From the NCBI GenBank assembly GCA_017429525.1, contig JAFROT010000013.1, positions 62,001-126,000 on the forward strand: DNA of 64,000 bases. The letters run 5' to 3'. This document shows positions 1-64,000 of the stretch, piece after piece. Position 1 is the first letter of the stretch, and each line of letters begins with the position of its first letter. The notes below the pieces were generated by a model. The model was not told the origin of the DNA, searched no databases, and saw only the letters and a list, made by a program, of their open reading frames with translations. A program made the translations under genes and the position numbers. The DNA is from Bacteroidaceae bacterium. GTDB taxonomy: Bacteria; Bacteroidota; Bacteroidia; Bacteroidales; Bacteroidaceae.

Positions 1-603
1 GACGCTGTCGTCGCCCGTCATGACGGAGGGGTAAGAGAAGAAAAGGAACGCGCGCGTGATAAGGGCGACATTGAAGATGTTCATACCCGTGCCGCCAAAG
101 ATCTCCTTAGCGAAGATAACAGCGAAGGCTGTAGCGATGGCGAGCATCCACAGCGGCGTGTTGACGGGCACGATCATCGGGATGATGATACCCGAGACGA
201 GGAAGCCCTCGTGGATCTCCTCGTTCTTCCACTGCGCTACGGTGAACTCGATGCCCAGACCGACGATGTAGCTGACGATGATCTTGGGCAGCACAGCCAG
301 GAAGCCGAACCAGAACATGCCCCAGAAGGAGGCATTCTCCAGTTGGCCCGCAGCGAGCGCATTCTGGTAACCTACGTTGTACATACCGAAGAGCAACGCA
401 GGCACAAGCGCGATGACGACGAGCGACATGATGCGCTTGCTGTCGATGGCATCGTGCACGTGGGTGCCAGCACGTCCGGCCGTCGTGTTGGGCACGAAGG
501 CAAACGTGTCGAAGCCATCATAAAGCGAACGGAAGGCGTGGAGCTTGCCACCCTCTTCGAAGTTCGGCTTTATCTTGTCGAAAAATTTTCTAATTGCGTT
601 CAT
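1..603 (-). CDS. nqrB: Na+-translocating NADH:quinone reductase subunit B, N-terminal part (cut by window edge)
   Basis: Reading the minus strand from the ATG at 603 gives 201 codons that stay open to the window edge. The protein begins MNAIRKFFDKIKPNFEEGGK and continues with hydrophobic segments and the conserved stretches HVHDAIDSKR, EEIHEGFLVSG and FGGTGMNIFN, which are typical of NqrB. NqrB is an integral membrane subunit of the six-subunit sodium pump that oxidises NADH and reduces quinone; the covalent FMN site and the rest of the membrane domain lie outside the window. It follows nqrA on the same strand after 163 bases, so the two probably form the start of an nqrABCDEF operon. That spacer holds two palindromic repeats. 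Confidence 0.95.
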   Translation of the reverse strand, partial: MNAIRKFFDKIKPNFEEGGKLHAFRSLYDGFDTFAFVPNTTAGRAGTHVHDAIDSKRIMSLVVIALVPALLFGMYNVGYQNALAAGQLENASFWGMFWFGFLAVLPKIIVSYIVGLGIEFTVAQWKNEEIHEGFLVSGIIIPMIVPVNTPLWMLAIATAFAVIFAKEIFGGTGMNIFNVALITRAFLFFSYPSVMTGDDSV

Positions 604-610
604 AATTGAA

Positions 611-764
611 GACCCACCCCCTAACCCCTCCCGTAATGGAGGGGAGCGGCTGGCGCTTGGAAGTCTATAGGGTCATTCTTTTAATGATTAATGTTTATTG
701 AGAATTCTTTTCATACACCCCGCAGGCTCTCCCCTCCATTACGGGAGGGGCCAGGGGGTGGGTC
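611..764. repeat. Two inverted copies of a GC-rich palindromic element between nqrA and nqrB
   Basis: Bases 611-648 and 727-764 are near-exact reverse complements of each other. Each has a small internal palindrome (CCCCTCC and GGAGGGG around a short loop) next to the block GACCCACCCCCT or its complement. The second copy ends three bases before the nqrA stop codon. The same family recurs at 5563, 5638, 23884, 24220, 25449, 25572 and 41441. The pair could fold into one large hairpin in the nqrA-nqrB mRNA and modulate expression or stability; that role is inference. Confidence 0.8.
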
Positions 765-766
765 TT

Positions 767-2095
767 TTACATATTCTCTTTTCTAAGGATATCCAATCCC
801 TCGCGCACGATGCGTTGCAATTCCAGTTTTGAACTGTCGACGAACTCAGCGATGGCGAAGTCCTCGGGAGCAACCTCGTAGATACCCAGAGCCTCCTGAC
901 GGTCGATGTCGCCAGCGATGATGGCCTTAACGAGGTAACCGGCGTAGATGTCCATGGGGAACACGCGGTCGTACTCGCCCGACATGATCATGTGGCGCTC
1001 GCCGCCCTTGACGCGGGCATCCATCGTGTACTCCGTCTTCTTAGGCTTCAGCCAGCTGAAGTAGCTGCGACTGGTGGAGAACTCCTTGAAGCGGGGAGCA
1101 ATCCATCCAAGCATCTCGTAGACATCATCGCCCTCGGGGATTACGGTAACCTCCGTTGCGTGAGCTGCAAGCCAGCCGTTCTTCGAGGTCTTCACGCCCA
1201 CCATGGGATTGCCGTTGATGATGCGGAGACTCTTGCTCTCGTCAATCTGTCCGGCCAATACTGCAGCGAGGGGCTGACCCACGAGCACCTTAGCATACTT
1301 CGGAGCCTTCACTTCGCTACCGGCGACGGCGATAGTACGGGTCAGGTCGACCTTACCCGTGAGAGCCAGACGACCGACGAAGATTACCTCTTCTGCACCC
1401 AGCGTCCAGACGACTTCGCCCTTGTTGATGGGGCTGACGTGATTGATCTGCACGCCTACGTTGCCAGCAGGAGCGGGACCGTCGAAAACGGTGACGGTGC
1501 AATCCTTGGCAGCTGTCAGGGCGGGAACCGTCTGCTTGGCGCTGATGCCGAGGTTGACCTTGGCGATCTTAGCCAGCAGCGAGAGACCAGCCTGGAACTC
1601 CTTCTCCTGCCCTTTGAGGACGAACTCGAAGTCGGCAGCCAGCGGCATGCTGTTGAAAGCGCTCACGAAGATGGCCTTGGGCTTGTCCTCGGGGTTCGCC
1701 ACAACGTCATACGGACGCATGCGGAAGAAGCCGAAGAGACCGCTTTCGAGCAGCAGCTTCAGCGGATCCTTCTCGGTGAAGGAAACGGCCTCCTGCTTGC
1801 CGTCGGCATCTACGCGAACGCTCATCACCTTACGGCGCTCACCGCGCTCGACCAGAGCCACGGTGCCACTGACAGGCGAAACGAACTTCACTTCGGGATG
1901 GTTCTTGTCAACGAACAAGGCATCCCCGACCTTGACAGCATCACCTTCTTTGACGACAACTTTGGGCTTCATGCCGCAGAAATCATCGGGGACCAATGCG
2001 AACTGGCCCTCGGCTTTCAGCGTGCATGTTTCCAAGTTTGCCTTGCCCTTCAGGTTTACGTCGAGGCCTTTGCGTAACTTGATTACATTTGCCAT
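767..2095 (-). CDS. nqrA: Na+-translocating NADH:quinone reductase subunit A
   Basis: The 442-residue protein begins MANVIKLRKGLDVNLKGKA and has the usual NqrA length (about 445). It contains the N-terminal barrel-sandwich region (around residues 30-110, with GDALFVDKNHPEVKFVSPVSG) shared with RnfC-type proteins, and the conserved NGNPMVG and SYFSWL stretches in the C-terminal half. NqrA is the peripheral cytoplasmic subunit associated with quinone binding in the sodium-pumping NQR complex. It is the first gene of the operon and is divergent from the tamB-like gene. A TAATTTTG box lies on the minus strand at 2138-2145, about 45 bases before the start codon, with no clear -33 box at the usual distance. 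Confidence 0.96.
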   Translation of the reverse strand: MANVIKLRKGLDVNLKGKANLETCTLKAEGQFALVPDDFCGMKPKVVVKEGDAVKVGDALFVDKNHPEVKFVSPVSGTVALVERGERRKVMSVRVDADGKQEAVSFTEKDPLKLLLESGLFGFFRMRPYDVVANPEDKPKAIFVSAFNSMPLAADFEFVLKGQEKEFQAGLSLLAKIAKVNLGISAKQTVPALTAAKDCTVTVFDGPAPAGNVGVQINHVSPINKGEVVWTLGAEEVIFVGRLALTGKVDLTRTIAVAGSEVKAPKYAKVLVGQPLAAVLAGQIDESKSLRIINGNPMVGVKTSKNGWLAAHATEVTVIPEGDDVYEMLGWIAPRFKEFSTSRSYFSWLKPKKTEYTMDARVKGGERHMIMSGEYDRVFPMDIYAGYLVKAIIAGDIDRQEALGIYEVAPEDFAIAEFVDSSKLELQRIVREGLDILRKENM

Positions 2096-2185
2096 ATAAA
2101 AAACAATAATAAAAAATGGTTTTAGCTAAAAACTGCGCAAAATTAACGAAAAAAGGTCAAATAACACGCATAAACACCAAAGATT

Positions 2186-2217
2186 TTTGCTTAAGAAACG
2201 AAAAAATCGTACTTTTG
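2186..2217 (+). promoter_or_regulatory. Bacteroidetes-type promoter for the tamB-like gene
   Basis: TTTG at 2186-2189 is followed after 20 bases by TACTTTTG at 2210-2217. This matches the phylum's primary sigma factor consensus (TTTG, 19-21 bases, TAnnTTTG). Transcription would start near 2224, only about 15-60 bases before the possible start codons. Confidence 0.7.
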
Positions 2218-2282
2218 TTGTCGTAAACAGCAACTGAGACATCAAAACATTCAGTTATATCATCCGTTTCGCCGTAGGAATT

Positions 2283-5200
2283 GTGCTTTTCGCCTACCTC
2301 GGACTTATGCTCTTCACGGCCACGCCTGCCTGTCAGCGTTGGTTGGCTGCGAAGGCTGCCGGTGTGCTCAGCGACGAACTCCAGACCGAGGTCCAACTGG
2401 GCAATGCCCGATTAGGATTGTTCAACCGCGTGGTCCTCGATGACGTACTGCTCCTCGACCAGCAGAACGACACGCTCCTCTCGGCTGTTCGCCTCAGCGC
2501 GAAGATGGATGTATGGCAACTGATGAAAGGGCGCATACGCATCGAAAACGTCCAACTTTTCGGCTACGACTTACGTCTGCGCCGACATGCCCCCGACAAA
2601 CCCTACAACTTCCAATTCATCCTCGACCGATTCGCTTCGCAGGACACGACCCACACGCCCCTCGACCTCGCCATCTCAAGCATCGTAGTGCGACGCGGCT
2701 CGTGTTCCCATGAACTGACCTACGAGCCCCAAGCACCACACTTCAGCATCGCTCACCTACGTCTGGACAGTCTGAAGCTAAAGGCTTCTATCAACGCTTT
2801 AACCGACACCTATGCAGTAGTAAAAATCAGTGAGTTAAGTTTTGCCGAATCATTCAGTAAGTTTAAACTTAACGACGTCTCGCTCTCCGTTGAAGCCACC
2901 CCTACTCGCCTTTACGTGTCGCCAATGAACATCAGTCTTCCCAACTCCGAGCTCAACTGCCGGCTGACGGCAACGACGACACACAAGGAGCCTTGGAAAT
3001 TCATTGAGGGCGGACGTGCCGACCTACAACTTGAGGGGTTCGTGACGCCTGCCGACCTGGCTCCCTTCGTTCCTGCGTTGCGGACGTTCAACCGCCCTAT
3101 CCATGTCAAGACGAGCATCGCACGCGAGGATAAGCGACTCAACCTCGGCCAGCTGGCACTTAATGCCGACGGCCTGACGCTCAACTGCAATGCGAAAGCT
3201 CACCTTAACCTAACCGACACCACCCTCCTCGTGCCCCTCGACGAGCTGCAGCTCGACTTGCAGCAACTCGCAGTCGATCAAGCCTTCTATCAGCCGATCT
3301 TGCAACTGCTCTCACGACCCGACGGCAAAGGTCCACTCAAGGCTGAGACGTCCGACATGCTCGCGCGTCTGGGCGACGTGCGCATCGCGGGTACCTTAGA
3401 AGGAAGGGACACGCCACGCCGTAGTGCCGCCGACCTCATCGTTCAGACCGCCATCGGCAAGGCGCAGGTCAAGGGGCAGCTGACGGCCAGCGACCTGTTT
3501 GAACTGCATGCCGAGACCGAAGACGTCCTGCTCGCCGACCTCATGCAGCAGGCTGACTTCCCCGTCAACCACCTTACCGTAGTGGCCGATGTCCAGGGGA
3601 GCATCAAAGCCCGAACGGCAGATGGACAGGTGAAAGCCACCGGCCTGACCGTCAAAGGCGAGAACCTCGACCAATTCGTGGCCGACGTCCAGCTGTCGCC
3701 GCGCCAACTCAAGATGCGGGCCGCTCTCGACGACGATAACTACGAGTTCGACATCACCACCGACCTGCAGAGCGCCGTTGACGTCAAGCTGAACGAGGAC
3801 ATGCTGGAACATCTCAACGGTTTTGTCGACATCTACGACGTTGGCGTCCACAACAGCAAGCAGTACTATGACCTCCAGTCGCTGCGCCTGGCTTTCAACA
3901 ACGACGACCACGGCCATCACTTCATGGCTCGAGGCGACTTCATCGACGCCCATGCCGACGGACATTTCCGCTACTCCCGCCTGGCGACAACCATGCAACA
4001 ACTGCTGCATGGCGCCCTACCCTCGCTCATCAAGGCCCCGAAGGCGTCGGCCGAGTCGACTGACGATCAGCTCAACTTCTCAGTCAACGTCTGGGACATC
4101 GCGCCGCTGCAACAATTCATCCAGTCAGACATCGACCTGCCAGAACCTGGGTATATCGAAGGCTCGGTCGACGGCCCCTCCAAGCGTTTCACGCTGCACG
4201 CCGACCTCTCTCACCTCGTCTACGGTACACAGGATCTCAGAGCCGTCAGCGTGTTGGCGCGTCAACAGGATGACAGCCTGATGACCTTCGTCACCCTTCA
4301 GCGCATGATGGAGAATGGACCGCTCGACCTGACCCTCGACGCTGGAGCTCGCAACGACCGCCTCAGCACCGTCATTACCTGGGACGACCACAACCTGCCC
4401 TCGCAGCGCGGCGCCCTCTCCACGACGGCACAATTCCTTCGCGACAACGCCCAGAAGCTCGGGGCCGACATCACCTTCCATCCCACTCAGGTCGTGGTCT
4501 CCGACACCATCTGGAATGTCCACGAGTCGCAGGTAAGCCTTCACGACGGGGTGGTCGACGTGGGTGGATTCCAAGTCTCGCAACTCGGGCGCCACCTACA
4601 GGTCAACGGCCGCGTCTCCCGACAGCAGACCGATACCCTCTATGCCGACCTTCGCGGTATCAACCTCCAGTATGTGTTCGGACTCATTGATTTCCACGAC
4701 GTTGAATTTGCGGGCCTTGCAACAGGTAAGGTGAAAACTCACGGACTTATGGACGACATCGCCGTCGATGCCGACCTGCGCGTGGACGACTTCACGCTCA
4801 ACGACGGCTTGCTTGGGCAGCTCTACGTCACAGGTGGTTTCGGGCGTAAGGATGAGCGTGCCATCGACCTCGATGCCTTCATCCACGAACCGCTCGAGGG
4901 TCAGATCAGTCACGTGACCGCGCTCATCAAGCCCGGCCATGAGCCAGGACGAGGCATGGAACTCGACGTGCAAGCACGCCACCTTAATACTTATTTTATC
5001 AACGAGTTCACCAACTCGTTCTTCACCGACCTCCAGGGACAGGCCACCGGACACGCCCATCTCTATGGTCCCTTCAAGCAGCTGGAACTCGAGGGCGACC
5101 TCGTGCTCGACACGATGGCGGTGACCATTGACGTCCTTGGCACTCGTTACCACCTCAACGGGGGCGATAGCGTGCACCTGCGCCCCGGCAGCATTAGCTT

Positions 5201-6698
5201 CAACAACATACAGGTCTACGACCGCTACCATGGGCATGACAATCGCCAGCATCGAGGTGTACTCAACGGAGCGGTGCAGTTCGAGCATTTCAAGAACTTG
5301 CGCTACAACTTCCAGGTCGAGGCTCACGACATCTTGGGCTATGACTTCCACGACTTTGGCGATCAGACATTCTACGGCACGGTCTTCGCTGATGGCAACG
5401 TCAAGCTCAACGGCTATCCTGGCTCGCTGAACGTAGACCTGCAATGCCGTCCCACGGCGGGAACCGTCTTCACTTACAACGCCTCTTCGCCCGAGACGAT
5501 GACGGACAATCAGTTTATTACGTTCAAGAAGGAAGAGAAAGAAGCGACCACAGCAGACGCTCCCCCCGCCCTCCCTGGTAGGGAGGGAGCGGTCACCAGC
5601 CCCGTTCTGCCAACGTCTGCCTCTCAAACTCATCCTGCTCCCTCCCAACACGGGAGGGCGGGGGGAGAGTCCTCGGGGGGAGACTCCTCCTCCGACGAAG
5701 AAGAGAACGACATGCGCATCAACTTCGACCTCGACATCACCCCGACGGCGCAGATGCGACTGCTCATGGACCCACGCTCCGAGGATTACATCACCCTTTT
5801 CGGCGACGGACACATACGCGCGAACTTCTATAATAAAGGACGCTTCCAGATGTACGGCACTTACCGCGTCGACCATGGCACCTACCGCCTCTCGCTGCAG
5901 GACGTCATCCGCAAGGACTTCCAGTTCCAGCAAGGCAGTACCATCGTCTTCGGCGGTCAGCCCATGAAGGCCGACCTCAAGCTGCAGGCCGTCTACACCG
6001 TCCCCAGCGTCTCCCTCAACGACCTTACCGTAGGCAGCAACTTCTCGGCCTCTAACGTCAGGGTCAACTGCATCATGAACATCGGCGGACGGGCCGAACA
6101 GCCACAAGTGTCCTTTGACTTCGACATCCCCAACGTCAACGAGGACGAGAAGCAGATGGTGCGCTCACTCATCTCTACCGACGAAGAGCGCAACATGCAG
6201 GTCATCTACCTCCTCGGCATCGGGCGCTTCTACACCTACGGTCTCGCCGCCGACCAGAGCCAGGCCAATGCCGCCGTCCAGAGCCTGCTCTCGTCTACCC
6301 TTTCCGGCCAGCTCAACAACTTCCTCTCCAACGCCATCGGTAATGGCAACTGGAACTTCGGCACCAACCTGTCCACGGGCAACCAAGGATGGAACGAGGT
6401 TGACGTCGAAGGCATGCTCAGCGGACGCCTGCTCAACAACCGCCTGCTCATCAATGGCACCTTCGGCTACCGCGACACGCCCATCGCCAACACCAACTTC
6501 ATCGGCGACTTCGACGTGCAATGGCTGCTCACGCCCTCGGGCAACCTCAGCCTGAAAGCCTACAGCGAGACCAACGACCGCTATTTCACCAAGACGGCCC
6601 TCACGACGCAGGGCATCGGCATACAAGTCAAGAAGGACTTCAACACCCTCGGTGAACTCTTCAGACCGCGCCGCAGAACGACGGTTCCCAAGAAATAG
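2283..6698 (+). CDS. TamB-like translocation and assembly module protein (DUF490/TamB family)
   Basis: The predicted protein has 1471 residues, as expected for TamB/AsmA-like proteins of Bacteroidetes. It has an N-terminal hydrophobic anchor, a long beta-rich body of repeated strands and a C-terminal TamB domain (roughly residues 1120-1450, with RGRFQMYGTYRVDHGTYRLSLQD-like strands and IGRFYTYGL). Such proteins bridge the inner and outer membranes and take part in lipid transport or outer-membrane protein assembly. The annotated GTG start at 2283 gives only a short anchor. The frame is open back to 2238, and the upstream codons would add IKTFSYIIRFAVGI, a better membrane segment, but no ATG, GTG or TTG lies there. 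Residues about 1093-1140 are a low-complexity insert encoded by two palindromic repeats. No tamA lies beside it in this window. Confidence 0.85.
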   Translation: MLFAYLGLMLFTATPACQRWLAAKAAGVLSDELQTEVQLGNARLGLFNRVVLDDVLLLDQQNDTLLSAVRLSAKMDVWQLMKGRIRIENVQLFGYDLRLRRHAPDKPYNFQFILDRFASQDTTHTPLDLAISSIVVRRGSCSHELTYEPQAPHFSIAHLRLDSLKLKASINALTDTYAVVKISELSFAESFSKFKLNDVSLSVEATPTRLYVSPMNISLPNSELNCRLTATTTHKEPWKFIEGGRADLQLEGFVTPADLAPFVPALRTFNRPIHVKTSIAREDKRLNLGQLALNADGLTLNCNAKAHLNLTDTTLLVPLDELQLDLQQLAVDQAFYQPILQLLSRPDGKGPLKAETSDMLARLGDVRIAGTLEGRDTPRRSAADLIVQTAIGKAQVKGQLTASDLFELHAETEDVLLADLMQQADFPVNHLTVVADVQGSIKARTADGQVKATGLTVKGENLDQFVADVQLSPRQLKMRAALDDDNYEFDITTDLQSAVDVKLNEDMLEHLNGFVDIYDVGVHNSKQYYDLQSLRLAFNNDDHGHHFMARGDFIDAHADGHFRYSRLATTMQQLLHGALPSLIKAPKASAESTDDQLNFSVNVWDIAPLQQFIQSDIDLPEPGYIEGSVDGPSKRFTLHADLSHLVYGTQDLRAVSVLARQQDDSLMTFVTLQRMMENGPLDLTLDAGARNDRLSTVITWDDHNLPSQRGALSTTAQFLRDNAQKLGADITFHPTQVVVSDTIWNVHESQVSLHDGVVDVGGFQVSQLGRHLQVNGRVSRQQTDTLYADLRGINLQYVFGLIDFHDVEFAGLATGKVKTHGLMDDIAVDADLRVDDFTLNDGLLGQLYVTGGFGRKDERAIDLDAFIHEPLEGQISHVTALIKPGHEPGRGMELDVQARHLNTYFINEFTNSFFTDLQGQATGHAHLYGPFKQLELEGDLVLDTMAVTIDVLGTRYHLNGGDSVHLRPGSISFNNIQVYDRYHGHDNRQHRGVLNGAVQFEHFKNLRYNFQVEAHDILGYDFHDFGDQTFYGTVFADGNVKLNGYPGSLNVDLQCRPTAGTVFTYNASSPETMTDNQFITFKKEEKEATTADAPPALPGREGAVTSPVLPTSASQTHPAPSQHGRAGGESSGGDSSSDEEENDMRINFDLDITPTAQMRLLMDPRSEDYITLFGDGHIRANFYNKGRFQMYGTYRVDHGTYRLSLQDVIRKDFQFQQGSTIVFGGQPMKADLKLQAVYTVPSVSLNDLTVGSNFSASNVRVNCIMNIGGRAEQPQVSFDFDIPNVNEDEKQMVRSLISTDEERNMQVIYLLGIGRFYTYGLAADQSQANAAVQSLLSSTLSGQLNNFLSNAIGNGNWNFGTNLSTGNQGWNEVDVEGMLSGRLLNNRLLINGTFGYRDTPIANTNFIGDFDVQWLLTPSGNLSLKAYSETNDRYFTKTALTTQGIGIQVKKDFNTLGELFRPRRRTTVPKK
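5563..5690 (+). repeat. Two palindromic elements inside the tamB-like coding region
   Basis: Within the open frame, bases 5563-5600 hold the GCCCTCCCT / AGGGAGGGAGCGGT palindrome and bases 5638-5680 hold an inverted copy ending GGGCGGGGGGAG. They encode the proline/glycine-rich stretches APPALPGREGA and HPAPSQHGRAGGESS. The flanking acidic sequence (DEEEND) leads into the conserved C-terminal domain, so the elements appear tolerated as a linker. Confidence 0.8.
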
Positions 6699-6720
6699 CA
6701 CCCTTTCCTATAAAAGAAGA

Positions 6721-6744
6721 AGGGTGCGCTTCACAGCGCACCCT
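6721..6744 (+). terminator. Hairpin after the tamB-like gene
   Basis: AGGGTGCGC at 6721-6729 pairs perfectly with GCGCACCCT at 6736-6744 around a six-base loop, 23 bases after the stop codon. It is followed by CCTTGTT rather than a long T run, so it is a plausible but not ideal intrinsic terminator. Confidence 0.55.
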
Positions 6745-6833
6745 CCTTGTTAGAGCTCTCGATGAATTTCATCATAATCTGGAAAAGAAAATTTATTCAA
6801 AATAGAAAACTTATTAATGTGTAAAGACTCGTC

Positions 6834-7049
6834 TCACGACGGATTTTTCTTGTTGTACCGGCTGATGTGATGATGAGCTCCTGGGACGTTATGTCCGCAC
6901 AGTTTCTTTCCGGACCATGTGTCGCCTATGGAACCCGAACCAGCAGAATAGACGCTGTAGTACTCACCATCTTGATTGGTTGCATGGCTGCCATCAGTGA
7001 TATAGCCAGCGAAGACCAGATCACCCGTGAGGGGGTCCATATATATCAC
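6834..7049 (-). CDS. Hypothetical small protein or gene fragment
   Basis: A 71-residue minus-strand frame beginning with GTG at 7049 (internal ATG four codons in) encodes a Gly/Tyr/His-rich sequence with DPLTGDLVFAGY, NQDGEYYSVYSAG and a basic tail HHHISRYNKKNPS. I do not recognise the family. It has no signal peptide or leader like those of the small genes at 26174-27534, so it could be the tail of a larger decayed gene. It lies alone between the tamB-like gene and a repeat-rich gap, and the coding call is weak. Confidence 0.3.
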   Translation of the reverse strand: MIYMDPLTGDLVFAGYITDGSHATNQDGEYYSVYSAGSGSIGDTWSGKKLCGHNVPGAHHHISRYNKKNPS

Positions 7050-7668
7050 GCCGCATGTTCAGGCGATTCAACAGCAACCCTTTGTCCGCTCAACAAAACT
7101 TATCGCCCCATCAATTGCCATTGAAGGAGTGGACAAGTTATTGACGACATATTTGACGATTTTGAAGCACAAACTACACTTTAGCACTGTAAATTACACC
7201 CAAACTACACTATTTTTACGGCACTTATTCCATTGATAATCATCTGGATGAATATAGAAGAGTGCTAAAGTGTAGGTGCTCACAAAACTTTTTACGTGCG
7301 CGTGCGCGCGTGATGGGATATAGGGGACGAGAACGTGGTGGGGGGAGCACGAAGGTCAGTCGACTAGGCAACAGAGCAGGATGCTCTGTTCGTGCAGGAC
7401 AAGTCGACTGAAGAAAATCGTGAATGGATATAGGGAACTTCATTATTCGGTCGCGACCGAATAACGTTTACATATAGTTGCTCAGGACTGCACGTCTATA
7501 TGTGAAGGACTATGCGACCGGACGGGAGAGGCTGTACGTCTATATGCGAAGGGCAATGCGTCTATACGCGAAGGGCGACGCGAACAGACGTATTGGGGGA
7601 GCGTATTATACAAAAGAAAGAAAAGCAGAGGGTGCAGAGGCGAATGACATCAAGCTATCTAACGTACA
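7050..7668. other. Repeat-rich intergenic region with several inverted repeats
   Basis: No convincing gene is visible here. The region holds a perfect 15-bp inverted repeat (CTACACTTTAGCACT at 7174-7188, complement at 7261-7275). It also holds a nested structure at 7356-7411 (TCAGTCGACT with its complement outside, ACAGAGCA/TGCTCTGT inside), a perfect 22-bp palindrome at 7443-7464 and 22-bp-period repeats from about 7494. A GATATAGGG-containing direct repeat occurs at about 7313-7328 and 7423-7438 and flanks the nested hairpin. This looks like decayed mobile or repeat DNA. Confidence 0.6.
7494..7582 (+). repeat. Tandem repeat with 22-bp period
   Basis: TCTATA occurs at 7495, 7539 and 7561, that is at 0, 44 and 66 bases, with a degenerate unit between the first two. 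The best units carry GCGAAGGGC shortly after TCTATA. A related array with the same 22-bp period lies at 25895-26016. Confidence 0.65.
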
Positions 7669-8835
7669 TCAGAGCACGCCTTTGCTCGAAGGCAACTGCA
7701 TGTGGTGGATGTCGCGACGGACGGCCATGCGGATGGCACGAGCCAAGGCCTTGAAGATGCCTTCTATCTTGTGGTGCTCGTTTTGGCCTTCGGCCTTGAT
7801 GTTCAAGTTCATGCGCGCTGCGTCGGAGAGGCTCTTGAAGAAATGGAGGAACATCTCGGTCGGCATCTCCCCTACTCGCTCGCGACGGAACTCGGCATCC
7901 CAGACCAGCCAGGGGCGCCCGCCAAAGTCGAGGGCTACGGAGCAGAGGCAGTCGTCCATGGGAAGGGTGTAGGAGGCGGAGGGGGAGGCGGAGGGAATAG
8001 AGGCGGAGGGAGAAGCGGAGGGAGAGGCGGAGGGGGAGGCAGAGGGAGCAACGGCTGAGCCGTTGCCTGCGCTGAAGCCATAGCGTTCGATGCCACGCTT
8101 GTCGCCAAGGGCTTGCAGCAGGGCTTCGCCAAGGGCGAGGGCGGTATCTTCGATGGTGTGGTGCTCGTCGACATGGAGGTCGCCACGAACGCGGATGTCG
8201 AGGTCGATGCTGCCGTGCTTGGCTATCTGCTCGAGCATGTGATCGAAGAAGCCGAGGCCCGTGGCGATGGCGCTCTTGCCCGTGCCGTCGAGGTTGAGGG
8301 TGATGTCGATATCGGTCTCGCGCGTCGTCCTCTTGACGGTGGCCATGCGCTGTCCAGCATAGACTATTTCTGTAATCTTAGCCCAGTCCATGCCGTCGCC
8401 GAGGATCAGGGCCTTGCAGCCCAGATTCGCCGCCAGCTGTGCATCGGTCTGTCGGTCGCCGATGACGTAGCTGCAACTCATGTCGCAAGCGCCGTTCATG
8501 TAGGCGGTTAGCATGGCCGTACCCGGCTTGCGCGTCGGCAGGTTGTCTTCGGGGAAGCTACGGTCGATGAGGATGTCGTCGAACGTCACGCCTTCGCCTG
8601 CCAGAATCTCCAGCATCAGGTTGTGCGTCGGCCAGAAGTCAGCCTCGGGATAGCTGTCCGTCCCGAGTCCATCCTGATTCGAGACCATCACGAAGCGGTA
8701 GTCGGTATGCTGACGGATGAAGCGCAGCGCGCTGATGACACCGGGCACGAAATGGAATTTCTCGAACGAGTCAATCTGTTCGTCGGCAGGCTCTTGCAGG
8801 ATCGTGCCGTCGCGGTCAATGAATAAAATCTTCAT
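7669..8835 (-). CDS. hisB: Bifunctional histidinol-phosphatase / imidazoleglycerol-phosphate dehydratase
   Basis: The N-terminal half is a HAD phosphatase with the nucleophile motif FIDRDGTI (residues 5-12) and the later GDRQTD motif. The C-terminal half is the dehydratase with the two metal-binding motifs HHTIED (near residue 223) and HHKIEG. It catalyses the dehydration of imidazoleglycerol phosphate and the dephosphorylation of histidinol phosphate. It is the last gene of a hisG-hisD-hisC-hisB operon and overlaps hisC by four bases. At 388 residues it is about 30 longer than the E. coli enzyme. The excess is a Ser-Ala-Pro repeat (PSAS units, residues about 256-290) inserted just before the conserved LPMDD strand of the dehydratase domain. 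Confidence 0.96.
7974..8052 (-). repeat. In-frame 12-bp repeat expansion inside hisB
   Basis: On the plus strand the sequence GGCGGAGGGAGA and close variants recur about six times in tandem, one variant being three bases longer. On the coding strand this reads PSAS four-residue units. The length is a multiple of three, so the frame and the downstream conserved motifs are intact. Confidence 0.85.
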
Positions 8836-9872
8836 GGTCTGTACTGTCTTAAAGCTCCGAGTAACGCGTTGTTTTCCTGAGGTGTTCCAATGGTGATGCG
8901 CAGGCAGTTGCCGCAGAGCTCTACGCGTGAACGGTTGCGCACGACTATGCCTCGGTCAACGAGATAATGATAGATGCCGTCAGCATCAGTCATACGGGCA
9001 AGGAAGAAATTGGCATCAGTCGGATAGACGACCGTGCAGACGGGTAGCTCGGCAATAGCCGGCAGGAGGTTGCGCCGCTCATTGAGGATGGTAGCCCGCC
9101 ATTGGTTGAGACGTGGTATCTCGTCCAGCATGCGCATGGCCTGCTGCTGCGTGAGGAGGTTCACGTTATACGGGTACTTTACCTTGTTGAAGAGCGCAAT
9201 AATCTCCTCAGAGGCAAAAGCCATGCCCAGTCGAATGGCCGCCGAAGCCCACAACTTCGAGAACGTGTTGAGAACGATGAGGTTGGGGAAGCGGTCGAGG
9301 TCGGCACGGAAAGGACGCAGATCATTGAAATCGCTATAAGCCTCGTCCACGACAACGATGCCACCGAACTCCGTCAGCACACGCTCTATCTGTCGGCGCT
9401 CGAAGGCATTGCCCGTCGGGTTGTTGGGCGAGCAGAGCCAGATGATTTTCGTATGCGCGTCAGTAGCGGCCAACAACGCGTCGGCATCCAACGAGAAGTC
9501 GGGACGGAGCTTGACGGAGCGGTACTCGACATCGTTGACGTCGGCACAGACGCCGTACATGCCATAGGTCGGCGAGATGGCCACTACATTGTCCTGTCGA
9601 GGCTCACAGAAGACGCGATAGACGAGGTCGATAGCCTCATCTGAGCCATTGCCCAGGAAGATACGCTCAGGACGAACGCCCTTGACAGCAGCCAGTTTCG
9701 CTTTCAGTTCCTCCTGCAGAGGGTCCGGGTAGCGGTTGAGCGGAGTGTTGTACGGATTTTCGTTGGCATCCAAAAAGATGCTGGCTGCGCGACCTTTAAA
9801 CTCATCGCGAGCGCAGGAATAGGGCGTCAGCGCCCAAATATTCTTTCGCGTCAGTTCTTGTAGCTCTCTCAT
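8832..9872 (-). CDS. hisC: Histidinol-phosphate aminotransferase
   Basis: The 346-residue protein is a fold-type I PLP aminotransferase. It contains the substrate-side motif DANENPYN near residue 34, [19 protein letters not shown] and the PLP lysine in [18 protein letters not shown] (near residue 207). It converts imidazole acetol phosphate and glutamate to histidinol phosphate. It overlaps hisB and hisD by four bases each, so translation is probably coupled. Confidence 0.96.
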
Positions 9873-11152
9873 AATACACTTTTTAATCTTAATGTCATCG
9901 CATTCTTGTGGGCATCGAGTTGTTCGGCCTCAGCCATCAACTCGACAGCGCGGCCTATGGCACGTAGGCCTTCGGGCGTAATCTGCTGATACGTAATCTT
10001 ACGGCAGAAGGCATCCAGGTTCACGCCGCTATAGGCCGTGGCATAGCCGTTTGTGGGCAGCGTATGGTTCGTGCCCGAAGCGTAGTCGCCTGCGCTCTCA
10101 GGCGTCAGATGTCCGATGAATACGCTGCCGGCGTTGACCACTTGAGCGGCCAGCACGTCGGCATCGGCCGTCTCAAGGATCAAATGTTCGGGGGCATAAC
10201 GATTGGTCAGCGCCATCGCCTCGGCTGTCGTGCGGACGAGCACCAGACGACTATTCTCCAGCGCTGCAGCGGCAATCTCTTTTCGGGGAAGCGCCTGCAA
10301 CTGACGCTCCACTTCAGCCTGCACGGCCGTCAGCAACGACTCTGACGTCGTCACCAACAACACTTGCGAGTCAACGCCATGCTCGGCTTGCGACAACAAG
10401 TCGGCAGCAACGAAGGCTGGGTCGGCCGTATCGTCGGCCACCACCTCGACCTCACTCGGGCCTGCAGGCATATCGATGGCCACGTCGGCCAGCGAGACCT
10501 GCTGCTTGGCTGCCTGCACATACTGATTGCCCGGGCCGAAGATTTTCGACACCTTGGGTACTGATTCCGTGCCATAGGCCATAGCACCGATGGCTTGCAC
10601 ACCACCCGCCTTGAACACGCGGCTCACGCCAGCGATGCGAGCAGCGACCAGAATGGCGGCATTCACGTTCCCATCGCGTTGCGGAGGCGTGCACAACACA
10701 ATCTCCTGACATCCGGCGATGCGCGCAGGCGTTGCCAGCATGAGCACCGTCGAGAACAGGGGTGCCGTGCCACCCGGGACGTACAAGCCCACACGCTCGA
10801 TGGGTACGCTGCGTTGCCAGCAACGCACGCCAGGAGCTGTCTCCACTTCAATGCCAGCGTAGCGCTGTGCCTCGTGGAAACGGGCAATATTGTCGTGTGC
10901 CAGCGCCAATGCCGCCTTCAGTTCCGGGCTTACTTGCGCCTCGGCTGCAGCGAACTCGGCTTCTGTGACAGCCAGAGCATTAAGCTCCACGTGGTCGAAC
11001 ATCCGTTCGTAGTCCATCACGGCCTGGTCGCCTTCTTCCTTCACGTGCTGCAGCACAGCCGCTACCGTAGCAGCCAAGTCTTGCGCATCCTTCGTCGGGC
11101 GAGCGATAATCTCGCGCACCTCCGTCTCCGTTGGATATCGAAAAAGTTTCAT
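9869..11152 (-). CDS. hisD: Histidinol dehydrogenase
   Basis: The 427-residue length is typical of the family. Diagnostic stretches include [11 protein letters not shown]-like [41 protein letters not shown] and QAEHGVDSQ. The enzyme performs the last two NAD-dependent oxidations, from histidinol to histidine. It overlaps hisC by four bases and follows hisG after 76 bases in the minus-strand operon. Confidence 0.97.
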
Positions 11153-11228
11153 CTACTATTCAGCAATTTACGATTAACAAATAAATTGACGTCGGAAATG
11201 ACTTTCCATTCATTTCATAAGCCGCCAC

Positions 11229-12080
11229 CTAAAGAATCATCTTCTCGATGGGAATGACGAGGATGCCCTGAGCGCCGAGCGCTTTCAGTTGCGAGATGAC
11301 TTCCCAGAACCGCTTCTCGTCGATGACCGTATGGACGCTGTTCCATCCAGGCGTAGCCAACGGCATCACCGTAGGACTCTTGGCACCAGGCAACACGGCA
11401 ATAACTTCCTCGAGGCGGTCGCTCGGGACGTTCATCAGCACATATTTCTTGTCCTCGGCAGCCTTGACGGCCTCGATGCGGAACAAGAGGTCGTCCAGCT
11501 CTGCACGCTTCTCGTCTGAGAGTTCTTTGTTGGCAATCAGCAGGGCCTCGCTGCGCATAACCACCTCGACTTCGCGCAAGTTGTTGCTCACGAGCGTGGA
11601 GCCCGACGAGACGATGTCAAAGATGGCATCGGCAAGACCAATTCCCGGCGAGATTTCCACCGACCCCGTGATGACGTGCACCTTCGCATGGACGTTTTTC
11701 TCATTAAGGAACGCGCGCAAGATGCCAGGGTAGCTGGTGGCTATCTTCTTGCCCTCAAACCATTCTATGCCCGTGTAGCTCTCACCCTTGGGGATGGCCA
11801 ACGAGAGCCGGCATTTGCTGAAGCCCAGGCGACGGACGACATCTGCATCCTCGCCACGCTCTACGAACTCATTCTCGCCTACGATACCGAGGTCCGCTAC
11901 ACCTGTAGCCACCGACTGTGGGATGTCATCATCGCGCAGGTAAAGCACTTCCATACCATAGTTGGGCGACTCTACCAGCAGCGTCCGCTTGCTCGACGGT
12001 ATCTTGATGCCGGCCTCGCTAAGGAGCGCCATCGTATCTTCATACAGGCGTCCTTTTGATTGTACTGCAATTCGTAACAT
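11229..12080 (-). CDS. hisG: ATP phosphoribosyltransferase, long form
   Basis: I place the start at the ATG at 12080 (MLRIAVQSKGRLYEDT), because the 17 codons upstream in the open frame lie in the attenuator-to-gene spacer and look non-coding. The 283-residue length with a C-terminal ACT/PII-like regulatory domain (from about residue 210, VLMNVPSDRLEEVIAVLPG) marks the long, feedback-inhibited form. DAIFDIVSSGSTLVSNNL carries the PRPP-binding motif. It commits ATP and PRPP to histidine synthesis and is the first gene of the operon, directly behind the attenuator. Confidence 0.96.
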   Translation of the reverse strand: MLRIAVQSKGRLYEDTMALLSEAGIKIPSSKRTLLVESPNYGMEVLYLRDDDIPQSVATGVADLGIVGENEFVERGEDADVVRRLGFSKCRLSLAIPKGESYTGIEWFEGKKIATSYPGILRAFLNEKNVHAKVHVITGSVEISPGIGLADAIFDIVSSGSTLVSNNLREVEVVMRSEALLIANKELSDEKRAELDDLLFRIEAVKAAEDKKYVLMNVPSDRLEEVIAVLPGAKSPTVMPLATPGWNSVHTVIDEKRFWEVISQLKALGAQGILVIPIEKMIL

Positions 12081-12144
12081 AATCTTTCTATCTGTTGTCA
12101 AATTCTTAATTCTTGATTCCTGACTTTTCACGATTCTCTCTTAA

Positions 12145-12187
12145 CAAACAAAGGCCTGCCGATGATTCCACGGCAAGCCTTTGTTTG
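12145..12187 (-). terminator. Histidine operon attenuator hairpin
   Basis: Bases 12145-12161 and 12171-12187 form a 17-bp stem with one mismatch and a nine-base loop. On the minus strand the stem is followed by TTTGTTTGTTAAG. It lies between the leader peptide and hisG. A competing pairing exists: CACGGC of the leader (minus strand, 12236-12231) can pair with GCCGTG in the 5' arm (12174-12169). Such an alternative fold would prevent the terminator when a ribosome stalls on the histidine codons. Confidence 0.85.
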
Positions 12188-12244
12188 TAGCAGGAAAGTG
12201 ACTATCCAGATGCTCATGCATTTACTACCTCGCCGTGTCGTTGT

Positions 12245-12292
12245 CTACGCGCCGTGGTGATGATGATGAGAGCAAAGGAACTCGAATGACAT
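12245..12292 (-). CDS. hisL: his operon leader peptide with five consecutive histidines
   Basis: The minus strand reads ATG at 12292 to TAG at 12245 and encodes MSFEFLCSHHHHHGA, 15 residues. Five successive His codons (CAT CAT CAT CAC CAC) just before the stop are the signature of a histidine attenuation leader. It sits about 25 bases after a TACCTTTG promoter box and about 58 bases before the attenuator stem, followed by hisG. Scarce charged tRNA-His would stall translation here. The sequence is directly visible; the mechanism is by analogy with enterobacterial hisL. Confidence 0.9.
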   Translation of the reverse strand: MSFEFLCSHHHHHGA

Positions 12293-12317
12293 TTCCTATT
12301 CTTTTTAAATTGCGCTG

Positions 12318-12349
12318 CAAAGGTACGACTAAAACTACAAAACTGCAAG
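12318..12349 (-). promoter_or_regulatory. Promoter of the his operon
   Basis: On the minus strand TACCTTTG (12325-12318) matches the Bacteroidetes -7 box. A near-match -33 box CTTG lies 20 bases upstream (12349-12346). The predicted start is just before the leader peptide. Confidence 0.6.
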
Positions 12350-12434
12350 CAAAATCACAAAATAATTGCAAATCAGTAACAAATCAAGCACCATTCCACG
12401 AGAAATACGAGTTTTGGCAGCCTTTGCGATGTCA

Positions 12435-12836
12435 TCAAGCCAGGATATCTTCGGGACGGCGAGGCTCAAAAGGACCATCCTTAGCCTCGAAGATGACTGT
12501 TGGCTCAAGCACCTCTACGCTATGCCAGACGCCAGCGGGAATGTTGAGCAGGAAGTCTGCTGTGGAGGGATTGAGGGCATAGCGCGCAATCTCTTTACCG
12601 CTGTCGTCATAGAATACCTCGTCCATGCGACCACGCAAGATGATGGCAGTCTCCGAGGTGTTGCGATGACGATGGATAGGCAGCTCTGTGCCGGGCAGCA
12701 TGGCATTGAGCATGCGTTGCGACTGGTCATCAGGAGTCGTGCGGAGGTCGAAGGCCTCACGGAGACGAGGGTTCTTGCGTGCACGCTCTAACAAATGATC
12801 GAGAAAAGCATTGTCGATAAAGATGGAAGGATTCAT
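12435..12836 (-). CDS. WbuC-family cupin-fold protein
   Basis: The 133-residue protein has a cupin core: PIHRHRNTSETAIILRGRMDEVFYDD (metal-ligand-like histidines and Glu, residues about 53-80) and IPAGVWHSVEVLE (second motif, near residue 100). The QRMLNAMLPGTE stretch resembles WbuC family members, which are often found in polysaccharide gene clusters; their reaction is unknown. Here it stands between the ABC-F gene and the his operon, with a 16-bp tandem repeat array immediately upstream of its start. Confidence 0.75.
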   Translation of the reverse strand: MNPSIFIDNAFLDHLLERARKNPRLREAFDLRTTPDDQSQRMLNAMLPGTELPIHRHRNTSETAIILRGRMDEVFYDDSGKEIARYALNPSTADFLLNIPAGVWHSVEVLEPTVIFEAKDGPFEPRRPEDILA

Positions 12837-12867
12837 AGCTGAAAAGTAGAGTTATTGTTGAAGAGGG

Positions 12868-12991
12868 GACGAGTGGACAAGTTGACGAGTGGACAAGTTG
12901 ACAAGTAAACAAGTTGACAAGTAAACAAGTTGAAGAGTGGACAAGTTGACGAGTGGACAAGTTGACGAGTGGACAAGTTGACGAGTGGACG
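12868..12991. repeat. 16-bp tandem repeat array
   Basis: Seven full units and one partial unit of GACGAGTGGACAAGTT, or the variants GACAAGTAAACAAGTT and GAAGAGTGGACAAGTT, follow each other without gaps. Each unit is itself two degenerate 8-bp halves. The array separates the cupin gene from the ABC-F gene. Confidence 0.95.
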
Positions 12992-13052
12992 TTTTTTCGC
13001 TGTGAAGAGGTAAAAACCGAGTGGAGGAGAGAATTGACGTTCGAGGAACGAT

Positions 13053-14891
13053 TCAACCTTCAATCTCCGAGAGTTCCAGCCAGCGGAGTTCGGCTGTATC
13101 CAGTTCTTCTTGGAGTTGCGGGAGACGGCGGCTCTTGGCCGTGAGCTCATCCACAGATAGCGCGCCACTGCAGAGGGCTACTTCGAGTTCAGCTTTCTCG
13201 GCCTCAAGCTGAGCAATTGTCGCTTCAAGCGTTTCCATCTCACGTCGTTCTTTGAAGCTGAGACGGCGTGGGCGGGAGAGTGCCGGGTCCGTCCGCGATG
13301 AGGTCTTTTCGGGGGTTGATGATGAACCCGATGAAGTGGAGCGAGCTGAGCGCGTAACTGCCATTGAGGCAGCTTGTTGCTCCTTCTCCCAAGCACGGAA
13401 CTGACTGTAATTGCCTGGGAAATCCTTGACTTGGCCATCTCCTTGAAAGACAAGAAGGTGGTCGACGACCTTATCCATAAAGTAGCGATCGTGACTGACG
13501 ACAATCAGACAACCGCGAAAATTGCGAAGGTAATCCTCAAGAATGTTAAGCGTGACGATGTCGAGGTCGTTGGTAGGCTCGTCGAGGATGAGGAAGTTGG
13601 GGTTCTGCATCAGCACCGTACAGAGATAGAGACGGCGCCGCTCGCCCCCCGAGAGCTTATAGATGTAGTTCTGCTGCTGAAGGGGAGTGAACAGGAAGTG
13701 CTGCAAGAACTGCATGGCTGTGAGATGCCGTCCTCCACCAAGGTCCACGTATTCTGCCACACGCCGTACGGCATCGATGACGCGCATCTCGGTGTCGAAC
13801 TGCATCCCCTCCTGCGAGAAGTAGCCGAAGCGAACAGTCTCACCAATGACAAAGCGACCGCTGTCGGGCTTGACCTCGCCCATCAGCATCTTCACGAACG
13901 TTGACTTGCCCGTGCCGTTGGCGCCTACGATACCCATCTTCTCGTAGCGCGAGAAATTATAGTAGAAGTCGCGCAGGATGACCTTATCCACGCTGCCAGG
14001 ACGATCGGGGTCGGCAGGAAAGGTCTTACTGACGTACTCAGCCTCAAAGATTTTGGAGCCTATATATGTGCTGTTGAGCTGAAGCGTCACGGCTTTCTCC
14101 TCGATACGTCGCTTGGCTTCTTGCTCAAGTTCATAGAAAGCCTCTTCGCGCGAACGTGCTTTGTGGCCTCGTGCCTGCGGCATACGTCGCATCCACTCGA
14201 GTTCAGACCTATATAGATTTTGCGCGCGCGCGATGTTGGCATTCGTTACGTCGATGCGTTCCTGCCGTTTCTCAAGGTAGTAGGCATAGTTGCCACGATA
14301 GGCGTAAATCGTCTCATCGTCAAGTTCAAGGATAAGCGTGCAGATCCGATCGAGGAAATAGCGGTCGTGCGTGACCATCAGGAGCGTCATCGACGAACGC
14401 GAGAGGTAGCCTTCGAGCCACTCAATCATCTGCAGGTCGAGATGGTTGGTCGGCTCGTCGAGGATGAGCATATCCGGTTCCTGACAGAGCACGTTGGCCA
14501 ATGCGACGCGCTTGAGCTGACCGCCGGAGAGATGGCTGATGGGTTGGTCGTAGTCGGTAATCTTAAGGCGAGTCAGATACTCTTGTATGCGCCGCGGTTC
14601 TTCGCGACACTTCCAGAGGCAGGCTTCGAGAACGGTCATATCCTGCGGAAAGGATGGCGATTGCTCGAGATAGGCCACACGTAGATCACGGCGAAAGGTG
14701 ACGGTGCCACTCTCTGGTTGCTCACGCCCCGCAATGATATTGAGCAGGGAGGTCTTCCCCACCCCATTCTGGGCAATGAGTCCCACACGCTGACGTTCGG
14801 CCAAGCCGAAAGTGATGTCGTGGAAGAGGACCTTGTCGCCGACAGAGAAAGTAAGGTTGTCGACCTGAAAATAGGGATTAACAAGTGCCAT
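13053..14891 (-). CDS. ABC-F family ATPase (Uup/EttA-like)
   Basis: The 612-residue cytosolic protein has two ABC domains and no membrane segments. The first has Walker A AQNGVGKTS (near residue 40), signature LSGGQLKRVALA and LILDEPTNHLD. The second has GANGTGKST (near residue 322), LSGGERRRLYL and LILDEPTNDLD. Between them lies the linker typical of ABC-F proteins, which bind the ribosomal E site. The C-terminus is a Ser/Thr/Arg-rich linker followed by a coiled coil (residues about 540-610), as in Uup. It ends before the 16-bp repeat array. Confidence 0.93.
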   Translation of the reverse strand: MALVNPYFQVDNLTFSVGDKVLFHDITFGLAERQRVGLIAQNGVGKTSLLNIIAGREQPESGTVTFRRDLRVAYLEQSPSFPQDMTVLEACLWKCREEPRRIQEYLTRLKITDYDQPISHLSGGQLKRVALANVLCQEPDMLILDEPTNHLDLQMIEWLEGYLSRSSMTLLMVTHDRYFLDRICTLILELDDETIYAYRGNYAYYLEKRQERIDVTNANIARAQNLYRSELEWMRRMPQARGHKARSREEAFYELEQEAKRRIEEKAVTLQLNSTYIGSKIFEAEYVSKTFPADPDRPGSVDKVILRDFYYNFSRYEKMGIVGANGTGKSTFVKMLMGEVKPDSGRFVIGETVRFGYFSQEGMQFDTEMRVIDAVRRVAEYVDLGGGRHLTAMQFLQHFLFTPLQQQNYIYKLSGGERRRLYLCTVLMQNPNFLILDEPTNDLDIVTLNILEDYLRNFRGCLIVVSHDRYFMDKVVDHLLVFQGDGQVKDFPGNYSQFRAWEKEQQAASMAVTRSARSTSSGSSSTPEKTSSRTDPALSRPRRLSFKERREMETLEATIAQLEAEKAELEVALCSGALSVDELTAKSRRLPQLQEELDTAELRWLELSEIEG

Positions 14892-14936
14892 AATGCTTAT
14901 TTTGGGTGCGAAAGTATAGAAAAAAAGTGAAAAACA

Positions 14937-14967
14937 TTTGCTCTTTCAAAAGAAATTTGTACCTTTG
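14937..14967 (+). promoter_or_regulatory. Promoter of rho
   Basis: TTTG at 14937-14940, 19 bases, then TACCTTTG at 14960-14967 is an exact match to the Bacteroidetes consensus. The resulting 5' leader is about 120 bases long and includes a small hairpin (TTAAGGAC at 15051-15058 with GTTCCTTAA at 15065-15073). Confidence 0.75.
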
Positions 14968-15096
14968 CGCTCGATTTTATGAGGGGTCGACCCAAAAAGG
15001 AGGTCAATCCGTTTGTAAGAAATCAAAAATTCTTTCCGATTATTCATTCTTTAAGGACATTTTTGTTCCTTAATTTAATTCTGATGAACCAATACT

Positions 15097-17118
15097 ATGC
15101 ACACAAAAATTGAACTCGAGGCTTTGTCTATCGAGCAACTGACCGATATAGCAAAATCCCTCAACATCACCACGAAAAGCAAGACCGAAAAACTCGACCT
15201 CATCTATAGCATCATCGAAGCTGAGCTGAGCCAGACGCCCCTCCCCACAACGGAGAAGCCTAAGAAACGCGGACGCAAGTCGAATGCGGAGAAAGCAGCA
15301 CAGGCAGCAAGCGAGAACCTCAAGCAGATGCAAGAGACGACGGCTAAGATGAAGGGGGTAGCAACAGATAATAAGGAAACGGACCGCCCCAAGACCTCGA
15401 CCAAGAAGACGACGAAAACAAAGGTAGCAGACGAGGAAAAGGCTGAGAACATCCAACCCACAGAACCCGTCGAGGATACAGCCCCCCAACCCACGCCTGC
15501 ACCTAAGAAACGCGGCCGTAAGTCGAAAGCCGAGAAGGAAGCCGAGGCCGCTGCCGCTAAATCTGCCGAAATGCAACTTTTTACGGACGAGCCACAAGCT
15601 GAAGAGAACACAGCTAACGATGTCAAGGCACCGGAAGAAGCTCAGCAGGCAGAAACTGCCGTCAAGGAGGATGGTGCTGTAGAATCAGAGCGCACAACGG
15701 AAACTGGGGATGCCACAAATGCCGAAGATGCTGGAATTGACGAGTTGCCCGCCGAGGAGGAGATGATTACACCTGAAGCTGTTGAAGCATTCTTCAATGC
15801 CGACGAGCCAGACTTCTTCGTCCTACAGCCCATTCCAGACATAGATGTTGCAGGTATGCCCGACGATGTCGTCGATCCTTATGACCAATCAGAACCGGAG
15901 CCTGCATACTTGCAGAATCTGACAGACATTTCCAGCAACTACGGTAACGCCCCCGAGCCGGCAAAAGCAGCCGCTGAGGCTGTCGCAGAGCCATTCGATT
16001 TCAGCGATATGGTCAGAACAGAGGGTGTGCTCGAAGTGACGCCCGATGGCTGGGGCTTCCTCCGTTCTTCCGACTATAACTATCTGGCCAGCCCTGACGA
16101 TGTCTACGTCAGCCAGCAGCAGATCAAACAATTCGGTCTGAAAACGGGCGATGTCGTCGAAGGTACGGTTAATCCTCCGCTTGAAGGCGAGAAATACTAT
16201 CCTCTGGCCAAGTTGTTCAGTGTCAACGGTGTGGACCCTGCCCGTATTCGCGACCGTCAGGCCTTCGAGCACCTTACGCCCCTCTTCCCCGACGAGAAAT
16301 TCAAACTCTGCCGTGGGTACAACGACCCGACCAGCGTGCGTATCGTAGACCTGTTCTCGCCTATTGGTAAGGGACAGCGCGCACTCATCGTTGCCCAGCC
16401 GAAGACAGGTAAGACCATCTTGATGAAAGAGATTGCCAATGCCATCGCAGCCAACCATCCTGAGGCCTACCTGATGATGCTGCTCATCGACGAGCGCCCA
16501 GAGGAAGTTACGGATATGGCCCGTACAGTCAACGCCGAGGTGATTGCGTCGACGTTCGACGAACCCGCCGAGCGCCACGTGAAGATTGCCGGAATTGTCC
16601 TGGAGAAGGCTAAACGCATGGTCGAATGCGGTCACGACGTAGTGATCTTCCTCGATAGCATCACTCGTCTGGCACGTGCCTACAACACAGCAGCGCCAGC
16701 AAGCGGTAAAATCCTGACAGGCGGTGTGGATGCCAATGCCCTGCAGAAGCCTAAGCGTTTCTTCGGTGCTGCTCGCAATATCGAAGGCGGCGGTTCGCTG
16801 ACCATCATCGCCACGGCACTTATTGATACGGGGTCGAAGATGGACGAAGTCATTTTCGAGGAGTTCAAGGGCACGGGTAATATGGAACTTCAGCTCGACC
16901 GCACGTTGGCCAACAAGCGCATCTTCCCCGCTGTGAATATCGTTGCCAGCAGCACGCGCCGCGACGACCTCCTGCACGACCGCACCACACTCGACCGCAT
17001 GTGGATCCTACGCAAGTTCCTATCCGATATGAATCCTATCGAAGCAATGAACGAGCTGAAGAGCCGCCTTGAAGGCACCAAGACCAACGAGGAATTCCTC
17101 ATCTCGATGAATTCGTAA
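15097..17118 (+). CDS. rho: Transcription termination factor Rho with long disordered N-terminal insert
   Basis: The C-terminal part (from about residue 300) is a normal Rho: cold-shock-like RNA-binding domain ([15 protein letters not shown]), Walker [10 protein letters not shown] near residue 434, [15 protein letters not shown], and the [21 protein letters not shown] and RIFPAVNI regions. The N-terminus has the helical Rho_N segment ([15 protein letters not shown]). Between them lies an acidic, low-complexity region of about 240 residues. It contains two copies of a basic KKRGRKS.AEK motif (near residues 56 and 138) that resemble AT-hooks. At 673 residues it is far longer than the E. coli protein (419), as is usual in Bacteroidetes. 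Confidence 0.97.
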
Positions 17119-17218
17119 GGAAGGGAATGAAACATCGACGATAACGTCAACGCTATCGGAACCGTTATGGAGACCGCCTAGGGACCGTTATCGGGACCGT
17201 TAATAAACCACCAAACAT

Positions 17219-17244
17219 AAAGGGGAGCCAAATGGTTCCCCTTT
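17219..17244. terminator. Bidirectional terminator between rho and the wzc-like gene
   Basis: AAAGGGGAGCC (17219-17229) pairs with GGTTCCCCTTT (17234-17244) around a four-base loop, and the stem ends in A and T runs on both strands. The neighbouring genes converge on it. Just upstream, GGGACCGTTA-like words recur at about 17158-17200. Confidence 0.7.
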
Positions 17245-17269
17245 ATGATTTGAATGTCCAGCCAAGGCT

Positions 17270-19714
17270 TTACCTCTCAAAGTGCTTGGAGTGGTCGCCA
17301 TAATGACCGTAAGCGCCATAGTGACCATAGCGACCATAGTAACTGCCATAGCGGCTGTACTTGTACTTGCCATAGCCATAGTAGAAGCCATATTTCTTCT
17401 TGGTCAAATCAATGCCGTTGAGAACAAGGTTCATCTTAGGCATCTTATTGGCCTCAGCTATACGATTAATCATCTCGATATCGCTCTTCGTCGTTACTTC
17501 GGGGCGTACGACGAAGAACGACACATCGGCCAGACGTGCCAGCTCGTAGGTATCGCTGACGAGGCCTACGGGAGGTGTATCCATGATGATGTAGTCATAG
17601 TGTTCGCGCAAATGCTCGAAGGCTTTATCAAGATGCTCTCTGGTGATGAGTTCACCGGGGTTAGGCGGAATGACGCCAGCAGGCAGGACATCGAGATTCT
17701 CATTGCCAACGCCACGGATGATCTGCTTGTCGAGGAGGTCGAAGTCGGCCTCGTCCGACGAGAGGTAGGTGGTGAGTCCGCCGCCTGTGCTGGGCAGGTT
17801 GAAGAGTTTGACGAGGCGCGGCTTGCGTATGTCGAGACCCACGATGATGACGCGCTTGCCCAGCAACGCCAAGGACATGGCCAGATTTGTCGCTACGAAC
17901 GTCTTGCCTTCGCCGGGAACACTCGAGGACGTGAGGATGACTTTCTCGCCATGCTCGAGCACGAAACGCAGGTTGGTACGCAGTCCGCGGAAGGCCTCCT
18001 CCATCATGTTATTGGTGTTCTCGTGCACGACAATAGCGCGCTCGCCCGTCGACAGTTCCTTCGTGAGCGGGATGTCGGCCAAGATGGTCAGCTTGCTCAA
18101 TTTCTCCAAGTCATCACGTCCTTCAATCTGGAAGCGAAGCAAGTCGCGCAGATAGTAGTAAGCGAAAGGCAACAAAAGACCGAGGAGCAAAGAGAACAGC
18201 AGAATCAAGCGGTTCTTCGGGCGAACCTTGCCGTCGACCTGCGGCAGGTCGATTACGCGTGCCTTATTGGCAACAGCTTCCAATGAGATAGCATTCTCCT
18301 CACGTTTCTGCAGCAGCATCAGGTAAAGACCGGCCTTAATCTCTTGCTGGCGCCCCATATTATTCATGGCACGCTCCTGCGTCGGCGTACTGCTGACGCG
18401 ACCTGCGAAGCGGTTGTACTGTTGCTCGGCACTATTCTTCTGAATCTGCAAATCATTGTAGATGCTGCGTAAATGCTGCTGCACAGCGCCCCACATGGCC
18501 ATCACTTCGTCGGTGACAGGCGTCACAGCTGGCGATGACTCCGATGAACTACGGATAAGGCGGTTGCGGCGCAGCACACCATTATTATATTCGCGCACGA
18601 TAGAGTTGGTAGCTTCATTCGTGATGCCGATATTGGCCGGGATGAGCGTGAGGCTGTTGGTGGGGTTCTCAACATAGTCGAGCAGAGATTTCACCAGACT
18701 CATCTGTGTCTGGATGTCCACTTGTTTCTTCTGGAATTCGGTGGACTGCGTTAGAGCCTGTGTAGCATCGGCGGGCAGGTTGATGAGTTCATTGCCACGC
18801 TTGTAACGCTCAATCTGACCTTCGGTCTCATCGAGGTCTGAGCGGATGATGTTAATGCGCTCGTTGATGAAGTCCTCAGTCTTGTGAGCCAGCTCATTCT
18901 TGTCCTCATTGGCATCATCATTGTACGACTTGACCAGTTCCTCCAGATAATCCATGGCACGGTCGGGGTGCGTGTCCTGCAGCGAGAGTTTGGCCACGCT
19001 CGTGTACTTCGTCGTCGGTTCAGCCCTCAGACGTCGACCATAGTAGCGGCCTACGGTCACAGGCGGATAGATGACCACAGACAGTTTCTTGTCCGTCAGT
19101 TCATAGCCAGGATTAGGCGAGAACAGGATTTTGCCGACATTGGCATTGACAGCAGCAGGCAACTTGGCAATATCACGCGCCAATATATCGTACTCGCCTT
19201 TGACCTTCGAGGGCTGACTAATCTCCACGTGAATGCCCTTCCCTTTCTTGGTGATTTCAATGGGTATGGGGGCTTTGAGGTCATCAATGTGCGACTCCTC
19301 GAGGTCCACGACCACTGGAGTGTTGCGGTAGAGTTCGGTGTCGCGAATACGTCCCTCCTCGGTGTAGATGGTATAGAGCTTCAGCCGCTTGACGGCACGT
19401 GAAGCGACAGCGGCCGACTTGATGATTTCCAGCTCGTTGTCGAAGCCCGAAGTGTTGCTGATGATGCCCAGCTGCTCCTGCATCATGTCGTAGTTGCCCA
19501 TGCGCTTGTTGTTCACTTCATCCTTCACAAGCACCTTAGTCGACACCTGATACACAGGATGCGTGTAGTGGAGATAGGCCCAGGCTGCACCGACGCACAC
19601 AACCACAGAAAGGACAAACCAATACCAATTCAAGAGTACGATCGACCACAATTGACGATAGTCAAATCCTTGCTGTTCGGGGTCAAGCAATTCATTTTTT
19701 TCTCTTTCCGACAT
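17270..19714 (-). CDS. Wzc-type polysaccharide chain-length determinant with tyrosine autokinase domain
   Basis: The 814-residue protein has an N-terminal Wzz domain with a membrane segment near residues 30-50 and another near 505-525. A coiled-coil periplasmic region lies between them, followed by a BY-kinase. The kinase has Walker A SSSVPGEGKTFVATNLA (near residue 595), Walker A' VIIVGLDIRKPRL and Walker B YIIMDTPPVGLVSD. The C-terminus is very tyrosine-rich (YYGYGKYKYSRYGSYYGRYG, residues about 772-800), the expected autophosphorylation cluster. It controls export and length of capsule or exopolysaccharide. No glycosyltransferase cluster lies beside it here; the only sugar-nucleotide gene nearby is rmlA, divergently placed. 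Confidence 0.93.
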   Translation of the reverse strand: MSEREKNELLDPEQQGFDYRQLWSIVLLNWYWFVLSVVVCVGAAWAYLHYTHPVYQVSTKVLVKDEVNNKRMGNYDMMQEQLGIISNTSGFDNELEIIKSAAVASRAVKRLKLYTIYTEEGRIRDTELYRNTPVVVDLEESHIDDLKAPIPIEITKKGKGIHVEISQPSKVKGEYDILARDIAKLPAAVNANVGKILFSPNPGYELTDKKLSVVIYPPVTVGRYYGRRLRAEPTTKYTSVAKLSLQDTHPDRAMDYLEELVKSYNDDANEDKNELAHKTEDFINERINIIRSDLDETEGQIERYKRGNELINLPADATQALTQSTEFQKKQVDIQTQMSLVKSLLDYVENPTNSLTLIPANIGITNEATNSIVREYNNGVLRRNRLIRSSSESSPAVTPVTDEVMAMWGAVQQHLRSIYNDLQIQKNSAEQQYNRFAGRVSSTPTQERAMNNMGRQQEIKAGLYLMLLQKREENAISLEAVANKARVIDLPQVDGKVRPKNRLILLFSLLLGLLLPFAYYYLRDLLRFQIEGRDDLEKLSKLTILADIPLTKELSTGERAIVVHENTNNMMEEAFRGLRTNLRFVLEHGEKVILTSSSVPGEGKTFVATNLAMSLALLGKRVIIVGLDIRKPRLVKLFNLPSTGGGLTTYLSSDEADFDLLDKQIIRGVGNENLDVLPAGVIPPNPGELITREHLDKAFEHLREHYDYIIMDTPPVGLVSDTYELARLADVSFFVVRPEVTTKSDIEMINRIAEANKMPKMNLVLNGIDLTKKKYGFYYGYGKYKYSRYGSYYGRYGHYGAYGHYGDHSKHFER

Positions 19715-19809
19715 AACAATTACTTAGGTTAAATTTGCCGCAAAGATAGGCATTGTTTTTCATTTCTACACGCTTTTTGTGTGAAAAAGCAATAAAAAGC
19801 CTGCTTTTC

Positions 19810-19841
19810 TTTGGCTTTCCACGCAGATTACACTACCTTTG
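19810..19841 (+). promoter_or_regulatory. Promoter of rmlA
   Basis: TTTG at 19810-19813 and TACCTTTG at 19834-19841 are separated by 20 bases, an exact consensus match, 22 bases before the rmlA start codon. Confidence 0.7.
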
Positions 19842-19863
19842 TACCCTGATAAAACGAAAAATC

Positions 19864-20769
19864 ATGAAAGGTATTGTTCTCGCCGGTGGCTCCGGCACTC
19901 GTTTATACCCCATCACGAAAGGCGTGTCGAAGCAGATGCTTCCCATCTTCGACAAGCCCATGATCTACTACCCCATCTCCGTGCTGATGATCGCCGGCAT
20001 ACGCGAGATCCTCATTATCTCTACGCCCCACGACCTGCCGGGATTCCAGCGCCTGCTTGGCGACGGCTCGGACTATGGCGTCCAGTTCTCCTATGCCGAG
20101 CAGCCTTCGCCCGACGGCTTGGCTCAAGCGTTCATCATCGGTCGCGACTTCATCGGCGATGACTGTGCCTGTCTGGTACTGGGCGACAACATCTTCCACG
20201 GCGCAGGCTTCACGGCGATGCTGAAAGAGGCTGTGCGCACGGCCGAGCAGGATCAGAAAGCTACCGTCTTCGGCTACTGGGTCAACGACCCTGAACGCTA
20301 CGGAGTAGCTGAATTCGATGCCAATGGCAACTGCCTCAGCATTGAGGAGAAACCCGCCAAACCGAAGTCCAACTATGCCGTCGTCGGTCTTTACTTCTAT
20401 CCGAACAAAGTCGTTCGCGTGGCGCAGGAGATCAAGCCTTCAGCCCGCGGCGAATTGGAGATTACGACGGTCAACCAGCGCTTCCTCGAGGATGGCGAAC
20501 TGAAAGTGCAGACCTTAGGGCGCGGCTTCGCATGGCTCGACACGGGAACCCACGACAGTCTCTCAGAGGCTTCGACCTTCATCGAAGTGATCGAGAAGCG
20601 GCAGGGCCTGAAGATTGCCTGCCTCGAAGGTATCGCCTACCGAAAGGGATGGATTGACGAGCAGAAGATGCGTGAGTTGGCACAGCCGATGATCAAGAAC
20701 CAGTACGGTCAATACCTGCTCAAAGTCATCGAAGAGCTCAAGGACGACCACACCGGACTGGACGTCTAA
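19864..20769 (+). CDS. rmlA: Glucose-1-phosphate thymidylyltransferase
   Basis: The start at 19864 gives [18 protein letters not shown], the canonical N-terminus with the nucleotide-binding GGSGTRL motif; the 37 codons upstream in the open frame overlap the promoter. The 301-residue length and the motifs [23 protein letters not shown] and [10 protein letters not shown] are those of RmlA/RfbA. It makes dTDP-glucose from glucose-1-phosphate and dTTP, the first step to dTDP-rhamnose. The other rml genes are not in the window. Confidence 0.96.
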
Positions 20770-20817
20770 CGCAGTGCCACATACAATGTATAATTACAAA
20801 TAAACCACCATATTAAA

Positions 20818-21447
20818 ATGTCCTTTTTCAACAAACTATTTAAACGCAACAACGATGAAATGAAAGTGGGTGGAATGGAAGATTTCATGACCCTCATTCG
20901 CGTATATCTGCAAGCTGACATCGCCGCACAAGTAGGCATCACCAACCTGGCCGCCCTGCCCGACCTGCGACTGTTCAAGCAGACCTTGAAAGTGCCTACC
21001 ATCAACAACAAGCTCGGCCTCGGCGAAAAGAAACGCTGCGCCAAGATGCTCAACGAGGTGTATGGCATCAGCGACACCTTCTGTAGCGAGATTGACACCA
21101 GCGTGAAGAAGCGCTGCAAACGGCTGCAGGACGTACAGCCCTACCTCATCCAGTTCCAAGGTTTCTCGCAGGATCTGATGATGCTCATGGGCAACCTGAT
21201 GCAATGGAAGTTCCGTCTGCCCTCGTTCATGCGCGGCCTGCTGCGCTCGTTGACCGAGAAGACCGTCCACGACGTCGTCACGAAGAACAACTGGAGTGAC
21301 GACAACGTCCGGCGTACCGTAGCCACCGTGCGCAAATACCAGCAGACACTCGGTTTCAGCGAAGCATGGATGACCGAATACGTCCATACAACCGTCATGT
21401 TGGCCAAGAAAGAGAAGCGCGCTGACATCGACGATGAGAGAAAATAG
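20818..21447 (+). CDS. Conserved hypothetical cytosolic protein
   Basis: The 209-residue protein has no signal peptide or membrane helix and is largely helical with many basic residues (MSFFNKLFKRNN at the start, KKEKRADIDDERK at the end). I do not recognise a named domain. It follows rmlA by 48 bases and precedes the promoter of the zap genes, so its expression may depend on rmlA. Codon use and GC content match its neighbours, which supports a real gene. Confidence 0.75.
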   Translation: MSFFNKLFKRNNDEMKVGGMEDFMTLIRVYLQADIAAQVGITNLAALPDLRLFKQTLKVPTINNKLGLGEKKRCAKMLNEVYGISDTFCSEIDTSVKKRCKRLQDVQPYLIQFQGFSQDLMMLMGNLMQWKFRLPSFMRGLLRSLTEKTVHDVVTKNNWSDDNVRRTVATVRKYQQTLGFSEAWMTEYVHTTVMLAKKEKRADIDDERK

Positions 21448-21479
21448 CCCAAAAACTTGCATAAACCGAAAACAAGTAC

Positions 21480-21487
21480 TACCTTTG
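21480..21487 (+). promoter_or_regulatory. -7 box upstream of the coiled-coil/zapA genes
   Basis: TACCTTTG at 21480-21487 fits the Bacteroidetes -7 element. A weak TTG lies 20 bases upstream. The next start codon is at 21523. Confidence 0.5.
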
Positions 21488-21522
21488 TGGCGAAAATGTG
21501 GTAAACAGCCACAAATAACAGC

Positions 21523-21837
21523 ATGACAGCCGACGAAGAAAAGACCATACGTCTATTGGAGACCTACACCAGGCAGCTCATCCTCAAGTACCAACAACTC
21601 AAGGAGGACAACGAAGAGCTGCTTAATGATCTCGTCGAGAAAGACAAGGAACTCCAGGCTGTCAAGGAGCAGAACAAGACGCTCCAGAACAATTACAACA
21701 ACCTCAAGATGGCTAAGATGCTGGAGGTGGGCGACCAAGATATCGCCGCCGCACGACAACGCATCAGCCGTCTGGTGCGCGACGTAGACAAGTGTATCGC
21801 ACTGCTCAAGGCCATGGGACCTGAGCAGACGACGTAA
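21523..21837 (+). CDS. Small coiled-coil protein upstream of zapA
   Basis: The 104-residue protein is almost entirely a predicted coiled coil, with heptad-like leucines and the stretch LKEDNEELLNDLVEKDKELQ. It precedes zapA by 21 bases, in the position where a partner such as a ZapB-like or other division-associated coiled-coil protein might be expected. The division role is inferred only from position and shape. Confidence 0.75.
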   Translation: MTADEEKTIRLLETYTRQLILKYQQLKEDNEELLNDLVEKDKELQAVKEQNKTLQNNYNNLKMAKMLEVGDQDIAAARQRISRLVRDVDKCIALLKAMGPEQTT

Positions 21838-21858
21838 TATAAAAGAAGAAGACAATAA

Positions 21859-22152
21859 ATGGAAATCAGCGATACCTTTCAGATAAAACTCAAGCTCGGT
21901 GGACAGAACTTCTCCATCACCATTCGGCGTGACGAAGAACTCTTCTACCGCAACGCGGAGAAGCTCATCAACCAGAAACATAGTTTCTATGCCAACAGGT
22001 TTCCCGGACAGAGCAACGAGACCTATCTGCTCATGACCATCCTCGATATCGCTGTCATGCAACAGCGAACCGAGTCAAGCGGCAACATCAAGCCGATTAT
22101 GGCCACGCTGAACGGACTCGTCAATGAGATCAGTTCGGCCCTCAAGCAATGA
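21859..22152 (+). CDS. zapA: Cell division protein ZapA
   Basis: The 97-residue protein has the ZapA layout: an N-terminal beta-strand domain (FQIKLKLGGQNFSITIRRDEE), the INQKHSFYANRFPGQSNETYLLMTILDIA segment and a C-terminal coiled coil (VNEISSALKQ). ZapA cross-links FtsZ filaments at the septum. It lies in one transcription unit with the coiled-coil protein before it, and upstream of a 6S-like RNA candidate and rny. Confidence 0.88.
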   Translation: MEISDTFQIKLKLGGQNFSITIRRDEELFYRNAEKLINQKHSFYANRFPGQSNETYLLMTILDIAVMQQRTESSGNIKPIMATLNGLVNEISSALKQ

Positions 22153-22170
22153 GCCCACACGCCTCGGACG

Positions 22171-22294
22171 ATGCGGACTGACCGACAGCACGCGACCGAC
22201 ACATCTGAATTACTACCGACGCACCACCACTTCCCCCTACCCCTCCAGCCACAACGAGGGATGCTGAGGAATGGATGGCGCGCCGCATTTTTTT
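22171..22294 (+). ncRNA. Candidate 6S-like RNA between zapA and rny
   Basis: The 166-base gap after zapA contains ATGCGG (22171-22176), which can pair with CCGCAT (22283-22288). The closing stem is followed by seven T residues (22288-22294). The interior is C-rich and poorly coding. In many bacteria the 6S RNA gene lies beside zapA, and Bacteroidales have a divergent 6S family. The assignment rests on context and this long-range stem only; it may instead be an rny leader or a terminator. Confidence 0.4.
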
Positions 22295-22318
22295 AATCAT
22301 ACAACATTTAATCAATTC

Positions 22319-23878
22319 ATGTCAACATTAGGATTAATAATCACCATTGCATCTGCCGTAATTGCAGCCGCCATGGTCATCTATCAGTTCATCTGGTATC
22401 GGCACACAATGCCGGCCAAGATGCAGGAACTCAACGACGAGGCCAAGAAGAATGCCGAAGTCATCAAGCAGAAGAAGCTGCTCGAGGTCAAAGAGAAATT
22501 CCTTAACAAGAAAGCCGAACTGGAGAAGGAAGTGCAGCAGCGCAACCAGCAGATCCAACAGAACGAGAACCGCCTGAAGCAGCGCGAACTGAGCCTTAAC
22601 CAACGTCAGGACGAACTCACTCGTCGCAAGAGCGAACAGGAAAACGAGCGCAAGCGCATCGAGCAGCAGCAAGCCATCCTTCAGAAGAAAGAAGAGGAGC
22701 TCAGCCAACGCTTTGAGAGCCTCATCACCCAAGAGCGTACACAGCTCGAGAAGATTAGCGGCCTCAGCGCCGACGAAGCCAGAGAGCGCCTCGTCGAGAC
22801 GCTCAAGGACGAGGCTAAGACTGCCGCCGTCAGCTATATCAACGAGATTATGGATGATGCCAAGATGACGGCCAACAAGGAAGCCAAGCGCATCATCATT
22901 CAGACCATCCAGCGCGTTGCTACCGAGACGGCTGTCGAGAACAGCGTCACCGTGTTCCACATCGACAACGATGACGTCAAAGGGCGCATCATCGGTCGCG
23001 AAGGTCGCAACATCCGTGCCCTCGAGGCAGCAGCCGGTGTCGAGATTGTCGTGGACGACACGCCCGAAGCGATCGTTATCAGCGGCTTCGACCCCGTACG
23101 CCGCGAGATTGCCCGTCTGGCGCTCCACCAGCTGGTGGCCGACGGACGCATCCACCCCGCACGCATCGAGGAGGTCGTGGCCAAGGTGAAGAAGCAGGTC
23201 GACGAGGAAATCCTCGAGGTGGGCAAGCGCACCGCCATCGACCTCGGCATCCACGGCCTGCACCCCGAACTCGTTCGTATCGTCGGCAAGATGAAGTATC
23301 GCTCCAGCTACGGTCAGAACCTCCTGCAGCACGCCCGCGAGACGGCCAACCTCTGCGCCGTTATGGCTTCTGAACTCGGCCTCAATGCCAAGAAGGCTAA
23401 GCGTGCCGGTCTGCTCCACGATATCGGTAAGGTACCCGACGAGGAGCCCGAAATGCCGCACGCACTCTATGGTGCCAAGCTCGCCGAGAAATATAAGGAG
23501 AAGCCCGATATCTGCAATGCCATCGGTGCCCACCACGAGGAGATGGAGATGACCTCGCTCATCGCACCCATCGTGCAGGTATGCGACGCCATCAGCGGTG
23601 CCCGTCCGGGTGCTCGCCGCGAGATTGCCGAGGCCTACATCAAGCGACTCAAGGACCTCGAGAACATCGCCATGAGCTATACGGGTGTCACCAAGACCTA
23701 CGCCATCCAGGCAGGTCGTGAGCTGCGCGTCATCGTCGGTGCCGACAAGATTGACGACAAGCAGATTGAGACGCTCTCCAACGACATCGCTACCAAGATC
23801 CAGAACGAGATGACCTATCCCGGACAAGTCAAGATCACCGTCATCCGTGAGACTCGCTCGGTGGCGTATGCGAAGTAA
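22319..23878 (+). CDS. rny: Ribonuclease Y
   Basis: I choose the ATG at 22319 ([17 protein letters not shown]), because this gives the usual N-terminal membrane anchor and a 519-residue length; the 16 codons upstream lie in the RNA/terminator region. After the anchor come a long coiled coil (residues about 40-160), a KH domain ([15 protein letters not shown], near residue 222) and an HD domain ([14 protein letters not shown], near residue 364). It is the membrane-bound endoribonuclease that starts mRNA decay. Confidence 0.96.
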
Positions 23879-23883
23879 TAAAA

Positions 23884-24110
23884 GACCCTCCCCCCGCCCT
23901 CCCTTGTAGGGAGGGAGCGGTTACCTTTGAATATGGGAGGACTCTCACCCCGAACCAGTCCAGAAAGAACACTCAGTTCTTTCTTCCTGGCACCCTTGTA
24001 GGGAGGGAGCAGACTCTCCCTAAGAGGATCCTCCCCCGAACCAGTCTAGAAAGAACACTTAGGTTCTTTCTTCCAGGCACCCTTGTAGGGAGGGAGCGGT
24101 TACCTTTGAA
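23884..24110 (+). repeat. Cluster of palindromic elements with a duplicated hairpin unit
   Basis: The gap between rny and the AICAR transformylase gene holds three copies of the AGGGAGGGAGC palindrome half (near 23913, 24000 and 24087); the first and third continue into GGTTACCTTTGAATAT. Two copies of a unit of roughly 80 bases (from about 23951 and 24037) each contain AGAAAGAAC paired with GTTCTTTCT around a loop of five or six bases, then CACCCTTGTAGGGAGGGAGC. No gene is seen in 23879-24186. Confidence 0.85.
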
Positions 24111-24186
24111 TATTGATTTCACTTTTAGCTAAAGTAAAGCTACATTAATAATCGAACATTATTTTGAACAATAAATAGTAATTACT

Positions 24187-25440
24187 ATGGAAAAGAATAC
24201 ATCCAGTCAAAAGGATACCGCTCCCTCCCTACAAGGGAGGGCGGGGGAAGGGTCCTCCTCTTCCTTAGAACTCAAATACGGTTGCAACCCCAACCAGAAG
24301 CCTTCACGTATCTTCATGGCCGACGGCTCAGCGCTGCCTATCCAGGTGCTTAGCGGCCGTCCCGGCTACATCAACTTCCTCGACGCCCTCAATGCCTGGC
24401 AGCTCGTGCGCGAGCTCAAGGAGGCTACCGGCCTGCCCGCCGCTACCTCTTTCAAGCATGTGTCGCCCGCCGGTGCTGCCGTAGGCCTGCCGCTGAGCGA
24501 TACGCTCCGTAAGATCTATTGGGTCGACGACATTGACTTCGAGTTGACGCCGATAGCTTCGGCTTACGCTCGTGCCCGCGGCGCTGACCGCATGAGTTCC
24601 TATGGTGACTTCATCGCCCTCAGCGACACTTGCGACCGCGCTACCGCCTTGCTCATCAAGCGTGAGGTGTCCGATGGCGTCATCGCACCGGCCTTTACGG
24701 ACGAGGCTTTGGCCATCCTGCGCGAGAAGCGTAAGGGCACGTACAACGTCATACAGATTGACACCGACTATCGCCCCGAACCCATTGAGCGCAAGCAGGT
24801 CTTCGGCATCACCTTCGAACAGGGACGCAACGAAGTCCGGCTGGACGACCCTGCCCTCTTCGAGAACATCCCGACAGCCGTGAAGGACTTCCCCGCCGAG
24901 GCTCGTCGCGACCTCATCATCGCCCTCATCACGCTCAAGTACACGCAGAGCAACAGCGTCTGCTACGTCAAGGACGGACAGGCCATCGGCATCGGCGCCG
25001 GACAGCAGAGCCGCATCCATTGCACGCGCCTCGCCGGACAGAAGGCCGACATCTGGTGGCTGCGTCAGCATCCGCAGGTGATGGCATTGCCTTTCGTGCC
25101 CGGCATCCGTCGTGCCGATCGCGACAACACCATCGACATCTATATCTCCGACGACCACGACGACGTCCTGCGCGATGGCGAATGGCAGAAGTTCTTCACC
25201 GAGCAACCGCCTGTGCTCACTCGCGAGCAGAAAGCCGAGTGGATAGCTCAGAACACAGATGTCAGCCTCGGCAGCGATGCCTTCTTCCCCTTCGGCGACA
25301 ACATCGAGCGCGCCCATAAGAGTGGTGTCCGCTTCGTCGCACAAGCCGGTGGCAGCGTCCGCGACGACCACGTCATCGCCACCTGCGACAAATACGGCAT
25401 CGCCATGGCCTTCACGGGTGTGAGGTTGTTCCATCATTAA
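24187..25440 (+). CDS. Stand-alone AICAR transformylase (PurH C-terminal-type)
   Basis: The 417-residue protein aligns by motif to the transformylase half of PurH: LKYGCNPNQKPSRIF, ATSFKHVSPAGAAVG (near residue 85), YTQSNSVCYVKDGQAIGIGAGQQSRIHCTRLA and the C-terminal AFTGVRLFHH. It lacks the IMP cyclohydrolase domain. It would formylate AICAR using 10-formyl-tetrahydrofolate in purine synthesis. The first 27 residues (MEKNTSSQKDTAPSLQGRAG and following) are encoded partly by a palindromic element and match the start of the next ORF almost exactly, so the ancestral start may lie at the LELKYG region. It stands alone between repeat clusters. Confidence 0.9.
   Translation: MEKNTSSQKDTAPSLQGRAGEGSSSSLELKYGCNPNQKPSRIFMADGSALPIQVLSGRPGYINFLDALNAWQLVRELKEATGLPAATSFKHVSPAGAAVGLPLSDTLRKIYWVDDIDFELTPIASAYARARGADRMSSYGDFIALSDTCDRATALLIKREVSDGVIAPAFTDEALAILREKRKGTYNVIQIDTDYRPEPIERKQVFGITFEQGRNEVRLDDPALFENIPTAVKDFPAEARRDLIIALITLKYTQSNSVCYVKDGQAIGIGAGQQSRIHCTRLAGQKADIWWLRQHPQVMALPFVPGIRRADRDNTIDIYISDDHDDVLRDGEWQKFFTEQPPVLTREQKAEWIAQNTDVSLGSDAFFPFGDNIERAHKSGVRFVAQAGGSVRDDHVIATCDKYGIAMAFTGVRLFHH
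24220..24256 (+). repeat. Palindromic element inside the start of the AICAR transformylase ORF
   Basis: GCTCCCTCCC, a short loop and GGGAGGGCGGGG form the same palindrome as in the intergenic copies. It is read as TAPSLQGRAGEG in the protein. Confidence 0.85.
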
Positions 25441-25448
25441 AAAAAGAA

Positions 25449-25500
25449 GACCCTCCCCCCGCCCTCCCTTTAGGGAGGGAGTGGTTACCTTTGAATATTG
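25449..25500 (+). repeat. Palindromic element between the AICAR transformylase gene and the next ORF
   Basis: GACCCTCCCCCCGCCCTCCC followed by AGGGAGGGAGTGGTTACC and TTTGAATATTGATTT repeats the block seen before the transformylase gene. The upstream region of that gene, including this tail, has therefore been duplicated. Confidence 0.85.
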
Positions 25501-25539
25501 ATTTAAATTATTCACCCGAACATTAAACTAATTATCACT

Positions 25540-25830
25540 ATGGAAAAGAACACATCCAGTCAAAAGGATACCGCTCCCTCCCTACAAGGGAGGGCGGGGG
25601 GAGGGTCTTCCGGGGGTGGGTCTTCTTTCGGTGGCGACGACATCGATAGCGTCATCATGGGAGGCATCACTTTCCGAGGGGCGTCCAAGTCGCCGCGACG
25701 TGATGACAACGGGAAGGTCAAGACGAAGGCCAAGAAGAAATCCTATATCACGGGTGCTCACGGTTCGGCGTCGTCCAAGAAGAAAGCAGACATCCGTCGA
25801 GCCCGCGCCAATCGCCACCGCGGCAGCTGA
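25540..25830 (+). CDS. Small basic protein with repeat-derived N-terminus
   Basis: The 96-residue ORF starts with the same MEKNTSSQKDTAPSLQGR sequence as the preceding gene, then a Gly/Ser stretch from a second palindrome copy (25572-25620). It then has a distinct core, GGDDIDSVIMGGITFRGASK, and a very basic tail (KTKAKKKSY, SSKKKADIRRARANRHRGS). I do not recognise the core. The composition suggests nucleic-acid or ribosome binding, which is inference. The core may be an old small gene that gained its N-terminus by repeat duplication. A strong hairpin at 26011-26048 ends the region. Confidence 0.5.
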   Translation: MEKNTSSQKDTAPSLQGRAGGGSSGGGSSFGGDDIDSVIMGGITFRGASKSPRRDDNGKVKTKAKKKSYITGAHGSASSKKKADIRRARANRHRGS

Positions 25831-25894
25831 CGCATGACTCGGCGATGGCCGACAGTCGTTCAGCATGACATGTACGGCCGCGGCCATTTACACA

Positions 25895-26016
25895 TATAGA
25901 CGCGAAGGCTGACACGTATAGACGTGAAGGCCGATACATATAGACGTGAAGGCTGATACGTATAGACGTGAAGGCCGATACATATAGACATGAAGGCCGA
26001 TACATATAGACGCATG
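25895..26016. repeat. Six-unit tandem repeat with 22-bp period
   Basis: TATAGAC occurs at 25895, 25917, 25939, 25961, 25983 and 26005, exactly 22 bases apart. Each of the first five is followed by GTGAAGGCCGATAC or a close variant. The array is between genes and has the same period as those near 7494 and 46243. Confidence 0.95.
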
Positions 26017-26048
26017 AGGTGGATCACTATGGTGGTCCACCTCATGCG
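26011..26048 (+). terminator. Long hairpin closing the 22-bp repeat array
   Basis: CGCATGAGGTGGA at 26011 pairs with TCCACCTCATGCG ending at 26048; the stem is about 17 bp with one G-T pair and is followed by TTTGTTCG. It overlaps the last 22-bp repeat unit. The rest of the gap to 26173 shows nothing recognisable. Confidence 0.65.
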
Positions 26049-26173
26049 TTTGTTCGTGTTAGCACTAAAGAATGGTTGCGAATGTGTTGTCGAATGAATG
26101 TAAAGGCTTTCACGACCTTATGTATTCAAGGCTGCGAATAGCGGTATTTGGCTTTGCCTTTACTGCAAGGAGG

Positions 26174-26575
26174 TTACGTGAGATTGAAGTAAGCGCGACC
26201 ATCAGCAATCTTGACGTCGAGAACCTCTAAAGGCTGAAAGCGGTAGCGGGGCACTATGCTTTCGGCAAGCGTAAAATCCGTGGTCTCATACTGATGATTG
26301 TAGGCGCTGAAGCCTACGTTATATTTCTCCAGCTGACCTTCGGGCTTAAGCGAACGCAGCAGGGCATAGGTCTGCACGCCTAAGTAATGCCCATCGGGAG
26401 CCGAGATAGTTGCCAGGCCATTCATGAATTCTCCGCGCGTGTACTGTCCGCTATGATTCAGGTCGAGGTAGATATAGGAATCAAATTCCGTCAGTGGCCG
26501 CATGCAAGCCGAGACGTCCTCCTTCGGGGAGAACGTCTCTACGTTAAGCTCGGGCTTTGCGTATCCTAATCGCAT
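26174..26575 (-). CDS. Small leader-bearing protein C (third gene of an unknown cluster)
   Basis: The 133-residue protein starts MRLGYAKPELNVETFSPKED and shares Y.KP.L..E.F.P and a following cysteine (VSAC, residue 24) with the two genes before it. After the cysteine it has YLDLNHSGQYTRGE, a degenerate form of the Ca-binding-like loop of protein B, and it ends DGRAYFNLT, parallel to DGRLYMNAS in protein B. No signal peptide or membrane helix is visible. It starts 51 bases after protein B on the same strand. The function is unknown. Confidence 0.65.
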   Translation of the reverse strand: MRLGYAKPELNVETFSPKEDVSACMRPLTEFDSYIYLDLNHSGQYTRGEFMNGLATISAPDGHYLGVQTYALLRSLKPEGQLEKYNVGFSAYNHQYETTDFTLAESIVPRYRFQPLEVLDVKIADGRAYFNLT

Positions 26576-26625
26576 GAAGCGCTAATATATTGTATTAAAG
26601 AAAATCACATCTATTACAATGGTGA

Positions 26626-27000
26626 TTAAGAGGCGTTCATGTATAACCGCCCATCAACAATATTTACGGTTGGACCAGGACGGAATGTATAGTTACGGCC
26701 AGAAATCTTAAAAATATAAGAATAAGATTGATTAATGCCTACAGATACATTACCATTATAATCCACAAAATCATGGCTATTACCATTCGATGTTGCCCTC
26801 TGAAGATAATATATCTGTATATCTTTATAATTCATAGAAGGGATAGTATTTTCTCCTGAATCAAAATTGCCATCTCTATTCAAATCATAATAAGCGGTGG
26901 CTGTCGTTTGGTGATTAAAAGGAGTCGTACAAGGATTGCAATACTCTTGCGGCGTAAATTTCTCGGTTTTAAGTTGTGGTTTTGAATATGTTTTTTTCAT
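26626..27000 (-). CDS. Small leader-bearing protein B with dockerin/EF-hand-like loop
   Basis: The 124-residue protein starts MKKTYSKPQLKTEKFTPQEY followed by CNPC (residues 21-24). DLNRDGNFDSGE (near residue 39) fits the D-x-N-x-D-G-x-x-D calcium-binding loop. The rest is rich in Tyr, Asn and short beta-type stretches and ends DGRLYMNAS. The gene is visibly AT-rich compared with its GC-rich neighbours, a sign of different origin or selection. A perfect palindrome (27035-27056) with a T run lies 35 bases before its start codon. I do not know its function. Confidence 0.7.
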   Translation of the reverse strand: MKKTYSKPQLKTEKFTPQEYCNPCTTPFNHQTTATAYYDLNRDGNFDSGENTIPSMNYKDIQIYYLQRATSNGNSHDFVDYNGNVSVGINQSYSYIFKISGRNYTFRPGPTVNIVDGRLYMNAS

Positions 27001-27034
27001 CTTTCTGAAGCATATATGTATTTAACTGATAAAA

Positions 27035-27056
27035 GGTGCCCTGAATTCAGGGCACC
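27035..27056 (-). terminator. Palindromic hairpin between small genes A and B
   Basis: A perfect 22-base palindrome built on GGTGCCCTGAA/TTCAGGGCACC is followed on the minus strand by TTTTATC. It can end transcripts of gene A or act in the leader of gene B, whose start is 35 bases further on. Confidence 0.75.
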
Positions 27057-27081
27057 CTTATGATTATTATATTTTTGAGAC

Positions 27082-27534
27082 TTATGAGTGATTGGGTTGA
27101 CTTTCCATAAATCTGAATGTCGGATCATAGGTAAAATGCACATTTCCATTGACTAGCCATCCCCATCCGTCATACTGTTCTTGACCACTTGAACTCCTTC
27201 CATGTGCAACTTCAATTGCATCACTTGAAGTTGATGCACTTTGAGGATCCTCAACCTTAATAATATATTCAGTTAATGTGGGAAAGTTTTGTGCAGTAGG
27301 AACTATACCATCAGGCAATTGTAAATGATATGTAACAGGATGCGCTGTGTGACCATTCCAGTGCATATCATATTCATGTGTATCTGGTGGGAATGTGATA
27401 TACCTAATATTATGACCTTGTGAACCTGATTCTCCAAGACATTGGACGGTTGCAATATAACATGCATTACAGTAGTCCTGCGGCTCGAAAGCCTCAGCAG
27501 TCAGGACTGGTTTTGAATAGATTTTCTTTTCCAT
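27082..27534 (-). CDS. Small leader-bearing protein A (first gene of the cluster)
   Basis: The 150-residue protein starts MEKKIYSKPVLTAEAFEPQD followed by YCNAC (residues 21-25), closely matching protein B. The rest has a third cysteine (QCLGESG) and is rich in His, Ser and aromatic residues, including WNGHTAHPVTYHL and DGWGWLVNGNVHFTYD. It has no export signal of the usual kind. The shared N-terminus, variable body and tandem arrangement resemble precursor families in which a leader is recognised by a processing or transport system, but no such enzyme is in the window. Confidence 0.7.
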   Translation of the reverse strand: MEKKIYSKPVLTAEAFEPQDYCNACYIATVQCLGESGSQGHNIRYITFPPDTHEYDMHWNGHTAHPVTYHLQLPDGIVPTAQNFPTLTEYIIKVEDPQSASTSSDAIEVAHGRSSSGQEQYDGWGWLVNGNVHFTYDPTFRFMESQPNHS

Positions 27535-27581
27535 AATTTTGATTTATGTGTTGTTTAATTGATTAAAGTTTCTTTTTAAAA

Positions 27582-27611
27582 GGATACTCGAACTTCGCAG
27601 TCAGAGTATCC
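27582..27611 (-). terminator. Hairpin in the 5' leader of the small-gene cluster
   Basis: GGATACTC (27582-27589) pairs with GAGTATCC (27604-27611) around a 14-base loop. On the minus strand it is followed by TTTTAAAAAG. It lies downstream of a good promoter (27710-27679) and 48 bases before gene A, so it may be an attenuator rather than only the end of the AraC transcript. Confidence 0.55.
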
Positions 27612-27678
27612 GTGTTCTTGTCAACAAGATACGATCATTAAATATAGAAAACTTATTCTTGGTTTGTTTAAACCGCGA

Positions 27679-27710
27679 CAAAAATACGGAAAAGATAGTT
27701 AGCAGCCAAA
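27679..27710 (-). promoter_or_regulatory. Promoter of the small-gene cluster
   Basis: On the minus strand TTTG (27710-27707), 20 bases, then TATTTTTG (27686-27679) exactly fits the Bacteroidetes consensus. It lies after the AraC gene stop, so the small genes have their own start site. Confidence 0.7.
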
Positions 27711-27738
27711 GGTCTGGAAGCATTCATCCTGCTTTTGA

Positions 27739-28719
27739 CTACTCTTCGACATCATTTGAACACCCTGAGTTGCGCTGATACTGTGTGGGCGACTGTCCGG
27801 TCTGCTTACGGAAGAATTTACTGAAAGAAGTGAGGTTGGGGAAGCCGAGTGCAACGGCCACCTCCTTGATGATGAGCTTGCGGTCTTTCAGTAGCCGCTT
27901 GGCATGGAAGAGGAGCCGACGATTGATGCACTCCTGCGTGGAAATGCCCTCAACATAATTGCAGCACTTGTTGAGGTAGTTGACAGAGATGCATTGGCTC
28001 TGCGCGTAGAAGGCAGCCGAACGGGAGTCGGAATAGTGTTTTTCAAGCTCTTTCTTGAACGCCTCTACGATCAGACTGGCTCTCGAACTCAAGGGCTGCG
28101 TTTCGTCCTTCGCCAACTGAGCAAAGATGAGCTCAATCATTGAGGCTACCATCTCGCGAGCAAAAGGATGTTCCTCATCGAGGACAACTGCAGTCAGGAG
28201 CTCGAAGGCCGTCGAGAGTTTTGTCTTCTCGCAGCAGCCGGCATAAAACAGCGACGTAGAGGCTGACGAAAGCTTCGCCCTGTCGCGACTGTCGGCACGA
28301 AGGACCGACGCAGAGGCTGACGACAGCTTTGACTCATCGCAACAACAAGCACTGACTAAAGGCGCAGAGAAGCCATCCGACATCGGGAGCGGGCACTCAC
28401 GATGGAGCATCTGCATGATCGCCGGACTCACCCAGACGGACTGCATCATGAAATCCTCGCTATATTGAACATCCTGTATCTTATCCAGCGAATTACAGAA
28501 GAAGAGGTCGCACGGCCTCATCTTCATGACTCTGCCTGGCAAAGTCAGCTGCGCCCAACCACTACAACAAAGGTTGACACTGAAGCCGCTAAAGTCATGA
28601 ATATATTCACGAAAGTGCAGTTCAGTGACATTATCAAAATAGACGACATCAGATCCTATCAGATGCTTTGATAGCTTCTTATAGTAGTCTGAATCATGAA
28701 ACTCTTTCTGCCTCGACAT
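27739..28719 (-). CDS. AraC-family transcriptional regulator with in-frame repeats
   Basis: The 326-residue protein has a C-terminal AraC DNA-binding domain with two helix-turn-helix motifs (SVNYLNKCCNYVEGISTQECI and IKEVAVALGFPNLTSFSKFFRKQTGQSPTQYQ-like). Its N-terminal sensor region begins around LIGSDVVYFDNVTELHF. Residues about 123-173 contain 18-residue repeats beginning KLSSAS, which separate the sensor from the rest. It is a candidate activator of the adjacent GH106/GH28 operon or of the small-gene cluster. Two direct repeats upstream suggest autoregulation. Confidence 0.88.
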   Translation of the reverse strand: MSRQKEFHDSDYYKKLSKHLIGSDVVYFDNVTELHFREYIHDFSGFSVNLCCSGWAQLTLPGRVMKMRPCDLFFCNSLDKIQDVQYSEDFMMQSVWVSPAIMQMLHRECPLPMSDGFSAPLVSACCCDESKLSSASASVLRADSRDRAKLSSASTSLFYAGCCEKTKLSTAFELLTAVVLDEEHPFAREMVASMIELIFAQLAKDETQPLSSRASLIVEAFKKELEKHYSDSRSAAFYAQSQCISVNYLNKCCNYVEGISTQECINRRLLFHAKRLLKDRKLIIKEVAVALGFPNLTSFSKFFRKQTGQSPTQYQRNSGCSNDVEE

Positions 28720-28730
28720 CTAAAAGATGC

Positions 28731-28760
28731 GGTTAAATCAAACAAAATAAGGTTAAATCA
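28731..28760 (-). promoter_or_regulatory. Putative AraC operator and promoter region
   Basis: GGTTAAATCA occurs at 28731-28740 and again at 28751-28760, a 20-bp spacing typical of AraC-family binding sites, just before the start codon at 28719. A -7-like TACATTTG (minus strand, 28781-28774) lies upstream, so the repeats fall in the early transcribed region, which suits autorepression. Confidence 0.5.
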
Positions 28761-28973
28761 ATCAAGAAGTACGCAAATGTAAGAATTAATCGCATACATC
28801 TTGTCATATTAATGTAAAAAATCATTCATTTAAATGTATTATTCCGCATTTTGAACACATTTTATGACCTTTTTAATAGTTACAAGCCTATATATCTGCA
28901 ATCATACACGAGAAATCCCGACATTGAGTCAACAATGACGGGATTTGGAAAGAAGATTCGTAAGGACTGCGCT

Positions 28974-31541
28974 TCAGTCGCCGGCGATGAGCACAACAGC
29001 GGAATTCAAGCCCGACGTGACAGGGGCCCAATGGGCGTAGGTGGTGGGACGATAGTTGATGTCGACAACGTTGATTTCCTCAAATTTTCGCCACTGTACG
29101 TGCTGGCGGTCGAGGTGTGCGATGCGGTTGGCCGGCAGGTTCGTCACTTCGATGCGCAGATGGTTCTTGCCCTTGCGGAGCACGCCCTCGGGTACATCAA
29201 GGATGAACGGAACGGCCCACGCACAGCCGAGATATTGGTGGTTCAGATAGACGCGCGCGCTCTCGCGTACGTCGCCGAGGTCAAGCTGCCAGGAATGATG
29301 CTTCAGCGCAGCCTTCGAGAGGCGGAAGTCGCACTCGTAGACGCCCGTTCCCATGAGCTGCGCCGTCTGCTCGTCAAGGGCCTCCCAGGTGCGGAGGCTG
29401 TCGATGGCGTAGGTGCGCGCGATAGCAGGCGTGCTCTCGATGAACGAGAGGCGCCACGAATGCGAGAGGGGAAGGGAGAAGGAGGGGCGAGAGGAGGGAG
29501 AAGAGATAGAGGAGATAGAGGAGCTAGAAGATCTAGAAGATCTAGAGGACCTAGAATAACTAGCCTCCTTTGTTTGGAGAATCCTCGATTCTCCTGAGCG
29601 GAGGGTGATGCAGAGGCGGCCGTCGGCATCGAAGTCGGCAGGCGCGGTGGTGTCGGTGAGCGGGTCGTACCATTGGGCCATGGTTGCCGAGACGGCCAGC
29701 GGTACAGCCGCGTCGATGTCAGAAGGCGTGAGGTTGGCGATGAAATAATGATAGCCTCCGTCGTGACTACGGCGTATGAGCTTCAGCCCCAGCTGACTCT
29801 TCATGAGTTCAGGTCGAGCGGCAGCGGCCAAGGATTCGGCCGAGAGCTGACGGATGACACGAGCGCCCTGGGCCTCGAGATGCTCGACATGCGCCTTCAC
29901 CTCAGCCGTCATCAGGCAGTCGCCAGGAATGACGAGGGCACGATAGCGAGTGCCAGCCGCCGTGCGGAGCTGACCATCGACAAAGGAAGTCGTGAGCAGG
30001 TAGCGCTCGCTCGTGTAATCGCAGTCGAAGCCCAAGGAATCGATGGTCAGGATCGAGCGGATGAAGTCGGGCGCCTTCTGCGCCATAGAATGAATGTCAA
30101 ACTGCATCAGACGCCGACGCGTATCGCGCCGCCACATATCGCGCACAGGCAGGAGGACGAGGAAATCGTTGTCCGGCTGGCCCCACTGCAGGAATCGCTG
30201 GCACCGCTCGATGTACTGCATGAGGGCAGGAGCATCGCGCCAGATGCTGTTCGTGGGCGACATATCGACCGAAGCATAGAAGCGCCATCCCGGCCAAGGG
30301 TCGTCTTTGGGCGAATAGCACGTGCCATGGAAGAAGACGCGATTGACGCCGGCGCAGAACATCAGGTCGAGGTCGGGCTTCATCTGCGAGAGGCTGGTAC
30401 GGAAATGCTCGGTCAGCCACGTGAATGTCTCGGCGCTGGTGAGTCGCTTGCCCGTGATATGCGCTGCCGAGGGGGCGTACTTGAGCATCGAGAGGTCGGA
30501 GTAGTTGGGACGCGTCATGCCCGGGTCCGTGCGCAAGCCCTTGATGCCGAAGTCCGTAAGCCCGAAGCCCTCTATCTCGGGAATGTCCACTGCGGCGTAG
30601 ACATCGATGAGGTTGGCTGGCGAGCCATGGGCCTGATTGCGCACGCGAACGCCATGACTATGCGCCCATGACGTCCATTGCTCTGTGAAGTTGTGGAGCA
30701 GGAGGTCGGAGAGCGTCTCGCGATAGTCGGCAATGACATCGGCATCACCATCCACGAACGCAGGCAGACGGTCCTCGAGCCGATAGCCACGCCGACGGGC
30801 AAACTCATCGAGGAGCGTCGGCGTCCAATCGGCGCCATAGACCTCATAGCTATCATTGAAGAAGGTTGCAGGCCATGGCGTCTGAGAAGCCGCAAAAGCC
30901 GAGTCGAAGCGTTGCAAGTAGTGGGCCACGGCAACGGAGTCGAAATGATCGATAACCCATCCCTCACCCCCAGGAGCAGCACGCTTGACGCGCTGACGCG
31001 TACGACTCTCGAAGAGCGCAATCACCCGCTGCCGGCCTGGGCTGTCGGTAGCGAAAGCGCGTTGCAGCAAGCGGCGTGCGTAAGGGCGCTCGCGCTGCGG
31101 CGCCATCAACTGCAGGCTGTTGACAGCGGACGCCGCCACCGTCGTGTCGACAACCACGAGCTTACAGGCAGCCTCCTCCAACGGCACGGCAGGACTGCCG
31201 AACGGCCATCCCGTACCACAGTTCATGTCGACCTGTATGCCCACTTCCGCACCTACCTGCTGACACAGACGCAGCGCCTCCATCCATGCCGGCGAGAGGA
31301 AAGGCAGGTTGTTGGCATCATTGCCTTTCACGCCATAGAGAGGCGTAATCTCGACAGCCCCTATGCCATGAGCCGCATACTCGCGGAGGTTCCAACGCAG
31401 GTTCTGCGCGTCGACAGCCGAACCAAGCCACCACCAGCGCGTGCCCGCCTTAGCCTCGGGCGCCGACGGCGGCCAACTCTGGGCGGATGTTTGGCTGACA
31501 TGGAAGGTCAGCAGGAAAAGTAGCGAGAGCAACGTCTTCAT
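28974..31541 (-). CDS. GH106-type alpha-L-rhamnosidase, secreted
   Basis: The 855-residue protein starts with a signal peptide (MKTLLSLLFLLTFHVSQTSAQ). It shows GH106-like motifs: RWWWLGSAVD, GIGAVEITPLYGVKG, FLSPAWMEALRLC and DMNCGTGWPFG near residues 35-120. GH106 enzymes remove rhamnose from pectic rhamnogalacturonan and related glycans. The C-terminal region (from about residue 720) looks like a galactose-binding beta-sandwich (LDLGDVRESARVYLNHQYLG). A low-complexity Ser/Arg stretch at residues about 657-690 is made of 9-bp repeats. Its start overlaps the GH28 stop by four bases, so the two form one operon. Confidence 0.88.
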   Translation of the reverse strand: MKTLLSLLFLLTFHVSQTSAQSWPPSAPEAKAGTRWWWLGSAVDAQNLRWNLREYAAHGIGAVEITPLYGVKGNDANNLPFLSPAWMEALRLCQQVGAEVGIQVDMNCGTGWPFGSPAVPLEEAACKLVVVDTTVAASAVNSLQLMAPQRERPYARRLLQRAFATDSPGRQRVIALFESRTRQRVKRAAPGGEGWVIDHFDSVAVAHYLQRFDSAFAASQTPWPATFFNDSYEVYGADWTPTLLDEFARRRGYRLEDRLPAFVDGDADVIADYRETLSDLLLHNFTEQWTSWAHSHGVRVRNQAHGSPANLIDVYAAVDIPEIEGFGLTDFGIKGLRTDPGMTRPNYSDLSMLKYAPSAAHITGKRLTSAETFTWLTEHFRTSLSQMKPDLDLMFCAGVNRVFFHGTCYSPKDDPWPGWRFYASVDMSPTNSIWRDAPALMQYIERCQRFLQWGQPDNDFLVLLPVRDMWRRDTRRRLMQFDIHSMAQKAPDFIRSILTIDSLGFDCDYTSERYLLTTSFVDGQLRTAAGTRYRALVIPGDCLMTAEVKAHVEHLEAQGARVIRQLSAESLAAAARPELMKSQLGLKLIRRSHDGGYHYFIANLTPSDIDAAVPLAVSATMAQWYDPLTDTTAPADFDADGRLCITLRSGESRILQTKEASYSRSSRSSRSSSSSISSISSPSSRPSFSLPLSHSWRLSFIESTPAIARTYAIDSLRTWEALDEQTAQLMGTGVYECDFRLSKAALKHHSWQLDLGDVRESARVYLNHQYLGCAWAVPFILDVPEGVLRKGKNHLRIEVTNLPANRIAHLDRQHVQWRKFEEINVVDINYRPTTYAHWAPVTSGLNSAVVLIAGD
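29495..29566 (-). repeat. In-frame 9-bp repeat expansion inside the GH106 gene
   Basis: Plus-strand words such as GAGATAGAG, GAGCTAGAA, GATCTAGAA and GACCTAGAA follow each other at 9-base spacing; the coding strand reads as Ser/Arg/Ile-rich triplets (SRSSRSS, SSISSISS). The frame is kept. Confidence 0.8.
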
Positions 31542-32878
31542 GGGTCAATGCGTTTACCGTTAATCGTGACGCGTCGAACCGTAGTACCCTCGATGGCGGT
31601 AGGATCGAAAGCACCCGTGCGGTCCTCAACCTCAACGTCCTCAAAGGTGAAGTCGTGCAACCGGTACTTCTCAGAGAGCCCGACATCGAAGAAGTTGCGG
31701 CATCGCATCTTGATGTTGCTCATCGTGATGTCATGTGCCTCGGAGAGGGGCATATCGTCGCGCTGCTCGGGCTTGAAGAACTGCGTCCACGGCCGCACGA
31801 CAAGGAAACTGCCGCAAGTGCCCGTGAGCCGCTCTACGCGGATTCGCTCATAGTGCTGCGGGGTGTCGGGACGCATCTTCAGCCATAGCACGCGCGAGGC
31901 ATTATCAACCTGACAGTTGCGCAGGATGACATTCCAGTCGTGAATACTCTCGCTGCCAAGCGTGAGGCAACCATGGACGAAGCCGTAGTGGCAATGCTGG
32001 ATGATGACGTTGGAGGTCGGACCATTATCGGGCTGTCGGTCTGCCCATGTGCCCTTGCCACCCTTGATGACGACTGCATCGTCGTTGACACTAATGGTAC
32101 AGCCATGCACGAGCACGTCCCGACAGACGTCGAGGTCGAGCGCATCGCTGCTGGGCGCCTTGGCATGAGCAGGCTCATGAGGGGCAAAGATGGTGCAACC
32201 GATATATTTCACGCGCTCACACCGATAGAGGTGGTTGGTCCAGAAGGCGCTGTTGATGAGATGTACGTCCTGCACCTGTACGTTCTTGCAATTGGACATA
32301 TACACCAATCGCGGGCGCAGGGCCTCGAGATTCGTACACTCGGGGTTGAAGCGACGACGGATCCAGAACTCCTCCCAGAAGCGCAAGCCGTTGCCATCGA
32401 TGGTGCCCGCCCCCGTGATGGTAAAGCCATCGAGACCATCTGCATTCACGAGGGCCGCAAAGTACTTGAGCGACTGCCCTTCCATGCGCGTATCGACAAG
32501 CGGATAATACTTGATGGCATCAATGCCCTTCAGGCGCGCCCCTTCTTCGAGATGCAGATGGGTGCCTTGACGGAAGAAGAGCGACCCCGAGAGGAAAGTG
32601 CCCCGGGGAATGACCACCACGCCCCCACCCTCTTCAGCCGAACGGTCGATGACACGTTGGATGGCAGCGGTCTGAAGAACGGTTGAATCCTGTACGACAC
32701 CATAGTCGGTGATGACATAACGGCGCCCGAGAGTATTGACGTCGACATGAGACGTATCGGCAAACCAAGCGCTGACGGGAGTGCCATCGGGCCACAAGTC
32801 CTGCTGAGCACGCTGCCTGCGGGCGCTAACGTTCACACACAGACTGACGAGAACTAAGGAATAGAGTATTCGTTTCAT
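31538..32878 (-). CDS. GH28 pectin hydrolase (polygalacturonase / rhamnogalacturonan hydrolase type)
   Basis: The 446-residue protein has a signal peptide (MKRILYSLVLVSLCVNVSA) and the right-handed beta-helix layout of GH28. Catalytic-region motifs are SSDALDLD (near residue 245), NDDAVVIKGG (near 268), GCLTLGSE (near 303) and LKMRPD (near 335). GH28 enzymes hydrolyse galacturonic acid linkages in pectin. The pairing with GH106 and GH105 genes points to rhamnogalacturonan as substrate. It is the first gene of the minus-strand operon, divergent from GH105. Confidence 0.9.
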   Translation of the reverse strand: MKRILYSLVLVSLCVNVSARRQRAQQDLWPDGTPVSAWFADTSHVDVNTLGRRYVITDYGVVQDSTVLQTAAIQRVIDRSAEEGGGVVVIPRGTFLSGSLFFRQGTHLHLEEGARLKGIDAIKYYPLVDTRMEGQSLKYFAALVNADGLDGFTITGAGTIDGNGLRFWEEFWIRRRFNPECTNLEALRPRLVYMSNCKNVQVQDVHLINSAFWTNHLYRCERVKYIGCTIFAPHEPAHAKAPSSDALDLDVCRDVLVHGCTISVNDDAVVIKGGKGTWADRQPDNGPTSNVIIQHCHYGFVHGCLTLGSESIHDWNVILRNCQVDNASRVLWLKMRPDTPQHYERIRVERLTGTCGSFLVVRPWTQFFKPEQRDDMPLSEAHDITMSNIKMRCRNFFDVGLSEKYRLHDFTFEDVEVEDRTGAFDPTAIEGTTVRRVTINGKRIDP

Positions 32879-32919
32879 TTCTATGGGTCGTTATCGGGTT
32901 CTCTTCATGCTTTCAAGTG

Positions 32920-33009
32920 CAAAAATAAGACTATTATGCTGAATTACAGCATTATTTCGAGATTTTTTCTGCAAGTGAGCATTATTTTCGGATATAATCG
33001 CTATTTTTG
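32920..33009. promoter_or_regulatory. Divergent control region between GH28 and GH105
   Basis: The minus strand has TATTTTTG (32927-32920) before GH28 and the plus strand has TATTTTTG at 33002-33009 before GH105. Between them AGCATTATTT occurs twice, with starts 30 bases apart (32948 and 32978), a possible shared regulator site. Confidence 0.45.
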
Positions 33010-33035
33010 TGGCGATAATCCTATCTGTTCGCCCT

Positions 33036-34169
33036 ATGAAAAGAAGCCTAATCGTCCTTTTCGTGGCAATCTCTGCCCTCACCGGACACGCACAAACGAC
33101 AACGGCTGACGATGTACTCGCTACGGCGCGTCGGGTCAATGCCTACTTCACGACAAAACACCCCGACCCGACAACCCCGACCTTCGTCCGTCGCGAGCGC
33201 TCGAGCAATCTGTGGACACGCGCCGTCTACTACGAAGGGCTCATGGCACTCTATGGCATCGACCCGCAGGAGGCATACCTCGACTATACCGACCAATGGG
33301 GCGACTTCCACCAATGGACGCCGAGGGATGGCGTGCGGACGATGAATGCCGACAACCAATGTTGTGCGCAAACCTACCTCGACCGCTATCAGATGACAGG
33401 TAATAATAAGATGTTCGCGCGCGTGAGAGAGAACTTGGACTTGCAGATGCAGCGCAAGGTGGGCTGGTGGACATGGGTCGACGCCATCCAGATGGCGATG
33501 CCCGTCTACACGAAGATGTACCGCATTACGGGCGACAAGCGCTATGCCAACCATGCGATGAAGATGTACACCTGGACGCGTGACACGTTGGCCGGCGGCT
33601 TGTTCAACGAGCGCGAAGGCCTCTGGTGGCGCGACAAGGACTACGTACCGCCCTACTGCGAGGCCGACGGCACGAACTGCTACTGGAGCCGAGGCTGCGG
33701 CTGGGCTTACGCCGCTATCGTCAAGGCGATGGACGACCTCTCGTCCCGTCCCATGGACCGCGATATCCGTCGTCACTACAAACAGTTGCGCAAGGACTTC
33801 CGACGGATGAGCCGTGCCCTGCTGGCCTGCCAACGGACAGACGGCTTGTGGAATCCCAGCCTCGTATGCCCGGCCAACTACGGCGGCAAGGAACTCACGG
33901 GCACAGCCCTCTTCCTCTATGGCATGAGCTGGGGCATTCGCGAGGGACATCTCTCGGCGAAGCGCTATCGCAAGGCTTGCGACCGGGCATGGACAGCGAT
34001 GGCTAACGACTGCGTTCACCCCAACGGCTTCCTGGGCTACGTGCAAGGAACGGGCAAGGAGCCGGCTTCAGCTCAGCCTGTGACCTACGACCGCGTGCCT
34101 GATTTCGAGGACTTCGGCACCGGCTGCTTCCTACTGGGAGCCGCAGAATACTATAAGTTGGTGAAATAA
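33036..34169 (+). CDS. GH105 unsaturated rhamnogalacturonyl hydrolase
   Basis: The start at 33036 gives a clean signal peptide (MKRSLIVLFVAISALTGHAQ); the nine codons upstream overlap the promoter. The 377-residue protein has the alpha/alpha-barrel motifs of GH105/YteR: NADNQCCAQTYLDRYQ, WWTWVDAIQMAMPVY, NCYWSRGCGWAYAAIVKAMDDL and a C-terminal DFGTGCFLLGAAEYYKL. These enzymes release the unsaturated galacturonic acid left by rhamnogalacturonan lyases. It is divergent from the GH28/GH106 operon and ends before a terminator hairpin. Confidence 0.92.
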   Translation: MKRSLIVLFVAISALTGHAQTTTADDVLATARRVNAYFTTKHPDPTTPTFVRRERSSNLWTRAVYYEGLMALYGIDPQEAYLDYTDQWGDFHQWTPRDGVRTMNADNQCCAQTYLDRYQMTGNNKMFARVRENLDLQMQRKVGWWTWVDAIQMAMPVYTKMYRITGDKRYANHAMKMYTWTRDTLAGGLFNEREGLWWRDKDYVPPYCEADGTNCYWSRGCGWAYAAIVKAMDDLSSRPMDRDIRRHYKQLRKDFRRMSRALLACQRTDGLWNPSLVCPANYGGKELTGTALFLYGMSWGIREGHLSAKRYRKACDRAWTAMANDCVHPNGFLGYVQGTGKEPASAQPVTYDRVPDFEDFGTGCFLLGAAEYYKLVK

Positions 34170-34186
34170 GGAAGTCCGGACGTCGA

Positions 34187-34260
34187 GGGCTTTTGACTTG
34201 GAGAGCTTTGACTTAGAGAGCTTTGACTTGGAAAGTAAATTCGGAGTAAATACGGAGTAA
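34187..34260 (+). repeat. Short 15-bp tandem repeats after GH105
   Basis: GAGAGCTTTGACTTG-like units occur three times in a row (34187-34230), then GGAGTAAATAC-like units (34243-34260). They lie between the GH105 stop and the terminator. Confidence 0.75.
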
Positions 34261-34290
34261 ACTAAATCATTCAATCAGCTGAATAAACGA

Positions 34291-34333
34291 GGACCACCCC
34301 TAAGCCTCACGAAGAAAGCTTAGGGGTGGTTCC
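34291..34333. terminator. Bidirectional terminator after GH105
   Basis: GGACCACCCCTAAGC (34291-34305) pairs with GCTTAGGGGTGGTTCC (34318-34333) with one bulged base. It lies between two converging genes. Confidence 0.75.
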
Positions 34334-34352
34334 GTATCAAGTTGATTCTGTA

Positions 34353-35348
34353 TTACTTCCTATGGCGACGGAAGAAGAGACGGCTCAGAGGCGCTTTCTT
34401 CTTCTGAACGAAAGGCTTCAGCACATCCTGCTCGGCTGCACGCGTGGCCTTCACGTCGTAATCGGGAGTGATGGTCTTATACGTGTAATCGCGGCCATCA
34501 GCCCTGCGGAGAGCGCCGTATGTATTAAAGGAATAGGAGCACTTGTAGGTGTCGCTGTCCTCATAGGTCTCGCCATCTTCTACTTCGTATTGCTCCTCAT
34601 AGACGACATCAGGCAGGATAGACGAAGCACGACCGAGACAGCCACAGTAAGCAAGCGCCTCGAAAATATCTGATTCGAGAACACAATATAAAAGATAATG
34701 AGTCCACTGACCGTAGACATTCTCATACTCATTATTGTAATCAAAAGTATAAGTATACGTCTCTGAACTCTTACCGTCAGAGCCAGACTCGGTTGATTTC
34801 CAAACGACTTTCTTCAGGACCTTACCCGAATAGGTATAATTGATAGAACCATTTCCTGTCATGGAGTAAGTCTTACCTTCATATTTTCCAGTCTCCTTTG
34901 CAGAACCGGTGATAGATGAGATTTGTTTGTTAGAATTGTAGCTGATAGAGTAATTCTCCGTTAACTTCAATTCAATTCCGTCATATTCTTCTATTCCGGA
35001 ACCTGTGACTTTTGAAAGGAAGCCATTGCTATTGAAAGAGAGTTTCACGGTGTATCCATCAGCTTCCAGTGTCATCCCTTTCTGTGAGAAATCGTAGTAA
35101 TCGCCATCGGCATAAATCTGTTCGAGGTTGCCACGCTCATCGTAGTAATAGCGAAAATCGCTCCCTACACTCGAGATGCGATAACCTTCGGGCAATTCGT
35201 GATTACCACGCCCATCATCGAGCTGACCAGCAGTTGACTTACCGGAGAATGAGCCACCGCCGCCACCTTCGTCGTCGTCATCGCCGCACGAAGTGAAGAC
35301 CATACCTGTTGCCAGCGCTACGGCCAACATGAGAAAATACTTTTTCAT
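34353..35348 (-). CDS. DUF4595-like surface lipoprotein
   Basis: The 331-residue protein has a lipoprotein signal (MKKYFLMLAVALATGMVFTSC) with the acylated cysteine followed by GDDDDEGGGGG. An acidic/glycine tether of this type is used for surface export of lipoproteins in Bacteroidetes. The body contains repeated beta-hairpin-type segments (YYYDERGNLEQI, KLSFNSNGFLSKV, SISYNSNKQISSI) as in DUF4595 proteins. The tail is strongly basic (KKKAPLSRLFFRRHRK). Its function is unknown. It is the last of three envelope-protein genes on this strand. Confidence 0.75.
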   Translation of the reverse strand: MKKYFLMLAVALATGMVFTSCGDDDDEGGGGGSFSGKSTAGQLDDGRGNHELPEGYRISSVGSDFRYYYDERGNLEQIYADGDYYDFSQKGMTLEADGYTVKLSFNSNGFLSKVTGSGIEEYDGIELKLTENYSISYNSNKQISSITGSAKETGKYEGKTYSMTGNGSINYTYSGKVLKKVVWKSTESGSDGKSSETYTYTFDYNNEYENVYGQWTHYLLYCVLESDIFEALAYCGCLGRASSILPDVVYEEQYEVEDGETYEDSDTYKCSYSFNTYGALRRADGRDYTYKTITPDYDVKATRAAEQDVLKPFVQKKKAPLSRLFFRRHRK

Positions 35349-35386
35349 CGTAGATAAGTTCTTAGTAGGTTATTAAATTGATAAAA

Positions 35387-35428
35387 AGAATCCCCATCGT
35401 CCGTTTTTGGGACAGATGGGGGATTCCT
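35387..35428 (-). terminator. Terminator between the barrel and lipoprotein genes
   Basis: AGAATCCCCATC pairs with GATGGGGGATTCCT, with extra TCC/GGGA pairing inside; on the minus strand it is followed by TTTTTAT. It lies 12 bases after the barrel gene stop. Confidence 0.7.
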
Positions 35429-35439
35429 ATAAGTTCAAA

Positions 35440-36084
35440 TTAGAAAGCAATACCTAAGCGGAGCATGAGGCCACGGTTGTACATATCAACATCCTCCTCC
35501 CATTTAGCAAAGCCGCGCTGCCACATGAAGTCGAGGTTGAAGTTCTGATACCAAACGCCGAAGCCGAGCTGGATACCACCATCGAAGTGCTTGTAGCCAT
35601 CGACATCATCATCCCAGATGTTTACGGAATCATCACCGTCTGAGAATTTACCAGTATAGTCAAAAGATACGAAACCACCGAAGTGAGCATCGAGCTTGAT
35701 GTCGCTGGTAATTGCATACTTGTAACCAATCTGGATCGGCGTCCAACGGAAGTTGTGAGCAAAGAGCTTGAAATCAGAATGTTTCACCTTGTAGCCACGA
35801 GAGCCAAGGCCCCATTCCATACCCCAATACAGGCCACCTTTGATGCCATTATTGAAGCCATAGACGGCGTCATAGCAGGGTTTTGCCTTCGCGTAATCAC
35901 CGTCTACGTCGCTACCAACAGGCTTGGACATATCCAGACCGAAACGGACATAGCTGATGTTCTCCTTGGGAGTAACCGTCTTTTCGCCAACACGGAAGGT
36001 GCTGGAACTGCGAGAGGAAACAATCTGAGCCTGAGCTCCGATGGACAGCGCTACGGCTGCCATCAACATGAAAATCTTTTTCAT
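35440..36084 (-). CDS. Outer-membrane beta-barrel protein, hypothetical
   Basis: The 214-residue protein has a signal peptide (MKKIFMLMAAVALSIGAQAQ), alternating amphipathic strands (GIKGGLYWGMEWGLGSRGYKV, IQIGYKYAITSDIKLDAHFGGFVSF) and a C-terminal aromatic end (LMLRLGIAF) as in small outer-membrane barrels. The specific function is unknown. It lies 27 bases after the preceding envelope gene. Confidence 0.8.
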   Translation of the reverse strand: MKKIFMLMAAVALSIGAQAQIVSSRSSSTFRVGEKTVTPKENISYVRFGLDMSKPVGSDVDGDYAKAKPCYDAVYGFNNGIKGGLYWGMEWGLGSRGYKVKHSDFKLFAHNFRWTPIQIGYKYAITSDIKLDAHFGGFVSFDYTGKFSDGDDSVNIWDDDVDGYKHFDGGIQLGFGVWYQNFNLDFMWQRGFAKWEEDVDMYNRGLMLRLGIAF

Positions 36085-36111
36085 ACTAAACTGTTATTTA
36101 AAAAGAATTGA

Positions 36112-36615
36112 TTAACGACGCGTTGTTGTCTTGATGGCAGCCTTGGCGGCACCGGTCTGCACGTCGGCCGTGCTCTGCGTACCATCTTGGAAGATCCACT
36201 GATAGTCATCCTTTGTGGCCGAACCCCACTTGACGAAATCGGCCGCGAAGCCCTTCACCGTCACGTGGAAGCCCTCGCTCGTATTACCCTTGATGTAGAA
36301 AGTAGCTGCTACGATGACATCTGCATTGTTGTCCTCAGCCAGCTTGAACACAGCACGGCTGCGGAGGTTGTCGAACAAAGCAGCACCCTCGCCTTGCATG
36401 GCCTGCACTTCGGCCAAGGTGAAGTCATAGGTCTTGGCGACACGGGTTTTGACCTCAAGCTCACATGTAAGGGGCTTCACATAAGCACGAGCGAAAGGAT
36501 CAACGACACGCGCCTGCGTGTCCTCGACACTACTGATGGTCTGAGACTTCTGAGCCATCGTGTTGCCAGCCATCAACATGGCGGCAGCCACAAAGAACAT
36601 TTTCAATCGGTTCAT
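36112..36615 (-). CDS. Exported hypothetical protein
   Basis: The 167-residue protein has a signal peptide (MNRLKMFFVAAAMLMAGNTMAQ) and a mixed alpha/beta body containing DNNADVIVAATFYI and EGFHVTVKGFAADFVKW. I do not recognise the family. It heads a group of three envelope genes on this strand. Confidence 0.7.
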   Translation of the reverse strand: MNRLKMFFVAAAMLMAGNTMAQKSQTISSVEDTQARVVDPFARAYVKPLTCELEVKTRVAKTYDFTLAEVQAMQGEGAALFDNLRSRAVFKLAEDNNADVIVAATFYIKGNTSEGFHVTVKGFAADFVKWGSATKDDYQWIFQDGTQSTADVQTGAAKAAIKTTTRR

Positions 36616-36727
36616 ACGAGTTGTTTAAATTAACTAAATTATTGTTTCGCGGTGCAAAAATACAAAGGTTCCTCGTTATGACCAAATTTTGATGCTCTTT
36701 TTTCCCTTAAATGATAAAGATTCCCTG

Positions 36728-38098
36728 TCACAACAGCGTGATGGTCATGACATGTCGAGTCGAGGCATCGACTTCAAAACCAGCGGCAGTGCGAATACCA
36801 ACGACCCAAGCGATGACATCGGGAGTGCAAACGACGAGCTGACGTTCTTTCTCGAAGAGCGACAGCTTGTGGTCGGTGAGCAGGTCGCTCACAAGGCGCG
36901 TACCCTCCATCCCAAAGGGCTGGAAGCGATCAGCCGGACGAGCGATGCGGATGGTAAGCGGCAAGGTGAGCTTCTCCAGATCGAAACAGGCCGTGCGTGC
37001 ATCGCGGGGAATAGCGAAAGAGGCTGGATCGATAGCTTGGCGACGAATGAGCAGACGCGTGCCATCGGGGGTCTCGAAAAGCCCGCTGAGGGGAATGGTC
37101 GTCTCACGGAAAGTGCTGGCGTCATCCTCGACCGACTGCCATAAGAGACGTCCACGATCGCGCAAGAGACGCCAATGCTCGCTCTTCCATTCGTGGCCCG
37201 ACTCGCCATCGAGATGATGATAGACATCGACTGCCTGTTCGGCGCTGAAGCCATGGTCGCGAAGAATCTCAAAGAGAATGTTTTGCGGAGCAATCGCCTT
37301 ACGAAGAGCACCGATGTCAATGCCCTCATCCGTCTCCACGTCCGCACGCTGGCGAGCGACGGCGTCAGCATATAGGGCTTCGGCATCACACAGACGGTCA
37401 ATGGTAGCGGCAAGGTTGGCTCGCACCCGCGGATTCATCTCTTCCATAAAAGGCAACACACGCAGACGAACGGCATTACGCATGGCCGCGTCGGCATCGA
37501 GGTTGGAACTGTCGGTGACGAAGGGTTGTTCGCGCTCATGCAGCCAAGCCTCAATGTCCGAGCGAGAGACGGCAAGGAGCGGACGCAACAGCTGCAGCGG
37601 TTCAGCCTGCTCCGAACGAGAGGCTACAGGAAGGGGAGCACTCACCTTCATCCCGGTGAGTCCATGGATGCCTGTTCCACGAATGAGGTTCAGGAGCATG
37701 GTTTCGATGTTATCGTCGCGATGATGAGCTACGCACAGAGCGACAGCGCCAAGCGCACGGAGTTGCTCGGCAAACCAACCATAGCGCAGGTCACGAGCAG
37801 CCATCTCCACGCTGATGCCATGGCGCTGGGCATAGGAACGCGTACGGAAATGGCGAACACTGACTGGTAACTCATGCTGACGGCAGAGGCGACGACAGAA
37901 TGCTTCGTCAGCATCGCTCTCTGTGGCTCGGAGTTCGAAATTACAATGAAGGGCATGGACAGAAAATCCCAATTCCTTGAGGGCAAGCAACAGGCAGACG
38001 CTATCGGCCCCGCCACTGAGCGCAACAGCGAGGAGTCCGCTCTCGGGAGAAATCCCGGCCTCAGCAAGAGCCTGCCTGACGTTTTCTAAGAGTGTCAT
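36728..38098 (-). CDS. tilS: tRNA(Ile)-lysidine synthase
   Basis: The 456-residue protein has the PP-loop signature LLAVALSGGADSVCLLLAL (residues about 22-40) and VAHHRDDNIETMLLNLIRGTGIHGLTGM, followed by the TilS substrate-binding and C-terminal domains. It adds lysine to the C34 of the minor tRNA-Ile so that it reads AUA codons and is essential in most bacteria. It lies upstream of, and divergent from, the tRNA-Cys gene. Confidence 0.95.
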   Translation of the reverse strand: MTLLENVRQALAEAGISPESGLLAVALSGGADSVCLLLALKELGFSVHALHCNFELRATESDADEAFCRRLCRQHELPVSVRHFRTRSYAQRHGISVEMAARDLRYGWFAEQLRALGAVALCVAHHRDDNIETMLLNLIRGTGIHGLTGMKVSAPLPVASRSEQAEPLQLLRPLLAVSRSDIEAWLHEREQPFVTDSSNLDADAAMRNAVRLRVLPFMEEMNPRVRANLAATIDRLCDAEALYADAVARQRADVETDEGIDIGALRKAIAPQNILFEILRDHGFSAEQAVDVYHHLDGESGHEWKSEHWRLLRDRGRLLWQSVEDDASTFRETTIPLSGLFETPDGTRLLIRRQAIDPASFAIPRDARTACFDLEKLTLPLTIRIARPADRFQPFGMEGTRLVSDLLTDHKLSLFEKERQLVVCTPDVIAWVVGIRTAAGFEVDASTRHVMTITLL

Positions 38099-38187
38099 TA
38101 CGGGTGTGTTGAGAGAAGTTTATATATAAATAACGCATTTTTTTCAAAAAAGTTGTGCAGAATGCTTGTTAATTCAAAAAAATGCCT

Positions 38188-38195
38188 TACCTTTG
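38188..38195 (+). promoter_or_regulatory. -7 box of the tRNA-Cys gene
   Basis: TACCTTTG at 38188-38195, with CTTG 19 bases upstream (38165-38168), fits the phylum promoter and lies 18 bases before the tRNA. Confidence 0.6.
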
Positions 38196-38213
38196 CACCC
38201 GCATTCAGGAAAT

Positions 38214-38285
38214 GGTGCCTTGGATGAGTGGCTTAGTCAACGGTCTGCAAAACCGTCTACAGCAGTTCGAATCTGCTAGGCACCT
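38214..38285 (+). tRNA. tRNA-Cys (anticodon GCA)
   Basis: GGTGCCT (38214-38220) pairs with AGGCACC (38278-38284) as the acceptor stem. The anticodon arm CGGTCT-GCA-AAACCG and the TTCGAAT T-loop are present, and the discriminator base is T, as expected for cysteine tRNA. The CCA end is not encoded. The tRNA is flanked by a promoter and a strong terminator. Confidence 0.95.
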
Positions 38286-38299
38286 CTGCTTGTAAACAG

Positions 38300-38327
38300 A
38301 AAGGACTCCTCACATGAGGAGTCCTTT
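38300..38327. terminator. Terminator after tRNA-Cys and the HAD gene
   Basis: AAAGGACTCCTCA (38300-38312) pairs with TGAGGAGTCCTTT (38315-38327), followed by TTCGTTTTT on the plus strand. The convergent HAD gene ends ten bases later, so it may serve both. Confidence 0.85.
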
Positions 38328-38336
38328 TCGTTTTTA

Positions 38337-39014
38337 TTACAACTCGAATGTCTCAATCTCTGCAGCCAAGGCATTCATGTCGGGGAAAACGCGATCGGCA
38401 CCCGCATCCCACAATGCGCTGTCGGGAAGCGGTCCTGTGTTGACAGCGATGGTGAAGATGCCTGCAGCATGGGCCGCCTGCACGCCCAGAGGAGCGTTCT
38501 CGATGACGACAGCCTCGTCAGCCCGCAGGTGGGCTTTCTGTAGTCCCATCAAATAAGGCTCGGGATCGGGCTTACCACGTTTGACATCAAAAGCCGTGAC
38601 CATCAACTCACGAGAGAACTGACCAGGGAAATGACGGTTGAGATTGTCAAGGAGCGATAGTTGCCCAGAGCCTGTGACGATAACTCGCATGAACCCACGC
38701 GCGCGTACCTTATTTAAAACGTCCGTCACGCCTGGCATGACAGGAGCCTCGCCTTGCTGCTCAAAATAGCGATTGAACTCCTCGCTCTTAGCGGCATAGA
38801 TCTCCTTGATCTCCGATTCGGTAGCATCACGCCCCCAGGTGCGCTGCGCGAGAGCATTGATGGTGCCGGCACCCGTGCGTCCTTCGTTCATGTACACCTC
38901 CTCTGCCGTCATCGAGAGGCCATAACGCTCTACGGCCTTCACCCAAGCGACGGCGTGCCCTGGCATTGAGTCGAAGAGCACGCCGTCCATATCAAATAAA
39001 AATGCTTTCAGCAT
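38337..39014 (-). CDS. HAD-superfamily phosphatase / beta-phosphoglucomutase-like
   Basis: The 225-residue protein has the HAD motif FLFDMDGVLFDSM (residues 5-17), an alpha-helical cap, VTGSGQLSLLDNL, KRGKPDPEPYLMGL and VIENAPLGVQAAHAAG. This set matches the phosphoglucomutase/phosphatase subgroup, where the second Asp of DxD is the acid/base. The substrate is a sugar phosphate by family, not determined. It follows pgi by 36 bases. Confidence 0.85.
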   Translation of the reverse strand: MLKAFLFDMDGVLFDSMPGHAVAWVKAVERYGLSMTAEEVYMNEGRTGAGTINALAQRTWGRDATESEIKEIYAAKSEEFNRYFEQQGEAPVMPGVTDVLNKVRARGFMRVIVTGSGQLSLLDNLNRHFPGQFSRELMVTAFDVKRGKPDPEPYLMGLQKAHLRADEAVVIENAPLGVQAAHAAGIFTIAVNTGPLPDSALWDAGADRVFPDMNALAAEIETFEL

Positions 39015-39050
39015 TTATCAGCCTTATGTTTACTGTTTAGTAGTGATGAA

Positions 39051-40385
39051 TTAACCAAGGCGAGCTTTGATAGCCTCAGTCTCTTTCTCATAACCAGGCT
39101 TGCCAAGAAGGGCGAACATATTCTTCTTGTAAGCCTCAACGCCAGGCTGGTTGAAAGCATTCACGCCAAGGAGCTGGCAGTGGATGCCACAGGCTTTCTC
39201 GAAGAAATAGATGAGCTGACCCAGATGGTAGGCATCGAGGCGATCAATAGTGATGCGGATGTTGGGCACGCCACCATCGACATGAGCCAGCTGAGTTCCG
39301 AGCTCAGCCATCTTGTTGACCTCGTCCACACGCTTGCCAGCAAGGAAGTTCAGGCCGTCGAGGTTCTCTTCGTCGCTGGGGAAGAGCAACTTATGTTCGG
39401 GATTCTCTACGCTGATCACCGTCTCAAAGATGGTGCGCTCGCCGTCCTGAATCCACTGACCCATCGAGTGGAGGTCGGTGGTGAGGTCTACGCTTGCGGG
39501 GAAGATACCCTTCTTGTCCTTACCCTCGCTCTCGCCATAGAGCTGTTTCCACCACTCAGCGATGAAATGCAGTTTGGGCTGATAGTTGGCCAGAATCTCA
39601 ATCTTCTTACCAGTCGTGTAAAGGGCAAAGCGGGTAGCGGCATACTGTGCAGCGGGATTCTCAGCGAAAGGAGCAGCTGCGGTCTGTTCCATGTCCTGTG
39701 CGCCCTTGACGAGTTGGTCGATGTCGAAACCAGCGACAGCGATAGGCAGCAGACCCACGGGAGTGAGCACGCTGAAGCGACCACCGACATTGTCGGGAAT
39801 GATGAAGCTCTTGTAGCCTTCCTTGTCAGCGCAAGTACGGGCTGCACCACGCTTGGCATCGGTAATGGCTACAATCACCTTGCGGGCTGCATCCTTGCCC
39901 ATCTGCTCCTCGCACTGCTTCTTCAGCAGACGGAAAGCGAGGGCTGTCTCGGTCGTAGTGCCGCTCTTGCTGATGTTGATGACACCGAACTTCTTACCCT
40001 GCAGATAAGTGGTCAATTCGCTGAGGTAGTCCTCGCCGATATTATTGCCAGCGAAGAGGATGACAGGGTTCTTGCCATCGTTGACGAGCCACTGGAAGCT
40101 GTTGCTGAGTGCTTCGATGACAGCCTTAGCACCGAGGTAGCTGCCACCGATACCGGCGACAACAACAGCGTCGCACTCCTGACGGAGGACGGCCGCAGTA
40201 GCCTTGATGTCAGCGAGGAACTCAGGGGTAATGCTGCTGGGCAGGTGCAACCAGCCGAGGAAATCGTTGCCCGGGCAGGTGCCTGCCTCAAGGGCTGTTT
40301 GTGCTGCTGCTACTTGGTCTGCGTAGCCATTGATGGTCTCTGTGCTCACGAAAGGAGCGGTCTTGGTAATGTCGAGTTTAAGCAT
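39051..40385 (-). CDS. pgi: Glucose-6-phosphate isomerase
   Basis: The 444-residue length is that of the short bacterial form. It contains [59 protein letters not shown] and the C-terminal [12 protein letters not shown]. It interconverts glucose-6-phosphate and fructose-6-phosphate. It lies between gpsA (67 bases upstream) and the HAD gene on one strand. Confidence 0.97.
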
Positions 40386-40452
40386 TTTGAAAATATTTTA
40401 GTGCGTTATTAAACAAAGATGCCCGACGACCGAGTCGTCAGGCGCAAGAGGA

Positions 40453-41511
40453 TTAGCGGAAGCTGTCTGTCAGAAGTTTGATCTCAATCGTCGGGGCTAT
40501 GCGTTCGTAAAGGATATTGTAAACGGCGTCGAGGATAGGCATGTTGACATGAAGATGGCGGTTGATTTCCTTCATACATTTACAACCGAAATAGCCTTCG
40601 GCGATCATCTCCATCTCAATCTGTGCGCTCTTGACCGAGTAGCCTTGGCCTATCATCTGACCGAAGATACGGTTGCGTGAGAACTGACTGTAGCCCGTCA
40701 CGATGAGGTCGCCCATGTAGACGCTCTCGAAGATGCTTCGCTGAATGGGGTGAACTGTTGCCAGGAAACGATTCATCTCCTGCAGAGCATTGGACATCAG
40801 AACGGCCTGGAAGTTATCGCCATACTTCAGGCCCTTGCAGATGCCCGCAGCAATGGCGTAGACATTCTTGAGTACTGATGCGTATTCAATGCCTATCACG
40901 TCACGTGACGTCTTGGTCTTCACGTAGCTCGAGGCCATCATCTCAGCAAAAGCCTCGGCCTTGATTTCGTCGGAACAGCCCACGGTGAGATAGGTGAGTC
41001 GGCCCAGCGCAACCTCCTCAGCATGCGAGGGACCTGCGAGCACGGCCAGATTCTCGTCGGGGACATTATAAACCTGATGGAAGAACTCCGACACGCACAG
41101 GTTCTCGTCGGGGACGATACCTTTGATGGCCGTAATATTGAATTTGTCGCGCAGGCGTACCTTCAACTTCTTGAGGTGGCTTTTCAGATAAGGTGAAGGC
41201 GTGACCCAGATGAGCGTGTCGGCATGCTCCACGACCTCGTTGATATCACTTGAGAAATGGATGCGGTTGACATCGAAGTGCACGCTTGTGAGATAGGCTG
41301 GGTTGTGACTGAGCCGCTTGAAGTCCTCAATGCGGTCGTCGCGACGCAAGTACCACCAGATGCTGTCGTTCTTCTCCAGCATCATCTTGGCGATAGCCGT
41401 TGCCCAACTGCCTCCGCCCATAATGGCGATGGCCGGGAAAAGCCCATCCCCCACCCTCTCTGCGGGTGAGGGCGCGTTTTCCTTTGAGGATGAAGAACCA
41501 AATCCGAACAT
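40453..41511 (-). CDS. gpsA: NAD(P)H-dependent glycerol-3-phosphate dehydrogenase
   Basis: The 352-residue protein has the Rossmann motif IAIMGGGSWATAIAKMM (residues about 29-45), TAIKGI, LAGPSHAEEVALGRLT and IEYASVLKNVYAIAAGICKG-like substrate regions. It makes sn-glycerol-3-phosphate for phospholipids. The normal Rossmann strand is preceded by about 27 extra residues (KENAPSPAERVGDGLFP). These are encoded by a palindromic GTGAGGGCGCG / CCCACCCTCTC element, so the ancestral start was probably nearer the GGG motif. It follows lysS by 48 bases. Confidence 0.93.
   Translation of the reverse strand: MFGFGSSSSKENAPSPAERVGDGLFPAIAIMGGGSWATAIAKMMLEKNDSIWWYLRRDDRIEDFKRLSHNPAYLTSVHFDVNRIHFSSDINEVVEHADTLIWVTPSPYLKSHLKKLKVRLRDKFNITAIKGIVPDENLCVSEFFHQVYNVPDENLAVLAGPSHAEEVALGRLTYLTVGCSDEIKAEAFAEMMASSYVKTKTSRDVIGIEYASVLKNVYAIAAGICKGLKYGDNFQAVLMSNALQEMNRFLATVHPIQRSIFESVYMGDLIVTGYSQFSRNRIFGQMIGQGYSVKSAQIEMEMIAEGYFGCKCMKEINRHLHVNMPILDAVYNILYERIAPTIEIKLLTDSFR
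41441..41476 (-). repeat. Palindromic element inside the start of gpsA
   Basis: CCCCCACCCTCTC, a loop and GGGTGAGGGCGCG form an imperfect palindrome of the same general design as the other elements, translated as ENAPSPAERVGDGL. Confidence 0.65.
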
Positions 41512-41559
41512 TGATCAATGACTGATGATGAATGACAAAAGAGAATGATGTAGCAGCCC

Positions 41560-43380
41560 TTACTCCTCGCTCTTTGTAGCTGAGGCGGAGGGAGTAAGGT
41601 TGCTGAGCAGATTCTCCAACTCCTGCACGCTGGGTTTCTCCATGTCCAGCTTATACTTCTTGATGACCTCGCCTATCTGCTGCTGCACCTTTTGCGCTTT
41701 CTGACCAGCAAGGTCGCTGACGAGGTTGTAGCCGCACTTGTAGAGGATGGGCACGAGGTCTTCGGCAAAACCGAGGGCCGTGAATGCTTCGGGCTTGTCC
41801 TTCGGGATGCGTTTCTCGGGCTTCATCTGCGGGAAGAGCATGATCTCGCCAATGGCGAACTTACCCGTCATGAGCATGGTCAGGCGGTCAATGCCGATGC
41901 CAATGCCGGAGGTGGGAGGCATACCATATTGCAGAGCGCGCAGAAAGTCGTGGTCGATGATCATCGCCTCGTCGTCGCCCTTAGCGGCCAAACGCATCTG
42001 CTCCTTGAAGCGCTCTTCCTGGTCAATCGGGTCGTTGAGCTCGGAATAGGCATTGGCCAGTTCCTTGCCGTTCACCATCAGTTCGAAGCGCTCCGTAAGG
42101 CCGGGCTTGGAGCGGTGCATCTTCGTCAGCGGCGACATCTCAACGGGATAATCGGTGATGAAGGTAGGCTGAATAAAGGTTCCCTCGCAAAACTCGCCGA
42201 AGAGTTCGTCGATGAGCTTGCCCTTACCCATAGTCTCGTCGACCTCCATGCCTTTCTCTTTGCAGAAGGCACGTATTTCATCTTCGCTCTTGCCGTCACA
42301 GTCGAAGCCTGTCTTCTCCTTGATTGCATCGAGGATGGGCAGACGGCGATAGGGAGCCTTGAACGAGATGACGTTGCCGTCGATCTCCACCTCAGGCTTA
42401 CCATTGACAGCAATGCAGATCTGCTCGAGCATGTGCTCCGTGAAGGACATCATCCAGTTGTAGTCCTTGTAGGAGACATACAGCTCCATACAAGTGAACT
42501 CGGGGTTATGGGTCTTGTCCATACCCTCGTTGCGGAAGTTCTTGCCCATCTCGTAGACACCCTCGAAACCGCCTACGATGAGACGTTTCAGATAGAGTTC
42601 CGTAGCAATACGCATGTACATATCCTGGTTCAGCGCATTGAAGTGCGTAATGAACGGGCGAGCCGATGCGCCACCGGCAATGCTCTGCAGGATGGGCGTC
42701 TCGACCTCGGTATAACCTGCCTCGTCAAGGATGCGGCGCATGGTACGAACGATGATGGCACGCTTCTCGAAAGTCTCTTTCACGCCTGCGTTGACCACGA
42801 GATCCACATAACGCTGACGGTAGCGCAGTTCGGGGTCGTCAAATGAGTCGTAGACGTTGCCATCGGCGTCGGTCTTCACGATAGGCAGTGGCTTCAGCGA
42901 CTTGGAAAGCACTTTCATCTCCATCACGTGGACGCTAATCTCTCCAGTCTTCGTGCGGAAGACATAACCCTTCACGCCGATGAAGTCACCCAGGTCAAGC
43001 AGTTTCTTGAAGACCACGTTATAAAGGTCTTTATTCTCGTCGGGACAGATAGCATCGCGCTGCACATACACCTGGATGCGGCCCTTCGAATCCTGCAATT
43101 CTGCAAAAGCAGCCTTACCCATGATACGCTTGCTCATGACACGTCCTGCGATGCTCACAACAGGGCTGTTCTCAGGGGTTGCCGTCTCGCGGACATCATT
43201 TCCTTCCTCGTCCTTGCCAATCACGGGCAAGTCTACGAAGTCATTAATGATATCTGTGCTCCACGCCGTCACGGGGAACTCGGCTGCTGGGTAAGGTTCA
43301 ATGCCCATATCACGCAGGGCTTGCATATTCTGGCGGCGAACAATTTCCTGCTCGCTCAACTCAAGTACTTTCAAATCCAT
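41560..43380 (-). CDS. lysS: Lysyl-tRNA synthetase, class II, with C-terminal extension
   Basis: The ATG at 43380 (MDLKVLELSEQEIVRRQNMQ) is preferred; the 14 codons before it overlap the promoter. The 606-residue protein has the OB-fold anticodon domain (VVSIAGRVMSKRIMGKAAFAELQDSKGRIQVY) and the class II motifs (FRNEGMDKTHNPEFTCMELY, GIGIGIDRLTMLMTG). About 90 extra C-terminal residues (LVPILYKCGYNLVSDLAGQK and following) form a helical extension seen in Bacteroidetes enzymes. The last residues contain TPSASA from the same GGCGGAGGGAG word that is expanded in hisB. A TACCTTTG box lies at 43419-43412 on the minus strand. Confidence 0.96.
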   Translation of the reverse strand: MDLKVLELSEQEIVRRQNMQALRDMGIEPYPAAEFPVTAWSTDIINDFVDLPVIGKDEEGNDVRETATPENSPVVSIAGRVMSKRIMGKAAFAELQDSKGRIQVYVQRDAICPDENKDLYNVVFKKLLDLGDFIGVKGYVFRTKTGEISVHVMEMKVLSKSLKPLPIVKTDADGNVYDSFDDPELRYRQRYVDLVVNAGVKETFEKRAIIVRTMRRILDEAGYTEVETPILQSIAGGASARPFITHFNALNQDMYMRIATELYLKRLIVGGFEGVYEMGKNFRNEGMDKTHNPEFTCMELYVSYKDYNWMMSFTEHMLEQICIAVNGKPEVEIDGNVISFKAPYRRLPILDAIKEKTGFDCDGKSEDEIRAFCKEKGMEVDETMGKGKLIDELFGEFCEGTFIQPTFITDYPVEMSPLTKMHRSKPGLTERFELMVNGKELANAYSELNDPIDQEERFKEQMRLAAKGDDEAMIIDHDFLRALQYGMPPTSGIGIGIDRLTMLMTGKFAIGEIMLFPQMKPEKRIPKDKPEAFTALGFAEDLVPILYKCGYNLVSDLAGQKAQKVQQQIGEVIKKYKLDMEKPSVQELENLLSNLTPSASATKSEE

Positions 43381-43547
43381 ATTCTTTTGATAAAACGATT
43401 TAATTCCGCGGCAAAGGTACAAAAAAAAACGAGAAGAAGTGCCCTCGCAACCTTAAAAATCCTTTAAAGTAGGACGTTTCATTGATAAAGGCCAAAAACC
43501 TCACGCTTTCGGTCAAAAAACATAACTCCGGAAGTCGCTTCCCACGT

Positions 43548-43555
43548 TAACTTTG
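43548..43555 (+). promoter_or_regulatory. -7 box upstream of rhaA
   Basis: TAACTTTG at 43548-43555 matches the -7 element and lies 45 bases before the rhaA start. No TTTG is found at the normal -33 distance, which suits activator-dependent control. Confidence 0.45.
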
Positions 43556-43600
43556 TACCCGCAAAACCGAATAAACAAAAACTTATAAACTCAACTCATC

Positions 43601-44851
43601 ATGAAAGAAGATCTGATTCTGAAATCTTATGAAATCGCCAAAGAGCGCTATGCAGCCATCGGCGTAGACACCGACAAAGCCATCTCCCTGCTTGAGCAGA
43701 CACCTATCAGCCTGCACTGCTGGCAAGCTGACGACGTCGTAGGCTTTGAACGCAACGAAGCCCTCAGCGGCGGCATCCAGACAACGGGCAACTACCCTGG
43801 CCGTGCCCGCAATATCGACGAGGTGCGCAAGGACGTAGCTTTCGCCAAGAGCCTCCTCGCCGGCAATCACCGTCTCAACCTTCACGAAATCTATGGCGAC
43901 TTCGGAGGTCAGTTCGTCGACCGCGACCAAGTTGAGCTCCATCACTTCGACAGTTGGATCCAGTGGGCAAAGGAGCAGGGGATGAAGTTGGACTTCAATT
44001 CGACCAGCTTCTCACACCCCAAGAGCGGCGACCTCACCCTCTCGAACCCCGACCCCGCCATCCGTGAGTTCTGGATCGAGCATACCAAGCGTTGCCGTCG
44101 CATCGCCGATTATATGGGACGCGCACAGAACGACCCAGCCATTATGAATATCTGGGTTCACGACGGCTCGAAGGACCTCACCGTGGAACGCAAGCGCTAT
44201 CGCGAGATCTTCGCCGAGAGCCTCGATGAGATTCTGAAGGAAGAATTACCAGGCATGAAGACTTGTCTTGAGGCCAAGCTCTTCGGCATCGGCCTTGAGA
44301 GCTATACCGTTGGCAGTCACGACTTCGTTGCAGGCTATTGCGCCACGCGTAAGCTGATGTACACCCTCGACACTGGCCACTACGAGCAGACCGAGAACGT
44401 CTCCGACATGGTGGCATCGCTCCTGCTCTTCGTGCCCGAACTGATGCTGCACGTCAGCCGCCCTGTACGTTGGGACAGCGACCACGTGACCATCATGAAC
44501 GACCAGACGCTCGACCTCTTCAAGGAGCTTATCCGTGCTGATGCTCTTCATCGTGCCCATATCGGTCTCGACTACTTCGACGCCAGCATCAACCGCATCG
44601 GTGCTTATATTATAGGTACGCGCGCCACGCAGAAGTGCCTGCTCCAGGCACTCCTCGAGCCCCTCGCCCTCCTGCGTCAATACGAGGACAACGGCCAGCA
44701 CTTCGAACGCCTGGCTCTCCTCGAGGAAGCAAAGTCTCTCCCCTTCGGTGCCGTCTTCGACTACTTCAACCTCAAGAACAACGTCCCCGTAGGCGAGCAG
44801 TTCATCCCCGCCATTCAGGAGTACGAGAAAGAGGTGACCTCTAAGAGATAA
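43601..44851 (+). CDS. rhaA: L-rhamnose isomerase
   Basis: The 416-residue protein has the RhaA landmarks SLHCWQADDVVGFE, GGIQTTGNYPGRARN, LNLHEIYGDFG, LDFNSTSFSHPKS, IWVHDGSKD and DTGHYEQTENVSDMV. The His, Asp and Glu residues here bind the two metals. It converts L-rhamnose to L-rhamnulose. It begins a plus-strand operon with the transporter six bases downstream. Confidence 0.97.
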   Translation: MKEDLILKSYEIAKERYAAIGVDTDKAISLLEQTPISLHCWQADDVVGFERNEALSGGIQTTGNYPGRARNIDEVRKDVAFAKSLLAGNHRLNLHEIYGDFGGQFVDRDQVELHHFDSWIQWAKEQGMKLDFNSTSFSHPKSGDLTLSNPDPAIREFWIEHTKRCRRIADYMGRAQNDPAIMNIWVHDGSKDLTVERKRYREIFAESLDEILKEELPGMKTCLEAKLFGIGLESYTVGSHDFVAGYCATRKLMYTLDTGHYEQTENVSDMVASLLLFVPELMLHVSRPVRWDSDHVTIMNDQTLDLFKELIRADALHRAHIGLDYFDASINRIGAYIIGTRATQKCLLQALLEPLALLRQYEDNGQHFERLALLEEAKSLPFGAVFDYFNLKNNVPVGEQFIPAIQEYEKEVTSKR

Positions 44852-44857
44852 TAACCT

Positions 44858-46186
44858 ATGAGTAAGAAATCATCCTCTTTGAAGAGCACCATCGCGGTGT
44901 CTCTGAACAATTATCTCGATGCAGGCGCCATCGTGGCAGGTGCCAGCGGCATCACGCTATGGCAGAACTACCTCGGCCTGAGCGAGATTCACTTAGGATG
45001 GCTCAATGCCATCAGTGCCAACGCCTTGGGCGCAGCCATCGGAGCCATCATCGGCGGCTTCCTGGCCGACAAGTTCGGACGTAAATTCATCTTCACCTAC
45101 AACTTGTTGGTGTACATGCTGGGCGTGCTCATCGTCATGCTGTCCACGAACTTCCCGATGCTGCTCTGCGGCTTTCTCATCACAGGTATCTCCGTTGGCG
45201 TCGGCGTACCAGCGTCATGGACCTACATCTCTGAAAGCTCAGAAGTGAACAACCGCGGCCGCAACATCTGCATCTCGCAGATGTCATGGGGCATGGGCCC
45301 GATGATTATCCTGCTGTTCGGCATGCTGTTCGCTCCTGGCGGCTATCTGTATGGCTTCGTAGAATCTATCGCTCACGCGGTTATCGGCGCCGATGCAGCC
45401 GAAGCTGCTGTGCAAGTGTTCTCCTCACGCGTGGTCTTCTTCACCCTCTTCGTCGTAGCTTTCATCGCCTGGACGCTGCAACGTCAGCTGGAAGAGAGCG
45501 CAGAGTTTACGGCAAACAAAGAGAAGAAAAGTGGTATTGTGGACAATATCAAGCTATTGTTCACCAACAAGATAGCCGTCAAGACCGTTGCCTTCCTGGC
45601 TGTCATCTACTTGACATGGAACCTCGTAGCCTCGGTCATGGGCTTCTTCCAGCCTCACATCTATGAGACGGCTGGCGGCTTAAGCAACGAATACGCCAAC
45701 ATGCTGAGTTGCGTGGGATGGCTCGTCGTGGTAGTTGTGACCTTCTGCCTCTCGTTCTTCGTCGACCATCTGCCTCACAAGCTGTTCTACGTCTTAGGCC
45801 TCGTAGCAGCCCTTGCCACATGGGTCGTCATTATCAAAGGCGTAACGGGCGTCGGCAGCCTATGGGCATTCTCCATCCTTTGGGGCGTCAACGGCGGCTT
45901 GAGCGTCCAGATATTCTACGCCCTCTGGGGCAGCGAGCTCTTCCCCGCCAAGTTCCGCGCAGGAGCCCAAGGCCTGATGTTCTTCATCGTGCGCGGCCTG
46001 TCCGCACTTTGGGGACTCATCTTCACCTATATCTACGGCGAGAACGGCGAAGGCTTCACGCTGGCAGCCTGGTGTATGATCGTCCTCCTGCTTATCTCCC
46101 TGATTGTAGGTGTTATAGGCGCGCCCGACACTCGCGGCAAATCCCTTGCCCAAATCACCAGGAAGCGTTACGGCGAAGATCTATAA
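44858..46186 (+). CDS. MFS sugar transporter, probably for rhamnose
   Basis: The 442-residue protein has about 12 membrane segments and sugar-porter signatures: ADKFGRKFIF after the second helix, PASWTYISESSEVNNRGRNIC, and GSELFPAKFRAGAQGL in the second half. It starts six bases after rhaA and precedes rhaD, so rhamnose or a related deoxysugar is the likely substrate. It is not the RhaT type of enterobacteria. Substrate assignment is by context. Confidence 0.85.
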   Translation: MSKKSSSLKSTIAVSLNNYLDAGAIVAGASGITLWQNYLGLSEIHLGWLNAISANALGAAIGAIIGGFLADKFGRKFIFTYNLLVYMLGVLIVMLSTNFPMLLCGFLITGISVGVGVPASWTYISESSEVNNRGRNICISQMSWGMGPMIILLFGMLFAPGGYLYGFVESIAHAVIGADAAEAAVQVFSSRVVFFTLFVVAFIAWTLQRQLEESAEFTANKEKKSGIVDNIKLLFTNKIAVKTVAFLAVIYLTWNLVASVMGFFQPHIYETAGGLSNEYANMLSCVGWLVVVVVTFCLSFFVDHLPHKLFYVLGLVAALATWVVIIKGVTGVGSLWAFSILWGVNGGLSVQIFYALWGSELFPAKFRAGAQGLMFFIVRGLSALWGLIFTYIYGENGEGFTLAAWCMIVLLLISLIVGVIGAPDTRGKSLAQITRKRYGEDL

Positions 46187-46242
46187 GAGAGGCTTCACGC
46201 ACATAAATTCCCAGCCCGAAACGGCTAATTAAAATGTTTGAC

Positions 46243-46298
46243 CCATGCGCATGGAACCATTGACCCATGCGCATGGGTCCATTGTTCCATGCGCATGG
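46243..46298. repeat. Three palindromes at exact 22-bp spacing
   Basis: CCATGCGCATGG occurs at 46243, 46265 and 46287. The central copy extends to an 18-bp perfect palindrome (GACCCATGCGCATGGGTC). Each is separated by a 10-base spacer such as AACCATTGAC or GTCCATTGTT. Confidence 0.95.
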
Positions 46299-46666
46299 GT
46301 CAACGCCCGAACCTTAACTCATAGAGGCTGCCATCTAATTGTAAAGACAAATGCGACCTAACGTCCACCTGCTCATCAATAGAGCTTGTTCCATTTGCAT
46401 ATAAACATGCTTACCCAGCATCCTTAATAAGTAAACTCATAGCTACCGTCTTGTTCCAATATGCAGATAAAGCGATTCCACAGCAACCTCAAGAAGCAAG
46501 CTCATTGCTACAGCCTTGTTCCAATATGCAAATTAAAGCAATTACCCTTAATCAAATGAAGCTGGCGGCAAGCTATTTCGACACGTGAAAACGAGAAAAT
46601 AGCATTTTTTCCCTCTCCCATCCCACTTTTCCTCACCCGCTCGCTCCTTTTTCCCCTACTTTTTCG

Positions 46667-46674
46667 TAACTTTG
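46667..46674 (+). promoter_or_regulatory. -7 box upstream of rhaD
   Basis: TAACTTTG at 46667-46674 matches the -7 element. It would give a leader of about 240 bases before rhaD that includes the 23-codon ORF at 46728. Confidence 0.4.
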
Positions 46675-46918
46675 TCACCGAAAACAGCAGAAAACGCCAT
46701 TCTTATACCTATAAGAGCACCAAAGCAATGAGTAAGAAAAAGGCACAAAGCGACAGACTGCAGTTCTTCTCGCCCGAGCACGGAAGAAGCCACAACTGAA
46801 AGACATCAACGAAAGCATGACAGTCCTCAGGCCTACATAAACGCGATACCCGCTGGATCCTGAAAGGCCATGCACCAGAAGAAATACACAAATTATAAAT
46901 CCAATAACATCTCATCTT

Positions 46919-47731
46919 ATGAAAAGTATTTTAGACAATCATCTGGAGTTAAAGAACGTAGTGGAGAATGTGGCCGAAGTGGCTGGCTATCTCTGGCAGA
47001 AGGGATGGGCTGAGCGCAACGGCGGCAATATCACGGTGAATGTCACCGAACAGGTGGACGACAAGATCAAGGCGCTGCCTGCCATCTCCCCCGTCTATCA
47101 GATTGGCACGACCCTGCCCCATCTGAAGGGCTGCTACTTCTATTGCAAAGGCACGCAAATGCGTATGCGCGACCTGGCTCGCTGGCCGATGGACAACGGC
47201 TCGGTGATCCGCATCCTGGACGACTGCGCCTCGTACGTCATCATCGCCGACAAGCCTGTGAAGCCGACCTCTGAACTGCCTTCACACCTGGCCGTGCACG
47301 ACTATCTGCTGGCCAAGGGCTCACCCTATCGCGCCAGCCTCCACACGCATCCCATCGAATTGGTGGCGCTGACCCATAACAAGCACTTCATGGAGAAAGA
47401 CGTAGCAACGAAAATGCTATGGTCGATGATTCCAGAGACGAAAGCGTTCTGTCCGCGTGGACTCGGGATGGTGCCTTACATGCTGCCCTCGAGCGTCGAA
47501 CTGGCAGATGCCACCATCAAGGCCATCGATGATGACTACGATGTGGTGATGTGGGAGAAGCATGGTGTCTTCGCCGTCGATACCGACATCATGAGTGCGT
47601 TCGACCAAGTAGATGTGCTGAACAAAGCAGCCCTCATCTATATCGCCGCCAAGAATATGGGCTTCGAACCCGACGGCATGACAGACGCTCAGATGAAGGA
47701 ACTTAGCGACGTATTCGGACTACCGAAATAA
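46919..47731 (+). CDS. rhaD: Rhamnulose-1-phosphate aldolase
   Basis: The 270-residue protein is a class II aldolase. It has AERNGGNITVNV near the N-terminus, the LHTHPIELVALTHNKHFMEK zinc-binding His pair (near residue 141) and WEKHGVFAVDTD near residue 214, which supplies the third His. It splits L-rhamnulose-1-phosphate into DHAP and L-lactaldehyde. It lies downstream of rhaA and the transporter but after a 730-base gap with its own promoter box. The kinase RhaB that makes its substrate is not in the window. Confidence 0.94.
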   Translation: MKSILDNHLELKNVVENVAEVAGYLWQKGWAERNGGNITVNVTEQVDDKIKALPAISPVYQIGTTLPHLKGCYFYCKGTQMRMRDLARWPMDNGSVIRILDDCASYVIIADKPVKPTSELPSHLAVHDYLLAKGSPYRASLHTHPIELVALTHNKHFMEKDVATKMLWSMIPETKAFCPRGLGMVPYMLPSSVELADATIKAIDDDYDVVMWEKHGVFAVDTDIMSAFDQVDVLNKAALIYIAAKNMGFEPDGMTDAQMKELSDVFGLPK

Positions 47732-47779
47732 AGTTCTTCTGCCTCTATAAGTTTCACGAATCATAAGGAATAAGAAAAG

Positions 47780-48607
47780 ATGAAACGACCTCTCTTCGCT
47801 GCATTGGTCGCCTGCACCATCATGACGGCTCAAGCGCAATACGTCAACAAGCCGATTGACCTCTGGCCCAAAGACATACCAGACGCCAAAGAGGCCAAGG
47901 CTGCACCTGTCACACAGATGGGCAAGGACAAGGTCCTGCGCTTCGACAAGGTGACTTGTCCGACCTTGGAAATCTTCGAACCGACAGCCGAGGCGAAGAA
48001 TGGCAAGGCGGTTATCGTCTGCCCAGGCGGAGCCTACAATATTTTGGCTTACGACAAGGAAGGTCAGGAAGTGGCGAAATGGTTGGCGGGACAAGGCTAC
48101 ACGGCCTACGTCCTCGCCTACCGCGTACCTAAGAACCGACTGGGAGCGCTGCAGGACGCTCAGCGCGCCATCCGTACGGTGCGCCATCGGGGATTCCAGA
48201 AGGTGGGCATCATCGGTTTCTCTGCTGGTGCATCGCTCTCCTGTCGCGCCGCCACCTTATGGCACGCACCTGCCTATGAACCTCAGGATGAAATCGACCG
48301 TCTCTCGTGTCGCCCCGATTTCGGCATGCTCATCTATCCAGCCTACCTCGACGAAGGCCCTGAACATACGCTCACGCCCGAGCTCTTGGTGAGCAGCGAG
48401 ACGCCTCCCCTCTTCGTCTTTGGCACCGAGGATGACAAGTCCTACAGCGGTCCCAGCAGCCTCACGATTGCCGATGCCATGCAACGCGCAGGCGCACCCA
48501 TTGAACTTCACTACCTCACAAAAGGCGGTCATGGCTACGGCATGCGCACAGGCGCAGGGCTCATCTGGCCGCCTTTGGCTGAACAATGGCTTAAGACCTT
48601 GAAATAG
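47780..48607 (+). CDS. Secreted alpha/beta-hydrolase (acetyl esterase type)
   Basis: The 275-residue protein has a signal peptide (MKRPLFAALVACTIMTAQAQ) and the alpha/beta-hydrolase core: VIVCPGGAYNIL as oxyanion-hole region, the nucleophile elbow GFSAGAS (near residue 149), FGTEDDKS with the Asp, and GGHGYGM with the His. Such enzymes deacetylate plant polysaccharides. The position next to the rhamnose and pectin genes suggests action on acetylated rhamnogalacturonan, which is inference. Confidence 0.85.
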   Translation: MKRPLFAALVACTIMTAQAQYVNKPIDLWPKDIPDAKEAKAAPVTQMGKDKVLRFDKVTCPTLEIFEPTAEAKNGKAVIVCPGGAYNILAYDKEGQEVAKWLAGQGYTAYVLAYRVPKNRLGALQDAQRAIRTVRHRGFQKVGIIGFSAGASLSCRAATLWHAPAYEPQDEIDRLSCRPDFGMLIYPAYLDEGPEHTLTPELLVSSETPPLFVFGTEDDKSYSGPSSLTIADAMQRAGAPIELHYLTKGGHGYGMRTGAGLIWPPLAEQWLKTLK

Positions 48608-48644
48608 CAGGGACCGTTCAACTTTAGCTTGGGCAATAATAAAC

Positions 48645-48680
48645 ATAGGAGTTGGCCCAAATAAATGGGTCAACTCCTAT
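48645..48680. terminator. Bidirectional terminator
   Basis: ATAGGAGTTGGCCCA (48645-48659) pairs with TGGGTCAACTCCTAT (48666-48680) around a short loop, 37 bases after the esterase gene and 17 before the end of the microprotein gene on the other strand. Confidence 0.8.
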
Positions 48681-48697
48681 TTATTCCCTATTATGAG

Positions 48698-48835
48698 TTA
48701 GTCCTCTTCAAAGTCGTAGCGGTCAAGCAGTTTGCCGCACTTTGAGCAAAACACTTCGTGGCGGTAGATGGTGCCTCCACAATCATTGCAACGATAAGTC
48801 CGTTGCGTTTTCTTGGGCTCGTTATTCTCTTCCAT
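48698..48835 (-). CDS. Zinc-ribbon microprotein
   Basis: The minus strand from ATG at 48835 to TAA at 48698 encodes 45 residues: MEENNEPKKTQRTYRCNDCG, then GTIYRHEVFCSKCGKLLDRY and an acidic tail. The two CxxC pairs (residues 16/19 and 30/33) are spaced as in a small zinc ribbon. It has its own terminator and stands between the two esterase genes. No partner is evident and the function is unknown. Confidence 0.75.
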   Translation of the reverse strand: MEENNEPKKTQRTYRCNDCGGTIYRHEVFCSKCGKLLDRYDFEED

Positions 48836-48966
48836 AGTAGGATTATTCTTTTAATTCTGAGGGCAAAGATAGGGAAAAAAGCGAAAATCAAACAGGAAAA
48901 CGAGAAAAAAGAAAGCAGAAAACAAAAGAATAGGCTAAAGACAGACGAAAAGATGGCATAAATCAC

Positions 48967-48974
48967 TATATTTG
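48967..48974 (+). promoter_or_regulatory. -7 box upstream of the tandem SGNH esterase
   Basis: TATATTTG at 48967-48974 lies 31 bases before the start codon at 49006. No clear -33 element is visible. Confidence 0.4.
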
Positions 48975-49005
48975 CACATCAAAATATCCCTAAAACGCCT
49001 TTATC

Positions 49006-50766
49006 ATGACAAAAAAAGCATTTGCGCTGTGTGTACTCTTTCTCACCAGCATCCTCCTTGCCTCGGCACAGACGAAATGGTATAACCCGTTAGAACAAAG
49101 CGAGCCCGTCGTGCAGGGCCGTTGGTGGAACGACGAACTGCGCAGCAACTACCACCGCATGCCCGATCGCGCCAAAGAGAGCGTCCGCGCTGCCGTCTGG
49201 AACCTCTTGCGCCAGTCGGCAGGACTGTCCATTAAGTTCCACACGAATGCTCCATCCGTCAAAGTCCGCTACAAGGTGACAGGCGGCCTCAGCATGTTCC
49301 ACATGCCGACGACAGGTGTCTCGGGATTGGACCTCTACGCCACTGATGCCGACGGCCGTCTACGTTGGTGCGCCAGCAAATTCAACCTCTCGTTCAAGGA
49401 TACCATCAACTATGAGTTCAAGGATATCACCTATTTCACGGGCGAAGGCCGGGGCTACGATTTCGAACTCTTCCTGCCGCTCTACAACGAAGTGTCGTGG
49501 ATGGAAATAGGCGTTCCCGAGGGTCGCGACCTGCACTTCTACCCCGTTACGACCGAGGCCCCCATCGTCGTCTACGGAACCTCTATCGCGCAAGGGGCCT
49601 GCGCCTCGCGGACAGGTATGGCATGGAGCAATATTGTCAAGCGCGAAACCACTTACCCGCTTATCAACCTCGGCTTCTCGGGCAACGGCTTGCTAGAGGA
49701 AGAAGTCTTCAGTTATCTGGCTGAGATACCCGCCAAGCTCTTCGTCATCGACTGCCTGCCCAACCTCTCGACGGAGCGTACTGAACTAATTTACGACCGC
49801 TTGCTGCGCGGCGTTGAGATTCTGCGGCAGAAGAGTGAGGCGCCTATCCTCTTGGTGGAGCATAACTATGCCAACGGCACCAGTTCGCAGCAGTCTGTCG
49901 ACTGGTACAGTCACTCCAATGCCGAGCAACGCCGTGCCCTCGACACCCTCTTGGCCAAAGGCGTCAAGGGCCTCTACTACTTGAGTCATGACGAATTGGC
50001 CTTCACGCAAGAATCAATGGTCGAAGGCATTCATCCCAACGACTTAGGTATGCGACAGTATGCCGACGCCTATATCCGCAAGCTCGCCGAGATCTTCCCC
50101 GAAGAGGGTTACGGCGACGAGACCTTTTCCCCCTGCACGCAGCAACGCGACTGGTATAACTGGCGTGAGCGCCATGAGTTGATTCTCCGACGCAATCGTG
50201 AAGAATCTCCCGAGATTGTGCTTTTCGGCAATTCCATTACGCATTTCTGGAGCGACGATACGCGCAAGGACCCAGCCCAAAGGCGAGCCTACAGCAAGAG
50301 CTGGGACAAACTGTTCAAAGGGCAAATCGTCCACAACCAGGGCTGCGGCTGGGACCGCATTGAGAACGGCTTGTGGCGCATCGCCCATGGCGAGTTAGAC
50401 GGCTTCGACGCGAAGAAAATCTTTCTGCTGCTGGGTACAAACAACCTCGGCACCAATACCGACCAGCAGATTGTTGACGGGATGATGCTTCTCATCAAAG
50501 CCGTACGGCGTCATCAGCCGAAGGCCAAGATCTATCAAGTCGGGATCATGCCTCGCCGCAACGACGAAGCGCGCGTCGAAACCATCAACGCGATGGTTCG
50601 ACAACGACTTCAAGGCACAGATATCACCTACGTCGATATGACTTCAGGATTTGTCGACGCCGACGGCCACCTTATTGAGTCCCTCTTCATAGGCGATGGA
50701 CTGCATCCCAACGAAAAAGGTTACACCATAGAAGCCAAGAACTTAGCGCCATACGTCAAGGAGTAG
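49006..50766 (+). CDS. Secreted protein with two SGNH/GDSL esterase domains
   Basis: The 586-residue protein has a signal peptide (MTKKAFALCVLFLTSILLASA). Its N-terminal beta domain carries the GxDLY signature (SGLDLYATDADG, near residue 107). The first SGNH hydrolase has VVYGTSIAQG (near residue 188) and EGIHPNDLG. The second SGNH domain has IVLFGNSITHFW (near residue 408), LLLGTNNLG and GDGLHPNEKGY (near residue 566). Both copies keep Ser and Asp-x-x-His-like motifs; the first has GIHPND in place of DxxHP. Such enzymes deacetylate carbohydrates. Pectin or rhamnogalacturonan acetyl groups are the contextual guess. Confidence 0.88.
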   Translation: MTKKAFALCVLFLTSILLASAQTKWYNPLEQSEPVVQGRWWNDELRSNYHRMPDRAKESVRAAVWNLLRQSAGLSIKFHTNAPSVKVRYKVTGGLSMFHMPTTGVSGLDLYATDADGRLRWCASKFNLSFKDTINYEFKDITYFTGEGRGYDFELFLPLYNEVSWMEIGVPEGRDLHFYPVTTEAPIVVYGTSIAQGACASRTGMAWSNIVKRETTYPLINLGFSGNGLLEEEVFSYLAEIPAKLFVIDCLPNLSTERTELIYDRLLRGVEILRQKSEAPILLVEHNYANGTSSQQSVDWYSHSNAEQRRALDTLLAKGVKGLYYLSHDELAFTQESMVEGIHPNDLGMRQYADAYIRKLAEIFPEEGYGDETFSPCTQQRDWYNWRERHELILRRNREESPEIVLFGNSITHFWSDDTRKDPAQRRAYSKSWDKLFKGQIVHNQGCGWDRIENGLWRIAHGELDGFDAKKIFLLLGTNNLGTNTDQQIVDGMMLLIKAVRRHQPKAKIYQVGIMPRRNDEARVETINAMVRQRLQGTDITYVDMTSGFVDADGHLIESLFIGDGLHPNEKGYTIEAKNLAPYVKE

Positions 50767-50802
50767 TAGAGAGTAACCCATAGGCATGGCCATGGAGAAG
50801 CC

Positions 50803-51735
50803 TTAACTCTCAACCTTTACTTTTTCACCTTGAACTGCGGCCTTGCTTTTCTTGTTCGCCAAATACATTCCTTGCAGGATCAATGCCGTTCCGACAAGGA
50901 AGTAGACCGTGATTTGCTCCTTCAGCACAACCCAAGCGAACAGGACTGTCGTCACGGGGTTGAAATAGACATAGTTGGTAGCGGCTATTGCCCCCAACTT
51001 CTTCAGGACCCAGTTCCAGGCGACGAAACAAGCCATCGACGCGATACAGCCCAAAAACAACAAGTTGGCGAGAATGTCGGGACGCATAATTGTTGACCAC
51101 GAAGGGAAACCCGGTCGAAGCATGAAATAAGGAATCATCGACAGCAAGCCATAGAAGAAGACTTTACGCGTGATGAAAAATGTGTCGTAACGCTTTGCTG
51201 CTGGAATGAACAGCAACGAATAGACGGCCCAACAAAGACAAGCCGCAAAGGCCAGTGCGTCGCCCTTTGGCGATAGATGAAGGACGAAACGTCCATTCAG
51301 CACCACCACTGCAACACCTATCGCGGCCATCAACGTGCCCGCTATCTGAACAGGCTGCATGCGCTCGGACTTATAGAAAGCCGAGATGAGCAGCGCCGCG
51401 AACAACGGACAGAGGCAGACGATGAGCGAGGTGTTGGTGGTCGTCGTATAGTTCATGGCACTATTCTCAGTCAGAAAATAGAGTGAGCCGCCCATAACGC
51501 CCAAAGCCATCATCAGCACCTCATCAACGACAGACGAAGTAAACAATCGGAACGGCTTCTGCCTCAGTGAGAACAGCAACAGCAGGACATACCCAATAAT
51601 GAACCTGAGCGTAAAGATCTGGGCCGCCGTCAGGCCATTCAACAAAAGCAGTTTAGTGAATACAAAAGTCGATCCCCAGATAGCTACGACCAGGAATGCG
51701 ACGATGTGATACCATAACTGATTACCTCGAACCAT
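50803..51735 (-). CDS. EamA/DMT-family transporter
   Basis: The 310-residue protein has about ten membrane helices arranged as two EamA repeats. Typical segments are AIWGSTFVFTKLLLLNGLTAAQIFTLRF at the start and YVYFNPVTTVLFAWVVLKEQITVYFLVGTALILQGMYL at the end. Substrate unknown; family members export amino acids or metabolites. It is the last gene of a minus-strand run with vsr. Confidence 0.9.
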   Translation of the reverse strand: MVRGNQLWYHIVAFLVVAIWGSTFVFTKLLLLNGLTAAQIFTLRFIIGYVLLLLFSLRQKPFRLFTSSVVDEVLMMALGVMGGSLYFLTENSAMNYTTTTNTSLIVCLCPLFAALLISAFYKSERMQPVQIAGTLMAAIGVAVVVLNGRFVLHLSPKGDALAFAACLCWAVYSLLFIPAAKRYDTFFITRKVFFYGLLSMIPYFMLRPGFPSWSTIMRPDILANLLFLGCIASMACFVAWNWVLKKLGAIAATNYVYFNPVTTVLFAWVVLKEQITVYFLVGTALILQGMYLANKKSKAAVQGEKVKVES

Positions 51736-51793
51736 TATCTATTCTTTCTTAACTCGCTGCAAAGGTAATGCTTTTTCGCGAATTATTAGGCCT

Positions 51794-52369
51794 TTAAGTA
51801 TAGGATTTTTTGTCTTCGGCCGCTACGGGCAGTTCGAAATCGTAGTAGTCGTCGTACTCATAAGGCTTTGGGGCCGGACGCTCGCGCAAACCTATCTCGC
51901 GCAAAGTATTCACGAGAGCCGTCAACGTCGCCTCGCATTGAGCGCCCTTCAGTTCGCACTCCCAAATCGTGACCGTGTGCCATCCCATCTCGCGCAGCCG
52001 TTCCAGCGTCTGCTGGTCGCGCTCGCGATTCCGCCTAATCTTGGCGACCCAGAATGGACGGTTCGTATGGGGAATCTTGCAACACACAGAGCTCTCCAAA
52101 TCAAACATCTGTCCACCGCCTTCTCCAAGGCGTTCCGACGTCTCGCCTACCCTATGCCCATGCCAGAAGCAGCCATTGACAAACACACAGGTACGATACT
52201 TGCGCAACACCAAATCGGGATGTCCAGACAACCTGCGGTCGTTCAGTCGATAACGGAATCCTCGATGCCACAGCCAACGCCTCACGACCCACTCAGGTTT
52301 AGTGTTACGCGACCGTATGGCGGCCATATTCTTATGTCTGTCCACTGGCATAGCTCCGTCTGGAATCAA
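51794..52369 (-). CDS. vsr: Very short patch repair (Vsr-type) endonuclease
   Basis: The protein has the Vsr core: DRHKNMAAIRSRNTKPEWVVRRWLWHRGFRYRLND, GHPDLVLRKYRTCVFVNGCFWHGH, and the C-terminal ERLREMGWHTVTIWECELKG. It nicks T:G mismatches next to methylated cytosines. The start may be the ATG at 52351 (MPVDRHKN) rather than 52369. Between FWHGH and the TNRPFW zinc/active region lie about 25 extra residues (RVGETSERLGEGGGQMFDLE and following), containing a CGCCTT/AAGGCG palindrome. No cognate cytosine methyltransferase is in the window. Confidence 0.9.
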   Translation of the reverse strand: MIPDGAMPVDRHKNMAAIRSRNTKPEWVVRRWLWHRGFRYRLNDRRLSGHPDLVLRKYRTCVFVNGCFWHGHRVGETSERLGEGGGQMFDLESSVCCKIPHTNRPFWVAKIRRNRERDQQTLERLREMGWHTVTIWECELKGAQCEATLTALVNTLREIGLRERPAPKPYEYDDYYDFELPVAAEDKKSYT

Positions 52370-52375
52370 AAAGGT

Positions 52376-52921
52376 CTACTCGTCTGTAACAACATCGCCA
52401 TCGAAACTAATGGCATCGCGGTATTGGCCTCGCACGAAGATGGTTGCTTTGCCCGAATCGTAAACCTCGATGACATAGTCATACACGTCCTCGATAGTCT
52501 TGACACGCAGGTCAAGACGCGTACGATTTCCCTTCGGGCGACTCTCTTGAAAGGCCAGAATCGGCGCTTCGAAATTCAAGCCGATTGGCGTCGAGAGCAC
52601 CGATGAGCGATAGACACGCCCCACATAAGGGAGATAGCTGACCAACGTGTCGCCTTTCACCTCAAGATTGAAGCCGAACGAGACGGTTCGCGTGCCATAG
52701 CGGGCAGAGCTCATCGAGGTGATGCTGATGTTCAGCTGTCGGGCAGCCAATGCCTCGGCCACCGCTTGCTGGGTGCGTGCCCGCCTCTCGGCTCGTTGCT
52801 GCTGAGAGGCACAACTCAAGAGCGTCAGCACGAGCACCCACGGACAAAGACATTTGGCAAATGCTTTCAGGCTACAGCCAACGATGGAGCGATGGAAACG
52901 AAAGAAAAGATTGATACGCAT
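52376..52921 (-). CDS. DUF4251 lipoprotein
   Basis: The 181-residue protein has a lipoprotein-type N-terminus with LTLLSC near residue 37. Its body fits DUF4251: FNLEVKGDTLVSYLPYVGRVY, GLNFEAPIL and YVIEVYDSGKATIFVRGQYRDAISFDG. The family is restricted to Bacteroidetes and has no known function. It ends six bases before vsr, so the two are probably co-transcribed, although a link in function is not obvious. The N-terminus before the lipobox is unusually long; MCP-type start choice is uncertain. Confidence 0.85.
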   Translation of the reverse strand: MRINLFFRFHRSIVGCSLKAFAKCLCPWVLVLTLLSCASQQQRAERRARTQQAVAEALAARQLNISITSMSSARYGTRTVSFGFNLEVKGDTLVSYLPYVGRVYRSSVLSTPIGLNFEAPILAFQESRPKGNRTRLDLRVKTIEDVYDYVIEVYDSGKATIFVRGQYRDAISFDGDVVTDE

Positions 52922-52960
52922 ACGCTAAGGATAAAATTATGTTGTATGAGAACTATGGAT

Positions 52961-53899
52961 TCAACGGACACGGAGCCCTGAGACGTCATAACGCAGGCCG
53001 TTACGATCAATGACGAGACGGTTGTCTATGAGATACTTACGAATGGCTGTATCACGGCTCGCCGTGATGTCGCAGACGGCATCATGTTGCTGACGCTGAT
53101 AGACACGGATATAGTCGAAGCGCGTGTTGTAAACGTAGTGCGTATCAACGTTTTTAGCCCATGAGCCATCCCCGACGCTCTGATTGAGGATGAGATAAAA
53201 GGGATGATCGAAAGGCCACTGCCCATTGGCGAGGTCTGAGGACGATGCAGAGCGTCGGTAGGTGCCGACTTCCCTCCCATCAACTGTCCACGTGATGGAA
53301 TTCTCGGTCCATTCCAAGCCATAGACATGCCATTGCGAAACAGATGTTGAACGGGAGAAGGAACTCTGAGGTTCAGAACGATGGCCAAGGTCGTAGGTCC
53401 AATGGGAGTGGACAGTATGGTAAGAAGTGTTCTTGGTGTCGATGGACTCGAAGATGTCAATCTCGCCACCTCGAGGCCAACCATCACAAGGAGGTTGTGG
53501 CATCATCCAAGCCGCAGGGAAATTGCCATCGTGGAGGTTTGTGCGAAGGCGGACTAAGACCTTGCCATAGGTGAACGAGAAACGATCACGAGTCTCGACC
53601 GCTCCCGTCAGCATGAGCGCGGGATCTGATGTCTTGTCGAGGTTGGGAATAGCACGACAAACAAGACAACCATCCTGGACATAAGCGACATCGAGCGAAT
53701 CGCTTATCCATCGGCTCCAAGTAGCGCCCTCGCGGCGACAAGGTTGCCATCGGGTCGGGTCGGGACGACTGCCATTGGGCAGATCGAACTCATCGGCGAA
53801 GATTAGTTCGTAGTCATCATCGCTGGCGACATCCTGAGCGTAGGCGGGAAGAGCGAAGAGGACAAGCAGGAGTGCGTACGAGAAGGGTTTCATAGGCAT
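52961..53899 (-). CDS. GH16 family beta-glucanase, secreted
   Basis: The 312-residue protein has a signal peptide (MPMKPFSYALLLVLFALPAYAQ) and the GH16 catalytic motif GGEIDIFE (ExDxxE, near residue 146). It also has FADEFDLPNGSRPDPTRW at the domain start and HVYGLEWTENSITWTVDG downstream. GH16 enzymes cut beta-1,3/1,4-glucans, laminarin or related galactans; the exact substrate is not clear. The C-terminus ends RYDVSGLRVR, similar to the first strand of a Bacteroidetes secretion tail. The dinB gene lies 33 bases upstream. Confidence 0.9.
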   Translation of the reverse strand: MPMKPFSYALLLVLFALPAYAQDVASDDDYELIFADEFDLPNGSRPDPTRWQPCRREGATWSRWISDSLDVAYVQDGCLVCRAIPNLDKTSDPALMLTGAVETRDRFSFTYGKVLVRLRTNLHDGNFPAAWMMPQPPCDGWPRGGEIDIFESIDTKNTSYHTVHSHWTYDLGHRSEPQSSFSRSTSVSQWHVYGLEWTENSITWTVDGREVGTYRRSASSSDLANGQWPFDHPFYLILNQSVGDGSWAKNVDTHYVYNTRFDYIRVYQRQQHDAVCDITASRDTAIRKYLIDNRLVIDRNGLRYDVSGLRVR

Positions 53900-53932
53900 G
53901 ATTCTATATTTACGATTATAATTGTGACATAG

Positions 53933-55096
53933 CTATTCATCAATTACTTCATCCCACGGACGGAATGGAAGTTCGAGCTGAATCCAATGCTCAGAGAAGT
54001 CATCGGAAGGAGTATCAGAGTAAGCATGAGCGAGGGCACTCTCCTGACTGGCTGAGTGGCTGACGGACAAGCCAATAAGGCGAACCGACTGCACGGCAGC
54101 CTGGGAGTCGTAGAACAGTTGCCGCGCCAACGGGAGAATGGCCTCAGCATTGGGGAGGATGGTTTGCTGGCCCTCGAGCGTAAGGCTTCGGGTGATTTGA
54201 TGGAAGTCCGCAAATTTCACTTTCAACGTAAGCGTTTGTCCTTGGAATTGAGTTCGTTGAAGTCGATGCACGAGTTCGTCAGTAGCATGAACTATCGCCT
54301 CGTCAAATTCCTCCGGCCGCTGGAGGTCGTGCTCGAACGTGCGTTCGCAGCCGACAGACTTGCGGACGCGAGTGGGTTGCACAGGGCGATTGTCAATGCC
54401 TCGGGCGAAATTGTACAGGATGGTGCCCATCTTGCCAAAACGCTCAGTCAGATAAGGCAGCGAACGTTCTCGCAAATCTTTACCCGTAAAAATGCCTATG
54501 CGATGGAGAGCCTCGGCGCTGCGAGGGCCAACGCCCCACAACCGCTCAACACGCAAATCATTAATGAACGCCTGCGCACGCGCGGGATGAATGACCGTAA
54601 GCCCATCGGGCTTTTGCAAATCTGATGCTATCTTGGCCAAGAACTTGCAATAGGAGATGCCGGCAGAGGCCGTGAGAGAGAGGCGCTCACGTATCTTCTG
54701 CTTGATCTCACGGGCGATGTCTGTTGCCAACCGAGTGCCAGTTTTGGGGGACGTGACATCAAGGAAAGCCTCGTCAAGAGAAATGGGCTCAATCAAGTCG
54801 GTGTACTCATGGAAGATGTCATGCATCTGAGCCGATACTTGCTTATAAACACTATAGCGGCCTGGGACAATGACAAGCGACGGACAGAGGCGCTTGGCCG
54901 TAGCCATGGCCTGAGCTGAATGGACGCCAAAGCGGCGTGCCTCATAGCTGGCTGTTGAGACGACGCCACGCGGTCCGTCATAACCAACAGCCAAGGGACG
55001 TCCCCTGAGCGAAGGGTCGTCTCGCTGCTCGACAGAGGCGAAGAATGCGTCCATGTCGATGTGAATGATTTTACGTTGGTCGTCCATTTGCGGCAC
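53933..55096 (-). CDS. dinB: DNA polymerase IV (Y-family)
   Basis: The 387-residue protein has the Y-family motifs IHIDMDAFFASVEQRDDP (residues 11-28), VSTASYEARRFGVHSAQ and ISLDEAFLDVT with the catalytic DE pair. It continues with the palm/thumb/little-finger layout (RLWGVGPRSAEALHRIGI, KSVGCERTFEHDL). It carries out translesion synthesis. It is divergent from hisS and leads the minus-strand run towards GH16. Confidence 0.96.
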   Translation of the reverse strand: MPQMDDQRKIIHIDMDAFFASVEQRDDPSLRGRPLAVGYDGPRGVVSTASYEARRFGVHSAQAMATAKRLCPSLVIVPGRYSVYKQVSAQMHDIFHEYTDLIEPISLDEAFLDVTSPKTGTRLATDIAREIKQKIRERLSLTASAGISYCKFLAKIASDLQKPDGLTVIHPARAQAFINDLRVERLWGVGPRSAEALHRIGIFTGKDLRERSLPYLTERFGKMGTILYNFARGIDNRPVQPTRVRKSVGCERTFEHDLQRPEEFDEAIVHATDELVHRLQRTQFQGQTLTLKVKFADFHQITRSLTLEGQQTILPNAEAILPLARQLFYDSQAAVQSVRLIGLSVSHSASQESALAHAYSDTPSDDFSEHWIQLELPFRPWDEVIDE

Positions 55097-55145
55097 AAAG
55101 TTATAAAAAAGTCGTGAGAATGGTGGTCGAATGAAGAGTTTTTTG

Positions 55146-55153
55146 TAACTTTG
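55146..55153 (+). promoter_or_regulatory. -7 box upstream of hisS
   Basis: TAACTTTG at 55146-55153 lies 31 bases before the hisS start codon. The -33 element is weak. Confidence 0.45.
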
Positions 55154-55184
55154 CGCCCGATTTCAAAAAGAAAGAACGACAACA

Positions 55185-56549
55185 ATGGCACAGAAACCCA
55201 GTATTCCCAAGGGAACACGCGACTTTGGCCCTGCCGAGATGGCGCGCCGCAACTATATCTTCGATACCATCCGCAGCGTCTATGCACTGTATGGCTTCCG
55301 TCAGATTGAGACACCGGCAATGGAGAATCTCTCAACGCTGATGGGCAAGTACGGCGAGGAGGGTGACAAATTGCTCTTTAAGATTCTGAACAGCGGTGAC
55401 TTCCTGAGGGGAATCGACGCTAACGAACTGACAGGCGAAGGTTCGCCCAAGTTGGCCGCACAACTGTGCGAGAAAGGTTTGCGCTACGACCTGACGGTAC
55501 CCTTTGCCCGCTACGTCGTGCAACACCGTGAGGAACTGACAATGCCATTCCGTCGTTTCCAGATCCAACCCGTTTGGCGTGCCGACCGTCCGCAGAAGGG
55601 CCGCTATCGCGAGTTCTATCAGTGCGATGCAGACGTCGTGGGGTCTGACTCGTTGCTCAATGAAGTAGAACTGATGCAAATCGTAGATGAGGTATTCCGT
55701 CGCTTCGGCATACGCGTCGTCATCAAAATCAATAACCGCAAAATCCTGACGGGCATCGCCGAGATGATCGGCCAAGCAGACAAGATAGTTGATATCACCG
55801 TAGCCATAGACAAGTTGGACAAGATAGGGCTCGACGCCGTCAATGCCGAGTTGGCCGAAGATGGTATTCCAGCCGAAGCCATAGAGCGATTGCAACCCAT
55901 CATCAAGCTGAGCGGCACCAACGACGAGAAACTCGCTACGATGCGACAGGTGCTGAGTGAAAGCGAGACGGGACTGAAGGGCATCGACGAGGTGGAGTAT
56001 GTGTTGAAGCACTACACGCCTGCTGGAGGTTCTCCACTCGAACTGGACCTGACGCTGGCACGCGGACTGAACTACTATACAGGCTGCATCTTCGAGGTAA
56101 AAGCCTTAGACGTAGAGATTGGCAGCATCACAGGTGGCGGACGCTATGACAACCTGTCGGGCATCTTCGGTATGCCTGGCCTGTCGGGAGTTGGCATCTC
56201 GTTTGGTGCAGACCGTATCTATGACGTGCTCAACCAACTTGACCTCTACCCCGAGGCCATCACGACGGCAACCCAACTTTTATTTGTCAACTTTGGCGAA
56301 GCGGAGGCCGCTTATGCACTTCCAGCTTTGGCTGCTTGCCGACAAGCTGGCATTCGTGCTGAGATCTACCCTGATGCCGCTAAGATGAAAAAGCAGATGC
56401 AGTATGCCAACGCGCGAGCTATTCCTTATGTTGCCCTTGCGGGCGAGACGGAGATGGCCGACGGCGTATTCACGCTCAAGAATATGCAGACAGGCGAACA
56501 AAGCCTACTGAGGGCCGAGGCAATCATCGAAGTTATCAAGAAGAATTAG
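55185..56549 (+). CDS. hisS: Histidyl-tRNA synthetase
   Basis: The 454-residue protein has class II motif 1 ([18 protein letters not shown] and [13 protein letters not shown]), motif 2 ([27 protein letters not shown]), the histidine motif [14 protein letters not shown], and GGGRYDNL with the GISFGADR motif 3. The C-terminal anticodon domain is present. No histidine-responsive leader precedes it, unlike the his biosynthetic operon. Confidence 0.97.
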
Positions 56550-56687
56550 GCACTCTCGAAAATACAGATAATAGAAGAGATAGAACATTTAGGTCATATA
56601 GCTCTTCTATCTTACGAACCGAATTAAACCTTTTACATTGGCCTCTGTCATAAGAATGCCAACCCACAAAAGATTGACATCCTCTAT

Positions 56688-59678
56688 ATGACAGCACGAC
56701 AAGCTCTGATGGCGATGGCAAGTTTGCTCATCGCCATCTTTTTTTCGATAGAACCCGCTACGGCGCAATGGTTTAACGTTCGCGGGACGGTCTATGAGAG
56801 TTCCACGCTCAAAGGACTGCCCGGCGCCAGCGTAACCGTGAACGACTCTACGGGCAAGATGGTTGCCGGTAGGCAAACGACCTCCAGCGGCCAGTTCATG
56901 ATTCCTGGTGTACCCGTCGGACGCTACACTCTGAAGGTGTCGTTCATGGGGTTCAAGCAGCAATCGTTTGCCCTCAACCTCACGGGTAAAGGCGGCAACA
57001 AGAAAGTGAATGATATCTTGCTGAAAGAAGATGCTACGCTGATGAAAGAGGCTGTTGTTGAGGGCAAACTGCCCGAGATGACGGTGGTGGACGACACCGT
57101 CATGTACAATGCCGCCGCTTTCTCACTTCCCCCAGGAGCGATGGTTGAGGAGTTGATCAAGAAACTGCCCGGCATCGTCATTGACGAGAGTGGGAAGATC
57201 ACGCATAACGGCAAAGAAGTGAGGCAGATACTGGTCGATGGTAAGGAGTTCTTCGGCAACAATCAGCAGTTGGTCCTCAAGAACATCCCTGCCGAGATCG
57301 TCGACAAAGTGAAGGCTTATGACAAGCAGAGCGACCTCGCTCGTATCACGGGTATCGACGATGGTGAAGAACAAACCGTGCTGGACCTCGAGATCAAGAA
57401 AGACCGACGGCGCGGTTGGTTCGGACGCGTCACAGCCGGCTACGGCACTGAGGAGCGCTACACGGGGCATGCCGACGTCTATCGTTTCCTCGACAAGCAG
57501 AAAGCAGGTATTGTAGGTAACGTTGACAACACGCGCGGCAATGGTATGCAAGAGAATCAGGACGCAGCCGCCAGCCTCAACCTCGAATGGGACAAGCTGG
57601 AACTGAACGGAGGTCTGTCGGGACGCTTCAATCAATCATCTGGCCGCTCATGGAGCAACTCGCAGAACTTCGAGAACCGCAATGCGGCCTACAGCAACCG
57701 TACGAATCAGAATAGCAGCCATAGCAACTCGTTCGATACGAATTGGCGCATCGAATGGAAGCCCGACACGATGACGAACATCCTCATGCGACCGCAGTTC
57801 AGCATCAACGGAAACCGCAGCCATAGCCGCGGCGAGAGCGCGACCTTCAATGACGACCCCTATTCGCTCGTCGAGAATCCACTCGAACAATTAGAAGAGC
57901 TGCGTGCCATTGGCGTGAACCACAATCTCAATGCCAACCGCAACGCCTCCGATGCCATCAGTGGCAGTCTCTCACTACAGATCAACCGCCGGCTGCAGAA
58001 GCCTGGACGCAACATCACATTCAACATCAACGGTGGTCTGAACCAGAACGACGGCAACTCCAGCAGCTACTCACAAATCGACTACTATCAGTTGCTGGCC
58101 ATCACAGGTGGCGACTCCATCTACCACAAGATACAATACGACGACTCGCGTAACATCGGCCGAAACGTCTCGGCACGATTCTCGTACACCGAACCTATTG
58201 CCACGGGACAGTTCCTGCAGTTCTCCTACAACTACAGCTACCGTTTCAACGACCGCGACCGCACCGTCGCCAGTATCTTCGACCCCTTCGTGGACCGCTA
58301 CTTCCTCGGCATCGACAACTATGACGGGCATCTCGACTGGGCAACACCCGATACCGCACAGTGCAACTATACCGAGAACCGCTATCAGAACCACGACATA
58401 CGCCTGCAATACAGGCTGATCAACTCCAAGTTGCGCTTCAACGTCGGTCTGAACCTGCAGCCTCAAGTCAATGCCGTCGACTATACGAAAGGATGGAAGC
58501 ACTATGACCTGCAGCGCACATTCTTCAATTGGTCGCCAACGGTCAACTTCCGCTATCGCTTCTCACGACAGCATCAGGTCGAAGCGCGATATGGCGGACA
58601 GAGCGGACAGCCCTCCATCACCGACCTCATTCCCGACACGCTCTCCAACGCCAACCCGCTGGCTATCCGGCTGGGTAATCCCGAGCTGAGCCCATCCTTC
58701 ACTCACACAGCTCGCGCCGAGTGGCGACTCTCGCAACCTGACTACCAACGTTCCTACAATTTCAATGCCAATTTCCGTACGACTCAGAACGCAACCGCCA
58801 GCCGGACGGAGTACAACGAGATGACGGGTGGACGCGTCACGATGCCTGTGAACATCAATGGCAACTGGAATGCCGGCACCAACTTCAACTTCAATACTGC
58901 ACTGAAGGACCAGCGATTCCGCATCAATACCAACACTTCCTACAACCACACCACGGCCAACGGCTACGTCTATCGCTCTGAGGAACAAGCCACGGTGAAG
59001 AATGTGGTTAACTCCAACAACATCAATCAAGGCATGCGCTTCACATTCCGCGATGAATTCGATCATGGTTCAGAGGACGATGATGGTACCAGCTATACAA
59101 AAGACAACTTCGAAATAAACCTTCACGGTAACTTCGGCTACCAGCGCAACCGCGCAACAGCCACGGCAGCATCTAACCTCGACACCTACAATTTCAGCTA
59201 CGGCATTAGTGCCATCTACAACTTCTGGTTCGGATTGAACCTCTCCACTGATATCAACCAGAACAGCCGCCGAGGTTATGCCGAAGCCATCATGAACACC
59301 AACCAATGGATCTGGAACGCTCAGGCCAGCTACTCGTTCCTGCGTAGGCGTCAAGCCACATTCACTTTGAGATGGAACGACATCCTCGGACAACGTGACA
59401 TGGTCAACCGCAACATCAGCGCTACAGCCCGTACAGACTCCGACAGCGAGCGCATCACTTCCTACGGCATGCTTACCTTCACTTACCGTTTCAATATGTT
59501 CGGTGGCCGAAACATGGGAGGCAACCGCGACCGCAACCGCGATGGAGGCGAAGATGGCGAACGTGGTGGTCGTGGCGACGGAGGAAACCGCGGGAATGGT
59601 GGTGGTCGCAGCGGTGGTAATGGAGGCGGTTTCGGCGGTCCTGGCGGCGGTAACGGCGGAGGCGGAGGTCGATTCTGA
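56688..59678 (+). CDS. Outer-membrane beta-barrel protein of the TonB-receptor-like type with carboxypeptidase-regulatory domain
   Basis: The 996-residue protein has a signal peptide (MTARQALMAMASLLIAIFFSIEPATAQ) and a carboxypeptidase-regulatory-like domain (FNVRGTVYESSTLKGLPGASVTV, residues about 28-105). Next come a plug-like domain (LPGIVIDESGKITHNGKEVRQILVDGKEFFG, residues about 150-190) and a long beta-barrel. The extreme C-terminus (from about residue 943) is almost only Gly, Asn, Arg and Asp, as in several Bacteroidetes barrel proteins, and unlike the aromatic end of ordinary receptors. No SusD partner is next to it. The ligand is unknown. Confidence 0.85.
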   Translation: MTARQALMAMASLLIAIFFSIEPATAQWFNVRGTVYESSTLKGLPGASVTVNDSTGKMVAGRQTTSSGQFMIPGVPVGRYTLKVSFMGFKQQSFALNLTGKGGNKKVNDILLKEDATLMKEAVVEGKLPEMTVVDDTVMYNAAAFSLPPGAMVEELIKKLPGIVIDESGKITHNGKEVRQILVDGKEFFGNNQQLVLKNIPAEIVDKVKAYDKQSDLARITGIDDGEEQTVLDLEIKKDRRRGWFGRVTAGYGTEERYTGHADVYRFLDKQKAGIVGNVDNTRGNGMQENQDAAASLNLEWDKLELNGGLSGRFNQSSGRSWSNSQNFENRNAAYSNRTNQNSSHSNSFDTNWRIEWKPDTMTNILMRPQFSINGNRSHSRGESATFNDDPYSLVENPLEQLEELRAIGVNHNLNANRNASDAISGSLSLQINRRLQKPGRNITFNINGGLNQNDGNSSSYSQIDYYQLLAITGGDSIYHKIQYDDSRNIGRNVSARFSYTEPIATGQFLQFSYNYSYRFNDRDRTVASIFDPFVDRYFLGIDNYDGHLDWATPDTAQCNYTENRYQNHDIRLQYRLINSKLRFNVGLNLQPQVNAVDYTKGWKHYDLQRTFFNWSPTVNFRYRFSRQHQVEARYGGQSGQPSITDLIPDTLSNANPLAIRLGNPELSPSFTHTARAEWRLSQPDYQRSYNFNANFRTTQNATASRTEYNEMTGGRVTMPVNINGNWNAGTNFNFNTALKDQRFRINTNTSYNHTTANGYVYRSEEQATVKNVVNSNNINQGMRFTFRDEFDHGSEDDDGTSYTKDNFEINLHGNFGYQRNRATATAASNLDTYNFSYGISAIYNFWFGLNLSTDINQNSRRGYAEAIMNTNQWIWNAQASYSFLRRRQATFTLRWNDILGQRDMVNRNISATARTDSDSERITSYGMLTFTYRFNMFGGRNMGGNRDRNRDGGEDGERGGRGDGGNRGNGGGRSGGNGGGFGGPGGGNGGGGGRF

Positions 59679-59717
59679 TCAAAATATGATGATTTATTGC
59701 AAAAAGTAGAATATTTA

Positions 59718-59749
59718 TTTGCATTTCACAACCAAAAGCAGTACTTTTG
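59718..59749 (+). promoter_or_regulatory. Promoter of the leucine operon
   Basis: TTTG at 59718-59721, 20 bases, then TACTTTTG at 59742-59749 is an exact consensus match. The predicted transcript starts just before the leader peptide. Confidence 0.75.
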
Positions 59750-59777
59750 TCGCCGAATTCAAAGAAACAGGGTAATT

Positions 59778-59858
59778 ATGACAAGACAAAACGCCATCAT
59801 TCTGTCCATTCTGAACATCCGACTGCGTCTGCAGCGCGGAAGTGTGGTCAGTGCTTGA
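59778..59858 (+). CDS. Leucine operon leader peptide rich in Ile, Leu and Val
   Basis: ATG at 59778 to TGA at 59856 encodes 26 residues beginning MTRQNAIILSILNIRLRL and ending GSVVSA. It holds four Ile, four Leu (all CTG) and two Val codons. It lies between the promoter and an attenuator hairpin, ahead of leuA. The composition is that expected of a branched-chain amino acid attenuation leader. Confidence 0.8.
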   Translation: MTRQNAIILSILNIRLRLQRGSVVSA

Positions 59859-59882
59859 CGGCGATCCTTAAGATAGCGTTCG

Positions 59883-59912
59883 CGAGCCTTTCCCACTTCC
59901 GAGTGAGAAAGG
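59883..59912 (+). terminator. Leucine operon attenuator hairpin
   Basis: AGCCTTTC and CACT (59883-59895) pair with AGTG and GAAAGGCT (59900-59912) with a single C-A mismatch and a TCCG loop. A competing antiterminator exists: GGAAGTG at 59838-59844, inside the leader peptide gene, can pair with CACTTCC at 59892-59898. The following T content is modest (TTCGTCGTAT). Confidence 0.7.
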
Positions 59913-59980
59913 CTTCGTCGTATAGAATAACCCTGGTCCATTCAGTTTAAATCACAGAAAATTAGATAAAGGTAAAAATC

Positions 59981-61483
59981 ATGAGCGACAGACTCTTTAT
60001 TTTCGACACCACCCTCCGCGACGGCGAGCAGGTACCCGGATGTCAGCTAAACACCGTAGAGAAAATCCAAGTGGCCAAGCAGCTCGAAGCCCTTGGCGTG
60101 GACATTATCGAGGCGGGGTTCCCCATCTCATCTCCAGGCGACTTTAACAGCGTCATCGAGATTTCCAAAGCTGTTACCTGGCCAACCATCTGCGCCCTCA
60201 CGCGAGCCGTTCAGAAAGACATCGACGTGGCCGTCGAGGCCCTGCAGTATGCCAAGCACAAACGCATACACACCGGTATCGGCACCAGCGACTCCCACAT
60301 TAAATATAAGTTCAACAGCAATCGCGAAGAAATTATTGAGCGTGCTGTAGCGGCCGTTAAGTATGCCAAGCGCTTCGTTGAGGATGTTGAATTCTATGCC
60401 GAAGATGCTGGACGCACCGACAACGAGTACCTGGCACGCGTCATTGATGCTGTCGTGAAGGCTGGTGCCACCGTCTGCAACATCCCCGACACGACTGGCT
60501 ACTGCCTGCCTCAGGAGTTCGGCGAGAAAATCAAATACCTTATGGAGCACGTAGACGGCCTCAGTGCCGGGCGAGCCATCCTTTCTACCCACTGCCACAA
60601 TGACCTCGGCATGGCCACCGCCAACACGATGGCCGGCATTATCAATGGTGCCCGACAAGCTGAAGTGACGATCAATGGCATCGGTGAACGTGCTGGCAAC
60701 ACTTCGCTCGAAGAGGTTGCCATGATCCTCAAATGCCACAGAGGCATCGGCATCGAGACGAACATCAACACACAAAAGATCTATCCGACGTCACGACTCG
60801 TCTCCTCGCTCATGAACATGCCCGTACAGCCTAACAAAGCCATTGTCGGACGTAATGCTTTTGCCCATTCAAGCGGCATCCATCAGGACGGCGTCCTCAA
60901 GAACGTACAGACCTACGAGATTATCGACCCCAAGGACGTGGGTATCGACGACAATTCCATCGTGCTCACAGCCCGCAGCGGGCGTGCTGCTCTGAAGCAT
61001 CGTCTTTCGGTACTCGGCGTTGAGATGGACGGCGAGGTGCTCGACAAGACTTATCAGGCTTTCCTCCGTCTGGCCGACCAGAAGAAAGAAATCACCGATG
61101 ATGACATCCTCATGCTCGCTGGAGCTGATCGCACCGCCGCTCACGCTATTAAGCTCGACTATCTGCAGGTCACAACAGGCATGGGTGTCAAGAGCGTAGC
61201 TTGCATTGGACTCGATATCACAGGCGAGAAGTTCGAGGCGTCCGCATCGGGCAACGGACCTGTCGATGCCGCCATCAAGGCCCTCAAGAACATCATCCGT
61301 CGCCAAATGACCCTAAAAGAATTCACTATACAAGCTATCTCCAAGGGATCCGATGACGTCGGTAAGGTACACATGCAGGTTGAATACGACGGCCGTGTCT
61401 ACTATGGTTTCGGCGCCAACACTGACATCGTAACCGCTTCGGTAGAAGCATATATTGACTGTATCAACAAGTTCAAGAAATAG
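59981..61483 (+). CDS. leuA: 2-isopropylmalate synthase
   Basis: The 500-residue protein has [16 protein letters not shown] (residues 9-24, catalytic Arg and metal Asp), [26 protein letters not shown] (metal histidines near residue 205) and [14 protein letters not shown]. It also has a C-terminal LeuA dimer regulatory domain (residues about 385-500, [13 protein letters not shown]). It condenses 2-ketoisovalerate with acetyl-CoA. It is the first gene after the attenuator, with leuC two bases downstream. Confidence 0.95.
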
Positions 61484-61485
61484 AT

Positions 61486-62871
61486 ATGGGCAAGACTCTC
61501 TTCGACAAGATTTGGGACGCTCACGTCGTTCAGAACGTGACGGATGGTCCCACTCAACTCTACATCGACCGCCTCTACGTCCACGAGGTAACATCGCCAC
61601 AAGCCTTCGACACGCTGCGCGACAAGGGTATCGGCGTGCTTCGCCCACAGCAGATTATCGCCATGCCCGATCACAATACTCCAAGCACGTGCGACGAGCC
61701 GCTACCCATCGGTGCCAAACAAATGGAAGCCCTGAAGCGCAATTGCGCTGAGTTCGGCATCCGCCATTTCGACATGGGTACTAAGGACAACGGCATCATC
61801 CACGTCGTAGGGCCCGAGAAAGCTCTTTCACTGCCAGGCATGACCATCGTCTGCGGCGACTCACACACGAGTACACATGGTGCCGTCGGCGCAATCGCCA
61901 TGGGCATCGGAACAAGCGAAGTTGCTCAAGTGCTGGCGTCCCAATGCATCCTCCAACAGAAGCCCAAGACAATGCGCATCAATATCGAAGGCATGCTGGC
62001 CCCTTACGTCACAGCCAAGGACGTAGCGTTGTACATCATGGCACAGATGACCACCAGCGGCGCTACCGGGTATGCCGTAGAGTACGCAGGCAGTGCCATC
62101 CGTTCGATGTCGATGGAAGGGCGTCTGACCCTTTCCAACCTCAGCATCGAGATGGGTTCACGCGCCGGACTGATTGCTCCCGACGACATCACTTTCGACT
62201 ACCTGAAAGGGCGCGAATATGCTCCGAAGGGCGAAGACTGGAATCGCGCCGTCGAGGCTTGGCGCCAGCTGCACTCGGATGATGATGCCGTCTTCGACAA
62301 GGAGGTGACCTATCGCGCCGAGGATATTGCGCCCCGCATCACATACGGTACCAATCCTGGTGCTGGCATCGCAATAGATGCGCACATTCCCACAGTCGAA
62401 GAGGTCAGCGAGGCTGATCGGCCTCAACTCCTTGCACAACTCGCTTATATGCAGTTTGAGCCTGGTCAGAAGCTCGAAGGAGTGCCCGTCGACTATGTAT
62501 TCCTGGGCGCTTGCACCAATGGTCGCATCGAGGATTTCCGTGCTTTCGCTTCAGTCGTGAAAGGTCACAAGAAAGCGCCCAACGTTGTCGCATGGCTCGT
62601 TCCTGGTTCGTGGGCTGTTCGTCAGCAAATCATCGACGAGGGTATCGACAAGGTGCTCGAGGATGCGGGCTTCGAATTGCGACTGCCTTCATGTTCGGCA
62701 TGTCTGGCCATGAATGCTGACAAAGTGCCTGCTGGCAAGCTTGCCATCTCCACGTCCAACCGTAACTTTGTCGGTCGGCAGGGCCCTGGCGCACGCACGA
62801 TTCTGGCATCACCGTTGACGGTTGCTGCAAGCGCTATCACAGGAGTAATCACCGATCCAAGATCTATTTGA
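61486..62871 (+). CDS. leuC: 3-isopropylmalate dehydratase large subunit
   Basis: The 461-residue protein has the aconitase-fold cysteines for the 4Fe-4S cluster: [16 protein letters not shown] (near residue 343) and [11 protein letters not shown] (near residues 405-408). It also has [22 protein letters not shown] and [23 protein letters not shown]. It isomerises isopropylmalate together with LeuD. It starts two bases after leuA and ends three bases before leuD. Confidence 0.97.
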
Positions 62872-62874
62872 GTT

Positions 62875-63498
62875 ATGAAACAGAAATTTGATAAGATAAC
62901 CTCCACCTGCATCCCCATCGCCATCGACAACTGCAATACGGACCTGATCATCCCTGCTCGCTATCTGGCCAGCACGACACGCGACCCCAAGTTCTTTGGC
63001 GAAGCCTTTATGCATGACCTGCGTTTCACGAGCGATGGTGTGCCCGTTGCCGATTTCGTCATGAATCAACCCGCCTACAGCGAACCTCCGCGCGAGGGTG
63101 TCCATCAGATTATTGTGGCTGGACAAAACTGGGGTAGCGGCAGTTCGCGCGAACACGCTGCCTGGGCAATTGCCGGCTACGGCGTGAGAGTCGTTATCAG
63201 CAGTTCGTTCGCCGACATTCATAGGAACAACCTACTCAACTGCTTCGTGCTGCCCGTCATCGTCAGCGAGGCCTTCCAGCAGGAACTCTTCAGCAGCATC
63301 AAGGCCGACCCGCAGACGCAGGTGTGCGTGGACCTTCCCGCACAGACGGTTACCAATCTGGCCACGGGCCACAGCGAAGCGTTTGCCATCAACGGCTATA
63401 AGAAATACTGTCTCATGAACGGCCTCGATGACATCGATTTCTTGTTGAAGAACATCGATGCCCTCCCCTCTTCTACCACCCTGAATGGCGTAAATTAA
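62875..63498 (+). CDS. leuD: 3-isopropylmalate dehydratase small subunit
   Basis: The 207-residue protein has IAIDNCNTDLIIPARYL near the start, GQNWGSGSSREHAAWAIAGYGVRVVISSSFADI (residues about 83-115) and NCFVLPVI, all typical of LeuD. It completes the isomerase with leuC, which precedes it by three bases. Confidence 0.97.
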   Translation: MKQKFDKITSTCIPIAIDNCNTDLIIPARYLASTTRDPKFFGEAFMHDLRFTSDGVPVADFVMNQPAYSEPPREGVHQIIVAGQNWGSGSSREHAAWAIAGYGVRVVISSSFADIHRNNLLNCFVLPVIVSEAFQQELFSSIKADPQTQVCVDLPAQTVTNLATGHSEAFAINGYKKYCLMNGLDDIDFLLKNIDALPSSTTLNGVN

Positions 63499-63546
63499 CC
63501 ATCTGAATGAAACCGCCCCTCGCCACTTGGAGCGAGATCGTACAAT

Positions 63547-64000
63547 ATGATTGCTGCAGATAATCAAAGCCCTAAAACGAACAGGCCTCTCTTGGGATTG
63601 GGCAAGCCATCCACTTTCATCGAGATCATGGACACCACCCTACGGGATGGCGAGCAGACATCGGGCGTCAGTTTCATGCCTCACGAGAAACTGATAATCT
63701 GCCGTGCATTGCTTGAGGATCTGTGCGTCGACCGCGTCGAAGTGGCTTCGGCACGTGTTAGTGATGGCGAGTTGGAGGCCGTGCAACGCATCACCCGTTG
63801 GGCTGCATCGAAAGATATACTGGATCGCATTGAGGTTCTCGGCTTTGTCGACGACGGTAAGAGCCTCGATTGGATTGAGCGTGCGGGTGGGCGATGCATC
63901 AATCTCCTCTGCAAAGGTTCGCGACGCCACTGCGAAGAACAACTCGGAAAGACCCTCGAGGAACACATCCAGGACATCCGTCGCAACGTGGAAATGGCCA
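63547..64000 (+). CDS. Second 2-isopropylmalate synthase-like protein, N-terminal part (cut by window edge)
   Basis: The ATG at 63547 opens a frame to the window end (151 codons). It encodes the DRE-TIM signature [20 protein letters not shown] (residues about 24-43), then HEKLIICRALLEDLCVDRVEVASARVSDGE. That is the alpha-isopropylmalate/homocitrate/citramalate synthase family, but clearly different from the first leuA in the window. In Bacteroidetes leu operons such a second copy is common; whether it is citramalate synthase or a leuA paralogue cannot be told from the N-terminus. It starts 48 bases after leuD. Confidence 0.85.
   Translation, partial: MIAADNQSPKTNRPLLGLGKPSTFIEIMDTTLRDGEQTSGVSFMPHEKLIICRALLEDLCVDRVEVASARVSDGELEAVQRITRWAASKDILDRIEVLGFVDDGKSLDWIERAGGRCINLLCKGSRRHCEEQLGKTLEEHIQDIRRNVEMA

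Follow-up and report, generated by a model that had tools for sequence, protein, structure and literature searches.

YxxP is a recognised motif for the RiPP recognition elements (RREs) of lasso-type pathways (PMC12710340). In the Bradymonas bsf cluster, which has a YxxPxL leader and encodes a nucleotidyltransferase, a PqqD-type RRE (B1) is described as speeding phosphorylation by an HprK-like kinase, the target being Ser3 of the core and not the C-terminus (PMC10368454). Kinases of the paeninodin type are described as modifying the C-terminal Ser, a residue extremely conserved in the precursors of kinase-bearing clusters (PMC9266682). As far as these sources describe them, the kinase-bearing lasso peptides (paeninodin, pseudomycoidin and Bradymonas bsf) resemble the family reported here in the YxxPxL leader, the discrete PqqD-type RRE, the HprK-like kinase, the conserved C-terminal Ser (paeninodin type), the nucleotidyltransferase and the ABC transporter (PMC10368454, PMC9266682, PMC7533575). 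The family, represented by three genes in a window of 64,000 nucleotides (the whole stretch of DNA analysed) from a Bacteroidaceae bacterium, differs from them in its bodies of about 100-150 aa, its radical SAM/SPASM enzyme and its S24-like protease. The Y.KP.L of the window genes conforms to the lasso leader pattern YxxPxL. Lasso cores are short, about 15-25 residues, and since family members are 120-175 aa long, they are not lasso peptides.

Two other groups of systems are close. RiPPs made by radical SAM/SPASM enzymes with PqqD (sactipeptides, ranthipeptides, SynChlorMet, GeoRSP) likewise have a separate PqqD chaperone and a SPASM-type radical SAM gene near small substrate genes, whereas the substrates of the present family are protein-sized and its radical SAM proteins fall far below the NCBIfam cut-off (three proteins, best 25 matches each: top scores 87, 106 and 99 bits against a cut-off of 500). 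The GG-leader RiPPs of Bacteroidales, as covered by a BAGEL4 survey, share with the family their Bacteroidales hosts and radical SAM enzymes, but their precursors carry GG motifs and mostly occur with peptidase-containing ABC transporters (PMC10352776), whereas GG is absent before the Cys of the family leaders. Taken together, sequence comparison suggests that the family works like an RRE-guided RiPP pathway, most like the kinase-bearing lasso systems in leader and C-terminus. No description of such a system was seen in the literature consulted, which did not extend to bioRxiv or to most articles behind a subscription.

Three window genes and their paralogs

An earlier note on this DNA had reported three minus-strand genes of 150, 124 and 133 aa with a common N-terminus, and this observation is confirmed. 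Gene 1 (27082..27534) has the leader MEKKIYSKPVLTAEAFEPQDYCNAC and ends in ..QPNHS; gene 2 (26626..27000) has the leader MKKTYSKPQLKTEKFTPQEYCNPC, a DLNRDG loop and the end ..YMNAS; gene 3 (26174..26575) has the leader MRLGYAKPELNVETFSPKEDVSAC, a DLNHSG loop and the end ..YFNLT. The reported Y.KP.L..E.F.P is found at residues 5-17 in genes 2 and 3 and at residues 6-18 in the 150-aa protein, and is followed, as described, by a cysteine motif (YCNAC, YCNPC and DVSAC) whose last Cys, near residue 24, aligns in all three proteins. Both the DLNxxGxF/Y loop and the DGRxYxN end occur in the 124- and 133-aa proteins and not in the 150-aa one. The genes had also been called AT-rich, which holds for the 150-aa and 124-aa genes (G+C 0.397 and 0.344, against 0.539 for the window) and fails for the 133-aa gene (0.520). 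Missed at that time was the terminal residue, which is Ser or Thr in all three proteins. None of the three reached the cut-off of a Pfam, NCBIfam or PHROGs model or gave an NCBIfam match up to E 10, and no other window ORF of 35-259 aa has the start of the N-terminal motif in its first 16 residues.

The trio is part of a larger set within its own genome, where nine paralogs that the earlier note had missed bring the family to 12 members in three places: the window (three), contig C31 (five) and contig C54 (four, including a full-length paralog of gene 3 at L014:7136-7537). A search with a 25-residue query pointed to 11 places, and a profile of 11 leaders recovered 12 members at E <= 2.8e-12, the sole other match lying at E = 1.09, so that the shared N-terminus is not due to chance.

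The dispersed genes also have an upstream element in common, likewise absent from the earlier note. In the 5'-UTR of gene 1, 47 nt before the gene, lies a hairpin (27582..27611, minus strand) of the form GGATACTC-(14 nt)-GAGTATCC, followed by TTTT. Allowing up to three mismatches, its core pattern has four sites in the 3.3-Mb genome, all upstream of family members and distributed over all three clusters, and the reversed pattern, used as a control, has none. Three of the four copies share more of the 5' region. One outer pair reads G-C in two of the copies and A-T in the remaining two, the innermost position varies between C-G and T-G, and a mismatch occurs in one copy; with just four sequences, the RNA structure is to be read as a hint. 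The common hairpin suggests that the dispersed genes are co-regulated. Between genes 1 and 2, a perfect palindrome GGTGCCCTGAATTCAGGGCACC (27035..27056, minus strand) that leads into a run of T on that strand resembles a terminator, and the AraC-family gene directly upstream of the cluster (27739..28719, minus strand) may encode its regulator; L060 and L061 also have AraC-type genes near members, and in L066 one lies 9 kb from a member. Elsewhere in the window, a GC-rich palindromic repeat CCCTCCCTnnnAGGGAGGG has five copies at up to two mismatches (at 5569, 5640, 23897, 24223 and 25576; 0.04 expected), the neighbouring ORFs 24187-25440 and 25540-25830 open with the same repeat-coded MEKNTSSQKDTAPSLQGRAG stretch, and a 22-bp unit in 5.5 tandem copies (25892-26012) adjoins a 20-pair hairpin (26007-26052).

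Within Bacteroidaceae, the family of the window's own species, 14 of 201 sampled genomes gave a match at E<=0.01; nine of them, the window's own included, contain full-length members, and in the other five the match is limited to the opening 10-13 residues of small peptides. At the level of the order, two of 393 genomes matched at E<=0.001, one of them being the window's own. A DNA pattern for the leader end retrieved 31 stretches from named genomes of gut Bacteroidota (Bacteroides, Phocaeicola, Parabacteroides and Prevotellaceae) and Firmicutes (Anaerostipes, Coprococcus, Roseburia, Thomasclavelia, Oscillospiraceae and others); two of these (L134 and L135) hold no member and were dropped, leaving 29 named loci. 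Since this pattern requires E.F.P[NQKH].Y[VIM]AA, it inflates the statistics of the residues directly preceding the Cys, whereas those of the C-terminus, which the pattern ignores, are unaffected. Ten relatives scanned up to E 1 matched no NCBIfam precursor model. In several genomes that do not carry the family (L028, L031, L040-L044, near base 1500-1540), peptides of 40-74 aa start with KKxYSKP, are otherwise different and do not end in Ser, and these possibly form another precursor family. Genes for AAA_14/DUF4143 ATPases are found among members in two genomes (L013:8194-9414 and L066:11682-12860).

Constant leader, variable body and terminal serine

Sixty-one distinct members, of 120-175 aa, were assembled from the window, the named loci and further genomes by N-terminal regular expressions, which miss some members. 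They fall into 18 body clusters, most bodies failing to align to each other, and across different clusters the leaders are on average 49% identical, against 8% when shuffled. A conserved leader joined to a variable remainder in a ribosomal product is thus found both among the 12 members of the window's own genome and across the 18 clusters. Two adjacent members on contig C31 illustrate the contrast: their DNA is 91% identical within the 75-nt leader and 27% identical in the 30 nt that follow, a pattern that recombination of leaders with bodies would produce. AlphaFold modelling of a relative (L154:3718-4128, 17 sequences; mean pLDDT 81.2) gave leader blocks at pLDDT 57-63 and a beta-rich body in which most blocks exceed 80; window gene 2 (mean pLDDT 43.5) yielded no usable model.

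The second constant element lies at the opposite end. Ser is the terminal residue in 58 of the 61 members, the exceptions being two Thr (window gene 3 and its paralog) and one Ala (..NASA), as compared with 30 Ser-terminal proteins among 387 other genes of the same loci. Seventeen of the 18 body clusters are Ser-terminal, and 14 of 15 further members from outside the set also end in Ser, the remaining one (L085) in Asn. Asn stands third from the end in 32 of the 61.

Enzyme genes that accompany the family

No modification or export enzyme adjoins the three genes in the window, in agreement with the earlier note, and the idea raised there that they encode precursors recognised through a leader gains its support from relatives. 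In related genomes, members adjoin a radical SAM gene encoding CxxxCxxC and C-terminal cysteines (PF04055 in both proteins scanned), and nearby are genes for a PqqD protein, an HprK-like P-loop protein, an S24-like peptidase, an NTP_transf_5 protein and an MsbA-like ABC exporter. Radical SAM genes occur in 17 of the 29 named loci, HprK-like genes in 14 and PqqD genes in 11, with at least one of the three in 21, several loci being cut off by contig or stretch ends. In eight distinct loci (L132, L136, L068, L069, L070, L071, L144 and L155), a PqqD-domain gene lies directly beside a member in the same direction, with gaps below 100 nt and, in L071, L144 and L155, an overlap of the PqqD gene with the start of the member. 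The gene order in Coprococcus catus (L136) is PqqD, member, radical SAM, HprK-like and S24, and in an Anaerostipes MAG (L144:4201-6153) the radical SAM enzyme and HprK-like kinase are fused in one ORF that adjoins PqqD and the member.

The HprK-like neighbour shows a weak similarity to SynChlorMet ScmC that does not reach the cut-off (E 2.3e-7). Alignment of 18 of these kinases revealed NGD in 16 where the lasso kinases have Asp-Asp, so that most lack the first Asp of His-Lys-Asp-Asp, and NDD only in the copies of the window's own genome and of G118. The S24-like proteins resemble processing proteases of the SipW and nickel-SOD type in having GxSMxPFL and HRI (11 of 11 aligned), whose Ser and His are typical of SipW-type peptidases, and differ from them in the linkage of their genes to PqqD and HprK-like genes; their best NCBIfam matches are to signal peptidase TIGR02228 and SipW, with a weaker one to the Ni-SOD protease, all below cut-off. 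Several enzyme cassettes and members are located in capsule or exopolysaccharide loci, where Poly_export, GNVR/AAA_31 ATPase, DegT, CpsB/CapC, Polysacc_synt_2, glycosyltransferase and PglD-like genes were recognised among 10 proteins chosen by eye. In the Prevotellaceae carriers G620 and G625, an operon of HprK, radical SAM, PqqD and NTP_transf_5 genes directly precedes polysaccharide export genes, and the members are on other contigs.

Among these enzymes it is radical SAM family A3 that marks the carriers. It was found in 28 of the 33 distinct carriers and in none of the 15 non-carriers (p = 1.4e-8 by Fisher's test, which treats the genomes as independent although they are not fully so), a comparison in which all 15 non-carriers come from the window's own family and Firmicutes make up 13 of the 28 named carriers. 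The association persists when the four genomes that seeded the profile are removed (24 of 29 versus 0 of 15, p = 7e-8) and when, with seeds out, the carriers are restricted to Bacteroidota (11 of 16 versus 0 of 15, p = 7e-5). The carriers comprise 28 named-locus genomes, 26 of which have A3, together with G000 (the window's own), G094, G105, G137 and G596; from the 31 named loci, L134 and L135 were left out for having no member and L145 for lying on the contig of L138. The cut-off was E<=1e-30 in the named-locus genomes and E<=1e-20 in the non-carriers and other carriers. Non-carriers were defined as having no full-length match to the member profile A2, which a more distant member could escape; weak matches were seen in G205 (E 0.006, 13 residues of a 59-aa peptide) and G003 (E 0.07, 13 residues). 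By contrast with A3, neither the HprK-like gene (29 of 33 carriers versus 11 of 15 non-carriers, p = 0.24), nor PqqD (24 of 25 genomes, including 14 of 15 non-carriers), nor NTP_transf_5 (18 of 25 genomes, including 11 of 15 non-carriers, one of them below cut-off) marks the family.

A3 was not found in the carriers G000, G137, G596, G616 and G621, and in G596 and G621 the HprK-like kinase was not found either. In G137, a carrier genome 99% complete, searches found no A3, HprK-like kinase or NTP_transf_5; its member nevertheless ends in PNHS, so the kinase cannot be the sole reason for the terminal Ser. The window's own genome, a draft of 3.3 Mb, has no A3 at E<=1e-20, the best of its 13 radical SAM matches reaching A3 only at 5e-15, and no NTP_transf_5. 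It does have one PqqD, one HprK-like and, in the stretches examined, one S24-like gene, all in one operon on contig C31 (L117:10072-11900, minus strand), beside what is presumably the housekeeping sigma factor gene. Such an operon is also present at L121:8192-10054 (plus strand) in a species of the same genus without the family. Its occurrence in the non-carrier G118 means that its usual substrate may be something else.

The window's species may therefore hold a reduced system that has lost its radical SAM enzyme, the 12 genes being relics or being served by the kinase-protease-PqqD operon alone, a reading we regard as rather unlikely while giving it some weight. It accords with the lack of A3 both here and in the carrier G616, which has the operon in the same order, but all 12 ORFs are open and four have the conserved upstream element; moreover, the draft is only 86% complete, so the absence of A3 may be real or a gap, and contig C31 begins just 347 bases before a member. 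That the members are instead small binding proteins, secreted or displayed at the surface, whose N-terminus is a sorting signal (lipobox-like in ..YVAAC) appears improbable. The N-terminus is charged, the neighbours in relatives are modification enzymes, and the window proteins have no hydrophobic segment as strong as a signal peptide: within their first 36 residues the highest 10-residue mean hydropathy is 0.31, -0.51 and 1.56, whereas two presumed signal peptides from the window reach 2.64 and 2.69, by a crude scan in which 11 of the 61 members exceed 1.6. Very improbable is a role as secretion-machine substrates, effectors with a common export signal and with toxins or enzymes as bodies, for although a common N-terminus with divergent cargo is usual for exported effectors and multi-copy clusters of unlike cargo are present, a scan of 13 members revealed no toxin or secretion domain above cut-off, and maturation is the better fit to a C-terminal Ser that hardly varies and to adjacent PqqD and radical SAM genes.

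Proposed maturation and its meaning

We consider it probable that the window trio are substrates of a leader-guided, RRE-dependent, RiPP-like maturation with large, interchangeable cargo. Residues 1 to about 24 would be the recognition leader, whose YxKPxL is bound by a PqqD-type RRE, and the unrelated bodies of 100-150 residues would be the cargo. Relatives with the fullest enzyme set would process this cargo with a radical SAM/SPASM enzyme and the HprK-like kinase. The kinase would probably modify the C-terminal Ser, which is nearly always present, and in some clusters the NTP_transf_5 protein would decorate that phosphate; the S24-like Ser-His protease would probably cut near the leader Cys, and the ABC exporter would carry the product to the outside. 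The 12 dispersed precursors of the window's own genome would be served in trans by the C31 operon, whose contig also holds five of them, and the radical SAM enzyme serving them would be either absent or in the unassembled part. The shared leader, the unrelated bodies, the terminal Ser, the gene neighbourhoods in relatives and the co-occurrence of the radical SAM gene are observed, and we infer leader binding, C-terminal phosphorylation, cleavage site, export and use of the C31 operon.

The individual steps carry different weight. Phosphorylation of the C-terminal Ser by the HprK-like kinase, as in lasso peptides of the paeninodin type, is proposed because the present family repeats the leader motif, the RRE, the kinase, the nucleotidyltransferase and the terminal Ser, and by this analogy it has a little under an even chance of being right. 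Cleavage at the leader Cys by the S24-like protease is put forward somewhat more tentatively. The mature bodies may be small binding proteins, the alternative offered by the earlier note. More speculatively, the hypervariable cargo could be matured at both ends, with the leader removed near the Cys and the terminal Ser phosphorylated and then glycosylated, and be attached to or exported with exopolysaccharide; the location of several enzyme cassettes in capsule or exopolysaccharide operons motivates this idea and does not prove it, and we hold it to be unlikely. If true, it would mean a general means of adorning the bacterial coat with small proteins that can replace one another.

The cores of RiPPs are usually short. 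In this family, a single leader and a single C-terminal residue persist through 18 clusters of bodies of roughly 100-150 residues, in two gut phyla and beside a recognisable set of enzymes that is often located in polysaccharide loci; a modified C-terminal Ser is the direct prediction. If the proposed steps are right, the family would represent a widespread protein-modification route of the gut, overlooked by genome mining for short cores or GG leaders.
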